A stretch of 46,698 bases of DNA from contig JAKSLF010000024.1 of NCBI GenBank assembly GCA_024401355.1, forward strand, positions 1 through 46,698. Reading direction: 5' to 3'. The notes beneath the pieces were generated by a model. It saw only the letters and a list, made by a program, of their open reading frames with translations, searched no databases and was not told the origin of the DNA. Origin of the DNA: Bacteroidales bacterium (GTDB lineage Bacteria; Bacteroidota; Bacteroidia; Bacteroidales; Marinilabiliaceae). Both the position numbers and the translations under genes were made by a program. This document shows, piece after piece, positions 1 to 46,698 of this stretch (its first letter is position 1; each line of letters opens with the position of its first letter).

Positions 1-22
1 CGACGAGTTCTTCTCGCTTCCG

Positions 23-141
23 TCTTCTGTCGATACAGAAGATGGAAGGCCCGTCCGGCAGGATATTGCGAAGCAAAAGCCAGTCCGCAGGACATTGCAA
101 AGCCAAAGCTCTTTTGGTTCGTTTTCTGTCGGTACAGAAAA
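23..141. repeat. Duplicated intergenic module with two short hairpins
   Basis: Two copies of a small module lie here in mirrored order. The hairpins are 8-bp perfect stems with 4-base loops: TCTTCTGT/ACAGAAGA at 23-42 and TTTTCTGT/ACAGAAAA at 122-141. Between them a roughly 30-base segment (about 53-81 and 82-111) is repeated with small changes; its shared core reads GTCCG-CAGGA-ATTGC-AAGC. No reading frame is convincing. It resembles an intergenic REP-like repeat. Function is unknown. Confidence 0.5.
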
Positions 142-149
142 GAAAGTAA

Positions 150-234
150 GCCGTTCGTCACCACCTCGGGTGCCGTTCGTCACCAGTTGGGGCGAAAAAA
201 ACGCCGTTCGTCAATAAAAACGGCACTTTCGTCA
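150..234. repeat. Short direct repeats, core TTCGTCA (four copies)
   Basis: The string GCCGTTCGTCA occurs at 150-160, 172-182 and 203-213. A related CACTTTCGTCA is at 224-234. Spacing is uneven (22, 31 and 21 bases), so this is not a regular tandem array. A further CGTTCGTCAA lies at 6094-6103, at the edge of the repeat array upstream of the second ATPase gene. The sites could bind a protein, but nothing shows this directly. Confidence 0.5.
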
Positions 235-248
235 AAAGGTTGGGGATT

Positions 249-282
249 TTTGCGTTTAATGGAATTTGATTTGGTACTTTTG
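249..282 (+). promoter_or_regulatory. Promoter of the secreted repeat protein
   Basis: A Bacteroidetes -7 box TACTTTTG (fits TAnnTTTG) is at 275-282. A TTTG -33 element is at 249-252, with a 22-base spacer, slightly longer than the usual 19-21. It implies a leader of about 90 nt before the ATG at 379. Confidence 0.55.
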
Positions 283-378
283 CAAAGTGCTTTGGAATAT
301 GTTGTAAACATGAGATAGATAAAATTATTAATAGTTTTTCCGTTATTAGGAATTAATTACTAAATCATAAACTATAAG

Positions 379-2700
379 ATGAAGAAAATTTTTACATTTT
401 TCGTTTTTGCCCTGTGTGCAGTGTGCGCATGGGCTCAAGGAACTATGACTGGCGCTGATCTTGCTGCCATGATGGGTTCAACTGTCTATGAAGCAGAGGT
501 ATTTGGTGCAGCACAAAAGGTTTACGCCAAGGAAGACGGTAACATCTACGAGCAGTGGGGTTCTCAAGATGAGTCGGTGATAGTTGAAGCCAGTGCGCAA
601 GTCACGCTCGAAGGCTCCACTTATACATGTCCTGGCGGTTTCACGTTCCATATTGAGGATGGCAAGGTAACGAAGATTTCCGTTATGATGTTTGATCTAA
701 TCCCATCATTGGGCGATATCACTGAGGCGGAGTTTGCCGCGCTTGTGGGCGATGACGTTTATTCGGGCACAGACGGTGTGACGATTATAGCAAAGAACGG
801 CGCTATATATATGGTAGACGGCGAAGGCACTGAGACTGCTCTGCACGATATGTTCGACAAGTTTGAGAGAGTTGGAGAAGACTTCAAGTTCTCCAACGAT
901 GAGGATAATGGTAAAAATATTATATTCCATCCATTCGGTGACAAGTTTGTGGTTTCCTACTATGAGAATTATACGGAGCTTAAGCAATCCTTTTATGTTT
1001 CTGCCGACGAGGCAGAACTTGTAGCGGCTATGGGCGACAGAGAGTACGTTAATCCTGCAGAACCATGGATGAAGCTGCATGTGGAGAATGGCAAGGTTTG
1101 CAAAGTATCCCCTACATCTGAGGGCACAGGAAGCGATCCATTGAACGAGATATATATGCTCACCAAGAAGGACGACAACACATTAGTATTCATTGAACAT
1201 GGTACGGAATATGATTTTCACATTACGGCCGGCAAGGTGACAAAGGTGACGTATATGGTTGATAATGAAGAGCTCGCATCATACATCATAAAGTCAACAA
1301 CCCCTATCGCCCAGATAGGCGAAACAATCTATACTGATGTAGAAGAGTTCATTGATGCATTCGGCGTAATCGAAGGCACAGCCACTGTCAAGCTTCTTGA
1401 TGACATCACTTTGTCAGAAGAGTCGCAATTTGAAAACACGAATGCTGATGCCGACATCACCCTCGACCTCAATGGGCATAATATCATAGGCAGTAGTACT
1501 GATGATGGCGTAATTTATAAGAAAGATGGTAAACTGACAATAGAAGGAGATGGTATTGTAGAGAACACTGGCGATGAAGGAGATGCTGTCGGTAGCGGAG
1601 GTACAGTAGTGATAAACGAGGGTACATACATAGGTGTGTTGGATGCTTGTTTTGTTACTCCGGAGGCTACAATAGTTATCAATGGCGGCAAGTTCAAGGC
1701 TCCTAATTTGTACTATGGCGGTGACTGCATCAATCCAATCGTCAAGGGTGGTATCTTCTCTATGGACCCATCTGACTGCCTAGCTGTGGGCTATGAGGTA
1801 GTGGAGAATGACGACGAGGAGACTAAGGGCGAGTATCCTTATAAGGTGGTAGAGTTGGATGTAGATATAACGAATCCAGCAGGCTTGCTCGCAGTGCCTC
1901 AGGCAGGCGAACTCGATATTAAGGCTTATTTTACGGCACCACAGGAAATGATGTATTCATTTGTGATTTTGCATGGCGAATATCGCAATCTGAATGATGC
2001 TATAGAAAACTCAAGCCAAGAAGATGTCGTTTACGGTAACATGAAGCCTAAGAGAGTGGCAACGGTTCCACAGGCGATATCTGTCAAGGACGCCAATATA
2101 GCGCTGGAGGAAGGTGAGACTTACACAATTGTTGTATATGGCAACCCAGTAATATTTGATGGACAAGGCTCAATGTTTGAAATAGCCATTATACCATTCA
2201 CTGTAGGCGTTGGTGAGATAAATACAATAGAAACAATTTCTGTAGCAGCTGGCAAACTCGACATCAAAGCATCGTTCTCGGTAAGTGATGAGGACCTTGA
2301 AGCGGGTGCGACATATATGTATGCCCTCTTTGAAGGCAAGTATGCAAGCTTTATACAATTGATGTCCGTAGAGCCAGACCCTGTCATTGACTCTGAAAAG
2401 ATAACGATTAAATCGGATACAGAGAATATCACATTGTCAAGCGATGAAGTGGAGTTGGAAGCGGGCAAGGACTACACGCTCTTGATCTTTGATCCTACGA
2501 GAAAAGATCCTGCGACAGGTGGTGGGTATCCTGTAGTCTATGCCATTATCAACTACACGGCGGTGGACAACAGCACTCCTACGGCCATCGAGGGTATAGA
2601 TGCTCCTGCTGCTCAGAAGGCTGTTAAGACCATCGAGAATGGTAAGATTGTCATCATCAAGAATGGTGAGAAGTACGACCTTGCAGGTAGGAAATTGTAA
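379..2700 (+). CDS. Secreted multi-domain repeat protein with KYDLAGRKL tail
   Basis: This 773-residue protein is probably exported and cell-surface associated. The N-terminus is a clear signal peptide (MKKIFTFFVFALCAVCAWA, cleavage before QG). The first third contains repeated blocks of about 90 residues with recurring phrases such as DGKVTKIS, NGKVCKVS and AGKVTKVT. Residues about 330-470 look like a parallel beta-helix, with runs such as ITLDLNGHNI, GGTVVINEG and ATIVINGGKF. Two related blocks follow, each opening with AGxLDIKA and containing a further extracellular-type beta domain. The C-terminus NGEKYDLAGRKL resembles the short tail seen on many secreted Prevotella proteins; it is not a full type IX sorting domain that I can recognise. 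The protein is acidic. No enzyme motif was seen, so adhesion or glycan binding is only a guess. A terminator hairpin follows at 2805-2845. Confidence 0.85.
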   Translation: MKKIFTFFVFALCAVCAWAQGTMTGADLAAMMGSTVYEAEVFGAAQKVYAKEDGNIYEQWGSQDESVIVEASAQVTLEGSTYTCPGGFTFHIEDGKVTKISVMMFDLIPSLGDITEAEFAALVGDDVYSGTDGVTIIAKNGAIYMVDGEGTETALHDMFDKFERVGEDFKFSNDEDNGKNIIFHPFGDKFVVSYYENYTELKQSFYVSADEAELVAAMGDREYVNPAEPWMKLHVENGKVCKVSPTSEGTGSDPLNEIYMLTKKDDNTLVFIEHGTEYDFHITAGKVTKVTYMVDNEELASYIIKSTTPIAQIGETIYTDVEEFIDAFGVIEGTATVKLLDDITLSEESQFENTNADADITLDLNGHNIIGSSTDDGVIYKKDGKLTIEGDGIVENTGDEGDAVGSGGTVVINEGTYIGVLDACFVTPEATIVINGGKFKAPNLYYGGDCINPIVKGGIFSMDPSDCLAVGYEVVENDDEETKGEYPYKVVELDVDITNPAGLLAVPQAGELDIKAYFTAPQEMMYSFVILHGEYRNLNDAIENSSQEDVVYGNMKPKRVATVPQAISVKDANIALEEGETYTIVVYGNPVIFDGQGSMFEIAIIPFTVGVGEINTIETISVAAGKLDIKASFSVSDEDLEAGATYMYALFEGKYASFIQLMSVEPDPVIDSEKITIKSDTENITLSSDEVELEAGKDYTLLIFDPTRKDPATGGGYPVVYAIINYTAVDNSTPTAIEGIDAPAAQKAVKTIENGKIVIIKNGEKYDLAGRKL

Positions 2701-2868
2701 TGCATGTGGTGGTGGGAGACGTGGCATGCCACCATGTGGTTGATACCAATCATTAACAAGACGGTGTACACAGCGTCTCTACAAACGATAAAAAATAATT
2801 AGGGAAACGGATGTCTCCATTTTTGGGGGATGTCCGTTTCTTTTTGTTATAGCAGACATCTCAGGATG
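2671..2868 (+). repeat. 3' cassette, copy 1 (tail codons, split palindrome, terminator)
   Basis: This segment runs from the KYDLAGRKL codons of the secreted protein through its terminator. It is clearly homologous to 4426-4608, downstream of the first ATPase gene. Shared blocks, in order, are the tail codons, GGTGGGAGACGTGGC, CGTCTCTACAA, the GGATGTCCGTTTC terminator arm and GTTATAGCAGACATCTCAGG. The arms GAGACGTGGCATGCCA and CGTCTC look like a palindrome split by an insertion. Confidence 0.75.
2805..2845 (+). terminator. Rho-independent terminator after the secreted protein
   Basis: AAACGGA (2805-2811) pairs with TCCGTTT (2833-2839), and the inner bases continue the stem with wobble pairs. 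A T-rich run (TTTCTTTTT) follows. The loop is about 7 bases. Confidence 0.75.
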
Positions 2869-2937
2869 CAATAATATACTATGCTGGTATTCGTGGAATC
2901 TTTTCTGTTGCAGAAATCAGCGTAGACAGAAATCTTG

Positions 2938-3036
2938 GGGAATGATATAAAAACAGCAAAATGAAATCGAGGGAATAATAGTGTTTTAAATAAATGAAAT
3001 AACGGGAATGATATAAAAAGATATGGTAAACATTGT
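2938..3036 (+). repeat. Array A: three 33-bp tandem units before ATPase 1
   Basis: Units start at 2938, 2971 and 3004, exactly 33 bases apart. Each begins GGGAATRATA; units 1 and 3 share the first 16 bases (GGGAATGATATAAAAA). Units 1 and 2 also share AAATGAAAT near their ends. The third unit ends on the -33 element of the ATPase promoter (3033-3035). The array may be an operator or activator site. The second ATPase has a matching three-unit, 33-bp array of different sequence at 6001-6099. Confidence 0.75.
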
Positions 3037-3063
3037 GTAATTATCTCATTTATACTATTTTTG
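3033..3063 (+). promoter_or_regulatory. Promoter of ATPase 1
   Basis: TTG at 3033-3035, a 20-base spacer and TATTTTTG at 3056-3063 fit the Bacteroidetes consensus. The expected start of transcription is near 3070, leaving a short leader before the ATG at 3086. The upstream edge meets the 33-bp array. Confidence 0.7.
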
Positions 3064-3085
3064 TATTCAAATATAAGTGTACGAT

Positions 3086-4426
3086 ATGAAAGAGTTGGTT
3101 TTTGAACGAAAAATATACGCCGAAATGCTCGAGTGGAAACAGCAGAACAACGGTCGCAGCGCTCTGATGATAGAGGGGGCTCGCCGTATTGGCAAATCTA
3201 CTATTGTTGAGCAGTTTGCACAAAAGGAGTATCGTTCATATATACTAATTGATTTCAACAAGGCAGGTAAAGATGTTCATCAGCTCTTTAGCAGCAGCAT
3301 GGAGGATCTTGACTATTTGTTTCTATATCTACAAAGCAAGTATCGTCAGACACTATACCCTCGTGAGTCGGCAATCATCTTTGACGAGGTTCAGCAATGT
3401 CCGTTGGCGCGCCAAGCCATTAAATATCTGGTGGAAGACGGGCGATATGACTACATAGAAACAGGCTCGCTTATTTCGATTAAGAAGAATACAGAGATGA
3501 TAACAATCCCAAGCGAAGAGGACCGTTTGGAAATGTTTCCTATGGATTATGAGGAGTTCCGTTGGGCATTGGGTGACAAGTCGACAATGCCACTGCTGAA
3601 GCAATCGTGGGATAAACAGCTGAGTATGGGCGACGACTTGAACCGCATACGCATGCGTGACCTGCGTCTGTATATGCTGGTGGGAGGTATGCCACAGGCA
3701 ATAAATGCCTATTTGTCGACCAAGAGCCTGAAGTCTGTAGATGCGGTCAAAAGAAAGATCATCAAATTGTATGAGGATGATTTTCGCAAACTTGACAAGA
3801 CTGGTAAATTGGGGCGCATGTTTATGAGTATTCCAGCGCAGCTGAGTCGAGGAGTGTCACGCTTTGCTCCTTCATCTGTGATAAAGGGTGTGCCGTCAGA
3901 TGTGATGGCGGATTTGCTGCTGCAGCTAGAAGACAGTAAAACGGTCAATGTGTGCTATCATGCCGATGACCCTAATGTGGGATTGTCTATAGAGGAGAAC
4001 AAAAACCGTTTCAAGATGTACGTCGGTGACACAGGACTGATGGTGACATTGTGTTTCTGGGACAAGAAATATGCCGACAACGTCATATATGAAAAACTGC
4101 TGAGCGACAAGTTGAGTGTCAACTTGGGCTATGTGTATGAGAATCTAGTGGCGCAGATGTTACGTGCTGCGGGCAACAAACTATATTACTACACTTTTCC
4201 CAAAGACGAAAGACATAACTATGAGGTGGACTTCCTTTTGTCGCGTGGAGCAAAGCTTTGGCCTGTGGAAGTAAAGTCTGAGGGCTACAGTTCACACCCT
4301 TCGCTCGATGCTTTCTGCAACAAGTTTTCTTCGAGGATAGATAAGCGTCTTTTGGTTTATACTAAAGATTTGCGTAAAGACGGACATACTACGTTGCTGC
4401 CTGTCTATATGATAGGATTGGTGTGA
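3086..4426 (+). CDS. AAA+ ATPase with C-terminal DUF4143 (paralogue 1)
   Basis: This 446-residue cytosolic protein belongs to the AAA_14/DUF4143 ATPase family, which is much expanded in Bacteroidales and whose role is not established. Walker A is GARRIGKS at residues 31-38 and Walker B is the IIFDEVQ segment near residue 95. The C-terminal domain has EVDFLLSRG...PVEVKS, a D...ExK arrangement like PD-(D/E)XK nucleases; activity cannot be judged from sequence. I chose the ATG at 3086 over an in-frame GTG at 3077 because MKELVFERKIY lines up with the start of the convergent paralogue (MIFRRKIY). The two proteins are similar over their whole length. The stop codon overlaps the first base of a copied 3' cassette, which supplies a terminator. 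Confidence 0.88.
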   Translation: MKELVFERKIYAEMLEWKQQNNGRSALMIEGARRIGKSTIVEQFAQKEYRSYILIDFNKAGKDVHQLFSSSMEDLDYLFLYLQSKYRQTLYPRESAIIFDEVQQCPLARQAIKYLVEDGRYDYIETGSLISIKKNTEMITIPSEEDRLEMFPMDYEEFRWALGDKSTMPLLKQSWDKQLSMGDDLNRIRMRDLRLYMLVGGMPQAINAYLSTKSLKSVDAVKRKIIKLYEDDFRKLDKTGKLGRMFMSIPAQLSRGVSRFAPSSVIKGVPSDVMADLLLQLEDSKTVNVCYHADDPNVGLSIEENKNRFKMYVGDTGLMVTLCFWDKKYADNVIYEKLLSDKLSVNLGYVYENLVAQMLRAAGNKLYYYTFPKDERHNYEVDFLLSRGAKLWPVEVKSEGYSSHPSLDAFCNKFSSRIDKRLLVYTKDLRKDGHTTLLPVYMIGLV

Positions 4427-4455
4427 AGTATGACCTTTCAGGTCGCGAATTGTAA
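4426..4455 (+). pseudogene. Remnant C-terminal tail (KYDLSGREL) of a lost secreted-protein gene
   Basis: Directly overlapping the ATPase stop, an open frame reads KYDLSGREL then stop. This is almost the same as the last residues of the secreted protein ending at 2700 (KYDLAGRKL). No start or body for such a protein remains. It looks like the 3' end of another member of that family, or a copied 3' cassette, joined exactly to the ATPase stop codon. Confidence 0.65.
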
Positions 4456-4548
4456 TCTGCGTTGGTGGGAGACGTGGCGTGCCATGAAGACGTTTACCTC
4501 CGGTCAGTTTCATAGTCATGAAACGTCTCTACAATTAAATGATATGGG

Positions 4549-4585
4549 AACGGACATCTCCGGGTGGGGATGTCCGTTTTCTTTT
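4549..4585 (+). terminator. Terminator after ATPase 1
   Basis: A perfect 10-bp stem AACGGACATC / GATGTCCGTT (4549-4558 and 4569-4578) is followed by TTCTTTT. It separates the two convergent ATPase genes. Confidence 0.8.
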
Positions 4586-4634
4586 GTTATAGCAGACATC
4601 TCAGGATGTTTTCAGATTGTCAATGCTTGAAATC

Positions 4635-5966
4635 TTATATTAGTCCTGTCATATATACTGGCAACAGATTTGTCAGACCATCCTTTCGCATATCTTTGGT
4701 GTAGATAAGATATCTGTCAGCCACACGTTCTGAGTATTTCTCGCAGAACATATCCAATGACTTGTGCTTGTTATAGCCCGACGACTTAACCTCTATCGGT
4801 AATATTTTGCTTCCTCGCGACAACATAAAATCAACTTCGTATGCGTGACGGCTGTTATCGTAGAACGTGTGGTAAAAGAGTTTAGAACCAGATGCCACCA
4901 ACATCTGCGCAACTACATTTTCATACACGTATCCCATATTGGCATCAAGCTTATCACTCAACAGTTTCGCGTATATTTCATTTTCTGAAAAATCCTTATC
5001 CCAAAATGCGAGAGTTACAAACAGTCCAGTATCGCTAAGGTATATTTTGTACGACTCATAGTTTGCTGTCATTCCGAATCCTACCTTAGGGTCACTTACA
5101 TTGTGTGCAACATTTATCGTCTTGCTCTCTTTCATCATGGAGATGAGTTCAACTTTTTTCTTGAATTTGAGATTCTCCACTATATTGCTAGAGAGGAATC
5201 TAGTTGAATTGTTGTATAGTTGTGCCGGAACAGACAGATATATCGACTTGGCATAGTCAGATGAATCTATCTTATGAAAGTCATTGGCATACAAATTGAT
5301 AATGCCACGTTTCACCTTGTCTACCTTGCACAGGTCATTTGTCTCTATATACTCTTTTACCGCCTGAGGCATGCCACCTACCAGCATATATAGTCTGAAG
5401 TCTCGCATCAGTTTGCGGTTTATATCGTCACCAAGCGACATTCTATCCACAAACGACTGGCGTATCAGCTCAAATGTCTCCACATCCCCCAATGCCCATC
5501 TGAATTCCTCGTAATCCATAGGATACATCTCCAGAGTTTCCTCCTCGCTTGGAATGACTATATTATTTATGTTCTGACGAATACTTATTAACGAACCTGT
5601 CTCAATATAGTCGTAGCGGCCATCGGCTACAAGGTATTTTATTGCCTGGCGGGCAAGTGGCAGCATCTGGACTTCGTCAAAGATGATTGCAGATTTTCGT
5701 TTATGCAATGTCACGCCACCCGACAGAACCTTTAGCTTCATGAAAAACATATCAAGGTTTGTCATGTCATTGAATAAATTCTTTATATCTGCGGTTGTGT
5801 TGGCAAAATCGATGATTATATACGACTCATATTCATTCTTGGCGAATTCTTGGGCGACAGTGGATTTACCTATTCGGCGAGCCCCTTCTATAAGAAGGGC
5901 AGTTCTGCCTTCTGCTTCTTTTTTCCACTGAAGCATACGTTGATATATTTTACGTCTAAAAATCAT
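4635..5966 (-). CDS. AAA+ ATPase with C-terminal DUF4143 (paralogue 2)
   Basis: This 443-residue paralogue of the gene at 3086 is transcribed towards it. Walker A is GARRIGKS at residues 28-35. The Walker B segment IIFDEVQ is followed by the family-typical PLARQAIKYLV and DYIETGSLISI stretches. The C-terminus carries EVDFMLSRG...PIEVKS, the same D...ExK pattern as its partner. It ends LLPVYMTGLI, against LLPVYMIGLV in the partner. The ATG at 5966 has a GAAGGAGAT ribosome site immediately upstream, unusually good for this genome. A promoter lies at 5991-6021 inside a 33-bp repeat array. What the ATPase acts on is unknown. Confidence 0.88.
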   Translation of the reverse strand: MIFRRKIYQRMLQWKKEAEGRTALLIEGARRIGKSTVAQEFAKNEYESYIIIDFANTTADIKNLFNDMTNLDMFFMKLKVLSGGVTLHKRKSAIIFDEVQMLPLARQAIKYLVADGRYDYIETGSLISIRQNINNIVIPSEEETLEMYPMDYEEFRWALGDVETFELIRQSFVDRMSLGDDINRKLMRDFRLYMLVGGMPQAVKEYIETNDLCKVDKVKRGIINLYANDFHKIDSSDYAKSIYLSVPAQLYNNSTRFLSSNIVENLKFKKKVELISMMKESKTINVAHNVSDPKVGFGMTANYESYKIYLSDTGLFVTLAFWDKDFSENEIYAKLLSDKLDANMGYVYENVVAQMLVASGSKLFYHTFYDNSRHAYEVDFMLSRGSKILPIEVKSSGYNKHKSLDMFCEKYSERVADRYLIYTKDMRKDGLTNLLPVYMTGLI

Positions 5967-5990
5967 ATCTCCTTCAATTAGTTACAACCG

Positions 5991-6021
5991 CAAATATAGA
6001 CGAAATGCTTCTAATCGCAAA
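5991..6021 (-). promoter_or_regulatory. Promoter of ATPase 2
   Basis: On the minus strand, TATATTTG (5998-5991) is preceded by TTTG (6021-6018) with a 19-base spacer. The -33 element lies inside the first unit of array B, so a protein bound to the array would affect initiation. The expected transcript start is near 5984. Confidence 0.75.
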
Positions 6022-6099
6022 ATTCAAAACATGAAAAGTGCCCCTAATCGCAAATTTTAAAGTACTAAAAATGCTTCTAATCGCAAAATTTGTCGTTCG
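6001..6099 (-). repeat. Array B: three 33-bp tandem units before ATPase 2
   Basis: Units begin at 6001, 6034 and 6067 (plus coordinates), exactly 33 bases apart. The shared plus-strand core is TGCYYCTAATCGCAAA; CTAATCGCAAA recurs at 6011, 6044 and 6077. The sequence is unrelated to array A, but copy number, period and position relative to the promoter are the same. CGTTCGTCAA (6094-6103), also found at 150-213, overlaps the distal end. Confidence 0.8.
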
Positions 6100-6209
6100 T
6101 CAATGAAAGGGGATCTTAGTCAAAATCCTTACTAAAATACGCTCCAGTGCGTCGCTTATTGGACGATTTTGAGGGGTCGCCCTTCGTTGTTTGAGCCGAA
6201 GGCAATCAA

Positions 6210-7499
6210 TTACGAGTACCTCTTAGGGTAGCGGAAGAGGATGGCGAGGGTGCCGAAGACACCGATGAGGAAGGGGTAGTAGAGGTGGCCGATGATGGCT
6301 ATAGGTGAGAGTGCGGCGAGGCTTGAGGCCATGAGCATCTGTGCTCCGTAGGGGATGATGCCCTGGACGAAGCATGAGAAGGTGTCGAGGATGGATGCCG
6401 CCTTGCGTGGGTCGACACGGAACTTGTCGGCAATGTCGCGAGCTATCGGTCCGACGGTGATGATAGCTATGGTATTGTTTGCCGTACAGAGGTTACAGAG
6501 TGAGACGAGAGCGGCGATGACAAATTCGGCGCCACGTTTGCCGCTAAGACGGTTTTCGAAGAGCGAGATGATATAGCCGATGCCGCCTCCGACACGTATC
6601 ATCTGCAGCATGCCTCCGGCGAGGAGAGTGACGATGATAAGTTCGCCCATGCCATTGATGCCGTCGCCCATAGCCGCTATGAACTGCCAGAAGTCGACAG
6701 TGCCAGTGGCGAGTCCGACGATGGCCGAGAGGATGATGCCGGTGAGGAGTACGATCATCACATTGAGTCCGACGATGGAGAGAATGATGACAGCGAGGTA
6801 GGGGATGACCTTGACGAGGCTGAAATCGTCGGCCACACTAGTGGCATTGAGGTGCATGCCCATGACGAAATAGATGCCACTGACGATGATGGCGGCAGGG
6901 AGGACGATGAGGATGTTGGCCTTGAACTTGTCGCTCATCTTGCAGCCGAGAGTCTGCGTGGCAGCGATGGTAGTATCGGAGATAAAAGAGAGGTTGTCGC
7001 CGAAGAGTGCACCGCCGACCACTATAGCAGTGACCAGAGCGGGGTCGGAGCCAGTGCGTTCGGCCACGCCGGCAGCGATAGGCACGAGGGCCACGATAGT
7101 GCCGACGGACGTGCCGACAGAGAGTGAGACGAAACATGCGGCGATGAAGATGCCAACAAAGAGAAGGCTCTCGGGAAGGACGTGGAGAGTGAGATTGACC
7201 GTAGCATCGACTGCGCCAATGGCCTTGGCCGACTGTGCGAAAGCGCCAGCCATGACGAAGATCCACACCATGAGCAGAATATTCTTGTCGGCCGCACCCT
7301 GTGAGAACTTATACAGGCGTTCGTTGACGGCACCCTTGGCCATAAAGAGAGCCACGATGGAAGCAACAAGAAACGCCACCGTGATAGGAATCTTGTAGAA
7401 GTCGCCCAGCAGTATGGAGCCTCCGAGATAGACGCCAAGGAAGGCGATGAGAGGCAGTAGTGAGAGAAGACCTTTGGTGTGTCGCTTGAAGTTTCGCAT
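6210..7499 (-). CDS. NhaC-family Na+/H+ antiporter
   Basis: This 429-residue inner-membrane protein is predicted to exchange cations such as Na+ for protons. It is highly hydrophobic, with about 10-12 membrane segments. The family hallmark GGALFGDNLSFISDTT lies near residue 165, and a glycine/serine/threonine-rich segment SLSVGTSVGTIVALVP precedes it, as in NhaC-type carriers. The start MRNFKRHTKG puts positive charges before the first membrane segment. It is the last gene of a minus-strand run, 12 bases after the helicase gene. The exact ion cannot be read from sequence; some family members exchange malate/lactate. Confidence 0.85.
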   Translation of the reverse strand: MRNFKRHTKGLLSLLPLIAFLGVYLGGSILLGDFYKIPITVAFLVASIVALFMAKGAVNERLYKFSQGAADKNILLMVWIFVMAGAFAQSAKAIGAVDATVNLTLHVLPESLLFVGIFIAACFVSLSVGTSVGTIVALVPIAAGVAERTGSDPALVTAIVVGGALFGDNLSFISDTTIAATQTLGCKMSDKFKANILIVLPAAIIVSGIYFVMGMHLNATSVADDFSLVKVIPYLAVIILSIVGLNVMIVLLTGIILSAIVGLATGTVDFWQFIAAMGDGINGMGELIIVTLLAGGMLQMIRVGGGIGYIISLFENRLSGKRGAEFVIAALVSLCNLCTANNTIAIITVGPIARDIADKFRVDPRKAASILDTFSCFVQGIIPYGAQMLMASSLAALSPIAIIGHLYYPFLIGVFGTLAILFRYPKRYS

Positions 7500-7511
7500 A
7501 TAGATGGAAAA

Positions 7512-9431
7512 TTAATAGATGTCGTTGCAATAGTCCCACAGCTTCTTGTAGAACTCGTGGCGTGTGAGAGTGTCAGACGAGCCGATGATGATAAGCTTCA
7601 TACGGGCGCGTGTCATGGCTACATTCATACGTCGGAGGTCGGAGAGGAAACCTATCTGTCCCTCCTCGTTGGCACGCACGAGCGACACCATGATGACATC
7701 GCGTTCCTGTCCCTGGAAGGCATCGACCGTGTTGACCGTAATCTGCTTGTAGAGCGGACGCAGGTAGGCGTTATGCTTGAGGAGCATGCGCAGATACTGT
7801 ACCTGTGCCTTGTAGGGCGAGATGATGCCGAAATCGACCTGTTCGTCGATGAAACGTTTGCGTCCGAACGACTCGATGTAGTCGCAGAGAGTCTTGATCG
7901 TGAGCTTAGCCTCGCCACGGTTGACACGTCCGTAGCTGATGCCGACGAACGACTCGTGCATAGACTGTGCCACGCGTTCGTTGGCGTCCTCGCCATCCTT
8001 GTTGTCCTCGTTGTTGTCTATCTCGATAGAAGAGTTGTCGGTAGAGACCCAAAGGAGTGGATTGTCGACAGCGTCGAAAATAGAGCGGTATTTGACCTCG
8101 GGAGCCGCCTTGAGTTGTCCGTGGTAGAACCAGTCGGACGAGAACTGCATGAGACGTTCGTTCATGCGGTACTGTATGTTGAGGAGTCGGACAACCGAAG
8201 GCTTGTTCTTGGCGATGACCTCCATGAGAGTGCGTGCGAGTCCGCCACGCATAGCCTCGGGTGACTTTATCGTAGGTGGCAGCTGGCAATGGTCGCCGGC
8301 GAAGATGACACGGTCGGCCTTCTGCAGTGCAATCCAGCAGGCAGCCTCGAGAGCCTGGGCAGCCTCGTCGATGAAGAGCGTATGGAAATGCTGTCCGATG
8401 AGAATCTTATTGGCTGAGCCTACGAGAGTAGACGCGATGACGCGGGCACCGTCGAAAAGTGACTGGCGGATGCGCAGTTCGAGTTCGTCGGCCTTGTCGC
8501 GCAGGCGAGCAATCTTTTGGTGGTAGTTCTCGGGGCGTTCTGACGACCTCTTGGAGCGCAGGGCACGTATGTCGCGGCGTACAGCCCAAAGAGCTGGGTA
8601 GTCGGGATGAGCCTCGAAGCGCTTCTCGAAAGTATTTTCGAGCATCTTGTCGGTCACCTTGCTTGGGTTGCCGATGCGGAGGACGCTAATGCCACGGTCG
8701 GACAGCTGTTCGGAGATCCAGTCGACCGCAGTATTGCTTTGTGCGCATACCATCACCTGTGGTTCGCGGCGAAGCACCTCGCTGATAGCCTCGATGAGAG
8801 TAGTTGTCTTGCCGGTGCCAGGAGGTCCGTGTACGATGAGCACATCCTTGGCGCGGACAACATCGCGAACCGCCTGTTCCTGTGAGGCGTTGAGCCAAGG
8901 GAGGCGGATAGGGGAGCTGCTTTCTGCCGAGAAGGCAGGTTGTATATTGCCGTGGAAAATGTCGCGAAGATAGGCGAGACGGTTGTCCTTGGCAGCGATG
9001 ACACGGTTGAGAGCCTCGAACATAAGGCTGAAAGAAGTCTCGTCGAAATTGAGCTGTACGCCGAGGTTGTCGAACCCATTAATCTTGGAGTAGGCATCGA
9101 CAGACGGGAGCGAGATAGCCATAGTGTCGGCAGAGGCGTAGTTGACCGTAGCCGTAAATGGGAGGTAGTTGATAGCCCCGTCGGCCGAAAGCGTGAAGAG
9201 GCATACGGAACGTCCGTATTCGAAATTATGCTCAATCTCGGTGTCGGTACGCCGTGAGAGTTCTACCGTGAAATCGTTGAGTGAACTATAGTATGTACGT
9301 CCGATAGAGACAGGGTACCAGCATTCGCCGCGCTTGACCTTGCGTCCGATGCCGATGACCTCGGAAGCTCGCTTGAACTCTTCCTTGACGTAGTTGTATT
9401 CCTTCTTGAGAAGCTCGAGTTGATGGCGCAT
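7512..9431 (-). CDS. Superfamily 1 helicase (UPF1/SMUBP2-like, DNA2/NAM7 type)
   Basis: This 639-residue cytosolic ATP-dependent helicase probably acts on DNA or RNA. Walker A HGPPGTGKT is at residues 201-209. Motif II is FIDEAAQALE near residue 357. Later motifs include QYRMNERLM, TVDAFQGQERDV and NVAMTRAR near the C-terminus, in the order expected for the SF1B UPF1-like group. The N-terminal 170 residues fit the oligonucleotide-binding region of SMUBP2-like proteins. It sits between the antiporter and the PBP gene with 12-base gaps on each side, so it is probably cotranscribed. Its substrate is not known. Confidence 0.9.
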   Translation of the reverse strand: MRHQLELLKKEYNYVKEEFKRASEVIGIGRKVKRGECWYPVSIGRTYYSSLNDFTVELSRRTDTEIEHNFEYGRSVCLFTLSADGAINYLPFTATVNYASADTMAISLPSVDAYSKINGFDNLGVQLNFDETSFSLMFEALNRVIAAKDNRLAYLRDIFHGNIQPAFSAESSSPIRLPWLNASQEQAVRDVVRAKDVLIVHGPPGTGKTTTLIEAISEVLRREPQVMVCAQSNTAVDWISEQLSDRGISVLRIGNPSKVTDKMLENTFEKRFEAHPDYPALWAVRRDIRALRSKRSSERPENYHQKIARLRDKADELELRIRQSLFDGARVIASTLVGSANKILIGQHFHTLFIDEAAQALEAACWIALQKADRVIFAGDHCQLPPTIKSPEAMRGGLARTLMEVIAKNKPSVVRLLNIQYRMNERLMQFSSDWFYHGQLKAAPEVKYRSIFDAVDNPLLWVSTDNSSIEIDNNEDNKDGEDANERVAQSMHESFVGISYGRVNRGEAKLTIKTLCDYIESFGRKRFIDEQVDFGIISPYKAQVQYLRMLLKHNAYLRPLYKQITVNTVDAFQGQERDVIMVSLVRANEEGQIGFLSDLRRMNVAMTRARMKLIIIGSSDTLTRHEFYKKLWDYCNDIY

Positions 9432-9443
9432 GTCATTTATGGA

Positions 9444-11885
9444 TTAATCTTCGTCGCCGAAGAGATTGCGGAAAATGTTGCGGAAGAAGACACGTACAGG
9501 ACGTTGGATGTCGATGCGGTCGACCGAGAGCGTGTCGAGACCCATATAATGGTTGAGAGCCCTGTCGAAGAGAACACTCTGGTCGGGTTCGTGGTCGCAA
9601 TGGAGCGGGAACGTCATGTTGACCGCCATCTCCTCGTCGAGAGGTTCGGGGAACGAGCCGCTGACGAAGCTTGACTTGCGTGCGCTGGAGAGGAAACGTC
9701 CGACGATAGGCAGAGCCATGTATGCGCCCTGGCCATAGTAGCCTGTGCGGAAATGAATAGCAGGAGTGTCGCTGCCGACCCATGCTCCGGCGACGATGCC
9801 AGGAGTGCAGCAGATGAACCATCCGTCGGCGCTATTCTGTGTAGTACCAGTCTTTCCGGCTATCTCGCCCGTCAGCTTATAGGCAGAGCGTAGGCTGCGT
9901 GCGGTACCGCTGTCGACGACAGCCTTCATCATATCGTTGACATAGATAGCCGTAGCTTCGCTCATGACGCATTCGGGTGATGACGATTCGGCACGGTAGA
10001 GCACCTTGCCGGAGTGGTCTTTGATAGACGTTATCGTGCGAAGGTTGTTGACATAGCCGGCAGTGGCGAAAGCCTGATAAGCCTTGACCATCTCGTAGAG
10101 AGATATTTCGGCCGTGCCGAGAGCGATGCTTGGTACAGACGGGATGTCGCTTTCGATGCCCATGCGATGAGCCATAGATACCACAGCGTCGGGACCAGTC
10201 TGGTTGATGAGGTAGGCCGAAGCCGTGTTGAGACTCTTGGAGAGAGCGCCCTTGAGTGAGTACCATCCGCCATACTTGCCATCGGAATTGCCCGGAGACC
10301 AGTTGCCGTAGGAGCGTCGTACATTCTCAATGTAGGTAGTAGGGCTCACGCCATTTTCGAGAGCCGTAGCATAGACGATAGGCTTGAACGTAGAGCCTAC
10401 CTGTCGACGGGTGTAGACGTGGTCGGTCTGTGACAGGTGTCGGTTGATGCCTCCAACCCAGGCGAGAACATCGCCATTGGAAGGATTGACAGCGAGGAAG
10501 CCAGCATTCTGTACCGTGATAGCAGCACGGACGGAATCGGCAGGAGACATGACGACAGTCTCGGTGCCGTTGGCAGTATATGCAGTCATCTCGATAGCTC
10601 TGTTCATGCGAGCCTCGATGGTGTCGGCAGGGAAATTGTGTCGCTTCATGTAGCGGTAGCGTTCGGAACGTTCGTATGCCTTGGTGTAGATAGACGTGCG
10701 TTCGCCCCAAGGCTCCTTGCCCTTCCATTGTTCGTTGAACGCCTTTTGCACGGCGGTGAGGTGGGCACTTACGGCAGACTCGGCATACTGCTGGAGTCGG
10801 GAATTGAGAGTAGTGTGAATCTCGAGACCATCGGTATATATATTATAGGTGTCTTCGCCGTAGAGATCGTCGAGAATATGTTGAGCCTCCTGAGCGACCA
10901 TATATCTGAAGAATATAGCGATGCCGCTTTCGTTGTCGACGCGGTTGTATTTCAGACCGAGAGGAGCCGCCTGGAACGTCTCGAGCTTAGTGGAGTCGAT
11001 ATATCCGGCCTTAGCCATTCGTGAGAGGACGACGTTGCGTCGGGCGAGAGACTGCTCGGGATGTTTATGAGGGTTGTAGGCAGTATTGGCTGCGAGCATA
11101 CCGACAAGAGTAGCGGCAGCAGGTGGTTCGAGCCACTTGGCCTTGCGAGAGAAGAAACGCTGTGAGGCGGCTTCGATGCCGTAGACATTTTCGCCAAAAG
11201 GAACAGTATTGAGATAGAGATTGAGAATCTCGCTTTTAGAGTAGACCTCTTCGAGACGTTGTGCGATGATAATCTCCTTGATCTTTGCCACGGGATAGGT
11301 CAGAGGTCCCAATGACTTGCGAGGGTAGAGGTTCTTGGCGAGCTGCTGGCTGATAGTAGAGCCGCCGCCCTGGCTGAAATCGAAAAGAAGGAACGTTTTG
11401 AAGATGACACGGAGAGCGCTCTGTGCATCGACACCGTTATGTTCGAAGAAACGGCTGTCTTCGGTAGCGATGAGAGCGTTGATGACATTGGCGGAGATGC
11501 CGGTGCTATCGACGCTGATGCGGTTTTGCTTGTAGATGCGTCCCATCTGGATATTGTCGGACGAAAAGATGGTTGACGCGTCGGCAGTATTGATGGCACG
11601 TAGTTCGCTATTTGTTGGTATATGTCCGAAAGCCCCCATGTAGACAAGGGCAATGAGGAGGACCGTCAGGAAGATGATGTGTCCAAGAACCTTGCCTATA
11701 TTGATGAGCCAACGCTTCTTGGGGTTCGGGTTGTCGGAAGGGAAATATAGTGGCTTGGCGACCTTGAGAACATAGGGCTTGACGGCAGCCCAGCGAGCAG
11801 AGATGGCGCTGAGGGCTGGAGCGAGAGCCTTAGTCAGTCGTTGGTAGAGACCTGTGAAAAATGAAGTTATGCTTGAGTGAGTCAT
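9444..11885 (-). CDS. Class A penicillin-binding protein (PBP1a-like)
   Basis: This 813-residue bifunctional peptidoglycan synthase polymerises lipid II and cross-links stem peptides outside the inner membrane. One membrane anchor is at about residues 66-84. The glycosyltransferase domain has TEDSRFFEHNG (catalytic Glu142) and GGSTISQQLAKNLYPR. The transpeptidase domain has the nucleophile motif STFK (Ser498), SLN in SKSLNTASAYL, and KTG in GKTGTTQNSADGW. All active-site motifs are intact and length is normal. There are about 65 residues of cytoplasmic N-terminal region. It is 28 bases downstream of the LRR lipoprotein gene and 12 upstream of the helicase gene. Confidence 0.93.
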   Translation of the reverse strand: MTHSSITSFFTGLYQRLTKALAPALSAISARWAAVKPYVLKVAKPLYFPSDNPNPKKRWLINIGKVLGHIIFLTVLLIALVYMGAFGHIPTNSELRAINTADASTIFSSDNIQMGRIYKQNRISVDSTGISANVINALIATEDSRFFEHNGVDAQSALRVIFKTFLLFDFSQGGGSTISQQLAKNLYPRKSLGPLTYPVAKIKEIIIAQRLEEVYSKSEILNLYLNTVPFGENVYGIEAASQRFFSRKAKWLEPPAAATLVGMLAANTAYNPHKHPEQSLARRNVVLSRMAKAGYIDSTKLETFQAAPLGLKYNRVDNESGIAIFFRYMVAQEAQHILDDLYGEDTYNIYTDGLEIHTTLNSRLQQYAESAVSAHLTAVQKAFNEQWKGKEPWGERTSIYTKAYERSERYRYMKRHNFPADTIEARMNRAIEMTAYTANGTETVVMSPADSVRAAITVQNAGFLAVNPSNGDVLAWVGGINRHLSQTDHVYTRRQVGSTFKPIVYATALENGVSPTTYIENVRRSYGNWSPGNSDGKYGGWYSLKGALSKSLNTASAYLINQTGPDAVVSMAHRMGIESDIPSVPSIALGTAEISLYEMVKAYQAFATAGYVNNLRTITSIKDHSGKVLYRAESSSPECVMSEATAIYVNDMMKAVVDSGTARSLRSAYKLTGEIAGKTGTTQNSADGWFICCTPGIVAGAWVGSDTPAIHFRTGYYGQGAYMALPIVGRFLSSARKSSFVSGSFPEPLDEEMAVNMTFPLHCDHEPDQSVLFDRALNHYMGLDTLSVDRIDIQRPVRVFFRNIFRNLFGDED

Positions 11886-11913
11886 CTGTTGTCAGTTGAA
11901 AAAGCTAAAAGAA

Positions 11914-12891
11914 TCAATGAGTGAAAGAAACGCCAGGGTCGGTTTCGAGAGTGACGAGTTGGGAGACGTCGAAATCGGAATCGACCTTGATTTGTGATAT
12001 ATTATTGCCATAGCATGAAATCTGTTGAACAGCCAGATTGTTGCTAAGGTCGAGAGAGCTAAGGTTGTTGTTGGAGCAATCGATGTAGACCAGTCGTCCG
12101 CATCGGCTGAGGTCGAGTGATTGGAGGTTGCAGCGTTGGCAGTTGATAGTATTGATGTAGTTGGCATCATACTTCTTGCCGGAGCCGAAATTGATAGACG
12201 TGAGGTTGGGGCAGGCGTGGCAGTCGAGATAGCGTACCTCGGCATTGTTAGTAAGGTCGAGGCTGGCGATCTGTGATTCGGAGATATCGATATCGGTGAG
12301 CATGGGGTTCTTGCTGAGGTCGAGTTTTGAGATTATGAGATGAGTGGCCTTGAAATAGCGGAGTGAGGGGAATAGTTCGATGCCTTCGAAAGAGATAGGC
12401 TTGTCGAGGTGTTCGAGTTCGGTTACATCGATAGCGATGATATCGTCGACCTCAAGTCCCTGGAGAATGCCGTCGTGGTTCTTGTCGAAATGCGAGAGGC
12501 AGAAATCCATGAAGAGGTAGTCGGGCATGGCGAAATGAGAGTCGACAATGATGGAAGCCGACGTCTTGAACCCTTGTTGCTCGATGCCGTTGCAGAGGTT
12601 GCATGTTATGACGACAGAGCCGACCTTGTGTGCAGTAAGGACAGCATAGTAGTGGTTGTCGGGGTCGGGTTCGACCGAGACCACGGAAGGGTCGGATGAA
12701 GTCCAGATAGCCATTGGCGGGATGCCGGAATTGGAGCCTTCGGGGTAGAACATGAGGTGCATGTTCATAGTGTCGGCGACAGCCATAGACTCGCGATGGT
12801 ATTCGAGGTAGACATCGCGGAGGAACTTATGTTTGGAGTCGTCGGTACACTGGGAGAAAGCGAACAAAGAGACAAGGCATAAACACGACAT
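11914..12891 (-). CDS. Leucine-rich-repeat lipoprotein with EF-hand-like loop
   Basis: This protein of about 325 residues is predicted to be a surface or periplasmic lipoprotein. The start MSCLCLVSLFAFSQCTDD gives a hydrophobic signal with a possible lipobox Cys15. An in-frame TTG at 12948 would add 19 residues that read through a palindrome, so the start is uncertain. After the signal comes an Ig-like stretch (WTSSDPSVVSVEPD), then an EF-hand-type loop DKNHDGILQGLE with acidic residues at positions 1, 5 and 12. The C-terminal half has short leucine-rich repeats of about 21 residues (LDLSKNPMLTDI, LDLTNNAEVRYL, LDLSRCGRLVYI, LDLSNNLAVQQI). It lies between an unknown exported protein and the PBP gene. 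No enzymatic function is apparent; protein-protein binding is likely. Confidence 0.75.
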   Translation of the reverse strand: MSCLCLVSLFAFSQCTDDSKHKFLRDVYLEYHRESMAVADTMNMHLMFYPEGSNSGIPPMAIWTSSDPSVVSVEPDPDNHYYAVLTAHKVGSVVITCNLCNGIEQQGFKTSASIIVDSHFAMPDYLFMDFCLSHFDKNHDGILQGLEVDDIIAIDVTELEHLDKPISFEGIELFPSLRYFKATHLIISKLDLSKNPMLTDIDISESQIASLDLTNNAEVRYLDCHACPNLTSINFGSGKKYDANYINTINCQRCNLQSLDLSRCGRLVYIDCSNNNLSSLDLSNNLAVQQISCYGNNISQIKVDSDFDVSQLVTLETDPGVSFTH

Positions 12892-12914
12892 GAGACGCAG
12901 CTGGGCTGCGTCTC
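12892..12914. repeat. Perfect palindrome GAGACGCAGC/GCTGCGTCTC at a gene start
   Basis: A 10-bp inverted repeat with a 3-base loop directly abuts the ATG at 12891. Its outer arms GAGACG/CGTCTC match those of the split palindromes in the two 3' cassettes (near 2710-2781 and 4473-4538). It may be a small mobile palindromic repeat. As RNA it would place a strong hairpin over the ribosome site. Confidence 0.7.
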
Positions 12915-12960
12915 TTGAGAGTCGTAATATGTAGCTTAAAAAACTCAAAGCATTATAGCA

Positions 12961-13824
12961 TTATTTCTTGCCCATCTTCTTGAGGTCGGAACCGAGGAGA
13001 CGGTCTGGAGTCTTCTTGTCGATATTGTGGTAGTCGAAGTAGTAGACCTCGCTATCGTCGGCACCGATGATCATCTTGAAGCAGCGGGTGTTGGCCTTAG
13101 CGACTTCAGGTCCGACCTTATGGAGGAAGACGATATCCTTTTCAGAATTCTCGATAGCGGCAGTCACGTCGTCGGCAGTCACGAACTTGAACTTGTAAGG
13201 ATAGATAGCGGCAACGGCCTTTTCAGACTGGAGGCTCTTCTCGAGATCTTCCTTGACAAGGTAGAGAGTCTTTCCGGCGAGGCTCTTAGTATTCTTATTA
13301 TAATAGGTAAGAGGTTTGTCGGCATACTTCTTGAGAATAGAAGGATCGTTCTTGATCATGTTGACATGCTTCTCGACGAAGCGAACGAAAGCCGTCAGCT
13401 TATAGACATAATTCTGGTCGACCACGCTAGCGTAGGCGAGTGGGATAGAGATAAGGTCGGGCATAGTGTTGACCTTAGTCTTCTCCTTGCCCATGAGGAG
13501 GCTGAGGTAAGTGTAGCGAGCCTTAGTCTTATCCTTTTCGTAAGTCACGGTAGTAGTAGTGAGGAAAGAGTAGGAAGGGTTTGTACGCTTGGCTTCGAAC
13601 TCCTTGCGAGAGATGATATCGTATTTAGTGAGGTTCCATTCCTTCTCCATCACCTTTTTGATTTTGATGTTGAAATCGCTGAGGATGTTGTCATCGAGAA
13701 CGACGAGAGTACGAGTGTCGTCGAGGTTGCTGTAGTCTTCGGCCGTTGGGACAGAGCTTTGTGCGAACGAAGCTGTGAAGGCGAAGCAGCATGCTGCGAG
13801 TGCGGAGATAATATTTTTCTTCAT
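12961..13824 (-). CDS. Exported protein of unknown function
   Basis: This 287-residue protein begins with a clear signal peptide (MKKNIISALAACCFAFTASFA, cleaved before QS). I chose the ATG at 13824 because the upstream extension has no sense as a leader and a promoter lies at 13853-13883. The mature part is mixed alpha/beta, rich in lysine, with no motif I recognise. It has an internal stretch (TRTLVVLDDNILSDFNIKIKKVMEKEW) resembling a protein of the Bacteroidales periplasm of unknown role. It is followed by the LRR lipoprotein and preceded by a coiled-coil membrane protein, suggesting an envelope function. Confidence 0.75.
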   Translation of the reverse strand: MKKNIISALAACCFAFTASFAQSSVPTAEDYSNLDDTRTLVVLDDNILSDFNIKIKKVMEKEWNLTKYDIISRKEFEAKRTNPSYSFLTTTTVTYEKDKTKARYTYLSLLMGKEKTKVNTMPDLISIPLAYASVVDQNYVYKLTAFVRFVEKHVNMIKNDPSILKKYADKPLTYYNKNTKSLAGKTLYLVKEDLEKSLQSEKAVAAIYPYKFKFVTADDVTAAIENSEKDIVFLHKVGPEVAKANTRCFKMIIGADDSEVYYFDYHNIDKKTPDRLLGSDLKKMGKK

Positions 13825-13852
13825 ATTCTTGAAAGTTTTGAAGTGTAAAATA

Positions 13853-13883
13853 CAAATATATATGACATCAAACAGATGAGCAA
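13853..13883 (-). promoter_or_regulatory. Promoter for the exported-protein gene
   Basis: Minus-strand TATATTTG (13860-13853) is preceded by TTG (13883-13881) with a 20-base spacer. It gives this gene and the LRR/PBP/helicase/antiporter run their own promoter, independent of the coiled-coil gene upstream. Confidence 0.65.
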
Positions 13884-13895
13884 TAATCGTACCAA

Positions 13896-14759
13896 TTATT
13901 TGATAGTCCAAGAGCCTTTAGCGATGCGTTCGCCCTGGCAGAAGATCTCGATATCGTATGTGCCGGCCATGAGTTCGCCGGAGTCGACCTTGTAGACGAT
14001 ATAGCTAGTAGTCTCTTCTCCTCCATATTCGACCTCGCGCATAGCGGAGAAATTGATCTGTGAATCCTCGTACTTGAAGAGATCGTCCTTGGAGTGCATG
14101 AGGAGCTGTCCGTCGGGGCGAGTCAGTCGGAGGTAGACCTTCTTCATGCCGACCTGTGCGCTGACATTCTTGTCGATGATGAAATTGACCACCACCTTGG
14201 CAATCTTGGAGATGGAAGTAGTCTTCTTCTCCTTGTTGGTCAGTCCGTCGGTGGACGTCACCTTAGCCTCGAGCCGGGAGGCTATTTCGACCTGTTGGGC
14301 GAGAGACTGGTTTTGGCTCTGGAGAGCGTTGTATGACTGCTTGACGCGTGCCACCTGATCCTTCATCTCGTTGTTTTCCTGAGTGAGTCGGATGTTGGTC
14401 TGGTTGAGCGAGTCGATCTGCACGACGAAAGTGCGCATTACGGTGCGGAGAGTTGTGAGCTCGCCCTGGAGTTCCTTGATGCGTCGGGCGTTGGTAGCCT
14501 TGACAGTCTTGAGCTCTTCCTGGAGTTGTGCTACACGTTCGCGTTCCTGGTCGAGTTTCTCGTTGAGGTCGGTATCGTAGCGTCGGAGAGAGTCGTAGTC
14601 GAGGTAGAGGTCCTGATAGTCGTTGAGGAGGTTTTCCTTTTCTTCAGTAAAGACGTCGACCATTTCCTGCATGTCGGAGTGGCTCTTGATGAGCAGGCCG
14701 GCGAGGATGAGAGTGACAACTCCGATGGCGGCGATTATTATAATAGTGCTTTTTTTCAC
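13896..14759 (-). CDS. Membrane-anchored coiled-coil protein, unknown function
   Basis: This 287-residue protein has one N-terminal membrane segment (about residues 5-24) followed by a long coiled coil from about 30 to 165 with heptad-like leucines and many Glu/Lys/Arg. The C-terminal 110 residues form a beta-rich domain containing KKVYLRLTRPDGQLL and GTYDIEIFCQGERIAKGSW. The layout, anchor plus coil plus globular C-terminus, suggests an envelope scaffold, but I do not recognise a named family. On the minus strand a TATCTTTG box (14803-14796) lies upstream with only a weak -33 element. The downstream gene has its own promoter. Confidence 0.8.
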   Translation of the reverse strand: MKKSTIIIIAAIGVVTLILAGLLIKSHSDMQEMVDVFTEEKENLLNDYQDLYLDYDSLRRYDTDLNEKLDQERERVAQLQEELKTVKATNARRIKELQGELTTLRTVMRTFVVQIDSLNQTNIRLTQENNEMKDQVARVKQSYNALQSQNQSLAQQVEIASRLEAKVTSTDGLTNKEKKTTSISKIAKVVVNFIIDKNVSAQVGMKKVYLRLTRPDGQLLMHSKDDLFKYEDSQINFSAMREVEYGGEETTSYIVYKVDSGELMAGTYDIEIFCQGERIAKGSWTIK

Positions 14760-14842
14760 TTGTTGTATCTGTTAGAATTATTGATATTTGCGATGCAAAG
14801 ATAATATATAATTACGAATTACGAAAAACGAAATACGAAAAG

Positions 14843-15319
14843 TCAGGCTTCGTCGGCTTCGAACCTTTTGTGGAGTGCGGAGTAGAGATTGTTGACTAGG
14901 TCGTCGTGCTGCTGTGGAGTGAGGTTGGGGTGCAGGTCGCGGAGCTGTGAATCGATAGCGTCGATGATGAACTCGTTGGGTTCGCCACACAGAGAACAAC
15001 CTCCAAAGAAATCCTCGGCTACATAGCCCTTGTCGTGGAAGAAAGAGTAGAAATGGTCGAGGAGAGGAGCCTCGACATCGCCAGCCTTGGAGGCGTTGAG
15101 AGCAGCGAGAGCCTCATCTTCGGGACAAGGACGGAAGCGAGGGACGACCTGACCATTGGGGAGAGTGACATTCTCGAAAAACATATCCTTGGGACGGACC
15201 CATAGAGCCATGTCCTTGTAGAGAGCCTGGTAGACAATCATGGGTTCGAGCGACTCGCTATGTTTGGCTTCGCCGATGATGCGGTAGTAGTTACCTTTAT
15301 AATGCTGAAAATATTGCAT
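14843..15319 (-). CDS. DUF1653 family protein
   Basis: This 158-residue cytosolic protein has an N-terminal DUF1653 domain (about residues 5-67). The diagnostic pattern is HYKGNYYRIIGEAKHSE, followed by PMIVYQALY, LWVRPKDMF and PRF. The domain is a small fold of unknown role, often found alone in bacteria. The C-terminal 90 residues are acidic and helical, with a CSLCGEPNE motif that has two cysteines. Nothing around it suggests a specific pathway. Family assignment is secure; function is not. Confidence 0.85.
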   Translation of the reverse strand: MQYFQHYKGNYYRIIGEAKHSESLEPMIVYQALYKDMALWVRPKDMFFENVTLPNGQVVPRFRPCPEDEALAALNASKAGDVEAPLLDHFYSFFHDKGYVAEDFFGGCSLCGEPNEFIIDAIDSQLRDLHPNLTPQQHDDLVNNLYSALHKRFEADEA

Positions 15320-15379
15320 GTTTTTTATCTTGCTTATAATCGAAAAATCTCTGTGAAAGACGTCTTCCTTTGCTTGCTT

Positions 15380-15412
15380 ATCCCTACGGCATCCCTACGG
15401 TATCCTTACGGA
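15380..15412. repeat. Three 11-bp tandem repeats, ATCCYTACGGY
   Basis: Units begin at 15380, 15391 and 15402 and read ATCCCTACGGC, ATCCCTACGGT and ATCCTTACGG. The last overlaps a small hairpin CCTTAC/GTAAGG (15404-15409 and 15416-15421). They lie in the 138-base gap between the nucleoside transporter and the DUF1653 gene. No promoter was clear in this gap. Confidence 0.65.
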
Positions 15413-15457
15413 AAAGTAAGGTGTGCTTAAGAGTAGCTTGAAGGTTCGATAAAAAGG

Positions 15458-16711
15458 TCATTTCTTGTATCGAAACAAGATGGCAAAAGCGATAGCCACG
15501 ACAAGCGAGTAGGAAGCGAAGATAGTCCAGACGGTAGTCCAGTCGCCGACCTGAAGACCGTTGACATTGGACGTGAAATGGTTGACCACGGCCTGTGCGG
15601 CGAGAGTTCCTATAGTAGCTCCGAGACCGTTAGTCATGAGCATGAACAGACCTTGGGCGCTGGAACGCATGGCTGGTCCGGCCTCGTTGTTGACGAAGAG
15701 AGAACCTGATATGTTGAAGAAATCGAAAGCGATGCCATAGACAACCATTGAGAGAGCCAGATAGAGGACACCAGGCATCGTTGGATAGCCGATAGCGAAG
15801 AGTCCGAAACGAGCGACCCACGAGAGCATGGCGATGAGAACGACACGCTTGATGCCGAAGCGCTTGAGGCAGAACGGAATGAGGAGAATGCAGAGAGTCT
15901 CGGACAACTGTGAGAGAGAGATGAGGAGGTTGGAATGTTCGACGAAGAAAGATCCGGCGAAAGCATCATCGGCAGCGAAACTCTGAATGAAAGGGCTAGC
16001 GTAGCCGTTGGTGATCTGGAGAGAAACTCCGAGGAACATAGCGAAGATGAAGAACATGAGCATCTTCGGGTTGCGGAAAAGAGAGAACGCCTTTAGTCCG
16101 AACGCCTCGGTCATAGAAGTCTTTCTGTCTGACTTGTCGGACACAGGACAAGCAGGGAGCGAGAGAGCGTAAAGGGCGAGCAGGACGCCCCATGCGGCGC
16201 TGACGAAAAACTGAAGCGGAGTGCGTTGCAGCTGGAGGACATCGACGATAATCATCGACACGATGAATCCGATAGTGCCGAACGTGCGGATAGGTGGAAA
16301 ACTAGCGATAGTATCGAGGTGTGCCTTTTCGAGAGCATTATATGAGACGGAATAGGACAACGCGATAGTAGGCATGTAGAAAGCGACCGCCATCATATAG
16401 AAAGGGAAAATGTCGCTCATGCTGAGTTGTGGAGTAGTAAGTCCGACATAGCCGACATAGAACATGAGAGTGGCCGAGATAGCATGGCAGAGGCTGAGGA
16501 GCTTCTGGGCAGGAATCCAGCGGTCGGCGACGATGCCCATGAGAGCAGGCATGAAGATGGAAACGACACCTTGTACGGAATAGAAAGAACCTATGTTGTC
16601 GCCAAGGTTGACACTAGCGAGGTAGCCACCCATAGAGGTGAGGTAAGCGCCCCAGACAGCGAACTGCATCCAGTTCATGATGATGAGGCGGAGTTTGATA
16701 TTGCTATTCAT
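15458..16711 (-). CDS. Nucleoside:H+ symporter, NupG/XapB-type MFS permease
   Basis: This 417-residue inner-membrane protein has about 12 hydrophobic segments and belongs to the nucleoside:H+ symporter family of the major facilitator superfamily. The opening LRLIIMNWMQFAVWGAYLTSMGGYL is typical of NupG-like carriers. The loop MGIVADRWIPAQKLL matches the family's GxxADR signature. The central loop is short. It is expected to import nucleosides or deoxynucleosides with protons. The gene begins the minus-strand block and stands alone between two intergenic gaps. Which nucleosides it takes cannot be told. Confidence 0.87.
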   Translation of the reverse strand: MNSNIKLRLIIMNWMQFAVWGAYLTSMGGYLASVNLGDNIGSFYSVQGVVSIFMPALMGIVADRWIPAQKLLSLCHAISATLMFYVGYVGLTTPQLSMSDIFPFYMMAVAFYMPTIALSYSVSYNALEKAHLDTIASFPPIRTFGTIGFIVSMIIVDVLQLQRTPLQFFVSAAWGVLLALYALSLPACPVSDKSDRKTSMTEAFGLKAFSLFRNPKMLMFFIFAMFLGVSLQITNGYASPFIQSFAADDAFAGSFFVEHSNLLISLSQLSETLCILLIPFCLKRFGIKRVVLIAMLSWVARFGLFAIGYPTMPGVLYLALSMVVYGIAFDFFNISGSLFVNNEAGPAMRSSAQGLFMLMTNGLGATIGTLAAQAVVNHFTSNVNGLQVGDWTTVWTIFASYSLVVAIAFAILFRYKK

Positions 16712-17024
16712 AGCAGGTTAGAATGAAAAACAAATAATAAAATGTATACCTCTTTATATATATAGGACCGCGATAGGTCGGATAAATTAGAAAGGCATGC
16801 GAAATTAATAAAAACAAGCGAGAAAAAGAGAGTGAGGAGATGAAAAAGAGAGAGAGGAAGTCGGTTTCTGAGTTAGAAAGGTTCAAAAAATGCGTAAAAT
16901 GGGTAAAAAAGCGAAAAAGTGGTTATCTTGTTGAGGTGTAGAAAGATAGGCAAAAAAGAGCTAATTTGAAAAGTAAAAAAATATTAAAAAAATAGTGTGC
17001 CAAGTGCTTTTTTTTGTCTTAGTG
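16712..17024. other. AT-rich divergent intergenic region
   Basis: This gap separates the divergent nucleoside transporter and acpP genes. It is AT-rich and purine-biased (runs of GAGA and AAAAA). A small inverted repeat GACC-GCGATA-GGTC lies at about 16768-16781. I saw no gene, and no clean promoter for the leftward gene. The acpP promoter follows at 17025-17056. Confidence 0.5.
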
Positions 17025-17056
17025 TTTGAAAAATTAGGCACAAATGATTTACTTTG
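17025..17056 (+). promoter_or_regulatory. Promoter of acpP-fabF-rnc
   Basis: TTTG at 17025-17028 and TTACTTTG at 17049-17056 are separated by 20 bases; the -7 box has one mismatch to TAnnTTTG. The leader would be about 60 nt before the ATG at 17122. Confidence 0.55.
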
Positions 17057-17121
17057 CAAAGTTGTTTAGAAGACAATAGAGAAAAATTAAGAATATTACT
17101 AACTTTAAAAAATTAAAGGTT

Positions 17122-17355
17122 ATGTCAGAAGTTGCATCAAAAGTTAAGGCAATTATCGTAGACAAGTTGGGCGTAGATGAGGCAGAAGTTGTAGAGACAG
17201 CAAGCTTCACAAACGATCTTGGCGCTGATTCGCTTGACACTGTAGAGCTCATCATGGAATTTGAGAAGGAATTCAACATCACAATTCCAGATGATCAGGC
17301 AGAGAAGATTGCTACTGTAGGTGACGCTGTTGCTTACATCGAGGCAAACGCATAA
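17122..17355 (+). CDS. acpP: Acyl carrier protein
   Basis: This 77-residue acidic protein carries growing acyl chains in fatty-acid synthesis. The DSL motif ([11 protein letters not shown]) holds Ser37, the site of 4'-phosphopantetheine attachment. Length and the helix pattern match the AcpP family closely. It is followed 23 bases later by fabF and then by rnc, a conserved gene order in Bacteroidetes. Acyl-ACP made by this system also feeds LpxA and LpxD encoded 5 kb downstream. Confidence 0.97.
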
Positions 17356-17378
17356 TAAGTAATTCTGTAGAATAGAAA

Positions 17379-18626
17379 ATGGAGTTGAAAAGAGTAGTAG
17401 TAACGGGTCTGGGAGCCATCACCCCACTCGGAAATACCCTGTCAGAGACCTGGAAGGGATTGGTCAATGGTGTTAGTGGCGCGGCCCCTATCACTCACTT
17501 CGACGCTTCCAAATTCAAGACTCAGTTTGCTTGCGAGGTCAAGAATTTTGATCCCGTTGCATATTTCGGCAAGGAGGCACGCAAATTGGACCCATTCGCC
17601 CAATTTGCTGTCGTTGCTGCCGATGAAGCTATCAAGGATGCCAAACTGCTGGACGACGAAACAATCGACAAGAATGAGATTGGAGTAGTATGGGGAGCAG
17701 GTATAGGCGGTATAATGACTTATTTCAATGAGGTAAAGGAATTTTGTGAGGGCGATGGCACTCCAAGATTCAATCCTTTCTTCATTCCAAAGCTGATAGC
17801 GGATATAGCGCCAGGCTATATTTCGATAAAATATGGATTTGGTGGTCCGAACTATGGAACAGTTGCGGCATGTGCGTCGTCGACAAATGCCATAGCGTCG
17901 TCATTGGATCTGATACGTCTTGGTAAGGCTGAAGTCATTGTAACAGGAGGCTCAGAAGCTGCACTAGTAGAGCCGGGTGTCGGTGGTTTCTCATCGATGA
18001 AGGCGCTTTCAACCCGCAATGATGATCCGGCAACGGCATCTCGTCCATACGACAAGGGTCGTGATGGATTTGTGATGGGTGAAGGTGGTGCATGTCTTGT
18101 CCTTGAGGAGTATGAACATGCAAAGAAGCGTGGAGCTCATATCTATTGTGAGATAGCGGGTTCGGCATATTCAGGCGACGCATATCACTTGACAGCTCCT
18201 CATCCAGAGGGCGAGGGTGCAACAAGAGTTATGTCGAAGGCATTGAAGGATGCTTCTATGAAGCCAGAGGACATTGATTACATCAATACACATGGTACAT
18301 CGACACCACTTGGTGACAAGGGTGAGATCAAGGCTGTGTTGAAGGTCTTTGGCGAGCATGCATACAAGCTTAACATTAGTTCGACTAAGTCGATGACAGG
18401 TCACCTTCTTGGTGCGACAGGAGCCTTGGAGGCAATTGTTTGTGTCAAGGCGATTGAGGATGGCATAGTTCCTCCAACAATCAATCATTTTGAGGATGAT
18501 CCTGAGATAGACAGCAAGTTGAATTTAACTTTCAACAAGGCTCAGAAGCGTGAGATTAGGGCAGCCCTTTCGAACACATTCGGATTTGGCGGTCACAACT
18601 CGACAGTGATATTCAAGGCATTGTAA
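17379..18626 (+). CDS. fabF: 3-oxoacyl-[ACP] synthase II
   Basis: This 415-residue condensing enzyme extends acyl-ACP with malonyl-ACP, releasing CO2. The catalytic triad is visible: Cys165 in VAACASSTNAI, His305 in THGTSTPLGD and His342 in MTGHLLGATGA. The N-terminal VVVTGLGAITPLG and C-terminal NTFGFGGHNST are family signatures. Length is standard. It lies 23 bases after acpP and 10 bases before the GTG start of rnc, so the three are probably one transcript. Confidence 0.96.
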   Translation: MELKRVVVTGLGAITPLGNTLSETWKGLVNGVSGAAPITHFDASKFKTQFACEVKNFDPVAYFGKEARKLDPFAQFAVVAADEAIKDAKLLDDETIDKNEIGVVWGAGIGGIMTYFNEVKEFCEGDGTPRFNPFFIPKLIADIAPGYISIKYGFGGPNYGTVAACASSTNAIASSLDLIRLGKAEVIVTGGSEAALVEPGVGGFSSMKALSTRNDDPATASRPYDKGRDGFVMGEGGACLVLEEYEHAKKRGAHIYCEIAGSAYSGDAYHLTAPHPEGEGATRVMSKALKDASMKPEDIDYINTHGTSTPLGDKGEIKAVLKVFGEHAYKLNISSTKSMTGHLLGATGALEAIVCVKAIEDGIVPPTINHFEDDPEIDSKLNLTFNKAQKREIRAALSNTFGFGGHNSTVIFKAL

Positions 18627-18636
18627 TTTTGCTGTT

Positions 18637-19395
18637 GTGAGTCTAGCAAGAAAGTTTACCAATATAATAAAACTTTTTTTCCGCGAGGAGAGAAAGTTTT
18701 ATTTTTTTGTATGTAGGTGCACCGGCTATTGTGTGTCGGACATTGACCTATTCAAGAGGGCGATGGTGCACAAGTCGGCGTTGAAAAAAGAAGATGGTCA
18801 TCCGTATAACAACGAAAGGCTTGAGTATCTGGGTGATGCCGTGCTTGACCTTCTGGTGGCGGATGTGCTGTATGAGAAATATAAAGACAAGGATGAAGGT
18901 TTCCTGTCGAGCATGAGAGGCCATATAGTGAGTCGCAAGTCGCTTAATGCCATAGCGATGGAGATAGGCATTGGTGATAGGCTCGTAGTGAACGGAATAG
19001 TGTCGGCAGACAAGACACATCTGCCGGGTGATGCGTTGGAAGCATTTGTTGGTGCGATATATTTGGATTCGGGATTGAGGAGAGCGAAGAGATTTGTCAG
19101 GAAATATGTGGTGAACGACAAAGTGTTGTCGGTGATGGAGAGAGAGAGTGAGGATTATAAATCGCTGATATTGCAATGGTCGCAAAAGGCGAAAGAGAAC
19201 GTTAGATTTGACAGTCAGGAGATGGGAAAGAATCAAGATGGAACCTTAATCTTTGTGAGCCGTATAATAAAAGAAAATGGTGAGGTCATAGGCGAGGGAA
19301 CAGGTGCGTCGAAGAAGGAGGCAGAGCAGAGAGCAGCGGAAAAAGCGTTCAGAGAAGTGAAAGTTGTTGTCGGAAATTATGATTTTATGCCATAA
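18637..19395 (+). CDS. rnc: Ribonuclease III
   Basis: This 252-residue enzyme cleaves double-stranded RNA in rRNA maturation and mRNA decay. The endonuclease domain has the signature NERLEYLGDAVLD (Glu60, Asp67) and the second acidic site in GDALEAFVGAIYLDSG. The C-terminal double-stranded RNA-binding domain ends SKKEAEQRAAEKAF. The start is a GTG at 18637, 10 bases after fabF; the N-terminal extension of about 30 residues is basic and hydrophobic, so a later start is possible. It is cotranscribed with acpP and fabF by position. Confidence 0.93.
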   Translation: MSLARKFTNIIKLFFREERKFYFFVCRCTGYCVSDIDLFKRAMVHKSALKKEDGHPYNNERLEYLGDAVLDLLVADVLYEKYKDKDEGFLSSMRGHIVSRKSLNAIAMEIGIGDRLVVNGIVSADKTHLPGDALEAFVGAIYLDSGLRRAKRFVRKYVVNDKVLSVMERESEDYKSLILQWSQKAKENVRFDSQEMGKNQDGTLIFVSRIIKENGEVIGEGTGASKKEAEQRAAEKAFREVKVVVGNYDFMP

Positions 19396-19419
19396 ATGAA
19401 ATATTTTTTTACTTTGCTC

Positions 19420-19450
19420 TTGTGAAAAAGATGACATAGTTATATCTTTG
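19420..19450 (+). promoter_or_regulatory. Promoter of the RprX/RprY pair, apparently leaderless
   Basis: TTG at 19420-19422, a 20-base spacer and TATCTTTG at 19443-19450 make a near-ideal promoter. The box ends seven bases before the ATG at 19457, so transcription should begin on or beside the start codon. Confidence 0.7.
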
Positions 19451-19456
19451 TTAGAT

Positions 19457-21025
19457 ATGAGAAGCAAGAAGCTTATAATATGGGTTTGTGCTGTGATGGC
19501 ATTTGCGTTCGTCGGCTTGATAATAATGCAGATGAGGTGGATGCTGGAGGCGTCTGAACTGAAGGCAAGTCACTTTGACCAGCTGGTGAGGAAGAGCCTT
19601 GACGAAGTCGTAGCCAGACTTGAGACAGATGAGCTTTCGGCGGTAAAATCGAGCTATGGTTTTGGAAGTGAAAGTCTTTCGCCATTGTTCAGACGTAAGT
19701 TGAAGAACGGTGTTCAGTCGTCGGATGATATACACAAGAGCTATGAGGGATATAACATCTCGCTGGATCTTGACTTGAATGGTCGCTTCAGCCTGAACAC
19801 GTATATGAAAGACTCGTTGATTTCGGCCATGAATGGTCGTGCGGATGTTGGTGGGATATCGTATCTTGATCCGGTGACGAATGCAATGGTGGCGATACAG
19901 AACGAGCTTCGCAACAGGATAACGGAGCAGAACAAGATGCTGATGCACACAGTGTTTGAGGATGTTCCGATAGAGCGACGAATAGACCAGCACAGACTGG
20001 ATGCGATGCTGATGCAGAACCTGACGGAGAATGGTGTGACGTTGACACATGAGTATGCCGTGCTGAATTCGCAGGACAAAGTGGTGTTGTGTACGCCAGG
20101 CTATGAGCCAACGGAAGAGAGCACGATATTCAAGAAGAGGCTGTTTCCGAACGATGTGCATGCAAAATTGCATACGCTTGCGGTATATTTTCCGGAGCAG
20201 AAGTCGTTTATGCTGGAGTTGCTTGGGCTTTTGGTGCCTACATTGATATTTACGACGCTGCTGCTTGTTGTGTCGATATATACGGTAGTGATAATCTTGA
20301 GCCAGAAGAAGATAGACCAGATAAAGGATGACTTCATTGGCAACATGACGCATGAGTTCAAGACTCCGATAGCGGCGATAAGCATGGCGGCTGAGATAAT
20401 GTCGGACCCTCAGATACCGGTGTCGAAAGAGTCGGTGACGGCGAAGTGCAAGATGATACTGGACCAGTGTAAGCGTCAGCGAAACATGGTTGAGAGGATA
20501 TTGTCGATAGCGGCGATAGACAGTGGCCGACTGAAGATGAACAAGAGGATGATAGACGTGAACAGTCTTGTAGACAGCGTAGTCAACTCGTTCCGTCTGA
20601 ACGTAGAGAAAGTGGGTGGTGAGATATATAGCCAGCTGGATGCGACAGAGTCGATGGCATACGTGGATGATGTTCATTTTACGAACGTTGTGTACAACTT
20701 GACCGAAAACGCATTCAAGTACAGACGTGAGGAAGAGCCTCTGAGGATATATATCAAGACACGAAATCAGAACAATGGAATAATAATTTCGATAAAAGAT
20801 AACGGATTAGGTATATCCAAAGACAATTTAAAACGTATATTCGATAAGTTCTACCGTGTTCCGACGGGTAACGTGCACAACGTTAAGGGTTTTGGATTGG
20901 GACTGGCGTATGTGAAGAGCATAATAGATTTGCATAATGCGCAGTTGACGGTGGAGAGTGAAGTGAATATTGGAACAAAATTCGATATATTTTTACCTTT
21001 AAAAGATAGTAAAAATGGAAACTAA
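19457..21025 (+). CDS. rprX: Sensor histidine kinase, RprX-like
   Basis: This 522-residue membrane sensor autophosphorylates and passes phosphate to the adjacent regulator. It has an N-terminal membrane segment (residues about 5-22), a periplasmic domain of about 220 residues and a second membrane segment (about 255-280). The kinase core has the H box MTHEFKTPIAA (His299), N box NLTENAFKYRR, G1 DNGLGI and G2 GFGLGLAYVK. I chose the ATG at 19457 over the in-frame TTG at 19448 because the promoter -7 box covers the latter. It overlaps the regulator gene by 11 bases. Similarity to RprX of Bacteroides is judged by recall of the family. Confidence 0.88.
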   Translation: MRSKKLIIWVCAVMAFAFVGLIIMQMRWMLEASELKASHFDQLVRKSLDEVVARLETDELSAVKSSYGFGSESLSPLFRRKLKNGVQSSDDIHKSYEGYNISLDLDLNGRFSLNTYMKDSLISAMNGRADVGGISYLDPVTNAMVAIQNELRNRITEQNKMLMHTVFEDVPIERRIDQHRLDAMLMQNLTENGVTLTHEYAVLNSQDKVVLCTPGYEPTEESTIFKKRLFPNDVHAKLHTLAVYFPEQKSFMLELLGLLVPTLIFTTLLLVVSIYTVVIILSQKKIDQIKDDFIGNMTHEFKTPIAAISMAAEIMSDPQIPVSKESVTAKCKMILDQCKRQRNMVERILSIAAIDSGRLKMNKRMIDVNSLVDSVVNSFRLNVEKVGGEIYSQLDATESMAYVDDVHFTNVVYNLTENAFKYRREEEPLRIYIKTRNQNNGIIISIKDNGLGISKDNLKRIFDKFYRVPTGNVHNVKGFGLGLAYVKSIIDLHNAQLTVESEVNIGTKFDIFLPLKDSKNGN

Positions 21026-21701
21026 GGAGCACAAAATTTTGTTGGCAGAGGACGACGAGAACCTCGGCATGCTTTTGAGTGAGTATTTGCAGGCTAAGGG
21101 CTACAATGCTACTCTTACAGCTAATGGTGAAGAGGCATATAATGCCTTTGTTGCCGGTAAGTATGATATCTGCATCTTTGACGTCATGATGCCAAAGAAG
21201 GATGGATTCACACTTGCGAAAGAGATCAGAATGCTGAACACAGAAGTACCTATTGTATTTCTGACAGCGAAGACCATGAAAGACGACGTCTTGCAGGGTT
21301 TCAAGGTTGGTGCGGATGACTATTTGACAAAGCCATTCAGCATGGAAGAGTTGTTGCTTCGCGTCGAGGCTATCTTGCGCAGAACAAGCGGTAACAGCCA
21401 GGTACAGGAGACATACGTACTTGGTAAGTACAAGTTTGACACACAGAAGCAGCAGTTGATGATTGGCGAAGAGACAATCAAGTTGACAACTAAGGAATCA
21501 GAGCTTTTGAAGTTGCTTTGTGCAAACGCGAACAAAGTGCTTGAGCGTAACATTGCCTTGAAGACAATCTGGGTTGATGACAACTACTTCAACGCACGAA
21601 GCATGGATGTGTATATCACAAAGTTGCGTAAGCACTTGAAGGATGACCCTTCTGTTGAGATTATCAACGTACACGGCAAGGGTTATAAGCTCGTTATGTA
21701 A
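21015..21701 (+). CDS. rprY: OmpR-family response regulator, RprY-like
   Basis: This 228-residue DNA-binding regulator is the partner of the kinase whose gene it overlaps. The receiver domain has the acidic pair in LLAEDDENLG, phospho-acceptor Asp56 in CIFDVMMPKKDG, Thr in VFLTAKT and Lys in DDYLTKPF. The C-terminal winged helix ends MDVYITKLRKHLKDDP...INVHGKGYKLVM, typical of OmpR/PhoB regulators. In Bacteroides and Porphyromonas RprY influences stress and other genes; targets here are unknown. A strong terminator follows at 21756. Confidence 0.9.
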   Translation: METKEHKILLAEDDENLGMLLSEYLQAKGYNATLTANGEEAYNAFVAGKYDICIFDVMMPKKDGFTLAKEIRMLNTEVPIVFLTAKTMKDDVLQGFKVGADDYLTKPFSMEELLLRVEAILRRTSGNSQVQETYVLGKYKFDTQKQQLMIGEETIKLTTKESELLKLLCANANKVLERNIALKTIWVDDNYFNARSMDVYITKLRKHLKDDPSVEIINVHGKGYKLVM

Positions 21702-21711
21702 TAAAGCCTTT

Positions 21712-21735
21712 GTCCGCTCCTAGATTTCCGCGGAC
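21712..21735 (+). other. Short inverted repeat GTCCGC/GCGGAC
   Basis: A 6-bp stem with a 12-base loop lies just after rprY and ahead of the stronger terminator. It may add to termination or protect the 3' end. Confidence 0.35.
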
Positions 21736-21755
21736 TGCTATAGATATTCCCAATT

Positions 21756-21797
21756 GGGGAGAGGCATTGGTTAATGCTTTTCCCCCTTTGGTGTTTT
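21756..21797 (+). terminator. Terminator after rprXY
   Basis: GGGGAGAGGCATT (21756-21768) pairs with AATGCTTTTCCCC (21773-21785) over 13 bp with two G-U pairs and the loop GGTT. A CTTTGGTGTTTTT run follows. Confidence 0.75.
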
Positions 21798-21881
21798 TGA
21801 AAAAGTTGGCAGTTGTGGTGATTTTGGAGTGGTGTTTGGTGATTAGGTTGGCTAAAATGCGGTAATGTGCAAAAAAAATAT

Positions 21882-21889
21882 TAGTTTTG
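21882..21889 (+). promoter_or_regulatory. Probable -7 box of the lpxD operon
   Basis: TAGTTTTG fits TAnnTTTG and lies 67 bases before lpxD, beyond a terminator. I could not place a convincing TTTG element about 20 bases upstream, so this rests on the -7 box alone. Confidence 0.4.
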
Positions 21890-21956
21890 CAGAACATTGG
21901 CGCGATGCCTTGGTTATGCGTGATAACGAACAATAGAACAGAAAAAAGAGAAACTG

Positions 21957-22982
21957 ATGGAATTTACAGCTCAGCAGATAGCACAGGTGCTAGGTGGTAC
22001 CGTTGAAGGCGATGAGAATGTGGCAGTGCGTTCGTATTGCAAGATAGAGGAGGGAACTCCAGGTGCGTTGACATTTTTTGCGAATCCGAAGTATGAGCAC
22101 TATGTGTACTCGACGGAGGCGTCTGTAGTGCTGGTGAATGAAGATTTTCGTCCATCGGAGAAGGTGAAAGCCACTCTTATCAGAGTTCCGAACGCATACG
22201 AGTCGTTGGCTCAGCTGCTGAACATGTATGAGCAGATGCAGCCAAAGAAAGTGGGCATAGAGCAGCCATCGTATATCAGTGCAAAGGCGACAGTTGGTGA
22301 GTTTGCGTATGTTGGTGCCTTCGCCTACATTGGTGACGGAGCCAAGATTGGCAAGAATGTGAAGATATATCCTCAGGCATATATAGGTGACGGCGTAGAG
22401 ATAGGCGATGACACCACAATATATGCTGGAGTGAAGATATACAAGGGATGCAAGATAGGATCGAGATGCACAGTGCATGCGGGAAGCGTCATTGGAGCTG
22501 ATGGATTTGGTTTTGCTCCGGATGCTAATGGTCAGTACCAGAAGATATCTCAGATAGGCAACGTTGTGATAGACGACGATGTAGAGATAGGTGCAAATAC
22601 ATGTATAGACCGTGCTACGATGGGCAGCACCAGGATTGGCAAGGGAACGAAGCTTGACAACTTGATACAGGTGGCTCATAATGTAGAGATAGGTGAGAGC
22701 ACAGTGATGGCTGCGCTAGGTGGCATAGCTGGTTCGACCAAAGTGGGAAGCCATTGCATGTTTGGCGGTCAGACAGGCATAGCTGGCCATATAAAAGTGG
22801 CAGATGGTACGAAGTGCGGTGCTCAGACAGGCATAGCTGGTAATGTAAAGACAGAGAACCAGACATTGTTTGGTTCGCCAGCCATAGATGTCATGTCGTA
22901 CAACAAGGCATACGCGATATTCCGTCATTTGCCGGAGATGAAGAAGCAGTTAGATGAACTTGTAAAGGCGCACAAGGAATAG
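21957..22982 (+). CDS. lpxD: UDP-3-O-acyl-glucosamine N-acyltransferase
   Basis: This 341-residue cytosolic enzyme adds the second 3-hydroxyacyl chain to UDP-3-O-acyl-GlcN in lipid A synthesis, using acyl-ACP. The N-terminal domain is followed by a left-handed beta-helix of hexapeptide repeats ([21 protein letters not shown]). Catalytic His241 is in QVAHNVEIG. The helical C-terminus ends [15 protein letters not shown]. It is the first gene of lpxD-lpxC-lpxA, with a 16-base gap to lpxC. Length matches the family. Confidence 0.95.
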
Positions 22983-22998
22983 GCGTCGGAAGTAGAAC

Positions 22999-23931
22999 AT
23001 GGCAAACGGAACGATAATGGAGAAGCAGACGACATTGAATGGTGAGGCTACATTCCGTGGCAAGGGATTGCATACGGGAGTTGTTGTGAACCTCACAATA
23101 AAGCCAGCGCCAGAGAACTTTGGTTATCAGTTTAAGAGAGTGGACATAGAGGGTCAGCCATTGACTCCAGCGGATGCGAACAGAGTGTCGTTTACGCAGC
23201 GAGGAACCGTATTGGCTGGTGACCGTGAGGATGTAAGGATATCGACAATAGAGCATCTCATGTCGTCGTTGCGTGCGATGAGAGTAGACAACTGTCTGAT
23301 AGAGCTCGACGGTCCTGAAGTTCCGATTTTGGATGGAAGTGCGAAGCCGTTTGTTGACGCGATAAAGCGAGTAGGCATCAAAGAGCAGGAGGCAGAGCGC
23401 CAGTATATGGTGATAAGCCACAAGGCAGTATATGAAGAGCCAGAGAAGGGAATAAGAATCATAGCGTTGCCAGAAGAGTATTTTGCGGCGCAGGTGAACA
23501 TAGCCTTTGAGGGGTCGAGATGTCTGGCAAACCAATATGCCTTGCTTGAGAGTCTGGATGACTATGAAGAAGTATATGACTGCAGAACATTTGTATTCTT
23601 GAGAGAGATACAGATGCTGTTGCAGGCGGGCCTTATAAAGGGCGGTGATTTGGAAAATGCGATAGTCTTTGTTGACCAGGAGATGACAGACGAGCAGCGT
23701 AAGCAGCTTGCCCAGATGCTTGGCAAGGAAGACGTCACTATACACAAGTCGGGTGTGTTGAACGAGCACGACTTGAAATATGCGAATGAGGCTGCGCGCC
23801 ACAAGCTGCTGGACCTTATAGGCGACCTTTCGTTGGTAGGTCGTCCGATAAAGGGAAGAATCATAGCGACAAAGTCGGGTCATGGTTCGAATACAGCATT
23901 TGCGCGTCAGCTTATGAAAGAATTTAATTAA
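22999..23931 (+). CDS. lpxC: UDP-3-O-acyl-GlcNAc deacetylase, without fused FabZ
   Basis: This zinc amidase removes acetate from UDP-3-O-acyl-GlcNAc, the first committed step of lipid A synthesis. Zinc ligands by family are His86 (STIEHLMSSL), His268 and Asp272 (RHKLLDLIGDL); the catalytic His295 is in KSGHGSNT. It is 310 residues and stops right after the deacetylase domain. In most Bacteroidales LpxC continues into a FabZ dehydratase domain of about 150 residues; here a stop and 20 bases separate it from lpxA. An in-frame ATG at 23017 (MEKQTTLNGEATF) is the likelier start by comparison with typical LpxC N-termini. Confidence 0.94.
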   Translation: MANGTIMEKQTTLNGEATFRGKGLHTGVVVNLTIKPAPENFGYQFKRVDIEGQPLTPADANRVSFTQRGTVLAGDREDVRISTIEHLMSSLRAMRVDNCLIELDGPEVPILDGSAKPFVDAIKRVGIKEQEAERQYMVISHKAVYEEPEKGIRIIALPEEYFAAQVNIAFEGSRCLANQYALLESLDDYEEVYDCRTFVFLREIQMLLQAGLIKGGDLENAIVFVDQEMTDEQRKQLAQMLGKEDVTIHKSGVLNEHDLKYANEAARHKLLDLIGDLSLVGRPIKGRIIATKSGHGSNTAFARQLMKEFN

Positions 23932-23951
23932 TGACATTATAAATAGCGAAT

Positions 23952-24734
23952 ATGAGTCTGATTCATCCATCTGCCGTTATTGATCCGGAGGCAAAGATTG
24001 GCGAGAACGTTGAGATTGGTCCTTTTGTGACAATAGAAAAGAATGTTGTTATAGGTGACGGCTGTAAGATAATGAGTGGTGCGGTAATATGCTATGGCAC
24101 GCGAATGGGAAAGAACAACAGAATATTCCCTCATGCGGTGATAGGAATGATACCACAGGACCTTAAATTCCACGGTGAAGAGACAACTTGTGAGATAGGA
24201 GACAACAACTCGATACGTGAATTTGTAACAATCAACAGAGGAACAGCCTCGAAGAACAAGACCGTAGTAGGCAGCAACAACCTGTTGATGGCATACGTTC
24301 ATATAGGTCATGACTGTGTGTTCGGCAGCAACATCATAGTATCGAATGCCTGTCAGTTTGCTGGCGAAGTAGAAGTGAATGACTTTGCCGTAGTTGGTGG
24401 TGGTTCGCTAGTTCACCAGTTTACTCGCATCGGTTCGTATGTCATGGTACAGGGTGGATCGCGAGTAGGCAAAGACGTACCTCCATTTGCTATGGTAGGT
24501 CGTGAGCCATTGACATTTGAGGGCTTGAACCTTGTTGGCTTGAAGCGTCGTGGATTTGATGCCAAGCAGATAGGTGAAGCTCAGGAGATATATAAATACT
24601 TCTATCAGAAGCCTTTGAATACGACACAGGCAGTAGAGGCAGTAGAGGCAGAAGTGCCACAGAGCGAGTTGCGTGATTCGATATTGAGCTTTATTAAATC
24701 GTCGGCACGAGGAATTATTCGTGGTGCGAAATAA
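23952..24734 (+). CDS. lpxA: UDP-GlcNAc O-acyltransferase
   Basis: This 260-residue trimeric enzyme transfers a 3-hydroxyacyl chain from ACP to UDP-GlcNAc to begin lipid A synthesis. Hexapeptide repeats start at once (HPSAVIDPEAKIGENVEIG). Catalytic His120 is in YVHIGHDCVFG. The C-terminal helical domain contains NLVGLKRRGFD, a family signature. It follows lpxC by 20 bases and precedes metA by 31. Confidence 0.95.
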   Translation: MSLIHPSAVIDPEAKIGENVEIGPFVTIEKNVVIGDGCKIMSGAVICYGTRMGKNNRIFPHAVIGMIPQDLKFHGEETTCEIGDNNSIREFVTINRGTASKNKTVVGSNNLLMAYVHIGHDCVFGSNIIVSNACQFAGEVEVNDFAVVGGGSLVHQFTRIGSYVMVQGGSRVGKDVPPFAMVGREPLTFEGLNLVGLKRRGFDAKQIGEAQEIYKYFYQKPLNTTQAVEAVEAEVPQSELRDSILSFIKSSARGIIRGAK

Positions 24735-24765
24735 GTTGCGAAACGCAGGATAAAAGAGAGAAGAG

Positions 24766-25674
24766 ATGCCAATTAAAATACCTGATACACTACCGGCACG
24801 TCTGATACTTGAGGGGGAGAATGTGTTTGTTATGGGCGAAAGCCGTGCGCACAAGCAGGATATACGTGCATTGCGCATATTGATACTGAACCTGATGCCA
24901 GTCAAGATAACGACTGAAACGCAGATATTGAGAAACTTGTCGAACTCTCCGTTGCAGGTAGACATAGAGTTCTTGATGACGAGCAGCCATACGTCGAAAA
25001 ATACATCGACAGAGCATCTTGCGACCTTCTACAAGACATTTGATGAAGTGCGCAACCAGAAGTATGACGGCATGATCATAACAGGTGCTCCAGTTGAGCA
25101 GATGCCATTTGAGGAAGTTGACTACTGGTCGGAGTTGCAGGAGATAATGGACTGGACGAAGACTAATGTCACGAACACATTCCATATATGTTGGGGTGCT
25201 CAGGCTGGATTGTATCACCATTATGGAATAGAGAAGCGAAGCTTGCCGAAGAAGATGTTCGGCATCTTTCATCATAAAGTTGTCAGCACGAACAATGAAC
25301 CTCTATTGAGAGGATTTGATGACGAGTTCATGGCGCCTCATTCGCGTCATACGACAGTGGACAAGAGTGATATATTGGCAAATGACAACCTTAAGCTGCT
25401 TGCGGAAAGCGAGGAGGCTGGAGTATATATAGTAGTGTCGCGAGACAGGCGTCAGATATTTGTCACAGGCCATAGCGAATATGACCGTGACACGCTGGAC
25501 AAAGAATATAAGCGAGACTTGAACAAAGGATTGCCTATAGACATGCCTAAAAACTACTATCCTAATGATGACCCTACGCAGGAACCTCTTGTGAAGTGGA
25601 GGTCGCATGCCAGTCTGCTATACTCAAACTGGTTGAACTATTACGTATATCAAGCAACGCCGTACGAGTTGTAG
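24766..25674 (+). CDS. metA: Homoserine O-acyltransferase (MetA family), probably acetylating
   Basis: This 302-residue enzyme activates homoserine for methionine synthesis. The nucleophile is Cys142 in [10 protein letters not shown], with His236 and Glu238 in TGHSEYDRD. Position 111 is Glu (TGAPVEQM). In characterised MetA proteins Glu111 favours acetyl-CoA and Gly111 favours succinyl-CoA, so I infer O-acetylhomoserine as product despite the succinyltransferase family name. The motif [23 protein letters not shown] at the N-terminus is conserved. It is placed after lpxA with no functional link to lipid A beyond shared transcription. Confidence 0.92.
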
Positions 25675-25720
25675 AAAAGCGACGTGCTGATGGCCGTGGT
25701 GCGAAAAACATCGGAACGAA

Positions 25721-26653
25721 ATGAAGATACTAGTAGCGCCATTGGATTGGGGACTTGGTCATGCGACGAGGACATCGTGCCTGGTAGGCAGGCTGTTGAA
25801 AGACGGACATGAAGTGATACTGGCAGGATCTGGTAAATCGCTTGATATGTTGTCGGGTGACTATCCACAATTGGATATGTTGGAGCTGAAAAGCTTTTCT
25901 CCATGGTTCTTTAGACGATTGCCGCAGTGGCTTGCGATAACGATACAGGTTCCTAAATTCATATACTATTATATATGTGAAAAAAGGAAGACGCAGAAAA
26001 TTGCAGATCGCTTGGGCATCGACATGATAGTGTCGGACAACCGATATGGGGTGAGAGCAGATGGGTGCAGGAACATAATGGTTACTCATCAGCTTAGTCC
26101 GATAGCAGCAAGATGGGCTCCAGAATGGTTTAATGGCATGCTTGCTAAAATGTTGTCGAGGTGGCTTAATCGATTTGATGAAATATGGGTGCCCGACATA
26201 AAACCTTTTCCGGATGGGTTGGCAGGCAGACTGGCGGACCCGAGATATGTCAGGACAAAAGTGGTGACCGTCGGACTCTTGTCGAGGCTGAATCCTGGGT
26301 GTGAGGTCACGGGAAAAGAGACGCAGGCATCGAAAGAAGTAGATCGACTAGCCATAATATCGGGACCTGAACCACAGCGAAGCGTCATGGAGAGAAGAGT
26401 GAAGTCCATGTTTGACCAGAAGGGTGGAAACAACGTGATATTGGACGGAAAACATCATACGAATCCAGCGGTTGTTTCTGCGTTGGTTGAAAATGCGAAA
26501 GAGATATATTGTCGGTCGGGGTATTCGACGATAATGGATTTGGTAAAGATGGGCCGAACGGCATATTTGACTCCGACGAGGGGGCAGGCTGAGCAGGAAT
26601 ATCTGTGTGAAAGGATGGCAGAATTGGGCTTTAAGAGTTGGGAGGAAAAGTAA
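25721..26653 (+). CDS. MurG-like family 28 glycosyltransferase, slightly short
   Basis: This 310-residue protein has the fold features of GT-B glycosyltransferases related to MurG. The N-terminus MKILVAPLDWGLGHATRT is the glycine-rich acceptor-side loop. The C-terminal half has RLAIISGPEPQRS and a sugar-nucleotide region CRSGYSTIMDLVKMGR...TPTRGQAEQEYL. Related proteins usually run some tens of residues beyond the GQxEQEYL motif, so the end at GFKSWEEK may be trimmed. Donor and acceptor are unknown. It follows metA by 46 bases. Base usage matches its neighbours. Confidence 0.75.
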   Translation: MKILVAPLDWGLGHATRTSCLVGRLLKDGHEVILAGSGKSLDMLSGDYPQLDMLELKSFSPWFFRRLPQWLAITIQVPKFIYYYICEKRKTQKIADRLGIDMIVSDNRYGVRADGCRNIMVTHQLSPIAARWAPEWFNGMLAKMLSRWLNRFDEIWVPDIKPFPDGLAGRLADPRYVRTKVVTVGLLSRLNPGCEVTGKETQASKEVDRLAIISGPEPQRSVMERRVKSMFDQKGGNNVILDGKHHTNPAVVSALVENAKEIYCRSGYSTIMDLVKMGRTAYLTPTRGQAEQEYLCERMAELGFKSWEEK

Positions 26654-26720
26654 TAAGGTTGTAAATAAAAGTTAAAACATATAAGAAGCCAGGTGTGGAA
26701 GGCAAAAAAAATCAAAAACC

Positions 26721-26795
26721 ATGAAACAAACATTAATTGGCTTCGTATATGAAAATGCTATAATGAGCGTACGCTCGAATGGTGACAAAGAATGA
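26721..26795 (+). CDS. Possible 24-codon ORF overlapping the next gene
   Basis: An ATG at 26721 opens a frame of 24 codons (MKQTLIGFVYENAIMSVRSN...) whose stop overlaps the ATG of the next gene as ATGA. That overlap could couple translation. It contains a 12-base perfect palindrome GAGCGTACGCTC (26765-26776). There is no good ribosome site, and the length allows chance. It may be a leader peptide. Confidence 0.3.
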   Translation: MKQTLIGFVYENAIMSVRSNGDKE

Positions 26796-27169
26796 TAGAA
26801 GGAATAGTCATATTAGTAGTCTTGGCAGTGGTTGGAACTGTAGCTTACGTTTTGTATAAACGTTGGAGCTATAAGCACACCATTGAAAGACTTGTGGCTA
26901 TACTATTCCCATCGGGTGGAGATCAGATTGACGAGACAGTGCGTGACATAGACGAAATGACTCATGGTCGCTTCACAAGGGAAGAAATACTGGATTATTA
27001 CCTTAAGATAAAAGGTCTACAGATAATCGACTTGCATTCGCATGCGGACAATGGAATCAGAAAATTCTTGATGGAGCCTACAAAGGTAAGGCTTACGTAT
27101 TTCGAGCAAGTCAAGTTTTATGAGATATATCTGAACTATCCACAAGCTGTGGGTAAAAGCATCCTCTAA
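26792..27169 (+). CDS. Small membrane-anchored protein, unknown function
   Basis: This 125-residue protein has one N-terminal membrane segment (about residues 3-22, IVILVVLAVVGTVAYVLY) followed by a soluble domain rich in charge, including HGRFTREEILDYYLKIKGLQIIDLHS. I do not recognise a family. The anchor, with basic residues following it, places the domain in the cytoplasm. It follows the glycosyltransferase by 138 bases, a gap with no clear promoter. Confidence 0.65.
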   Translation: MIEGIVILVVLAVVGTVAYVLYKRWSYKHTIERLVAILFPSGGDQIDETVRDIDEMTHGRFTREEILDYYLKIKGLQIIDLHSHADNGIRKFLMEPTKVRLTYFEQVKFYEIYLNYPQAVGKSIL

Positions 27170-27212
27170 AAATCGATAGTTGAATTCTTGTGATTATTTT
27201 GTGATAATATAG

Positions 27213-27243
27213 TTGTAGATGATACTATATTATAGTATATTTG
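27213..27243 (+). promoter_or_regulatory. Promoter of the TatD-family gene
   Basis: TTG at 27213-27215, a 20-base spacer and TATATTTG at 27236-27243 fit the consensus. The leader to the ATG at 27283 is about 33 nt. Confidence 0.7.
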
Positions 27244-27282
27244 TGTGAACAAAAGAAGAGTTTGCATAAAACAGTATATCCG

Positions 27283-28059
27283 ATGATAGATACTCATACT
27301 CATATTGACGGAGAAGAATTCGAACAGGACCGTGATGATATCATAGCGCGTGCAAAGCAGGCGGGAGTGAAAGCCATCCTGTTGCCTAATATAGATATGA
27401 TGTCGCTGTTGGCGATGGATGAGTCGTGCAATCTGTATCCAGATATATGCAAGCCAATGTATGGCCTTCATCCGGAAAATGTGGACGAGAACTACATGTC
27501 GCAGCTTGAGGCAATCTTTATGGCAGCGGATGCAGATGACAGGAAAGTTGGTGTGGGTGAGATTGGTCTTGATCTTCATTGGGATGATAAATATAAAAAG
27601 GAGCAGATAGAAGCATTCAAGTGGCAAATAGGATATGCCATAGAGCATAAATTGCCTATGTCGATTCATGTCAGAGATGCCTTTGCAGAACTCTATGAAG
27701 TGTTTGCTGGATATAACGCGAGTGAGTTGGTCGGTGTTCTGCATTGTTTTTCGGGTGGTGAAGAAGATGCGAAGAGATGTGTAGCAGAGTATCCTGGGAT
27801 GATGTTTGGTGTAAATGGAACCTTTACATATAAGAAATCGATGCTTCCAGATATATTCTCCAAACATGTGCCTATAGATAGGGTAGTGTTGGAGACGGAT
27901 GCTCCATATCTGGCACCTGTGCCATTCAGGGGAAAGAGAAACGAACCATCATATTTGCCGAAAATAGCGGAAAGCTTAGCTGATGCATACGGGATGACGG
28001 TAGATGAAGTGGAGCGAGTCACCGACAGCAATGCCATGCGTATGTATGGTCTGGTGTAG
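27283..28059 (+). CDS. TatD-family metal-dependent hydrolase (DNase)
   Basis: This protein of 258 residues is a TIM-barrel hydrolase of the TatD/YcfH group. Metal ligands are seen in MIDTHTHIDG (His5, His7), in GEIGLDLHW (Glu), in PMSIHVRDA, LHCFSGG, and in ETDAPYLAP near the C-terminus. I chose the ATG at 27283 because the family begins at the HTH motif and the TTG at 27241 is inside the promoter. TatD proteins act as 3'-5' exonucleases or related hydrolases; the substrate here is not shown. It has its own promoter. Confidence 0.9.
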   Translation: MIDTHTHIDGEEFEQDRDDIIARAKQAGVKAILLPNIDMMSLLAMDESCNLYPDICKPMYGLHPENVDENYMSQLEAIFMAADADDRKVGVGEIGLDLHWDDKYKKEQIEAFKWQIGYAIEHKLPMSIHVRDAFAELYEVFAGYNASELVGVLHCFSGGEEDAKRCVAEYPGMMFGVNGTFTYKKSMLPDIFSKHVPIDRVVLETDAPYLAPVPFRGKRNEPSYLPKIAESLADAYGMTVDEVERVTDSNAMRMYGLV

Positions 28060-28360
28060 AAAGCGGTCGGGTGACGCTGTTAAATAGTGTTGACTGAAAA
28101 AGGACATAAAAAGAATTAAATATTAAATGTGGATAAAGTGCTGACAATGGGCGTGATTCGGCGTGTCGGGGTTAAATAGAATTAATCTTTGGGTGGAGAA
28201 ATATTGGTCAGAAGGTTGCAATGTCATAAAAAATGTGTAACTTAGACCGCTGAAATGTGAAGACTTGTTGTATGAGTAGTCATGTTTTAAAAGCTAAGGT
28301 GCATTAAATGTGTCACTTAAATAAATATTAATAATAAATTTAACAAATTTCATTGAAATT
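28060..28360. other. Intergenic region before the exbB operon
   Basis: This 301-base gap holds no reading frame that I trust. It contains a probable promoter (28216-28245), then an AT-rich leader. No hairpin terminator after the TatD gene was clear. Confidence 0.5.
28216..28245 (+). promoter_or_regulatory. Possible promoter of the exbB-exbD operon
   Basis: TTG at 28216-28218, 19 bases, then TAACTTAG at 28238-28245, one mismatch from TAnnTTTG. The leader would be about 110 nt. Confidence 0.4.
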
Positions 28361-29158
28361 ATGAAGAAGCTATTTGCTTTAGTAGCAGTTTTCGGAATGT
28401 TGAGCTTCGGTTCGACAGTAAACGCACAGGAGGCTGAAACAGCAGAGCCTGCTGCACAGACAGAAGAGGTTGCAGCAACAGACGAAGTTGCAGCAGAAGA
28501 TGCAGTTGCTCCTGCACAGGAGGAGAGCATCCACAAGGTCCTCAAGACAAAGTTCGTTGAAGGTGGTGTAGGCTGGATGCTTCCAGTGCTTGCATGTCTC
28601 GTACTTGGTCTCGCAATCTCAATTGAGCGTATCATCTACTTGACAGCAGCTGACACTAACAACAAGAAGCTCCTCAAGAAGGTTGAAGATGCTCTTGCAA
28701 AGGGTGGTGTTGAAGAGGCAAAGGAAGTATGCCGCAACTCACGTGGTCCAGTTGCTTCTATCTTCTATCAGGGTCTCCTTCGTTACAACGAGGGTGCTGA
28801 GATGGTAGAGAAGTCAGTTGTATCTTACGGTTCAGTTATGATGGGTCAGCTCGAGAGCGGTCTTACATGGATTTCACTCTTCATCGCACTTTCTCCATCA
28901 TTGGGATTCATGGGTACAGTCGTTGGTATGATCGGTGCATTCGATAGCATCCAGGCAATGGGTGATATCTCTCCAATCGCCGTAGCAGGTGGTATCAAGG
29001 TTGCCCTCCTTACAACATTGTTCGGTCTTATTGCAGCCGTTATTCTTCAGGTCTTCTACAACTACATCGTTGTAAAGATTGACGGTATCGTAAACAAGAT
29101 GGAAGATGCTTCTATCTCGCTTATGGATATCATCACAAAGTATAAGGCTAACCACTAA
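28361..29158 (+). CDS. exbB: ExbB/TolQ-family proton channel with signal peptide
   Basis: This 265-residue inner-membrane protein forms the proton channel that energises TonB. It has a signal peptide (MKKLFALVAVFGMLSFGSTVNA) and then an Ala/Glu-rich low-complexity linker of about 40 residues, a layout found in several Bacteroidetes ExbB proteins. The MotA/TolQ/ExbB region has membrane segments near residues 70-90, 168-190 and 200-225, with the conserved SLGFMGTVVGMI and ALLTTLFGLIAA. It heads an operon with a small membrane protein and two ExbD genes, so it most likely serves TonB-dependent uptake. Confidence 0.9.
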   Translation: MKKLFALVAVFGMLSFGSTVNAQEAETAEPAAQTEEVAATDEVAAEDAVAPAQEESIHKVLKTKFVEGGVGWMLPVLACLVLGLAISIERIIYLTAADTNNKKLLKKVEDALAKGGVEEAKEVCRNSRGPVASIFYQGLLRYNEGAEMVEKSVVSYGSVMMGQLESGLTWISLFIALSPSLGFMGTVVGMIGAFDSIQAMGDISPIAVAGGIKVALLTTLFGLIAAVILQVFYNYIVVKIDGIVNKMEDASISLMDIITKYKANH

Positions 29159-29203
29159 TCAGTCTCCACAATTCGTGTTGACTTATTAATAAGACATAAC
29201 GAA

Positions 29204-29650
29204 ATGAAGTTAACAGGTTATATATCACAGGGTGTGATGATATTGTTGATGCTTATCAGTGTTGTTCTGATGGCGATGAGCGCATCGGAGGCATCTGATG
29301 AGGTGAGAGCCTTTGCAGAAGGTTCTTGGACAGGAACAGTCATCACTTGGGCTGTAGTAGTATTTGCTATTGCTCTCTTTGGTGCAGTTGCGTCATACGT
29401 AGTAGGCGCAATCGTAGACACCTCAAATTTGCTCAGAACAGCCATAGCAGTTGTTGGTGCTATCGTTCTTGTATGCGTATGTTGGGCACTCGCTGATGGA
29501 ACTCCACTTCCACTTGTTGGATATGAAGGTTCTGAGAATGTGCCACTCTGGTTGAAGATAGCAGATACAGGAATGTTCCTTGGCTATATAGCAGCTGTAG
29601 TAGCAGTGCTTGCTATTATAGTATCAGAGGTTGTTCAGTTGTTCCGTTAA
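29204..29650 (+). CDS. Four-helix membrane protein in the exbB-exbD operon
   Basis: This 148-residue protein has four predicted membrane segments (about residues 6-25, 44-67, 76-97 and 119-145). It is not an ExbB or ExbD by motif. Its place between exbB and the exbD pair is seen in other Bacteroidetes by recall, and suggests a partner or accessory of the TonB motor. No catalytic motif is visible. Confidence 0.7.
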   Translation: MKLTGYISQGVMILLMLISVVLMAMSASEASDEVRAFAEGSWTGTVITWAVVVFAIALFGAVASYVVGAIVDTSNLLRTAIAVVGAIVLVCVCWALADGTPLPLVGYEGSENVPLWLKIADTGMFLGYIAAVVAVLAIIVSEVVQLFR

Positions 29651-29680
29651 TCGGGTGTTAATACTTAAATATCAACTAGG

Positions 29681-30253
29681 ATGAGTAAGAAAGAAACACC
29701 GGAATTGAATGCCAGCTCACTTGCTGACATCGCGTTCCTCCTTTTGATCTTCTTCCTCGTCGCTACGACAATGAGCACGGACACAGGTTTGGCGCGTATG
29801 TTGCCACCTATAGTTCCAAACAATCAGGATGACGCTCCACCAATCAAGGAACGTAACGTCTTCACTGTATTGCTCAATTTCCGCAACCAGCTCCTCGTAG
29901 AGGGTGAGTGGGTTGACGTAAGCGAGTTGAAGGAAAAGGCTAAGGAGTTTATTGCGAACCCTGCCGACAAGGATAATCTTCCTGAGAAGCAGGAAACTGA
30001 TGTGCCTTTGATTGGTACATATCCAGTCTCTAAGGGCGTAATCTCACTTCAGAACGACCGTGGAAGCCAGTATCAGGCATACCTTCAGGTTCAGAATGAG
30101 TTGCAGGCGGCATATAACGAGCTTCGTGACGAACTTGCTAAGATCAAGTTCCACAAGAGTTATGCCGATTGCTCAGACGCCGAGCAGGATGCTATCAAGA
30201 AGGTTTATCCTCAGCGTATATCGGAAGCAGAACCTAAAAACTACAAGAAGTAA
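29681..30253 (+). CDS. exbD: ExbD/TolR-family protein, copy 1
   Basis: This 190-residue protein has one membrane helix near the N-terminus with the essential acidic residue, Asp16, in SSLADIAFLLLIFFLVAT. The periplasmic part is about 150 residues, longer than typical ExbD. It contains a spacer around SKGVISLQNDRG. It pairs with ExbB as the proton-driven stator of TonB. The stop codon TAA shares its last A with the ATG of the next gene, so translation is probably coupled. Confidence 0.88.
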   Translation: MSKKETPELNASSLADIAFLLLIFFLVATTMSTDTGLARMLPPIVPNNQDDAPPIKERNVFTVLLNFRNQLLVEGEWVDVSELKEKAKEFIANPADKDNLPEKQETDVPLIGTYPVSKGVISLQNDRGSQYQAYLQVQNELQAAYNELRDELAKIKFHKSYADCSDAEQDAIKKVYPQRISEAEPKNYKK

Positions 30254-30714
30254 TGGCAAAGTTTAAAAAAGGCAAGAAAAATGCGCAGCAGAAGTTGAAT
30301 ACTTCTTCTCTGCCAGATATCGTGTTCATGTTGCTGTTCTTCTTCATGGTAGCCACTTCAATGAAGGAAGTTACTATGATGGTTAAGATTAAGTCTCCTG
30401 AGGCAACTGAGGTGACTAAGCTTGAGCAGAAGTCATTGGTTTCGTACATCTATGTAGGTAAGCCATTGAACTCACGCAAGTTTGGTTCTGAACCACGAAT
30501 CCAGCTTAATGATTCTTATGCAACTGTAGACGATATCGAAAGCTATATTCTTCAGGAGCGTGAGAACATGAAAGAGAGTGACCGTCCTAAGATGACAGTG
30601 TCTATCAAGGCTGACTATGATGTTCAGATGGGTACAATCACTGATATCAAGCAGGCTTTGCGTAAGGCACAGGCCCTTAAGATTAGTTATTCTGCACGTA
30701 AAGCTGTAAAATAA
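30253..30714 (+). CDS. exbD: ExbD/TolR-family protein, copy 2
   Basis: This 153-residue protein is a second ExbD. A basic N-terminus (MAKFKKGKKNAQQK) is followed by the helix with Asp22 (SSLPDIVFMLLFFFMVAT). The periplasmic domain ends with the typical IKQALRKAQALKISYSA pattern. Two different ExbD proteins side by side is common in Bacteroidetes and suggests a mixed stator. A terminator follows. Confidence 0.88.
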   Translation: MAKFKKGKKNAQQKLNTSSLPDIVFMLLFFFMVATSMKEVTMMVKIKSPEATEVTKLEQKSLVSYIYVGKPLNSRKFGSEPRIQLNDSYATVDDIESYILQERENMKESDRPKMTVSIKADYDVQMGTITDIKQALRKAQALKISYSARKAVK

Positions 30715-30740
30715 TTGTAAATTCAATTCAAGTCAAGTAT

Positions 30741-30772
30741 AGCGCCTATCCTTTTTGGGATGGGCGCTTTCT
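30741..30772 (+). terminator. Terminator after the exbB-exbD operon
   Basis: AGCGCCTATCC (30741-30751) pairs with GGATGGGCGCT (30758-30768) over 11 bp with one wobble and a T-rich loop, followed by a short T run. Confidence 0.8.
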
Positions 30773-30795
30773 ATGTGTATTTATTTGGGTTAACA

Positions 30796-30827
30796 TTTGT
30801 AGAAAAGGGGAGTTTTGATTATCTTCG
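30796..30827 (+). promoter_or_regulatory. Promoter of the TPR-like gene, apparently leaderless
   Basis: TTTG at 30796-30799, a 20-base spacer and TATCTTCG at 30820-30827 (one mismatch) lie seven bases before the ATG at 30834, the same geometry as at the RprX gene. Confidence 0.5.
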
Positions 30828-30833
30828 TGGTCG

Positions 30834-32921
30834 ATGAGCTCTGAAAGTAAAATAGATATAGTTTATAAGCTTGAGCAGTATGCTGATTCGGGTGACGTCA
30901 GAAGAGTTATAGATACTCTTAGGAGTCAGCCATCGTGGCATTTGTCGAGTTTGGAGCAGAGTTTGTCTGAGCTTGAAAACACATATTCCCTGATATTGGA
31001 TTATTATAGTGCGGGAGTTGTTGATTCTAAAAGAGAAGAGATATTCCACAAAGTATTATTAGGTCTTTATGAGATTATATATAAGTGGGAAGATGCGGCA
31101 AACAAATCGGGTAATGGTGTAGATGGTCAATCCGGTATTCAGGCAGAAATTGACGCTCTTGTGAGTGGTCTGTCAGTGTCTTATGACAGAAGTGATCGTC
31201 AGGAGAAATTGAAGGCAATGTTTGATGTTATATACAAGCAAATGCCGTCGAAAGAAACCTGTGCTGCTTTCGGGACTTTTTTTGAAAATGAAAATATAGA
31301 TGTCAATGAGCGTTGCGTAATAATTGGTGCATTAACTTTTGCACTCTCGCAACGATATATCCCAAGCTATTTCAGATTGTTGATGGGGTTATGCAGTTCT
31401 GACGTTCTGGAGATTAGGGCTAGGGCGGTTGTTGGACTTATGCTGTCGCTTCAGAATCATAGTGACAGAGTTCTATATGACACATCGTTGGTTTCAAGAT
31501 TAAAGATGATGCTGGACGATGTTGTCATGAAGCGAGACATGATAACCTCGTTTGTGTTGCTGTTAAGGACAGGGTTGACGAAGACGATTTTAGATGAAGT
31601 TGTTAATGATATTACTCCGGATCTTTTTTCAAGGTGTCCGAATCCGTTAAGCAAGAATGTTGGGGATGGCATGTTTGACATAGATGATATCGTGTCGGGA
31701 CGTCCTAAGCTCAAAAAAGATATAGAGAAGCTGAGTAATTGGCAGTCTCATGGCTTAGACATTCTTTATGGAACATTTATATATCTCAAGGGTTTTCCAA
31801 TGTTCAAACATTTGTCGGGATGGTTTAGACCTTTTGATGAAGATGCCAAGGAATTGGAGCCAGTCAAGAAATTGTTGTCTGAGATAAAATATGATGATGC
31901 AGCAAAACGTATTGCAGAGATGTCGTTGATGTGTGATTCAGACAAATACTCCTTTTTGCTATCTTTTGCATCAATGCCACAAGATGCAGTACAGAGCATA
32001 TTTACAACATACGTTATGCAGCAGAAAGAGTATGAAGAACAAATGGGGAATAGTGGTAATGATTCTGTTTTTCAGAAAAGAGCCAATCTGTATGTTCAGG
32101 ATTTATACCGAGTGTATAATGTATACTTCAAGGGGAAAAGAGTATTGAATCCTTTTAATACGGCCAATACGTTTGTTGAGAAATCAGTATTGTTTGATAT
32201 GCTGTTTTCGCCTCAGGAACTGGAGGCTATAGGTGATGATATAGGTGGGTTTGAGCAATATGAAAGTGCAGCTTTTATATACGAAAAGTTGCTGAAGACA
32301 AACAAGGATAATGATGCCTTTTATGACAAACTGGCCTATTGCTATATATCGAAGTGCCAATACTCTCAGGGGCTGTATAATCTGACATGTGCGGAGAAAA
32401 TAGGAGGCAAAACTTATTGGAGGTCAAAGATGAAGGCAACATGTTATGGGGCGTTGAAATTGTATATGGATACCGTTGGTGCCTTAAAGGAAATGTTGTC
32501 GATGAAGCCGGATGACCTTTATGCAAAAACAGAACTGGCAGAGTGCTACAAAATGATGGAATCTTATGATGATGAACTCGGATTGAGATTTGAGATAGAC
32601 TATATGAAGCCGACGCAAAAAACAGCTTTACAAACTGCAGAGTGCTTGATGAGGCTGGGGTATGTGGATCGTGCTACATCGTATGTGGCAAGGATTGGAG
32701 ACGGTCGCGACTCGTTGTTGTTGGCAGCATCATATAAAATGTGTCTTCACGACACAACAGGGGCAATAGAATGCCTGCGTAGTATGGGCAATCGGGATAA
32801 AGACCTAGTTGCTCATGCATATAAGTGTTACATGAAATCATTTGTGAAGGCGGGTATCTCGAAAGAGGACTTAAGGATGATAGGGGATATTGCCTCACGT
32901 GATATGTTAAATGGAAAATAA
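30834..32921 (+). CDS. Large helical TPR-like protein, unknown function
   Basis: This 695-residue cytosolic protein is almost all alpha-helical. The C-terminal third shows TPR-like units, for example YESAAFIYEKLLKTNKDNDAFYDKLAYCYIS and LAECYKMMESYDDELGL. The N-terminal part has helical repeats that I cannot name. There is no signal peptide or membrane segment. It overlaps the HD phosphohydrolase gene by 11 bases, so the two products may act together, perhaps with the TPR region recruiting a partner. The gene starts on an ATG placed seven bases after a promoter box. Confidence 0.7.
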   Translation: MSSESKIDIVYKLEQYADSGDVRRVIDTLRSQPSWHLSSLEQSLSELENTYSLILDYYSAGVVDSKREEIFHKVLLGLYEIIYKWEDAANKSGNGVDGQSGIQAEIDALVSGLSVSYDRSDRQEKLKAMFDVIYKQMPSKETCAAFGTFFENENIDVNERCVIIGALTFALSQRYIPSYFRLLMGLCSSDVLEIRARAVVGLMLSLQNHSDRVLYDTSLVSRLKMMLDDVVMKRDMITSFVLLLRTGLTKTILDEVVNDITPDLFSRCPNPLSKNVGDGMFDIDDIVSGRPKLKKDIEKLSNWQSHGLDILYGTFIYLKGFPMFKHLSGWFRPFDEDAKELEPVKKLLSEIKYDDAAKRIAEMSLMCDSDKYSFLLSFASMPQDAVQSIFTTYVMQQKEYEEQMGNSGNDSVFQKRANLYVQDLYRVYNVYFKGKRVLNPFNTANTFVEKSVLFDMLFSPQELEAIGDDIGGFEQYESAAFIYEKLLKTNKDNDAFYDKLAYCYISKCQYSQGLYNLTCAEKIGGKTYWRSKMKATCYGALKLYMDTVGALKEMLSMKPDDLYAKTELAECYKMMESYDDELGLRFEIDYMKPTQKTALQTAECLMRLGYVDRATSYVARIGDGRDSLLLAASYKMCLHDTTGAIECLRSMGNRDKDLVAHAYKCYMKSFVKAGISKEDLRMIGDIASRDMLNGK

Positions 32922-34155
32922 TGATAATATGAATAAGTGGTATACGACTCCGAAAATAGTAAATGACTCGGTTCATGGCTTTATCACAATTGAATATAAG
33001 CTTTTACTAGACATTTTGAATCATCCATGGATGCAAAGATTGCGTCGCATCCGACAGTTGGGAATGACAAATCTGGTTTATCCAGGAGCGCAGCATACAA
33101 GATTCCAGCATTCGTTGGGAGCTATGCACTTGATACACTTGGCAATGGACACTTTGCTGTATAAGGGTATCTTGGTGACCGAAGAAGAGCAGAGAGCTGC
33201 AATGGCAGCAATGCTTATGCACGATATAGGTCATGGCCCATTTTCGCACGTGTTGGAGCATACGATAGTCAATGGAATAAGCCACGAAGAAATATCGCTG
33301 GCGCTTATGAACAGGATGAATCAGATGATGGGTGGACGTCTTGATCGTACGCTTGAACTGTTTAATGGTAACTGCAAACCATTTCTACATCAGTTGATAT
33401 CGAGCCAGCTGGATACAGACCGTCTTGATTATCTTAAGCGCGACAGCTTTTACACAGGAGTGTCGGAAGGAACGGTCGGTTCGGACCGTATAATAAAAAT
33501 GCTCGATGTATATAACGATCAGCTCGTTGTAGAGGCAAAAGGAGTATATTCGATTGAAAAATTCTTGATAGCACGACGACTCATGTATTGGCAGGTTTAT
33601 CTGCACAAGACTGTCATCGCGGCAGAAAGAATGCTTAACCAGATATTGCGTAGAGCAAAGAATTTGTCGAGACAGGGGAAAACGCCATTTGCACCGCCTC
33701 ATCTGCTTTATTTCCTTGAAAATGAAATAGACAGTTCGAACTTTGATGAGTATGAGACAATAAGGAACTTTACATTGCTTGATGATAGTGACATCACGTC
33801 ATCAATAAAAGTATGGACAATGAGTGATGATAAAACCCTCGCGACATTGTCGACATGGTTCCTTAATAGACATTTGTTCCATATAGAAGAAGGTGTCCGT
33901 CCGTTCTCCGATTCTTACGTAGATGAAATTAGGCATAGAGCAGCAAAAATGCTTAAAATAAGTCTTCACGACACTAACTATTTTGTTGTTACTGGTCAGG
34001 TGTCTAGCAACACCTACGATATTATGCGTGATAGGATAAACATTAAATTATCGGACAATGAAGTATGTGATGTGTCTGATATATCAGAACTTAATCTGGA
34101 TATACTAGGCGACCGTGATGCAAAATGGTATTTGTGTTATCCTCGTGGCATATAG
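32911..34155 (+). CDS. HD-domain phosphohydrolase (dNTPase-like)
   Basis: This 414-residue protein has the HD metal-binding set: His in AQHTRFQHSLGAMHL, the HD pair in MLMHDIGHGPFSH, and Asp in LDTDRLDYLKRD. The layout and the opening VNDSVHGFITI match HD proteins related to dNTP triphosphohydrolases of the YwfO type. Its substrate is uncertain. It overlaps the upstream TPR-like gene. An alternative start is ATG 32929 (MNKWYTTPK). In other Bacteroidales, by recall, such a gene often sits beside lpxD; here it is about 10 kb away. Confidence 0.85.
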   Translation: MENNDNMNKWYTTPKIVNDSVHGFITIEYKLLLDILNHPWMQRLRRIRQLGMTNLVYPGAQHTRFQHSLGAMHLIHLAMDTLLYKGILVTEEEQRAAMAAMLMHDIGHGPFSHVLEHTIVNGISHEEISLALMNRMNQMMGGRLDRTLELFNGNCKPFLHQLISSQLDTDRLDYLKRDSFYTGVSEGTVGSDRIIKMLDVYNDQLVVEAKGVYSIEKFLIARRLMYWQVYLHKTVIAAERMLNQILRRAKNLSRQGKTPFAPPHLLYFLENEIDSSNFDEYETIRNFTLLDDSDITSSIKVWTMSDDKTLATLSTWFLNRHLFHIEEGVRPFSDSYVDEIRHRAAKMLKISLHDTNYFVVTGQVSSNTYDIMRDRINIKLSDNEVCDVSDISELNLDILGDRDAKWYLCYPRGI

Positions 34156-34192
34156 TTGTCGCAAGGGTAGTCAAATTAAATGCAAAGGAATG

Positions 34193-34223
34193 TTGCATTA
34201 AAGAAATTTTGTTTGCATCTTTG
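34193..34223 (+). promoter_or_regulatory. Promoter of the soluble histidine kinase gene
   Basis: TTG at 34193-34195, 20 bases, then CATCTTTG at 34216-34223, one base off the TAnnTTTG consensus. A purine-rich AAAGGAG lies at 34225-34231 ahead of the ATG at 34244. Confidence 0.5.
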
Positions 34224-34243
34224 TAAAGGAGTAAATAAAGCGT

Positions 34244-35563
34244 ATGAGTTTCTTTAGTAAAATATTTGGCCATAAAAAGGCAGATAATGGACATAAGGCC
34301 AGTAACTATACAGAGGTCTCGGATTTCGTGACCGATAATCTTGTAGACCTTAAACGACTATTGTCAAGTACTGGATATAACGACAGGCATCGTCGATTGA
34401 CTGATTTGGCTGTTATGTGTGGTTGTCATGTCATGCTGCTTTGTCAGAAAATGACAGGACACGATAAGTATATGGTGATTGAAACATCGGACCGCAACTT
34501 TGCTGTGGAAGACCGTACGTTTTCGTGGCAGCATAGTCAGCCTGCAGCATCGTCTGATGCATCAACCATGCTTTTGAATCTGCCCTTCCCAAAAATAGGA
34601 GCAACAGGTTTTATCTCTGTGCCAATTAAGAATTCGAAAAATGTGCAGACAGGCATATTGTTGGGATTGTCGTTGAATACGATTGACAATATTGATGCGA
34701 AAACAAGATTGTTGCATCTGATGGCTCCACTTTTCGATCCGGAGATAGAGGTTGAAAAATTGCGACAAGGTAAGGCTCAGTATGAACAGCGAATAGTCTC
34801 TCTCCGTCAGAACATAGAGGTCATGACAAATGATTTGAAGATTGAAAAGGAGAAGTCTGCTGAGAATAAGGAGTTGAAATCAATATTCCTTACTAATTTG
34901 TCTCACGAGATACGTACTCCGATGAATGTCATAATGGGCTTTGTTGATTTATTGGAGACGACAGAAGATGAGAATGACAAGAAGGAGTTCACGGTAATTA
35001 TAAAACAGAATTGTGATACCTTGTTGAAGGTCATTGATAACTTGATTGAGATTTCCAAGCTTCAATCATCTTATATGTTCAAATCTTCTACGCCTGTTCA
35101 GTTGAATGATCTTCTTGACAACATTAAAAATCATACAATTGAAAAGCTTGCTTCATTAAGAAAGTCCAACATAAGTGTGGAAACTTCTTATGCTATGGAG
35201 ACTCCTAATGATACTATATGGAACAGTGAAGAGATTATAACCAAGACGCTGGATCAGTTGCTTGATAATGCATGTAAGTATACTGAAGAAGGTAAAATTG
35301 CATTTGGATATTCTTTTGATCATAAGGAAGCTATATTCTATGTCCGCGATACAGGATGTGGAATAAAGAACGGTGAAGAGGAAAAGATATTCAATATGTT
35401 CAGCGTTGTAGATAATTCGCTCACGCGCCAGATTACTGGTACAGGCATAGGTTTGGCTGTTGCCAAGAAATATGTAGAACTTGCTAATGGACGAGTGTGG
35501 TGTGATACAGGCTATAAAGGCGGTGCCTGCTTCTACTTTACAATTCCTACGGAAAAGTTATAA
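34244..35563 (+). CDS. Soluble sensor histidine kinase
   Basis: This 439-residue protein lacks any membrane segment. Residues about 20-165 form a GAF-like sensory region with a short coiled coil after it (about 175-210). The kinase core has the H box NLSHEIRTPMNVI (His about 224), N box LDQLLDNACKYTE, G1 RDTGCGIK and G2 TGTGIGLAVAKKY. Only a kinase is present, with no receiver domain here, so its partner regulator is elsewhere. The next gene, glgB, begins 18 bases later, suggesting cotranscription and maybe a link to carbon storage. Confidence 0.88.
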   Translation: MSFFSKIFGHKKADNGHKASNYTEVSDFVTDNLVDLKRLLSSTGYNDRHRRLTDLAVMCGCHVMLLCQKMTGHDKYMVIETSDRNFAVEDRTFSWQHSQPAASSDASTMLLNLPFPKIGATGFISVPIKNSKNVQTGILLGLSLNTIDNIDAKTRLLHLMAPLFDPEIEVEKLRQGKAQYEQRIVSLRQNIEVMTNDLKIEKEKSAENKELKSIFLTNLSHEIRTPMNVIMGFVDLLETTEDENDKKEFTVIIKQNCDTLLKVIDNLIEISKLQSSYMFKSSTPVQLNDLLDNIKNHTIEKLASLRKSNISVETSYAMETPNDTIWNSEEIITKTLDQLLDNACKYTEEGKIAFGYSFDHKEAIFYVRDTGCGIKNGEEEKIFNMFSVVDNSLTRQITGTGIGLAVAKKYVELANGRVWCDTGYKGGACFYFTIPTEKL

Positions 35564-35581
35564 TTTTTATAGTATGTCTTT

Positions 35582-37582
35582 ATGAACAGATTGCCAATAT
35601 ACAAGAGTGACTCGTGGTTGGAGCCGTATGCAAATATTATAGATGATCGTCATAAAAAGATATTGCGTCGAATAGAAGATATAAAGACGGACTTTGGATC
35701 GCTCAAGGAGTTCTCTACTGCATACAATTATTATGGACTTCATCGAGAAGGAAATGGTTGGGTGTTTAGGGAATGGGCTCCTAATGCGACAAGCATATAT
35801 ATTATTGGTGATTTTTCGGGATGGAAGGAATTGCCAGAATACGAGCTCAAACGTATAGAATATGGCAATTTTGAGATACACATGCCTGCTAATGCCCTTA
35901 AGCATCAGGACAAGTATAAGTTGTCTATTCATTGGAATGGAGGTCAGGGGGATAGACTTCCTGCATACGTGACTCGCGTTGTTCAGAATGAAGAGACAAA
36001 ATTATTTGATGCGCAGGTGTGGTGTCCTGATGAAGAATTTAAGTGGACCGACCAGAATTTCAAGCCTTCTGATGGCTCAAGACTGATATATGAAGCTCAT
36101 ATAGGAATGAGTGGAGAGTCTGAGGGCGTTGCTACGTATGACGATTTCCGTATTAATGTATTGCCTCATGTTGTTGAAACAGGATACAATACTTTGCAGT
36201 TGATGGCAATACAGGAGCACCCATATTATGGCAGTTTCGGATACCATGTAAGTAATTTCTTTGCAGCTTCATCTCGTTTCGGTACACCAGAGCAGTTGAA
36301 GCAGCTTATTGATGAAGCACATTCTAAGGGAATTGCTGTCATAATGGATATTGTCCATTCTCATGCAGTAAAGAATGAAAATGAGGGGTTGTCTAAGTTT
36401 GACGGAACGACCGATTTGTATTTTCATTATGGCGAACGAGGAAATCATCCAGCATGGGATAGCCGTTGTTTTAATTATGGGAAGATTGAGACGTTGCGTT
36501 TCTTGCTTAGTAATGACCGTTATTGGTTGGATGAGTATCATTTTGATGGATATAGATTTGATGGCGTGACGAGTATGCTCTATTATGATCATGGATTGGG
36601 TAAGGACTTTACTAGCTATTCTGATTATTTTAGGGCAAATGAAGATGAAGATGCAATAGTTTATTTGGCATTGGCCAATATTCTTATTCATGAAATAAAA
36701 CCATCTGCGATAACAATTGCCGAAGAAATGTCTGGATTCCCAGGCATAGCAGGAGATATAGATGCTGGTGGTTTAGGTTTTGACTATCGTCTGTCCATGG
36801 GAATTCCTGATTATTGGATCAAACTAATAAAGGAAACGTCTGATGAGAAGTGGCCAGTAGGAAAGATCTTTTATGAACTTCAGCTTCATCGTCCAGAGGA
36901 AAAGACTATTAATTATGTAGAAAGCCATGACCAGGCGTTGGTTGGAGATAAAACAGTCATTTTCCGTTTGCTTGATAAAGACATGTATACAGACATGAAT
37001 TGTGAGAGCATGAATATGAATGTTGATAGAGGAATGGCACTCCATAAAATGATACGTCTCGTAACATTGTTTACTTCATCAGGTGGATATCTTACCTTTA
37101 TGGGCAATGAATTTGGTCATCCTGAGTGGATAGATTTCCCGCGTGAAGGAAACGATTGGAGTTATAAATATGCTCGTCGTCAATGGAGTCTTGCTAAGGC
37201 TTATTATCTTCGTTATCATTATCTTCTAGATTTTGAAATTGAGATGCTGAAGTTGTTTAAGGAAGTGCCTCAGCCAAGTTATCCATATCGTCTATATGAT
37301 TACGATGAAACTCAGGTTCTTGCTTTCATGCGAGGCGATTTGCTTTTGGTATTTAATTTCAATCCGACAAATTCATATACCGATTATGGCATTCCAGCAC
37401 CTAAGGGGCGTTATAATATAGTGATGTCAACTGATGAGGGACGCTTTAATGGCTTTGATCGCAATGATATGTATTTTGTATTCTATACGCAACCAGAAGG
37501 TGACCATGATGTTCTTCACTTATATATTCCTGCTCGGTCAGCGATGGTGTTGAAAAAAAGAGATATAGTAAGAATTAGATAA
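35582..37582 (+). CDS. glgB: 1,4-alpha-glucan branching enzyme
   Basis: This 666-residue enzyme makes alpha-1,6 branches in glycogen. An N-terminal CBM48-type domain (FREWAPNATSIYIIGDFSGW) precedes a GH13 barrel. Catalytic acids are the Asp in YRFDGVTSMLYYDHG, the Glu in ITIAEEMSG, and the Asp in NYVESHDQALVGDK. The last segment, from about residue 570, is the all-beta C domain ending RSAMVLKKRD. The sequence is of the eukaryotic-like GH13_8 branch form, which occurs in Bacteroidetes. It follows the kinase by 18 bases and ends at a bidirectional terminator. Confidence 0.93.
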   Translation: MNRLPIYKSDSWLEPYANIIDDRHKKILRRIEDIKTDFGSLKEFSTAYNYYGLHREGNGWVFREWAPNATSIYIIGDFSGWKELPEYELKRIEYGNFEIHMPANALKHQDKYKLSIHWNGGQGDRLPAYVTRVVQNEETKLFDAQVWCPDEEFKWTDQNFKPSDGSRLIYEAHIGMSGESEGVATYDDFRINVLPHVVETGYNTLQLMAIQEHPYYGSFGYHVSNFFAASSRFGTPEQLKQLIDEAHSKGIAVIMDIVHSHAVKNENEGLSKFDGTTDLYFHYGERGNHPAWDSRCFNYGKIETLRFLLSNDRYWLDEYHFDGYRFDGVTSMLYYDHGLGKDFTSYSDYFRANEDEDAIVYLALANILIHEIKPSAITIAEEMSGFPGIAGDIDAGGLGFDYRLSMGIPDYWIKLIKETSDEKWPVGKIFYELQLHRPEEKTINYVESHDQALVGDKTVIFRLLDKDMYTDMNCESMNMNVDRGMALHKMIRLVTLFTSSGGYLTFMGNEFGHPEWIDFPREGNDWSYKYARRQWSLAKAYYLRYHYLLDFEIEMLKLFKEVPQPSYPYRLYDYDETQVLAFMRGDLLLVFNFNPTNSYTDYGIPAPKGRYNIVMSTDEGRFNGFDRNDMYFVFYTQPEGDHDVLHLYIPARSAMVLKKRDIVRIR

Positions 37583-37585
37583 AGG

Positions 37586-37618
37586 AAAAGCCTCGTGAAT
37601 TTACGAGGCTTTTATCTT
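37586..37618 (+). terminator. Bidirectional terminator between glgB and mltD
   Basis: A perfect 11-bp stem AAAAGCCTCGT / ACGAGGCTTTT (37586-37596 and 37603-37613) has a 6-base loop. T runs at one end and A runs at the other let it serve both convergent genes. It overlaps the stop codon of the minus-strand transglycosylase gene. Confidence 0.85.
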
Positions 37619-38764
37619 TTCTTGTGCTATAAAGAAATAGGGGGATATTTCTCTGTATTCCATTATTGTCAGTGCTTGCCCTATTTTTATATCTTTGGTC
37701 GTCATGTTGTTCCATTCCATTATCTGTTCTGCGGTAGTGTTGTATCGCATGGCTATTTTATGCAGATAATCGCCTTTTTGCACGATGTATGTACTTTTTA
37801 TTGCTTCGAGATTTTTGATGCCAAAATAGCCAGTTAGATCGGGTGCTGCATCTGGTTTGAGTTTGCTTTCATTTTTTATGTATCTACTTACGGCCGTTTT
37901 GGGCAATACGAGCATCATCGGCATATCATCGTATGGTATATAGTCTTTGATATACTGAGGGTTTAACTGTTGAAGGTTCTGTCGTTCAACACCTGTTGCT
38001 CGTGACAATTGGTCAAATGAAATGCTTAGGTTTACGTAGACCGTGTCGATATCCGCATGCTTGAATGTGGTTTGGTTTGGTACTATGTTGTGCATGTCAT
38101 AGTAGTTCATCACATAATTCACTGCTATAAATGCGGGTACGTATGCTTTCATTTCGTCGGTCATGTATGGCGCCAGTTCCCAAAAAGATTTTTTTCCTCC
38201 TGCTCTTTCTATGGCCTTCTGAACTGTCCCTATACCACCATTATATGCTGCTAGGGCCAATTGCCAGTCTTCTAGGTTTTGATATAAATATGCTAAGTAT
38301 CTGCATGCAGCATCTGTGGCCTTATATGGGTCGCATCTGTCATCTTCATAGCTTGTAACTTTTAGGTCTAGCATTAATCCTGCATGGTATAAAAACTGCC
38401 ATAATCCCATTGCACCTGATTTTGATTTGGCTTTAGGGTCCAATGCAGATTCTATTATTGCTAGATACTTTAGTTCCTGCGGCAAATTGTATTTGCTTAA
38501 ATACTCTTCAAATATTGGGAAGTATAGTTCTGATCTTCCAATAATGTTGGCTAGATGCTCTCTTCTGCGTTCTAGATATACGTCAATATATGCTCTTACT
38601 TGAGCGTTGTACTCAAGTTTTATTGGCGTTTGCTTGTCCAATTGAGCCATTCTGCTTTGGTATATATATTCCGGTATTTGTGGATTCCTGTTTTGGGCAT
38701 CCGAGATATCTGGAATTGTTATTATTGCAGATAGCAAAATACATATATACCATGCTGCTTTCAT
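37601..38764 (-). CDS. mltD: Membrane-bound lytic murein transglycosylase with LysM
   Basis: This 387-residue enzyme cleaves peptidoglycan glycan strands to anhydro products. A signal sequence (MKAAWYICILLSAIITIPDISDA) is followed by an SLT domain: catalytic Glu105 in LAIIESALDPKAKS, GAMGLWQF, and AAYNGGIGTVQKA. A C-terminal LysM domain (YIVQKGDYLHKIAMRYN...) binds peptidoglycan. Length is shorter than E. coli MltD because there is only one LysM. It is the last gene of a minus-strand operon headed by a sensor-like gene and containing RseP and a peptidase, 13 bases after rseP. Confidence 0.9.
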   Translation of the reverse strand: MKAAWYICILLSAIITIPDISDAQNRNPQIPEYIYQSRMAQLDKQTPIKLEYNAQVRAYIDVYLERRREHLANIIGRSELYFPIFEEYLSKYNLPQELKYLAIIESALDPKAKSKSGAMGLWQFLYHAGLMLDLKVTSYEDDRCDPYKATDAACRYLAYLYQNLEDWQLALAAYNGGIGTVQKAIERAGGKKSFWELAPYMTDEMKAYVPAFIAVNYVMNYYDMHNIVPNQTTFKHADIDTVYVNLSISFDQLSRATGVERQNLQQLNPQYIKDYIPYDDMPMMLVLPKTAVSRYIKNESKLKPDAAPDLTGYFGIKNLEAIKSTYIVQKGDYLHKIAMRYNTTAEQIMEWNNMTTKDIKIGQALTIMEYREISPYFFIAQEKIKAS

Positions 38765-38777
38765 GACGCTTGGCTTT

Positions 38778-40100
38778 TTATTCTCCCATTATGGCTCTGA
38801 AAATATCTCCTCCGTTGGCGTATAGCATCAATGCCAGCAAAATGATCATTCCTATTGTTTGCGCATATTCAAGAACTTTATCGCTTACTTTTCTACGTGT
38901 GATCATTTCGATTATAAGGAAAAAGACATGTCCACCATCAAGAGCTGGTATAGGAAGGGCATTAAGGACTGCAAGCATGATTGCTAAAAATGCAGTGTTA
39001 AACCAGAATGATTCCCAGTCCCATGTGGCTGGAAACAATTTGCCAATTGTTCCGAATCCGCCAATTTTTGTGGCACCTTCTTTTGTGAATAATAAAGGTA
39101 TTTGCTTTATATAGTTGCATAATAGCTCGTATCCTTTGTTGATGCCGGCAGGGAATGCTTCAAAAAAGCCATAATCTTTATGCTTGAGTTTTATCCATCG
39201 TGTCGGCTCGCAGTTCCCGATACCTATTTTGCTGTTGGCGTCCACATATACGTTTGTGGTGTCTACGGCTCCATTTCTTGCGTAGACTATACTGATTGTT
39301 GTGTCTTTGTAGTTGCTGATGACGTTTACAAATTCGTTGAACATCAGTGTCTGTTCATTGTTGATTCCGATTATACTGTCACCCTTGACCAGTCCACCAA
39401 GCTCTGCGCCCATTTGTGGCACAACTGTATCAATTACCACAGGAACTCGTACGGAGAACAATCCTTGTACATTATTGCTAAGTACAGTACGGAAAAATTC
39501 ATGAGGCATCTTGATGCTCGTCTCTTGACCGTCTCTGATGATGTCGATTACGCAAGAGTCTTCGAATAGTATCGGATTGGCAACTTCTTTGTATGTGTCA
39601 ATGTCTTTCCCATTAACGGCATATATTATGTCTCCATCCACAAATCCTGCTTCGTGCATGACTTCATGGAATTGTAATCCATATTGTGCTTCGTTAATTG
39701 GAATGTATGTTTCACCCCATGTGAATAATGTCGCCCAGAATATTAGTGGCGCTGTGATAAAGTTCACGATTACACCACCGAGCATTATAAATAGTCTTTG
39801 CCATGCGGGTTTTGCTCTGAATTCCCATGGCTGTACTGGCTGGTTCAGTTGTTCTGAGTCCATGGATTCGTCTATCATTCCTGATATTTTTACGTATCCA
39901 CCCAGTGGTAACCATCCTATGCCGTATTCAGTTTCTCCTTTTTTGAATTTGAAAATAGAGAACCATGGGTCAAAAAACAAATAGAATTTTTCTACCCTTG
40001 TTTTAAATAATTTAGCAAAGAAAAAATGTCCACCCTCGTGTGTGATGACAAGTATTGACAAACTAAGCAATACTTGTAGTATTCTAATGACAATATCCAT
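38778..40100 (-). CDS. rseP: Site-2 membrane zinc protease RseP
   Basis: This 440-residue inner-membrane protease cleaves anti-sigma factors or other membrane proteins within the bilayer. The zinc motif HExxH is HEGGH (residues 21-25) in the first membrane segment. The PDZ region lies in the middle, and the third ligand motif is LNALPIPALDGGH near the C-terminus. About four membrane segments are expected. It lies 24 bases after the peptidase gene and 13 before mltD. In many Bacteroidetes rseP follows dxr; that neighbour is absent here. Confidence 0.92.
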   Translation of the reverse strand: MDIVIRILQVLLSLSILVITHEGGHFFFAKLFKTRVEKFYLFFDPWFSIFKFKKGETEYGIGWLPLGGYVKISGMIDESMDSEQLNQPVQPWEFRAKPAWQRLFIMLGGVIVNFITAPLIFWATLFTWGETYIPINEAQYGLQFHEVMHEAGFVDGDIIYAVNGKDIDTYKEVANPILFEDSCVIDIIRDGQETSIKMPHEFFRTVLSNNVQGLFSVRVPVVIDTVVPQMGAELGGLVKGDSIIGINNEQTLMFNEFVNVISNYKDTTISIVYARNGAVDTTNVYVDANSKIGIGNCEPTRWIKLKHKDYGFFEAFPAGINKGYELLCNYIKQIPLLFTKEGATKIGGFGTIGKLFPATWDWESFWFNTAFLAIMLAVLNALPIPALDGGHVFFLIIEMITRRKVSDKVLEYAQTIGMIILLALMLYANGGDIFRAIMGE

Positions 40101-40124
40101 GTTGTTGTCTCTATTTGTTTTGTC

Positions 40125-42275
40125 TTATTCTACTATCTTTAATTCTTCTATAATGTTTCTTGCACCAGCATATTTGTCAATTACAAATAACACGTAACGA
40201 ATGTCTACATTGATACATTTTTGTAGCTTGTTCTCGAATGCTATATCACCGCTCATAGCTTCCCAGTTGCCATCAAATGCCAAACCTATTAATTCGCCAT
40301 TGCCATTTATAACAGGACTTCCGCTGTTTCCTCCTGTTATGTCGTTGTTTGAAGTGAAGCAGACATGCATTGTCCCGTCTTTGTCTGCATATCGTCCGTA
40401 ATCTTTTGCCTTATATAGATTCTTTAGTTTTGGATCAACTATAAATTCCCAGTTGTCTGGGTCTTCTTTCTCCATAACACCTTTTAATGTCGTGAAATGC
40501 TTGTAATGTACTGCGTCACTTGGTTCGTAATCTCCAACGGTTCCATAACTTAGTCGCATTGTGAAGTTTGCGTCAGAATAAAAGAGCTGTTCTTTGTTCA
40601 TCTCCATCAATCCTTTTATGAACAATCTGTTAAGGTTTTCGATGTTAATGCTATATTGTTCTCCCTTGTTATATGCATCTTGCAGTATTTCCATGATGGA
40701 GTTTACTGCTATATATGCCATGTCTTTTTCAATGGTCTTTTTATTAGGCTTTTGAAGGAATTTCATCAGTCTCTCTTCATTAGCAAATATGGACTTCTTA
40801 AAAAGATCTTCTGAGAATTTCTTGAATGACGATTTATATTTCTTATCTACTATCGTGAAATACGATGGCTGAAATCCTTTTATTTTTTTCTTATAATATT
40901 CACCAAGAGCCTCAACAACCTTCTTGTCTGTTTCTGCATTATAGTCATCATAGAAGCTTTTAGCTGCGCTTCTCAATGCTTCAGTCGCAGACTCTATTTG
41001 CCCTTGGTTGTTTTGTGCTAGTGCTGCAACAAGCATTTTCGCATTTTGTGCAAATCTGAATATCTCTGGTCCTGCCAATTGGCATTCATATAGATACTCC
41101 ATCGCTTCGAAATATGGGTGATAGTTGTTGTAGTTTTCTCTTAATTGGTCTAGTACATTACCATATTCTTTGCGTCTGTTTGCATCCTCTTTGGCCCATT
41201 GCTGGAACTCTTTCTCCAATGCCTCTTTCTTCTCAATTACATTATTCTTCTCGATGCCCTGGTTCATTCCGATGCTGTTTTTCCAGTAGTTCGAACTGTG
41301 GGCATATTTTGCGGCATACTGTATGTTGATCTTTTCTGATGCGAGCATAGCCTCTTGCCAAATGTCTTGCTTTATCCCTCTAGGTTCTATCATTGCCTGG
41401 TTTTCGACATACATTCTTTCTTTTATGCCTGTCGATGTCAAATATCTCTGTGTCGATCCTGGGAATCCTATTGTCATTGCATAGTCTCCAATTTCAGTTC
41501 CTTTAATGCTGATTGGAAGGTAATGCTTAGGCTTCAATGGCTTGTTGTCTGGACTATACATTGCAGGCTCGCCATTTTTATCTGCATATACCCTAAAGAT
41601 AGAGAAGTCTCCAGTATGCCTTGGCCACATCCAGTTGTCTGTGTCATGGCCAAATTTTCCTATTGACTCTGGTGGCGTACCAACAAGTCTAATGTCTCTA
41701 TATACTGAATATTCAATCAGAAAATACTGATTACCTCCATAGAACGGAACAACTATAGATTGGTGGAATTCATCCTTGAAATTTCTGTTGTTTATTTCAT
41801 ATATCTTGTCTTCGATAGCTAACGTCCTTTGTTCGTATGTCATGTCGTCCTTGACTACTGAGAGAACAGAATCTGTATAGTTTTCGAATTTTTCTACAAA
41901 TCTTACTGTCAAGCCATCTACAGGAAGGTCTTCTTCTGTCGATTTTGACCAATAACCATTTTTTAAGTAGTTATGTCCAATCCCCGATAGTTTTTGTATG
42001 GCATCATATCCGCAGTGGTGGTTTGTGAATATTAGGCCCTTGTCTGATACAATTTCACCAGTACATCCATTGCCAAATATGATTACTGCATCTTTTAGTG
42101 AACTCTTGTTTACACTATATATTTCTTCCGCAGTAAGTTTGCAGCCCTCTTCTTGCATTGTTTGCAAGTTCATCTTGTCTAGCATTGTGAGAATCCACAT
42201 GCCTTCGTCTGCTTTCGCTATATTTGATACGGACACTGATGCCGCTAATGCTATGCTTGCTATTATCTTGTTCAT
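40125..42275 (-). CDS. S46-family dipeptidyl-peptidase, DPP7 type
   Basis: This 716-residue periplasmic serine peptidase releases dipeptides from peptide N-termini. The signal sequence is MNKIIASIALAASVSVSNIAKA. Triad regions are visible: TNHHCGYDAI (His86/87), DTDNWMWPRHTGDFSIF (Asp), and GGNSGSPVIN (Ser651). The residue 18 after the serine is Gly669 (FDGNWEAM). In the Porphyromonas enzymes Gly at this place marks DPP7, with broad specificity for hydrophobic residues, and Arg marks DPP11, which prefers Asp/Glu. I infer DPP7. It follows the sensor-like gene by 21 bases. Confidence 0.92.
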   Translation of the reverse strand: MNKIIASIALAASVSVSNIAKADEGMWILTMLDKMNLQTMQEEGCKLTAEEIYSVNKSSLKDAVIIFGNGCTGEIVSDKGLIFTNHHCGYDAIQKLSGIGHNYLKNGYWSKSTEEDLPVDGLTVRFVEKFENYTDSVLSVVKDDMTYEQRTLAIEDKIYEINNRNFKDEFHQSIVVPFYGGNQYFLIEYSVYRDIRLVGTPPESIGKFGHDTDNWMWPRHTGDFSIFRVYADKNGEPAMYSPDNKPLKPKHYLPISIKGTEIGDYAMTIGFPGSTQRYLTSTGIKERMYVENQAMIEPRGIKQDIWQEAMLASEKINIQYAAKYAHSSNYWKNSIGMNQGIEKNNVIEKKEALEKEFQQWAKEDANRRKEYGNVLDQLRENYNNYHPYFEAMEYLYECQLAGPEIFRFAQNAKMLVAALAQNNQGQIESATEALRSAAKSFYDDYNAETDKKVVEALGEYYKKKIKGFQPSYFTIVDKKYKSSFKKFSEDLFKKSIFANEERLMKFLQKPNKKTIEKDMAYIAVNSIMEILQDAYNKGEQYSINIENLNRLFIKGLMEMNKEQLFYSDANFTMRLSYGTVGDYEPSDAVHYKHFTTLKGVMEKEDPDNWEFIVDPKLKNLYKAKDYGRYADKDGTMHVCFTSNNDITGGNSGSPVINGNGELIGLAFDGNWEAMSGDIAFENKLQKCINVDIRYVLFVIDKYAGARNIIEELKIVE

Positions 42276-42296
42276 TTTTGTCCTTTTTGGAGTTTG

Positions 42297-44027
42297 TTAC
42301 TTGCGCTGACCAATGGCTAACGTTTCTTCTATTATATTTATTATTTCTTTTGCTGTAGTTTCTTCGCTAATCTTACCATCAATTTTATTTGTAAGGTCTC
42401 CCATATACGTCTCCTTGTCAATGTCTTTTACAATGGCAAATATCGGTACACCTGGTCCGTCTCCAAATTCTATTTCCCTGATGGCCCTTATCATAAGATG
42501 TCCTTCGACGTTTTTGTCCGACATGTCTACTATTACAAAATCAAACTTCCCGTTTTCGTATGTCTTGATTCCGAGTTTCGAATGAGGAGCGGTTATTACA
42601 TCTTTTACTTTGTTCTGCATGCCTTCGCAGATGTTCTTGCAGTAGTCGCTATTGCCGCTTACAATCAAAACTCTTGCGTCTTCTGTCTTTACGGTTGGTT
42701 CTACTGGTGTATATTCCAAACTCATGTCCAGATCCTTGTCAGTGTTCTGGTTTATCACTACATCCTTGAATGGCAATGTGAATTCGATTTGCAATGATTC
42801 GTCATTGGCAATTTCAACTGTGAATTCACCACCGGCGGCCTGGACCAAACGTTGTGTCGAGTCAAGCTGAAGCTGGTACAACAACTTTGATTCTGAGGTC
42901 GATAGGTCTCTGTGGTCAAGGTGAATCTGTTTCTCTGACATAATGGAGAAACACAGAGTCAGATTGTCTGCATTTATGTCGTTCATTGAAACAGCCACTT
43001 TCATTGGCGTCGATGTAAGCTTGAATTTCCTGTCAAGTGCTTCAAATGAAAGCAGGAATATCTGCCTTGTCAATTGGCTGTTACCCAATACCGTTTGTGG
43101 CACTTCTGGTGACATGCTGACTGAATGTATGTTATTACCCTTGTCTGTCTTCGAACCAAACAGAAGTAACACATTGGAAACAAGGTTGTAGATATTAAAT
43201 GTGATTTCTTCCTTTTGGATTGGTTTGATGTCCAATTCCGATGCATTAGCTATGCTCTCAACTGTGTCTATCAGTGTCTCTGATGATATTTTCATGTTCG
43301 CCACCAACTCTCTCTGATTAACATTGAGGCGTTCGTGCGATAGTATATGCGCAGCTGTGTTTATGTTCTTTAGTTGTGATTTTATGTTGTCTGAAAGGTC
43401 TTTTATAAGCTCTGTCTTTATGCCTAAGGCTTCGTTCAGCTGTCCGACTTCTGTTATGCGGTCATATATCAGAGAGGATAATCCGCGTATGGCAAAGTAG
43501 TATGTGAATATACTTACAAACTGGACAGAGAATATTGCAAACACATCCATTGTCGTATATTTGAATGTGAAAGGAAGTACACCAGTCAAACATAGCGAAC
43601 TATATACTCCAGTTATTATCATTTGTATTAATGACAATGCTATGCCCAGTCTTCTTCCGTGCAGAATTATCGCAATGAAAGGGTACATCAACATTGAGAT
43701 GGCTGCAGAACCTAGTGTGCTGCCATTTATGAACGATGCAATAAATTGTGCAAAAATGACAACTCTGTCTATTGCTGTGATTATTGTGTTCCTCTGATAT
43801 ATGTAGTGTGATAGGAAATGGCAAATGAATAGAATGCAAAACACCATGTTCGACAGTGTCATTGCTATATTCTCTATTAGTAGTGCATGCGTTCCGCTGA
43901 TGATGCAGTGCACGAGGAGCATGAAGTTTACTACATTCGAAAACGAAACCTCAAAGTTTTCCTCTGCCGCTAAATCTTCATCGTTAGATACGGCAAACAT
44001 TATTAATAACCGGTTGATCAGTCTCAT
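42297..44027 (-). CDS. Degenerate hybrid sensor kinase-like membrane protein
   Basis: This 576-residue protein has about six membrane segments (residues 30-180), then a dimerisation-like helix, an ATPase-like region and a receiver-like domain. The H-box position reads LSDNIKSQLKNI (about 211-222), where the histidine of SHE-type motifs should be; it is Asp. The ATPase part lacks clear N, G1 and G2 boxes. The receiver-like domain (about 450-570) starts VLIVSGN, without the usual acidic pair, although VDMSD has the Asp of the phosphorylation site. It is therefore probably a pseudo-kinase that senses or scaffolds without phosphotransfer. It heads the operon of DPP7, RseP and MltD. Confidence 0.75.
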   Translation of the reverse strand: MRLINRLLIMFAVSNDEDLAAEENFEVSFSNVVNFMLLVHCIISGTHALLIENIAMTLSNMVFCILFICHFLSHYIYQRNTIITAIDRVVIFAQFIASFINGSTLGSAAISMLMYPFIAIILHGRRLGIALSLIQMIITGVYSSLCLTGVLPFTFKYTTMDVFAIFSVQFVSIFTYYFAIRGLSSLIYDRITEVGQLNEALGIKTELIKDLSDNIKSQLKNINTAAHILSHERLNVNQRELVANMKISSETLIDTVESIANASELDIKPIQKEEITFNIYNLVSNVLLLFGSKTDKGNNIHSVSMSPEVPQTVLGNSQLTRQIFLLSFEALDRKFKLTSTPMKVAVSMNDINADNLTLCFSIMSEKQIHLDHRDLSTSESKLLYQLQLDSTQRLVQAAGGEFTVEIANDESLQIEFTLPFKDVVINQNTDKDLDMSLEYTPVEPTVKTEDARVLIVSGNSDYCKNICEGMQNKVKDVITAPHSKLGIKTYENGKFDFVIVDMSDKNVEGHLMIRAIREIEFGDGPGVPIFAIVKDIDKETYMGDLTNKIDGKISEETTAKEIINIIEETLAIGQRK

Positions 44028-44062
44028 CTGAATGTATTATTTCCTATATGCATATTTATTGG

Positions 44063-44093
44063 CAAATGTACTACTATTTACCGAAATATGCAA
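44063..44093 (-). promoter_or_regulatory. Promoter of the pseudo-kinase/DPP7/RseP/MltD operon
   Basis: Minus-strand TACATTTG (44070-44063) is preceded by TTG (44093-44091) with a 20-base spacer. It lies between the tRNA gene and the start at 44027, so the operon is independent of the tRNA promoter. Confidence 0.7.
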
Positions 44094-44146
44094 AATTGCT
44101 GTCAAATATATAAAAAAAGAGAACCAACTTTTCATTGATTCTCCTG

Positions 44147-44222
44147 TGGTAGCGGGGACCCGACTCGAACGAATGACCTTTGGGTTATGAGCCCAACGAG
44201 CTGCCAACTGCTCCACCCCGCA
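44147..44222 (-). tRNA. Initiator tRNA-fMet (CAU)
   Basis: This 76-nt cloverleaf reads on the minus strand with anticodon CAU. Initiator marks are all present: no Watson-Crick pair at 1-72 (U and U), A11-U24 in the D stem, and three G-C pairs next to the anticodon loop (GGG with CCC). CCA is encoded at the 3' end (44149-44147). It is the only tRNA in the window. Confidence 0.95.
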
Positions 44223-44266
44223 ATGTATCTTTTCTACTTGATGTAGTTCTTGACTCATTTGCACTG

Positions 44267-44297
44267 CAAAGTTAGATACAAAAATCCTTTTAACCAA
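44267..44297 (-). promoter_or_regulatory. Promoter of tRNA-fMet
   Basis: Minus-strand TAACTTTG (44274-44267) has TTG (44297-44295) 20 bases upstream. It places the precursor start about 40 bases before the mature 5' end. Confidence 0.7.
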
Positions 44298-44372
44298 GAG
44301 AAATGTCTAAAAAAACTATAAATATCTTCTTCTCCCGCTCTCTTTCTCGTCTTTTTGGTCGTTTTTTTACCG

Positions 44373-45158
44373 TTATTTCTGCTTTTCTAGTAGTTTTTTT
44401 ATCTCTTCTAGTTGTGTCTTCATCTCTTCCAGTTCTTTTTTGACATCGTCGTTGTTGTCGCTGACCATCGCGTCAACAAATACTGAATTGATGAATGACA
44501 TGCCAATTATTCCTCCCATTATCAGCAATATGCAGAAGTATATGCTTATTATGTGACCTAGTGTCTCTGAATTGGCTCCTTCGGCAACTGCGTTGGGTAT
44601 GTCATACCAGCCTTCTATTGTACACATCTGGAATACTGAGAATATCGAACTCATTGGCGTTCCGAAGTATTCCGGCGCGAAATCTTTGAACAGACTGCAG
44701 TTGATGAGTCCGAATATGACTATTATTACAAAGAAACTCAACAATACTGCATACGACTGCCTCATGGCAAGTTTGAATCCGTCTATTATTGCCGAGAATC
44801 CAGGAAAGAAATGCATTACTCTGAAAAATCTGAGCGTTCTGAGTAGTCTTAGGGTCAATAGCACCGACATGTCTGCCAGATGTACCGGATAGAAAAACAT
44901 GATGATTGATGGAATGGATAATATCACTAGTGTACCGTCCAACTTGTTCCATCCGTTTGACCAGTATCCTTTTATTCCCAGATTGATATGCTTGAATATC
45001 ATTTCTGCCAGAAATATTAGCGAACATGTTATGTCGATATACTCTAGTATTCTCCATTTTATTTCGCTTTCCTGCAGATAGATAACTATCGCATTTATGA
45101 ATATTACACTGAGGATGAATTTGTCGTTTGTAAGTGCTTTGCTCAACCAGTTTTTCAT
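44373..45158 (-). CDS. Voltage-gated cation channel (bacterial Nav/Cav-like)
   Basis: This 261-residue ion-transport protein has six membrane segments, a single voltage sensor and pore, to be assembled as a tetramer. S4 is TLRLLRTLRFFRVMHF with arginines at 104, 107, 110 and 113. The pore filter reads TIEGW (residues 180-184), where NaChBac-type channels have TLESW; vertebrate calcium channels have a TMEGW-like form in one domain. S6 follows at about 203-228. The C-terminus (about 237-261) is a charged coiled coil (ELEEMKTQLEEIKKLLEKQK), as in bacterial sodium channels. Ion preference cannot be told from sequence; the glutamate filter suggests Na+ or Ca2+. It has its own promoter. Confidence 0.85.
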   Translation of the reverse strand: MKNWLSKALTNDKFILSVIFINAIVIYLQESEIKWRILEYIDITCSLIFLAEMIFKHINLGIKGYWSNGWNKLDGTLVILSIPSIIMFFYPVHLADMSVLLTLRLLRTLRFFRVMHFFPGFSAIIDGFKLAMRQSYAVLLSFFVIIVIFGLINCSLFKDFAPEYFGTPMSSIFSVFQMCTIEGWYDIPNAVAEGANSETLGHIISIYFCILLIMGGIIGMSFINSVFVDAMVSDNNDDVKKELEEMKTQLEEIKKLLEKQK

Positions 45159-45189
45159 CGGTATTTGTGTTTGTTTTTTTTCTATGTCA

Positions 45190-45220
45190 CAAATATAAGC
45201 GTTTGATTTGTCAAATGCAA
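45190..45220 (-). promoter_or_regulatory. Promoter of the channel gene
   Basis: Minus-strand TATATTTG (45197-45190) has TTG (45220-45218) 20 bases upstream, giving a leader of about 25 nt. Confidence 0.7.
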
Positions 45221-45234
45221 GTTGGTCTCTTTTT

Positions 45235-45273
45235 TATGACAAAAGCGACTCCCACATTTCTGTGGAAGCCGCT
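45235..45273 (-). terminator. Terminator after the GGGtGRT gene
   Basis: On the minus strand AGCGGCTTCCACA pairs with TGTGGGAGTCGCT over 13 bp with G-U pairs around a GAAA tetraloop, then TTTTG. It ends the GGGtGRT transcript ahead of the channel gene's promoter. Confidence 0.8.
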
Positions 45274-45297
45274 ATAGTTGTACATTGTTACCAATGA

Positions 45298-46317
45298 TTA
45301 CTTCTTGTTGAGTGCGAGGTCAACGTTAACGGCGCAAGCTACTGAGCAACCTACCATTGGGTTGTTACCAATGCCGAGGAAGCCCATCATCTCAACGTGT
45401 GCAGGAACTGATGAAGAACCAGCGAACTGTGCATCAGAGTGCATGCGACCGAGAGTATCTGTCATACCGTATGAAGCGGGACCTGCAGCCATGTTATCTG
45501 GGTGAAGTGTACGACCTGTACCACCACCAGAAGCTACTGAGAAGTATGGCTTACCAGCGCGTGTACGCTCCTTCTTGTATGTACCTGCTGTTGGGTGCTG
45601 GAAACGTGTTGGGTTTGTTGAGTTACCTGTGATAGATACGTCAACGTCTTCCTTCCACATGATAGCAACACCTTCACGTACGTCGTCAGCACCGTAGCAG
45701 TTAACTGCTGCACGTGGACCCTTAGAGTAAGCAATGCGCTTAACCTCCTTGAGCTCGCCTGTGAAATAGTCGAACTGAGTCTGAACGTATGTGAAGCCGT
45801 TGATACGGCTGATGATCATAGCAGCGTCCTTGCCGAGACCGTTGAGGATGCAACGGAGTGGCTTGTCTGCAGGCCTTGACTTGTTTGCCATCTGAGCGAT
45901 CTTGATAGCACCCTCTGCAGCAGCGAATGACTCGTGACCAGCGAGGAATGCGAAGCACTTTGTCTCTGGCTGGAGCAAACGAGCAGCGAGCTCGCCATGG
46001 CCGATACCTACCTTACGGTCGTCAGCTACTGAACCAGGAATACAGAATGACTGAAGACCCTCACCGATGTAGTTGGCAGCCTCAACTGCGTCCTTTGCCT
46101 TCTCCTTGAGAGCGATTGCTGTACCTACTACGTAAGCCCACTTTGCGTTCTCGAAGCAGATCATCTGAGTCTCTTCACAAGTCTTATATGGGTCGAGACC
46201 TGCCTTGTCGCAGATTTCGTTAGCCTCTTCAATTGTCTTAATGCCGTGCTTATTCAAACAAGCAAGAATTTGCTTGATACGGCGGTCCTGAGATTCGAAT
46301 TTTACTTCACGTATCAT
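45298..46317 (-). CDS. GGGtGRT-family protein
   Basis: This 339-residue cytosolic protein belongs to the GGGtGRT family, named for the motif seen here as SGGGTGRTLHPDNMA. It also carries conserved cysteines (CFENAK, CAFLAGHE-like CFAFLAGHE, NCYGADD, GCSVACAV). No reaction is established. It begins at the ATG at 46317, with a strong Shine-Dalgarno (AAGGAGG) five to ten bases upstream, rare in this window. A 16-base gap separates it from the partial gene upstream, which likely encodes an iron-sulphur scaffold-type protein; the pair is often adjacent. Codon use is of highly expressed type. Confidence 0.8.
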   Translation of the reverse strand: MIREVKFESQDRRIKQILACLNKHGIKTIEEANEICDKAGLDPYKTCEETQMICFENAKWAYVVGTAIALKEKAKDAVEAANYIGEGLQSFCIPGSVADDRKVGIGHGELAARLLQPETKCFAFLAGHESFAAAEGAIKIAQMANKSRPADKPLRCILNGLGKDAAMIISRINGFTYVQTQFDYFTGELKEVKRIAYSKGPRAAVNCYGADDVREGVAIMWKEDVDVSITGNSTNPTRFQHPTAGTYKKERTRAGKPYFSVASGGGTGRTLHPDNMAAGPASYGMTDTLGRMHSDAQFAGSSSVPAHVEMMGFLGIGNNPMVGCSVACAVNVDLALNKK

Positions 46318-46321
46318 AGTA

Positions 46322-46330
46322 TATTCCTCC
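46322..46330 (-). promoter_or_regulatory. Strong ribosome binding site of the GGGtGRT gene
   Basis: Minus-strand TAAGGAGGAA just before the ATG at 46317 is a near-complete anti-16S match, unlike most genes here, which lack one. It suggests high translation. Confidence 0.7.
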
Positions 46331-46333
46331 TTA

Positions 46334-46698
46334 TTATTCTTTGCGTGGGTCAATTGATTTAACTGCACCGTCCTCAGCCTTTGTGCGGCCGTAAGTACCG
46401 GTTACGCTCTTGAGAGCTTCATTGGCATCCATGCCCTTCTTTACTGCATCCATGAACTTGCCCATGTGAACGAATTCATAGCCACATACCTGGTCGTCAG
46501 CATCGAGGAACATCTTTGTGATGTAACCCTCTGTGAGCTGAAGGTAACGAGTACCCTTAACCTTTGTACCATAGAGTGTACCAGTCTGAGAGATAAGACC
46601 CTTGCCGAGGTCCTCAAGACCTGCGCCAATCATCAAACCACCTTCTGAGAAAGCTGACTGTGTACGACCGTAAACGATCTGGAGGAAGAGCTCGCGCA
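46334..46698 (-). CDS. Partial gene, possible iron-sulphur scaffold-type protein
   Basis: The frame is open to the window edge on the minus strand, so the N-terminus lies outside. The visible 120 or so residues read RELFLQIVYGRTQSAFSEGG at the edge, then MIGAGLEDLGKGL, TRYLQLTEGYITKMF, and end IDPRKE. I do not identify it by motif with confidence. Its place directly before a GGGtGRT gene fits the iron-sulphur cluster scaffold-type protein annotated in such pairs. Codon use matches the gene downstream. Confidence 0.5.
   Translation of the reverse strand, partial: RELFLQIVYGRTQSAFSEGGLMIGAGLEDLGKGLISQTGTLYGTKVKGTRYLQLTEGYITKMFLDADDQVCGYEFVHMGKFMDAVKKGMDANEALKSVTGTYGRTKAEDGAVKSIDPRKE

Follow-up and report, generated by a model that had tools for sequence, protein, structure and literature searches.

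Two convergent genes in the 46,698-nucleotide stretch of a Bacteroidales genome analyzed here (the window) code for ATPases with a nuclease-like domain (ATPase 1 and ATPase 2, 57% identical), and upstream of each lie three tandem units of 33 bp. Arrays of this kind are nearly restricted to these ATPase genes, are phased with their promoters, and vary in sequence together with the protein encoded next to them. From these comparisons we infer, with a probability of about 0.7, that the ATPase binds its own array as a private operator and represses its own gene. The features of the locus are collected in Table 1.

Table 1. Coordinates of the two ATPase loci in the window
Feature	Positions	Strand	Basis or remark
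ATPase 2, 443 aa: AAA_14, middle domain, and DUF4143 nuclease-like domain	4635..5966	-	Pfam, PADLOC
PD-(D/E)XK catalytic motif E377, D379, E392, K394 (codons 377 to 394)	4785..4838	-	motif
Predicted DNA-reading loop, codons of residues 364 to 376 (D370, R373), before EVD	4839..4877	-	co-variation
Middle domain, codons 238 to 272, predicted reader of the second core half	5151..5255	-	window scan
-7 promoter element TATATTTG, TAnnTTTG type	5991..5998	-	sequence
Array B, three 33-bp units, overlapping the promoter and reaching upstream of it	5993..6091	-	triple-repeat scan
Core copy 1, promoter proximal, AATTTTGCGATTAGAAGC on the minus strand, contains the -33 TTTG	6007..6024	-	-58 from ATG
Core copy 2 of array B	6040..6057	-	-91 from ATG
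Core copy 3 of array B	6073..6090	-	-124 from ATG
ATPase 1, 449 aa from GTG, 446 from the ATG at 3086	3077..4426	+	AAA_14 and DUF4143 family
Array A, three 33-bp units, GGGAATGATATAAAAA-type blocks starting at 2938, 2971, and 3004	2938..3036	+	reading, lag 33

The only Pfam domains found in ATPase 2 at an E value of ≤0.001 were AAA_14 (E = 1.2e-21) and DUF4143 (E = 3.6e-17). Both window ATPases belong to PDC-S01, the PADLOC family in which an ATPase is fused to a PD-(D/E)XK domain, as they match its profile over nearly their full lengths (residues 3 to 442 of ATPase 2 with an E value of 6.7e-95 and residues 9 to 448 of ATPase 1 with one of 6.8e-97) and carry both domains with intact motifs. 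We take DUF4143 to be PD-(D/E)XK-like from the motif, and residues 238 to 272, which lie between the AAA domain and the nuclease domain, are presumably winged-helix-like. The four catalytic residues of the nuclease motif together with K34, D97, and E98 were intact in 151 of 155 members of the clade described below; the protein thus probably does more than repress. No NCBIfam family was assigned, a sequence search yielded no solved homologue at an E value of 0.1, and a profile search of the PDB with E values up to 1 returned a UPF0102 protein (0.18) and SRP72 (0.38) but no initiator structure. The neighboring genes in the window code for a transporter and a helicase-like protein.

Array B was the top triple repeat in the whole window (periods of 25 to 44 bp), with a self-lag score of 30 (cut-off for counting, 18), and Tandem Repeats Finder (TRF) called it at 6003 to 6090 (period of 33, 2.7 copies, score of 99). 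Its units share the block TGCYYCTAATCGCAAA at 6006 to 6021, 6039 to 6054, and 6072 to 6087. A sequence-only reading of this DNA had proposed three period-33 units upstream of ATPase 2, starting at 6001, 6034, and 6067 and overlapping the promoter. Period and copy number were borne out by both searches, while the last nine bases of that interval (6091 to 6099) fall outside the TRF call; phased from 6001, the units are identical in pairs at 22, 23, and 24 of 33 bases, and pairwise matching is highest, at 73 of 99, when the phasing begins at 5993. The overlap also holds, as the -33-type TTTG at 6018 to 6021 is located inside the promoter-proximal unit, 19 bp from TATATTTG on the minus strand. By reading, a GTTCGTCA-type repeat adjoins array B at 6091 to 6108, outside the 33-bp array, and the same type is intergenic at window positions 150 to 235 and upstream of the related ATPase loci L007 and L105.

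Array A (start near 2926, period of 33) ranked second among the triple repeats of the window. Its self-lag score of 16 is just under the cut-off, and it was excluded from the array counts given below; a motif scan recovered the first and third blocks, and all three were recognized by reading. Both ATPase loci thus have three copies of a 33-bp unit of different sequence, as the sequence-only reading had stated. Two similar intergenic stretches (2703 to 2870 and 4455 to 4615), each with a GGATGTCCGTTT...GTTATAGCAGACATCTCAGGATG block recognized by reading, flank ATPase 1 and its array, as might result from insertion or duplication of this cassette between dispersed repeat copies.

With up to one mismatch, TGCYYCTAATCGCAAA has three matches in its own 2.9-Mb genome (85% complete), all of them at array B, and a genome-wide regulon was therefore rejected, the core being confined to its own array. 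An exact pattern search for the unit pair of array B in viral contigs gave no match. A CRISPR array was likewise discarded, given units with 22 to 24 of 33 bases identical and no conserved neighbor in 80 clade loci. A replication origin or the remnant of an iteron plasmid was also considered and set aside.

To evaluate how widespread these arrays are, we compared the ATPase genes of the genus with other genes of the same loci. ATPase matches were present in 14 of the 15 genomes (141 ORFs, 126 after removing repeats, of which 123 had at least 200 bp upstream; nine low-scoring or fragment matches were left out). Scanning lags of 15 to 70 bp, a score of at least 18 was reached by 92 of 123 ATPase genes versus 23 of 763 control genes (785 before removal of 22 that share an upstream region with an ATPase), so that arrays are not equally common at unrelated genes, an outcome that would have counted against the sequence-only reading. 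The remaining 31 ATPases, with array A among them, scored under 18. A period of 31 to 34 bp occurred in only three of the 763 control genes, all located 200 to 393 bp from an ATPase gene, and among first-order Markov shuffles 1 of 615 reached 18 and 1 of 615 reached 20. The strongest control array not belonging to an ATPase consists of 22-bp AATAACGATATAACG units upstream of a lipoprotein-like ORF (L069:1939-3108, minus strand).

The period was 32 to 34 bp in 73 of the 94 arrays of the full genus set (126 ORFs). Strict quantization by helical turns was rejected; periods of 22 to 23, 42 to 44, and 52 bp occur too, but seven arrays at 39 to 40 bp do not fit. Ten ATPase genes of this kind are present in the genome of the window, seven with a best self-lag of 33 bp and two with one of 32 bp, the units differing from gene to gene; the tenth (L007) has no clear array, and evidence was weaker for ATPase 1 (L004), L005, and L010, with scores of 16, 20, and 19. 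Mixed spacings within one array were also seen, for example 33-19(-33) or 33-29/30-33 bp (L064, L066, and L070; L088, L126, L142, L156, and L193).

Arrays are not a property of every DUF4143 gene. They were found in 2 of 30 loci of a phylum-wide sample of the best-scoring Pfam matches (L202 to L231), which indicates that they mark some subfamilies. Inverted repeats (at least 14 of 16 bases matching, within 120 bp upstream) were present at 11 of 29 array-less ATPases of the genus and at 12 of 30 loci of the phylum sample, compared to 25 of 465 control genes and none of 177 shuffles. Since they are commoner than in controls and shuffles, some ATPase genes without a tandem array seem to use a palindromic site instead, possibly a second style of operator. 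Large inverted repeats or palindromic cores were noticed at the promoters of L016, L020, L025, L039, L042, L083, L009, and L115, most of which have no clear 33-bp array.

The relatives closest to ATPase 2 were analyzed as a clade, assembled from the best 80 of 514 relatives in named genomes plus the genus members; the relatives are labeled mostly Bacteroidales, with some Bacillota and Spirochaetota. Leaving out members with less than 110 bp upstream reduced it from 90 to 88. A chain search, which here and in the sets that follow allowed only spacings of 29 to 37 bp, found arrays in 82 of the 88 members versus 8 of 88 shuffled upstream regions, and in 104 of the 111 new relatives whose upstream DNA was long enough versus 13 of 111 shuffled ones; 20 of 465 control genes passed. 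In a second clade (L005-like, L386 to L455; 67 proteins, 63 after removing those >90% identical), 61 of 63 passed, with a spacing of 33 bp in 129 of 146 steps (29 to 37 bp allowed), and 10 of 61 passed after shuffling, a comparison limited to the 61 already passing. At a stricter chain score of 9, the counts were 69 of 88, 100 of 111, and 51 of 61 for the clade, the new relatives, and the second clade, respectively, against 1 of 88, 1 of 111, and 1 of 61 for shuffles and 2 of 465 for control genes. Two Bacillota-labeled members (L152 and L201) have no array.

Aligned cores consist of an A/T-rich flank, a variable part of the kind TGCG, TGAG, or CGGG, and a still more variable tail. The orthologues L090 and L091 (96 to 97% identical) retain the core of ATPase 2; the core differs in ATPase 1, which is 57% identical. 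The units are imperfect (22 to 24 of 33 bases identical), as might be expected of repeats that arose by chance or slippage and serve no function, yet such an origin is hardly tenable in view of their rarity in shuffles and at other genes, a spacing that stays mostly at 32 to 34 bp while the sequence changes, and the retention of cores by orthologues.

The sequence-only reading had suggested asking whether the array co-varies with the N- or C-terminal domain of the ATPase, and would have been contradicted if the unit had no link to paralogue identity. Such a link was found. Across 72 proteins (the 82 of the clade after removing those >90% identical), core similarity tracks protein similarity with a Mantel r of 0.28, a value not attained in any of 1,000 permutations. 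The top among 443 by 20 residue-base pairs was D370 with core column 10 (z of 17.4 against label shuffles, which ignore ancestry); in the same ancestry-uncorrected scan, the AAA positions A55, A38, I133, and V137 also had high MI with column 10. The association can be written as a simple rule, by which K or R at residue 370 goes with G at core column 10, D or N with C, and T with A. Both window ATPases, which were in the training set, fit it (ATPase 2 with D370 and C, ATPase 1 with K370 and G).

With the rule fixed, it was applied to new relatives with at most 90% identity and at least 52% identity to ATPase 2 and was correct in 49 of 64, compared to a mean of 21.7 and a maximum of 36 in 10,000 permutations that ignore ancestry. 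The new set had 132 proteins, or 112 after removing those >90% identical, from which one with a short upstream region and seven without an array were removed; the count of 49 of 64 leaves out 21 arrays of proteins below 52% identity and 19 with residues outside the rule. With the proteins under 52% identity included, the score was 55 of 76. Eleven of the 15 failures have T370. When all 155 members were pooled (training and new), K370 went with G in 44 of 46, R370 with G in 4 of 4, D370 with C in 17 of 18, and N370 with C in 6 of 7. In the same pooled set, T370 together with K373 went with A in 29 of 32, and T373 with T at column 11 in 9 of 9; T370 was ambiguous with N or R at residue 373 (C in seven, G in four, T in three, and A in two).

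To locate the protein regions involved, each base was predicted from the most similar 8-residue window, excluding proteins >70% identical. Two segments predicted the unit best, namely, the loop at 364 to 379 before the nuclease motif and the middle domain at 238 to 272. For columns 8 to 13, each best window starts at residues 369 to 372, and for columns 14 to 17 and 19 the best windows lie within 238 to 271, with column 18 unpredicted. The accuracy for column 10 was 0.76; the whole protein reached 0.58, the best permutation 0.49, and the commonest base 0.43. Columns 8, 10, 11, 12, 14, 15, 16, and 19 exceeded the best of 100 permutations (ancestry ignored), columns 14 and 15 barely so, while columns 9, 13, 17, and 18 did not. 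Of the two ends of the protein considered in the sequence-only reading, it is thus the C-terminal side, with the DUF4143 loop, and in addition the middle domain that co-vary with the array, and not the AAA windows at ≤70% identity.

A test based on a tree built without residues 365 to 377 compared 23 independent pairs differing at column 10 with 23 that do not. Seven protein columns, including S372 and D370, tied for the top excess. Of the top 10 of 443 positions, 5 fall in 364 to 374, and the AAA positions M68 and M73 were also among the 10. The excess at residue 370 was modest (15 of 23 versus 8 of 23).

The second clade shows a similar pattern. Columns 7, 8, and 11 were best predicted by windows within 356 to 370, before the EVDF that starts at 367, and column 6 by the window at 244 to 251, in the same middle region, and these four columns were above all 200 permutations (ancestry ignored). 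Column 5 points to 240 to 247, though not above every permutation, and columns 10, 4, and 17 point elsewhere (211 to 218, 430 to 437, and 321 to 328, respectively). The orientation of the core to the gene is apparently reversed relative to the ATPase 2 clade, and despite this reversal the two clades seem, from these comparisons, to use the same two protein parts to read the core.

These results bear on another possible explanation, in which a separate regulator binds the arrays and the co-variation of the ATPase reflects the shared ancestry of neighboring DNA. Array and gene are adjacent and co-inherited, orthologues share cores, and uncorrected MI also marked AAA positions, all of which would be expected in that case. 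However, two short protein segments are the best predictors, and the signal outlasts the exclusion of proteins >70% identical, the out-of-sample test, and, modestly, the tree-based test, and recurs in the second clade. In addition, no conserved neighbor gene that could be such a regulator was found in the 80 clade loci, the next cluster being present in 7 of 80. We consider a separate regulator very unlikely. The proposal of the sequence-only reading that each ATPase reads its own repeat is thus supported by co-variation and family restriction, with binding and repression as its presumptive steps. Cores of paralogues from the same genome were no more divergent than those of identity-matched pairs (2 versus 2.2 expected, 64 pairs), and active avoidance of cross talk between paralogues was set aside for want of this excess.

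Promoters were predicted here by motif, taking TAnnTTTG and the -33 TTTG as the Bacteroides promoter consensus. Within the last 75 bp, 130 of 155 clade members have TAnnTTTG, versus 6.9% of shuffles, and 25 lack it. It was phase-locked to the array in 111 of the 130 and out of phase in 19; in 86 members it starts 28 to 30 bp past the beginning of the last core, and in 25 it starts one unit further, at 61 to 63 bp. The offset of 28 to 30 bp puts the position of the -33 TTTG inside the last core. Visual inspection covered ten upstream regions labeled Bacillota or Spirochaetota, eight of them Bacillota. Seven of these eight have a core located between -35-like and -10-like boxes (the -35 is weak in L172), with further units running toward the ATG, and in the eighth (L158) the cores are downstream of the -10. 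Core orientation was with the gene at 476 sites and against it at 11, but the search for cores was made on the coding strand, which biases this count. The repeats therefore overlap the predicted promoter of the ATPase's own gene, as direct-repeat operators do, and both layouts, with the -33 box in the last core or the core between -35 and -10, fit exclusion of RNA polymerase.

It is also conceivable that the array activates the gene, with ATPase bound at the upstream units recruiting or remodeling RNA polymerase. The protein is an ATPase, and wherever the last core contains the -33 box, as in the window, the other units are located upstream of the promoter, as activation would have it. Nevertheless, the coincidence of the last core with the -33 box, and the Bacillota units in the spacer and downstream toward the ATG, are a better fit to polymerase exclusion, and activation appears quite improbable.

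In the self-repression that we favor, the ATPase-nuclease would bind one core per 33-bp unit. As 33 bp is about three helix turns, bound copies would line up along the same side of the double helix; this one-face geometry, like any role in phage defense, is inferred. The loop before the catalytic motif would read the first core half (columns 8 to 13) and the middle domain the second (columns 14 to 19), next to an A/T-rich flank common to the clade. With the -33 box inside the promoter-proximal core, bound ATPase and RNA polymerase would be mutually exclusive and the gene would repress itself, expression rising once the ATPase is removed, occupied, or inhibited. Differences between paralogues in the loop and middle domain would give different arrays, which might allow many such genes to coexist in one genome.

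A further possibility is that the ATPase reads its array mainly to hold or address its nuclease (for docking, as a decoy, or for cleavage), control of transcription being secondary. The best-supported loop (364 to 376) adjoins the catalytic E377 and D379, and the conservation of nuclease and ATPase residues in 151 of 155 members goes beyond the needs of a mere repressor, although a docking site alone would require neither the phase-lock to the promoter (111 of 130) nor a core flanked by the -35 and -10 boxes, as in 7 of 8 Bacillota loci. We regard this priority as unlikely. More tentatively than self-repression itself, and still as a rather doubtful proposition, one may imagine a self-addressed nuclease cassette, in which the array would be both the repressor site and the specific substrate or safe harbor of the nuclease. 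The loop bordering the nuclease active site would then read the array, as lock and key with the gene; the protein parked on it would be inactive until a phage or a rival cassette disturbs the arrangement, and once released or overproduced it might act on DNA. If so, a genome could hold up to about twenty separately addressed defense switches, with addresses legible from the loop sequence.

The interest of these findings lies in a very common, uncharacterized ATPase-nuclease gene, a candidate for phage defense, that often has seemingly private 33-bp repeats across its promoter. If self-repression is the right reading, the promoter of such a gene displays the DNA sequence that its protein recognizes. 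A reporter assay would then be at hand, nature would supply many matched pairs of protein and site, and a nuclease-fused ATPase would follow a simple residue-base rule. Self-repression might also set the readiness of the family, which would be a testable route to finding its trigger.

Tandem, helically phased sites beside the gene of their binder, with autorepression, are familiar from iteron-binding plasmid Rep proteins and autorepressing antitoxins, which belong to protein families other than the ATPase-nucleases. Cdc6, an AAA+ protein, is not known to carry a nuclease domain, and an Orc1/Cdc6 initiator was rejected for the window ATPases, with AAA_14 and DUF4143 alone in Pfam and no initiator structure in the PDB profile search. 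In the accessible text of the respective sources, PDC-S01 is the fourth most common defense candidate in prokaryotes (PMC12988326) and the most frequent individual defense locus in a rumen survey (PMC13356809), and a Thermus AAA_14-DUF4143 gene, TT_P0211, is listed in an expression table (PMC4406477). Upstream arrays, self-recognition, and a residue-base rule do not figure in the available parts of the PDC-S01 descriptions, and no test of phage protection was found in the available portions of the literature on it. The literature searched, which excludes preprints and most subscription journals, gave no account of the mechanism or control of PDC-S01 and, within the same scope, did not describe private arrays, self-recognition, or a residue-base rule for it. 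Private arrays and the residue-base rule in PDC-S01 may thus be new, on evidence that is weak because of that scope.

The general principles are already known, both for defense genes under a repressor acting on three direct repeats and for paralogues tied to a co-located DNA site. For the latter, as far as the accessible text goes, individual origins of Haloarcula hispanica depend specifically on co-located cdc6 genes (PMC3936714). The likeness lies in paralogues encoded beside the DNA site that they serve, whereas the haloarchaeal case concerns replication origins and initiators. For the former, the accessible text on RptR describes a repressor of a defense island that controls defense genes and represses its own promoter via three direct repeats overlapping a promoter box (PMC12255303), and it is in these three direct repeats over the promoter of the regulator's own gene that the window loci resemble it. 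RptR is, in the same text, a dedicated 9-kDa repressor with 9-bp repeats around a 6-bp palindrome (PMC12255303), and membership in its family was rejected for a 443-aa AAA_14-DUF4143 protein whose core, AATTTTGCGATTAGAAGC, does not contain TAGCTA. Unlike RptR, the window ATPases combine the putative effector and the proposed reader in one protein, with a unit of 33 bp whose sequence varies between paralogues.
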